Source of the DNA: Clostridia bacterium
GTDB taxonomy: Bacteria; Bacillota_A; Clostridia; Christensenellales; Aristaeellaceae
Assembly (NCBI GenBank): GCA_025997215.1
Contig: BNUH01000122.1
Span: 1 to 6,787, forward strand
Direction of reading: 5' to 3'
Length of the DNA stretch: 6,787 nucleotides
The notes below the pieces were generated by a model. It worked only from the letters and a program-made list of their open reading frames with translations. It searched no databases and was not told where the DNA came from. A program made the translations under genes and the position numbers. Below, piece by piece: positions 1 through 6,787 of the stretch. The stretch's first letter is position 1, and each line of letters opens with the position of its first letter.

Positions 1-65
1 AAGGGGGTATATATGGTGGCTATCACGTAGCGATAGAAGATGTTTTAATAACAAACACGATATGA
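1..65 (+). CDS. C-terminal end of an upstream gene (partial, tentative)
   Basis: Reading from base 3, the frame gives GGIYGGYHVAIEDVLITNTI and a TGA stop at 63-65. The peptide has ordinary protein composition, and the frame closes one base before the GGT-rich array begins, as expected if the array sits between two genes. The family cannot be recognised from 20 residues. It lies on the same strand as the phage-type gene at 699, so it is probably another gene of the same phage module. It could also be a chance open frame, because the start and most of the protein lie outside the window. Confidence 0.4.
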   Translation, partial: GGIYGGYHVAIEDVLITNTI

Positions 66-185
66 GGCAGGTAAGGTTTGTTGGGTTGCGGTACATATGA
101 TCTGGAATGGTCCGATAAGGCAGGGTATGTATGTTGAAATGGCTAATGGTTAGGTTAGGCGACTGCGGTGGGGCGATGTGCATGC

Positions 186-202
186 GGTAAGGCAGGTTTG
201 GT
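186..202 (+). repeat. 17-base direct repeat, copy 1
   Basis: The sequence GGTAAGGCAGGTTTGGT occurs here and again, identical, at 547-563. A shorter version (TAAGGCAGG) occurs at 116-124. Within an otherwise degenerate array, a 17-base exact copy 361 bases away suggests recent duplication or conservation of a particular binding unit. Confidence 0.8.
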
Positions 203-334
203 GAGGTTTGGTGAGTTACTGTTAGTTGTGGCGCGAAAATGAGGTTAGGTGCGGTCGGGCAGGTGTGGTGCGGTAAGGATAGTTGAGTTTCGGTGTAGTT
301 GGGTCGGGTGTGGTGAGTTGAGTTGTTTATTTTA

Positions 335-436
335 ATGTATGTGATGGCAGGCGCAGTAGGTTGTGGTTCGATTAGTTACTTTGGGTTGGATTGGGTATGT
401 CACGGATGTTCCAGTAATGCTCGGCGAGGTACATAA
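335..436 (+). CDS. Possible 33-residue microprotein in the array gap (doubtful)
   Basis: ATG at 335 opens a frame to TAA at 434-436. It encodes a 33-residue peptide with a CxxC pair (C22, C25) and the stretch SISYFGLDWVCHGC. Its span coincides almost exactly with the one long gap in the GGTNN register (326-442), which is why it is listed. Against it, no Shine-Dalgarno sequence precedes the ATG, no family is recognisable, and a 34-codon open frame in G/T-rich DNA is expected by chance. Confidence 0.2.
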   Translation: MYVMAGAVGCGSISYFGLDWVCHGCSSNARRGT

Positions 437-546
437 AGTTACGGCAGGTCTGGTCGAGTGAGTTGGGGTGAGTTGATGTGAGGTCGGTTCCGGCGAGGCG
501 AGTTGAGTTGCGGTTAGGTAATCTAAGCAACGGTATTGTTTGGTGT

Positions 547-563
547 GGTAAGGCAGGTTTGGT
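547..563 (+). repeat. 17-base direct repeat, copy 2
   Basis: This is the exact second copy of the 17-mer at 186-202. It lies at the downstream edge of the array and is followed by a short T-run (568-573). A second exact pair, TTGCGGTTAGGTA, lies at 508-520 and 606-618, and GAGTTGAGTTG is present at 315-325 and 500-510. Confidence 0.8.
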
Positions 564-683
564 AAGCTTTTTTATGGCCAGGTCGATACGGTGGGGTGAA
601 ATGATTTGCGGTTAGGTAGGGTAAATTATGGTGGGGGATGGGTTGAAATAACCAGCCCTGCACCCGGCCGAGCAAACAACATT

Positions 684-689
684 AAGGAG
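684..689 (+). promoter_or_regulatory. Shine-Dalgarno site fixing the start at 699
   Basis: AAGGAG lies 9 bases before the tandem ATG ATG at 699-704. The same frame is open upstream to a TTG at 606, but those codons are translated GGT-array sequence with no ribosome-binding site. This site therefore sets the start of the phage-type gene at 699 (or 702). Confidence 0.85.
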
Positions 690-698
690 TGGACTAAA

Positions 699-1289
699 AT
701 GATGGATACCAGTTATTCATGGCGAGACGGGGCGCGATTCAAAGTGGACGCAGATGTGGCGGCCAAGGAGCTGGATAAGTGCAAGGACGAAAAAGGTATA
801 ATAAACGCAAAGGATGTAGTCAATGTAGCTCGTGAATCGGACAATCCGCTGCACCCGGAATTTGAATGGGATGACGCTTTTGCAGCAGAGGAGCATCGGA
901 AACATACGGCAAGAGTAATGGCAAGCAGTCTTATTGTGACACTTCAGTTGAAACAAATAGAACCTGTTTATATCCATGCCGAGGTTCATGAAACAGAATA
1001 CAAACCACTAGAACCGGTTGAGCAGATTGTGACTCGCGCATTGGTTCATGACGTTTTGTGCGACAATCATGGCTATCGTTGGATTAACCCACTAACTGAC
1101 GATAAAGCAGCATATGCGAGACTGTTGGTAGGCGCAAAACGTGACGCACACTCATACGCACTCAAGTATCGTACAATAAACGAAGTAGCAGACATTATAA
1201 AGGCTATAGATAGCACGATACCAAAAGATGAACTGGTTAGAGTGACAACCAATAAGAAAACAAAAGAGAGCAACATGTCAGATGATTAA
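699..1289 (+). CDS. Phage-type conserved protein of unknown function
   Basis: The gene encodes 196 residues, starting MMDTSYSWRDGARFKVDADVA. The order of conserved stretches matches a protein type I recognise from many clostridial prophages: an N-terminal YxWRDGARFKxDA block, a middle stretch PLHPEFEWDDAFAAEEHRKHTAR (given in two parts: PLHPEFEWDD, then AFAAEEHRKHTAR), and a basic C-terminus. In that type the PLH...FEWDD...AAE..R..QAR core is the signature. No enzyme motif, signal peptide or membrane segment is visible, so it is probably a cytoplasmic accessory protein. It lies on the same strand as the upstream GGT array and is followed at once by a promoter. Its base composition is visibly more GC-rich than the NTPase genes. 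The type and phage origin are from memory of the family; no function is assigned. Confidence 0.85.
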   Translation: MMDTSYSWRDGARFKVDADVAAKELDKCKDEKGIINAKDVVNVARESDNPLHPEFEWDDAFAAEEHRKHTARVMASSLIVTLQLKQIEPVYIHAEVHETEYKPLEPVEQIVTRALVHDVLCDNHGYRWINPLTDDKAAYARLLVGAKRDAHSYALKYRTINEVADIIKAIDSTIPKDELVRVTTNKKTKESNMSDD

Positions 1290-1300
1290 TGAAATGAAGG

Positions 1301-1328
1301 TTGACATATAGCATGTATATGAAATAAT
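1301..1328 (+). promoter_or_regulatory. Predicted sigma-70-type promoter for the recombinase fragment
   Basis: A perfect -35 box TTGACA at 1301-1306 is followed after 16 bases by AATAAT at 1323-1328, a five-of-six match to TATAAT. It starts 12 bases after the stop of the phage-type gene and ends 28 bases before the ATG at 1357. That leaves room for a short leader containing the ribosome-binding site AAAGGG (1342-1347). It is the best promoter visible in the window. Confidence 0.7.
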
Positions 1329-1336
1329 AAGAGCGA

Positions 1337-1807
1337 TCAAGAAAGGGCGACAATCAATGCAAGAAACGAGTAGACTAGCATCACCAGCCATAAAACGCGA
1401 GGCAAAAGCTGCATTTTCGAAGAATAACACTGAAAGTGTCCATCGAAATGCAGCTGGTTATATACGTGTGTCAACGGAGAAGCTTTTATAACTGCGTTGA
1501 CGAGAGGGTGAAATGTGAAGGATATGTGAGAAATGGAGTTAGGAAGTGTAAAGTGATTATTATGATATAATGATATGAGCTGAGAAAACGAAAAACATCC
1601 GCTAAAAATCAAGCATAAGTAATAAAACGGCAATGATCGGAGACGCAGTACAGCAGGAATGAGTTCACGATATTTAGTTATGATATTATAGTCGCACCTA
1701 GTCTCTATAAGCCGAGTTACTTCACGGATCGTTTCTCCATCATAATCGAATACTCCACCCGCAACTTCTTTAGTCGCAGAAGGCATATTGAAAAGTTCGT
1801 TAGCCAT
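1337..1807 (-). CDS. Small unknown protein downstream of the KAP gene, likely chimeric end
   Basis: ATG at 1807 is preceded by GAGG (1817-1814) at a 6-base spacing, which favours this start over one further upstream at 1840. The frame encodes 156 residues. Residues 1 to about 60 (MANELFNMPSATKEVAG, then DYDGETIREVTRLIETRCDY) look like a real, soluble, acidic-to-mixed N-terminus. The remainder is rich in Ser, His, Phe and Leu, and its last 45 or so residues are simply the antisense of the recombinase fragment. It probably runs past a junction into unrelated DNA. I do not recognise the family. It starts 106 bases after the stop of the KAP gene on the same strand, so it may be the truncated third gene of that operon. 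The true protein end cannot be fixed from this window. Confidence 0.45.
   Translation of the reverse strand: MANELFNMPSATKEVAGGVFDYDGETIREVTRLIETRCDYNIITKYRELIPAVLRLRSLPFYYLCLIFSGCFSFSQLISLYHNNHFTLPNSISHISFTFHPLVNAVIKASPLTHVYNQLHFDGHFQCYSSKMQLLPRVLWLVMLVYSFLALIVALS
1357..1491 (+). pseudogene. N-terminal remnant of a large serine recombinase
   Basis: The frame from ATG 1357 encodes 44 residues and ends at TAA 1489-1491. After a basic leader (SPAIKREAKAAF) comes AAGYIRVSTEK at residues 32-42. This is the opening beta-strand motif (Y-x-R-V-S-T) of the resolvase/invertase catalytic domain, with Ser39 at the position of the nucleophilic serine. Large serine recombinases of clostridial prophages have a similar basic leader before this motif and then continue for several hundred residues. 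Here the frame stops two codons after the motif, and no continuation is seen in the other frames. It has its own promoter (1301-1328) and ribosome-binding site (1342-1347), so the 5' end looks intact and the rest has been lost at about 1480. The alternative is that a 44-residue ORF matches by chance. The motif is short, but its context and order fit well. Confidence 0.6.
1407..1455. repeat. Two-tier inverted repeat (cruciform/hairpin)
   Basis: The outer arms AGCTGCATTTTCGA (1407-1420) and TCGAAATGCAGCT (1443-1455) are complementary apart from one extra T. Between them a second, inner hairpin ACACT-GAA-AGTGT (1427-1439) is centred. Read on the - strand, the structure is followed by TTTT (1407-1404), so it could act as a weak Rho-independent terminator for transcripts coming down from the NTPase genes. 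Read on the + strand there is no T-run. It lies within the codons of the recombinase remnant, so a recombination site or regulatory site is also possible. Confidence 0.75.
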
Positions 1808-1854
1808 TGCTAACCTCGATGTAAAGAAAAACGATACCATTAGCTAGTAATTCT

Positions 1855-1866
1855 ATTTTCGAAAAT
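1855..1866. repeat. 12-base perfect palindrome ATTTTCGAAAAT
   Basis: This palindrome lies between the KAP stop and the start of the small gene at 1807, where an operator could sit. Its ATTTTCGAA half and the following bases resemble 1413-1444 inside the two-tier inverted repeat, with a shared ATTTTCGAA and a downstream AGTGT. That makes it a possible second copy of the same site. Confidence 0.5.
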
Positions 1867-1913
1867 GAACCCTTGAGTGTTTCTTCATTAAGTGGAAAAT
1901 ATAACCTCGTTAC

Positions 1914-3590
1914 TCATTTATTGCCATAATATTCATTTTTCAAAATGGATATCTCTTCCTGTATTATTTGTTCGGTTGTTCTGGTGTCATTATTGTCCTT
2001 GGTCGATAAATATTTTATGAAATACATTTCACTATCTCCGGTAGTGCTGTCGAAGGTTCCAACTTTTTTAAATGTGTAAACGAATTGGTTTAGAACGTAA
2101 ATATAGAAATTACTGGTATATGACTCAGGTTGCAAGTAGCACCATATTGGCATAAATTGTGAAATGATCTTTGTAATCACACGAAAATTCCTAATGTCCT
2201 CTGTAATTTCATTAAACGATGCTTCGGTTAAAAATTCTATATACCGGCCACTGATTGAGTCGTGTTGTATAAATAAGGCAACTACTAAGATTATAACTGT
2301 GTAAACCATCCCGATGCAAGCCGTCAAACTGGCTTTAACCATTAATATGGCAAACAGTGCAGTTATAATCATTTCTGCCACTATAACAACTTTAATAGTC
2401 CTGACTATTGGCTGTGACATATTCTCAATACTATGTCCATATTCAACATCTATTAGCCATCCGGCTAAAACAAATGAAACTATTGAGGATACAACTCCTA
2501 CTATAGCTATTGCATAGAATAACATCCGTGAATCGGTTATTCTTCTGGCATATAATATACTTATGCAGCTACTTAGGCCAATCAAGATAATGCCTATCCA
2601 CGAAACAAGATAAAATAACAGATTGTATATAGAATTTCCTCGTGATATCTTATGCAGTAAACCTATAATACCATATATTAGTAATAATATCTCAAATATC
2701 CGCATTGCTATAAATTCAGGATTAATCGAGAGATAGACTATTGATAAAATGCTTATGACAATGCAAATTACTGAGCTAAGTCCTGTTGATTTTACTATTG
2801 CTCTTCCAGCTTTGCTATTTATTCGTCTTATTTTTATTGCATCCTCAACCATAGCAGATATTGTTTTCTTTGTATTGCATATATAAGCAAAGGTCTTATA
2901 TACAATTTTTTCCTTATACTTTAGATACTCTTCTCTATCACTAGTAATCTCATCCTCATTCGTTACTATTATTACTTTGATACCCATTTCCAAATAGTCG
3001 TTTATCAGACCCATCGCAGTCTTTAGGTCAAGTGATGTTCGCTCAAAATCATCAAATACTAAGATGACTTTTTTGAACATGCGCGTAGGCTTTGGTTTTA
3101 ATAATAAATAGCGTGTATAAAAACACACTATCATTAACGAGAGTAAAGCACCAATTATTTTACCTAGATTCCCAGCAGCTGCTGGTGTGCTAATAAATTG
3201 TAAAAATCTGTAAGGTTGCAAACTGGCTTCGTAAATTATGTAAAGAGTTTGAAATACTGGGTCTAACAAGCTAATTAGTATCGTTATTAAGGCTGTCATA
3301 CTCAAAGCAGCGCTAATTGAGAAAAATTTACTTGTGAGAGGGGAATACACATCTTTTACTTTGCTAATTAGCTGCTCTGGCTTATCAATGCCGAACAACG
3401 AAACAATGTATATGTACGCGCTCCAGCGTAATTCTTTCCTAAGTACTCGTTCTATATAGAAAGTCTTACCAGTTCCCCAAGCTCCTGTTAGCATGATAGC
3501 ACCGACGCGAATATCTGATTGTATATAGCTAATAATTCCGTCTGTCGTTTCATCATGCTGTTTATACTTATTATGGTTCAATATACGCAT
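1914..3590 (-). CDS. KAP-family P-loop NTPase, multi-pass membrane protein
   Basis: The gene encodes 558 residues. Walker A is GAWGTGKT at 36-43; Walker B is VILVFDDFER at 175-184; a sensor-like strand IIVTNEDE is at 207-214; and YKEKIVYKTF at 225-234 fits the post-sensor block of KAP proteins. Two hydrophobic helices (about 92-109 and 142-164) sit between Walker A and Walker B. That insertion is the hallmark of the KAP group, named for Kidins220/ARMS and the F-plasmid T7-exclusion protein PifA. About six more membrane segments follow (272-289, 297-312, 324-347, 357-380, 400-418, 421-441), then a soluble C-terminal region of about 115 residues. The NTPase head should be cytoplasmic. The start has GAGGTG (3606-3601) 10 bases upstream. 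Membrane-linked phage defence is inferred from family and neighbours; the trigger and output are unknown. The many C-terminal helices make it unlike soluble KAP members. Confidence 0.9.
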   Translation of the reverse strand: MRILNHNKYKQHDETTDGIISYIQSDIRVGAIMLTGAWGTGKTFYIERVLRKELRWSAYIYIVSLFGIDKPEQLISKVKDVYSPLTSKFFSISAALSMTALITILISLLDPVFQTLYIIYEASLQPYRFLQFISTPAAAGNLGKIIGALLSLMIVCFYTRYLLLKPKPTRMFKKVILVFDDFERTSLDLKTAMGLINDYLEMGIKVIIVTNEDEITSDREEYLKYKEKIVYKTFAYICNTKKTISAMVEDAIKIRRINSKAGRAIVKSTGLSSVICIVISILSIVYLSINPEFIAMRIFEILLLIYGIIGLLHKISRGNSIYNLLFYLVSWIGIILIGLSSCISILYARRITDSRMLFYAIAIVGVVSSIVSFVLAGWLIDVEYGHSIENMSQPIVRTIKVVIVAEMIITALFAILMVKASLTACIGMVYTVIILVVALFIQHDSISGRYIEFLTEASFNEITEDIRNFRVITKIISQFMPIWCYLQPESYTSNFYIYVLNQFVYTFKKVGTFDSTTGDSEMYFIKYLSTKDNNDTRTTEQIIQEEISILKNEYYGNK

Positions 3591-3725
3591 AATGTTTTTT
3601 CACCTCAACATACTTTAGGAGTAATGATAAAACATGAATATGAAACCTACTTCTATGTTTAAGCTCTTCGTAAGCGCAAACCTCCCTGTTCCCACCCACA
3701 GTGATAAATGAGCCGATGAGTTTTT

Positions 3726-3875
3726 GACAGCAAGAAAAAGTCGGTGAAAATATTACGCTATCGCTTCTATCTGAAACCTTCTCTGGTTGAAGCCGCTCAC
3801 AGCGCGAGAAAATCGATTAAGTCACCTCATTACAAAGTGATATAAGAACGGGTCTCCAGACGCAGAGATAACTTC
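3726..3875 (+). pseudogene. IS110-family transposase C-terminal remnant
   Basis: In the frame from 3726 the translation reads KKKSVKILRYRFYLKPSLVE, then AAHSARKSIKSPHYKVI, a TAA stop (3843-3845), then ERVSRRRDN. This follows the C-terminal (Transposase_20 end) block of IS110-type transposases, KKKSV-I...YLKP-LV--A--A-KS---PYY---YER--KRRG. The in-frame stop falls exactly where a Tyr codon (TAT or TAC) is expected. The frame also has a stop just upstream (3717-3719), and similarity fades after about 3875, so only about 50 codons remain and the element is dead. It lies on the opposite strand to the two NTPase genes it separates. No intact ends of the element are visible. The family call rests on a remembered motif, not on a search. 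Confidence 0.6.
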
Positions 3876-3879
3876 CTGA

Positions 3880-4037
3880 TCAAACACGGGATTGTTTTAC
3901 TTGAGTACGTTCGGCTTCCAGCAGCCTGGCCACACCACTTTCAAAAAACTCCCCTACTGAGGATTTGTTTGCTATACCTTTCTCTGTTTTCCGGAGACCA
4001 CAATCCTTCGAACATTGTTATCATGCAAATATTCCAT
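3880..4037 (-). pseudogene. Unidentified broken coding frame between the NTPase genes
   Basis: On the - strand, ATG at 4037 opens MEYLHDNNVRRIVVSGKQRK and stops at TAG (3974-3972). One frame over, translation continues as ANKSSVGEFFESGVARLLEA, then ERTQVKQSRV, and stops at TGA (3882-3880). Both halves look protein-like, meet at about 3975-3980 and use more GC-rich codons than the flanking NTPase genes. A single frameshift near the GAGAAAGG run (about 3977-3984) would join them into a peptide of about 52 residues. The family is not recognised. It could be another transposon scrap, since the IS110 remnant starts right beside it, or two chance frames. Confidence 0.3.
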
Positions 4038-4110
4038 ATTGCGTTCCGTTTATTATGCAATAATATCGATTATCTTTTTTTAATTTCAATATCATACCAT
4101 ACAGAGCGTT

Positions 4111-6771
4111 TTACTCTTCCATGTAATTAGCAGCATAATAATCAAGTTTAGCTTTTGCTTGCTCATTTATCCATAAGCCGCACCAATCATCGAATAGTGT
4201 GATACCATTATCAATTATGCATTGTACAATATCATCTTTTTTATATTTTCCATTTGATAGCATTTTCGCTATTTTTGCGCGGCTAACGCTTTTCATATTT
4301 TCTAATTCCTTTAGGCTCAACATTGGCTCTATTTTGACCTCCGTTTTGTGCTTTTCAACCTTTTCTTTGTGCCTATTATACATTACAAGACAAATGCACA
4401 ATATAATAAATCCTATAAAAATGTATAATAATATATTGACGACAATGATGCTCCTAGGTATTATTAATGCAAGGGCTGCTATCACTGTATTGCTAATGAT
4501 CAATTCGACTATATTCTCTCTTATAGAAGATGTCTCTTTGCTTCTATATATATATACATCACGAAACATTTCATATATCGTTACTAAAATAGCCGTGAAA
4601 AGAATCGCAAGGAATGCTATTATACATATCATCCCTGTATGATATGAAATAGAAACCCATAATGTGCTAATTGGGTTCTTTTCTAATACATCCATAATAT
4701 TCATCATTTCAAAACGGACAATACCGAAAACAACTAATGCACCAATTATAACTGCCAAAGAAGTCATTATGATTATTTGCTTTCTTTTCATTTCAAAACT
4801 GGGAATTATTAGTCTATAATAAGACCGATTCTTCTTGTCAAACAGCTTTCCGGACATTATATCGTATACTGTGCGGTCGCTATCAGTTCGTGCTTTGTAT
4901 AGTCTATCAACCCCAATACCTAACGAAGATTGAAGAACATATGTCATTACATTAGAATTAATGTTAAACAGACCCTTTTGTATCATTCTCTGCTTGTTCT
5001 CAGGTAAATAATAGCCTATTCCCTGGGCAAAAGTATTAAGCGTGTTGAGATCGTGTCTCTTGTACCAATCACTATCTCGAAGATATGATAGAACCAAATC
5101 TGTTATCTTACTGGATACATTATTAGTAATTTCCTTATTATGCGCGTTATGTATAAAGAGGAACCTCAATGCTTTAAGAGCCCTATCTGTCTCGTGTTTC
5201 CACGAACACGAAAAATCCACACCCGGCCCACTAATCGTTTTATAACAAAAATCGGAGATGTTCTGTGCTTCATTCGCAGGTGCTATTTCATAGTAAAAGC
5301 CAACGATATCTTGATTGCCATTCTTTATAAACATTTGTTGGATATATTCATCTCTTAGCTGAGATTTATGCTTTATTTCCTGTAAAATAAAGTAATCCCT
5401 TATCTTATTATGAGCAAACGATAATACCCCATTCCTTACTCTAACTATTTTCGAGCTTATAAGTAATCTAAGAAGCGTCTCATCATATTGCCCTTGTAAA
5501 GCAAAATAAGAAGGATCATTTTCTTGCATGTTCAATGCTATCTCTGTTGCTATCATAATTATCGACTTCATAATATCAATAATTCCTATAGCTTCGCCGT
5601 TCTCACATTCACGATAGATAGCAATATTCAGGTTATTCCCAACATAGTATTCATATAATGATTCGAGGTTTTCAGGTAAACATCCAGAGTCTTGATAAAA
5701 CATGCTCAATATCATTACATTTAAAGGGATCTTACATAATTCTAAAATGTCTAGGCGCTTGCTAAAGATAGATATAACAATGTCATCACTGAATTTATAG
5801 TGCTTAGTCAATACACGGTGTATTGATGGTTCATCAAGACATTTGATTTTTATTTGTATATTCACAACAAACGAGTATTTTGATCTCGAAGCAATAATAC
5901 CACCGCCTGTTTCTTCCAAAAACCGAACTATCTGTTTTTGAATATCAATCCGCATTGAATTTGAGATATTACTGTTTAAAAATGGCATTTCATCAAATGC
6001 ATCAATTAGGAAATAGAAATTTTTGGAGCATAGCAAGATATCATAGTATTTATTTATAAAACTAGCAGCTGCACCAAAATAACGCTGAACTACTTCGTGC
6101 TTAATGGCATCAGCAATTTCATTGCCACCAGGTTTCTCACTTATATATGAACTATTCAATACTATATCTCTCATATTTATATATATCGGTATGCATTTGA
6201 ATCTATTAGTTTTCATCAAGAGAGTTCTGCAGAACTCTATCATTGTTGTACTCTTTCCTGAACCAGATTCTCCAAGTAGAAGCGATGTAGTTTTATTCTT
6301 TGTAACACAATATCTCATTAGGGCAAGAGAATCATGAACACTTTTCTTCTTCTTTTCACCTACATATAGATCCGCATTGATTGGATAATACGATTTCAAA
6401 CTATTGGGCAGATTCTGATATATGTCGTTGAGCATACGTAATGTTTGATTGATAAAATCATCAAAATATTCATCAGAAATGCTGTCCTTCAAGTTTCTAT
6501 TCTGCTTATGTTGCAACGAGAATTTTTTTGCGAATTTCACATTTGCTAATATAATTACAGTTATTTGGCTGATTAGTAATATAAAAACGCTCGTAGTTAA
6601 CTTGAGATCCAGATAAATTTCGGACGAAATATATTTTTGTATGATATGGTTCGAATAGTGATTAATAGCAGGAAATGGAGGAAACATACCAAATCCATCA
6701 GCTGTTAAGAAAGTGGCCAGTGAAATTATAAACGGAATTGGTTTCTGAGTGTTTTTTAGCCTACTATTCAT
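4111..6771 (-). CDS. NACHT-domain (STAND) NTPase with membrane segments at both ends
   Basis: The gene encodes 886 residues from ATG 6771. Two hydrophobic segments open it (about 12-30 and 58-77). The NACHT core follows: Walker A GESGSGKST (167-175), IPIYINMRD (195-202), Walker B FLIDAFDEM (254-262) with the acidic pair typical of NACHT, sensor GGIIASRSKY (290-299), KIPLNVMIL (347-355), and a winged-helix-type end LSFAHNKIRDYFILQEI (450-466). A helical middle (about 470-650) leads to about four or five membrane segments (665-687, 705-731, 752-771, 774-798) and a 70-residue soluble tail (817-886). NACHT proteins are signal-sensing NTPases, and bacterial ones are known in phage defence; a membrane-disrupting output is inference. 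The frame stays open to the window edge and no Shine-Dalgarno is visible in the 16 bases upstream, so the true start may lie further out. Confidence 0.9.
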   Translation of the reverse strand: MNSRLKNTQKPIPFIISLATFLTADGFGMFPPFPAINHYSNHIIQKYISSEIYLDLKLTTSVFILLISQITVIILANVKFAKKFSLQHKQNRNLKDSISDEYFDDFINQTLRMLNDIYQNLPNSLKSYYPINADLYVGEKKKKSVHDSLALMRYCVTKNKTTSLLLGESGSGKSTTMIEFCRTLLMKTNRFKCIPIYINMRDIVLNSSYISEKPGGNEIADAIKHEVVQRYFGAAASFINKYYDILLCSKNFYFLIDAFDEMPFLNSNISNSMRIDIQKQIVRFLEETGGGIIASRSKYSFVVNIQIKIKCLDEPSIHRVLTKHYKFSDDIVISIFSKRLDILELCKIPLNVMILSMFYQDSGCLPENLESLYEYYVGNNLNIAIYRECENGEAIGIIDIMKSIIMIATEIALNMQENDPSYFALQGQYDETLLRLLISSKIVRVRNGVLSFAHNKIRDYFILQEIKHKSQLRDEYIQQMFIKNGNQDIVGFYYEIAPANEAQNISDFCYKTISGPGVDFSCSWKHETDRALKALRFLFIHNAHNKEITNNVSSKITDLVLSYLRDSDWYKRHDLNTLNTFAQGIGYYLPENKQRMIQKGLFNINSNVMTYVLQSSLGIGVDRLYKARTDSDRTVYDIMSGKLFDKKNRSYYRLIIPSFEMKRKQIIIMTSLAVIIGALVVFGIVRFEMMNIMDVLEKNPISTLWVSISYHTGMICIIAFLAILFTAILVTIYEMFRDVYIYRSKETSSIRENIVELIISNTVIAALALIIPRSIIVVNILLYIFIGFIILCICLVMYNRHKEKVEKHKTEVKIEPMLSLKELENMKSVSRAKIAKMLSNGKYKKDDIVQCIIDNGITLFDDWCGLWINEQAKAKLDYYAANYMEE

Positions 6772-6787
6772 GTATATCGTAGCAAGA

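Follow-up and report, generated by a model that had tools for sequence, protein, structure and literature searches.

KAP P-loop NTPases form a broad family, which includes the scaffold protein Kidins220 in eukaryotes and the P-loop protein PifA of plasmid F, involved in phage exclusion; RdrA of RADAR, for its part, pairs with the RdrB deaminase. KAP NTPases are also said, in the title of a 2004 publication by Aravind, to carry inserted membrane segments within the NTPase domain. PMC11846954 describes Tmn as a KAP-family transmembrane NTPase defence protein with two membrane segments, and calls its mechanism unexplored. As for bacterial NACHT proteins, nuclease-NCH1 and SNaCT types are among the clades described in PMC12169576.

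The window, by which we mean the whole analysed stretch of 6,787 nucleotides, contains one gene for a protein of each kind (Table 1). An initial annotation had proposed two co-directional genes whose products are membrane P-loop NTPases of families that include defence proteins. This description is borne out: the two long same-strand ORFs are found with exactly these boundaries, both products contain Walker A and B motifs together with hydrophobic segments detected by a simple hydropathy scan, and both give KAP- or NACHT-like matches. We consider that they are probably two independent single-gene, putative defence membrane NTPases lying in mobile-DNA scrap with a phage gene and an IS110 relic.

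Table 1. Positions of the features in the window.
Feature	Position	Strand	Basis or remark
GGNNN (GGYNN) pentamer array	1..650	+	Same strand as the phage gene's coding strand; outside the NTPase gene pair
Intact phage gene, 196 aa, phrog_15946 (function not assigned)	699..1289	+	PHROGs match; outside the NTPase gene pair
KAP-family P-loop NTPase, 558 aa	1914..3590	-	Pfam PF07693, Walker motifs
Inter-gene interval, 520 bp	3591..4110		Consensus matches only for signals
IS110-family transposase relic, C-terminal part	3729..3866	+	One in-frame stop; opposite both genes
Membrane NACHT/STAND-like protein, 886 aa	4111..6771	-	Frame open at contig edge, possibly 5'-truncated

The KAP protein matches PF07693 with an E-value of 3.4e-5 and 23.7 bits, above the curated cut-off of 20. 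Two hydropathy peaks (residues 91-109 and 145-163) lie between its Walker A (GAWGTGKT, 36-43) and its Walker B (VILVFDDFER, 175-184), so that the reported family feature of membrane segments inside the NTPase domain is found in this protein as well; the structure model places helices at 71-123 and 136-164, with low confidence there. Six more hydrophobic segments follow at 271-441, behind the NTPase core. Likeness to relatives is essentially confined to residues 15-260: alignments to database relatives take in 11-45% of the query, and no KAP relative was found beyond the NTPase domain. Among 151 KAP relatives, duplicates included, six have a hydrophobic segment and a single one has two or more, which precede its KAP domain, while the inserted hairpin and the C-terminal segment set occur together in none of them. 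Five weak protein matches (25-30% identity) were obtained against plasmids and none against phages; in the viral structure library, the best entry for the KAP model bears the name KAP family and has an E-value of 1.1e-3, and none reaches 0.001.

Compared with known proteins, the NTPase domain resembles most closely the PADLOC candidate PDC-S49 and the phage family phrog_4740 (E 1e-31 to 1e-30), although the PDC-S49 profile, of about 620 positions, is matched in two stretches rather than whole, the best at residues 173-253, and the window protein differs from these relatives by its inserted hairpin and C-terminal set. The PADLOC PifA model gives no match to it at E≤1, whereas PifA of plasmid F itself scores 963 bits; PifA also has no hydrophobic segment in the same hydropathy scan, and its profile comparison with A2 is weak (probability 55% over 67 columns). 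Unlike in RADAR, no RdrB deaminase is seen in the window. Finally, the protein may resemble Tmn, the nearest KAP precedent, as a KAP NTPase with two (here inserted) membrane segments, but it is set apart from the published description of Tmn by its six further C-terminal hydrophobic segments.

The second gene is predicted, from its motifs and its structure model, to encode a divergent membrane NACHT/STAND protein. It carries a Walker A (GESGSGKS, 167-174) and a Walker B (FLIDAFDEMP), and hydrophobic segments at 58-76, 666-684, 714-732, 754-772 and 775-793, with a further peak at 395-413. Its PF05729 (NACHT) match, at E 0.0064 and 16.8 bits, stays below the curated cut-off of 26.7, which is exceeded by the only relative found, P0002 (28.8 bits), from a 35.8-kb contig. 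With Foldseek, NLRs and Avs4 make up all nine PDB hits that reach E≤0.001, the model itself being poor (mean pLDDT 45). The protein may have a NACHT/STAND core in common with bNACHT and Avs4, as the top structural matches suggest, but has hydrophobic segments on both sides of this core, a layout to be set beside the nuclease-NCH1 and SNaCT types of PMC12169576. The gene may be incomplete, since its reading frame is still open where the contig ends, no Shine-Dalgarno sequence is visible ahead of its ATG, and P0002 is longer by about 50 residues at the N-terminus, with two extra hydrophobic segments. P0002 also contains an NCH3 domain (PF22729, E 1.1e-14), which is not detected in the window protein at E≤1; a search for this domain in 391 Clostridia genomes gave nothing and is uninformative, as the control genomes gave no match either. 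No protein matches to the window NACHT were found in plasmids and phages, and P0002 gives partial NACHT-region matches in 27 plasmid records, mostly cyanobacterial. Genome contigs searched with the NACHT alignment yielded no confirmed relatives, and neither did a search, run with no positive control, of 40 genomes from among those with the 80 KAP loci considered below.

Between the two genes, the initial annotation had placed 520 bases of debris; debris is indeed present, and its identified part is a piece of an IS110 transposase rather than phage DNA. This piece is 64% identical to a Roseburia IS110 transposase over 36 aa (E 5e-6), the other records listed being at E of about 3 or more, and, in a comparison against the window alone, 57% identical to an IS110 transposase over 46 aa (residues 308-353 of 424, E 6e-10). 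Its identity rests on these protein comparisons and not on Pfam and PHROGs, which gave no IS110 match on the broken pieces but weak matches (E 0.09-0.18) that include one to a DNA invertase family; a recombinase-like scrap is also present in the locus. As consensus matches, the interval shows an RBS-like GAGGTG of the KAP gene's own, ending 10 bases before the ATG, and a weak terminator-like hairpin at 3963-3950 on the minus strand, and six promoter-like sequences were found on that strand between 3400 and 4400.

A pairing in which a NACHT sensor drives a KAP membrane protein was put forward in the initial annotation; we regard such a two-gene system, with infection sensed by the NACHT protein and the IS110 relic as a late insertion, as quite unlikely. 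In its favour, the genes are on the same strand with the NACHT gene first, their GC contents are alike (0.339 and 0.329), and their codon usage is correlated (0.84, where the correlations to the phage ORF are 0.79 and 0.69); these features suit joint acquisition, although host-wide bias would have the same effect, and the IS110 piece may have entered a once compact operon. Conservation argues in the opposite direction. In the loci of the best 80 of 258 KAP relatives, with a mean flank of 14.4 kb in all, no ORF resembles the window NACHT or P0002, and a NACHT neighbour of any kind is found in one locus, as judged with a generic model trained on Clostridia that could miss other NACHTs; its matches to many of the KAP ORFs themselves were left out of the count. 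Reciprocally, none of 20 Clostridia NACHT neighbourhoods, taken from at least 26 places above the cut-off, contains a KAP gene. In the one positive locus, from Sedimentibacter, the KAP gene is followed about 0.5 kb downstream, on the same strand, by a gene for a metallophosphoesterase-NACHT protein; this protein resembles the DS-8 architecture described in PMC13092281, and since it carries its own metallophosphoesterase domain, it need not use the KAP protein. Four other neighbour matches were not counted as NACHT: P-loop fragments to which a family search gave no identity (L035 and L048), an ABC transporter (L055) and, in a second KAP set, an AAA protein (L148). At the level of distant families, homologues of the two genes are thus almost never neighbours, the outcome that the initial annotation had named as refuting, and its caution that the genes may be separate island tenants becomes the better reading; with so few close homologues, there is still room for a rare pairing. 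Besides, the KAP gene has its own RBS-like sequence after a 520-bp gap. No title among the literature matches listed dealt with a NACHT-KAP pairing (subscription papers being mostly outside the scope). Neither alignment matched PDB sequences at E≤0.1, and no relative of either gene was confirmed in viral contigs. A phage-borne relay, in which a membrane NACHT sensor would activate an eight-segment KAP channel and the IS110 piece would be a late intruder, is very unlikely; the scarcity of the pairing would then reflect that of the NACHT lineage, in which one other member was found.

Decay offers another explanation, namely that one or both genes are incomplete, non-functional remnants, the NACHT gene being 5'-truncated and the KAP C-terminus an odd replacement. 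The open NACHT frame and longer P0002 N-terminus, the IS relic and recombinase-like scrap, and the restriction of KAP likeness to the NTPase region speak for it, but each gene is a long ORF without interruption whose Walker A and B motifs are intact, and we hold it to be unlikely. The KAP protein could also be a membrane scaffold or transport-linked NTPase of a mobile element, in keeping with the breadth of a family that includes the Kidins220 scaffold; as the profiles that it matches best belong to a PADLOC defence candidate and to a family of phage proteins, this non-defence role appears quite improbable.

For two independent NTPases, which we favour, we infer defence, oligomerisation and membrane damage for either protein. 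The NACHT protein would be a STAND switch held in the ADP state, whose helical middle and C-terminal part might detect phage, leading to nucleotide exchange and oligomerisation; the oligomer would bring together the membrane segments on either side of the switch, forming a pore or an assembly that disrupts the membrane, and the infected cell would be killed or arrested. By analogy with Tmn, the KAP protein may act alone, ATP-driven ring formation by its core moving the inserted hairpin and the six-segment domain behind it, so that the membrane would be depolarised or phage DNA entry blocked. Each gene is a variant of a known group, new in that the NACHT is membrane-flanked and that the KAP protein combines an inserted hairpin with a six-segment domain, and if either protects, the corresponding architecture would be added to its group. 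The negative result on pairing illustrates that two adjoining defence-like NTPases in an island are not evidence of a system.

As for the surroundings, the genes had been said to adjoin prophage debris; a phage sign is present, but it is the intact phrog_15946 gene. Megablast of the window DNA against phage and plasmid records gave no matches, and tRNA and Rfam scans of the window found none. Next to the phage gene, and on the strand of that gene, lies a GGYNN pentamer array. Among 80 viral homologues of this gene, selected purely by protein homology, 49 have this array alongside (on the other strand, 0 of 80), as does the gene in all five named phages found with it; UmaThurman gp41 is one phrog_15946 protein. 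The link between array and phage gene is better supported than the NACHT-KAP pairing, and this strand-specific array tied to a phage family may be the most testable point of the window.

In bases 1-650 of the window (plus strand), GG dinucleotides recur every 5 nt directly ahead of a phage gene assigned to phrog_15946 (699-1289, plus strand), with 34 GG pairs at distance 5 within bases 1-640, compared to 13.7 (sd 3.8) in 200 single-base shuffles. Scans of viral contigs yielded at least 120 stretches with the GGTNN pattern and 27 with a 17-base exact pattern, 26 of the latter being new. Among the 146 loci examined, all selected by the array itself, the array was present in 54 and a relative of the phage gene in 14, all of them within these 54; in each of the 14, the array is on the strand of the gene and either overlaps it or lies at most 250 bp away. 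Since these loci had been selected by the array, a second set of viral loci was picked by protein homology alone (L319-L398, the best 80 of 278), the array being called at a score of at least 18 in 400 nt. Of these 80 loci, 49 carried it within about 600 bp on the strand of the gene and none on the opposite strand; more than 1.5 kb away, it occurred in 0 of 5142 gene-strand windows and in no window of the other strand. It was likewise found in 0 of 77,536 windows from loci longer than 3000 bases of the cellular genomes and plasmid F (L001-L171). Clustering of the homology-picked loci at 80% nucleotide identity left 62 clusters, of which 34 reached a score of 18 and 51 a score of 10; on the opposite strand, none of the 62 reached 10. 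When pooled over the 49 arrays, GG-GG distances show maxima at 5, 10, 15, 20, and 25, and the unit reads GGYNN, its third base being mostly C or T. However, 31 of the 80 homology-picked loci fall short of the strict threshold, and 14 score below 10.

The phage gene was also matched in five named phages, namely the cyanophage Cy-LDV1 and the Gordonia phages UmaThurman, Ecliptus, ODay, and Pipp, and all eight members scanned belong to phrog_15946. Within the 8-12 kb examined of each phage, the highest-scoring array window is always on the gene strand and overlaps or adjoins the 5' end of the gene. The gene lies a few genes ahead of the bet recombinase, exonuclease, and SSB in Cy-LDV1, a few kilobases from the integrase in UmaThurman and Pipp, and among tail genes in Ecliptus and ODay; given these differing surroundings, its neighbourhood does not settle its role. 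TRAP-type ring proteins bind regularly spaced triplets in RNA, and ssDNA annealing proteins form rings. The strand bias and the 5-nt period of the array are reminiscent of either kind of ring, and the phrog_15946 protein might form a ring that binds RNA or ssDNA, with the array as its target. No title among the literature matches listed for phrog_15946 was on this family, so that novelty is unproven. In UmaThurman (L400), the array window at 3551-3950 covers gene 40, annotated as hypothetical (3623-3946); this annotation may be spurious, an artefact of gene calling within the array.

The window appears to be the whole 6787-bp contig. Its NACHT and KAP ORFs are both AT-rich (GC 0.329 and 0.339, respectively), in contrast with the phage-like ORF at 606-1289 (GC 0.449), whose likelier start is the ATG at 699, preceded by AAGGAG. 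The 44-aa piece downstream of it, preceded by a promoter-like match (11/12, 1301-1328), looks like the beginning of a serine recombinase (PHROG DNA invertase, E 0.089), and a search of it against phages gave no match; this likeness is weak evidence for a truncated integrase.

Features of the putative defence-gene region and of the piece following the phage gene
Feature	Coordinates	Strand	Description
NACHT ORF	6771-4111	-	Uninterrupted, 886 aa; first in transcription order
KAP ORF	3590-1914	-	Uninterrupted, 558 aa; second in transcription order
44-aa open piece	1357-1488	+	Ends AGYIRVSTEKLL, then stop
Terminator-like hairpin	3963-3950	-	Five pairs; between the NACHT and KAP genes

Between the NACHT and KAP genes, 3729-3866 (plus strand) is an insertion-sequence relic on the strand opposite to both: it aligns, with 57% identity in 46 aa and a single in-frame stop, to a Roseburia IS110 transposase of 424 aa (residues 308-353), and its 41-aa open piece alone retrieves the same transposase (E 5e-6, 72,556 plasmid records). 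The KAP gene is preceded by a GAGGTG of its own, which ends 10 bases upstream of the ATG. Within 3400-4400, 10 promoter-like matches were counted over both strands, 6 of them on the minus strand, for 3.5 (sd 1.8) expected in all, together with three terminator-like hairpins versus 0.5 expected. Judged from sequence, these matches would suit separate transcription of the two genes, of which they are no proof.

The NACHT protein reaches 16.8 bits to the Pfam NACHT model, under the cut-off of 26.7. A search of 5.8 billion proteins, with scoring limited to the 7998 candidates sharing most words, found a single relative, P0002 (1013 aa; BLAST 27% identity over 47%), and a repeat search with the alignment of the two gave no further one. 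P0002 is above the cut-off (28.8 bits) and carries an NCH3 domain (E 1.1e-14), for which Pfam gave no match in the window protein at E<=1. With a custom model of 19 Clostridia NACHT domains excluding both proteins, and E-values referring to a three-sequence set, the window NACHT scored 26.1 bits and P0002 32.5 bits, the KAP protein being unlisted. The AlphaFold model of the window NACHT, built on an alignment of two rows, is poor (pLDDT 45); all nine of its PDB matches at E<=0.001 are NLRP9, Avs4, NLRP7, NLRP3, or NLRC4. On the basis of the relative, the custom-model scores, and these structural matches, we call it a divergent NACHT/STAND protein, though under the Pfam cut-off. Hydropathy places one segment ahead of its core and four behind, with an extra peak at 395-413 within the helical middle, and four ahead and five behind in P0002. 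Besides, its gene may be truncated, since the frame is open up to the contig edge, no Shine-Dalgarno is visible in the 16 bases upstream of the ATG at 6771, and the N-terminus of P0002 is about 50 residues longer, with two segments there.

The initial annotation had proposed a NACHT sensor and a KAP membrane protein as one two-gene defence system. In the best 80 of 258 KAP-relative genome loci (mean flank 14.4 kb), no ORF like the window NACHT or P0002 was found at E<=0.1, and a generic NACHT model retrieved one real NACHT neighbour, in Sedimentibacter saalensis (L026), besides hitting many of the KAP ORFs themselves. Ten more KAP loci, at least two of them repeating loci of the first set, gave no NACHT neighbour; the sole extra hit was an AAA protein and was rejected. 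Conversely, none of 20 Clostridia NACHT neighbourhoods (10-20 kb each, from at least 26 over-cut-off places in 391 genomes) contained a KAP. A search with the two-sequence NACHT alignment through the genomes that contain 40 of the first 80 KAP loci gave no match, a result that is uninformative in a run without positive control. Counted from both directions, homologues are thus rarely adjacent, which speaks against the proposed pairing at the level of distant families only.

The switch domains, the hydrophobic segments, the gene order, and the relic are shown here. From knowledge of the families, each protein would be a self-contained switch, in which infection would trigger nucleotide cycling and oligomerisation coupled to the membrane. 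According to Kaur et al. (PMC8195603), a STAND NTPase is displaceable by a KAP in certain counter-invader systems, which would suit two interchangeable switches better than a sensor coupled to its effector. Among named systems, Tmn appears to come closest as a precedent for a KAP-family membrane protein in defence, judged by its published description (PMC11846954).

In L026 (10022-16869), the KAP NTPase is followed about 0.5 kb downstream, on the same strand, by a metallophosphoesterase-NACHT protein, which is likewise under the Pfam NACHT cut-off (20.5 bits) and whose architecture resembles that of DS-8 as described in PMC13092281. Finally, in another KAP locus (L069, 9017-11851), a stretch of about 330 residues that includes five hydrophobic segments precedes the KAP NTPase in the same open frame, which would be a different way to tether a PDC-S49-type KAP to the membrane.
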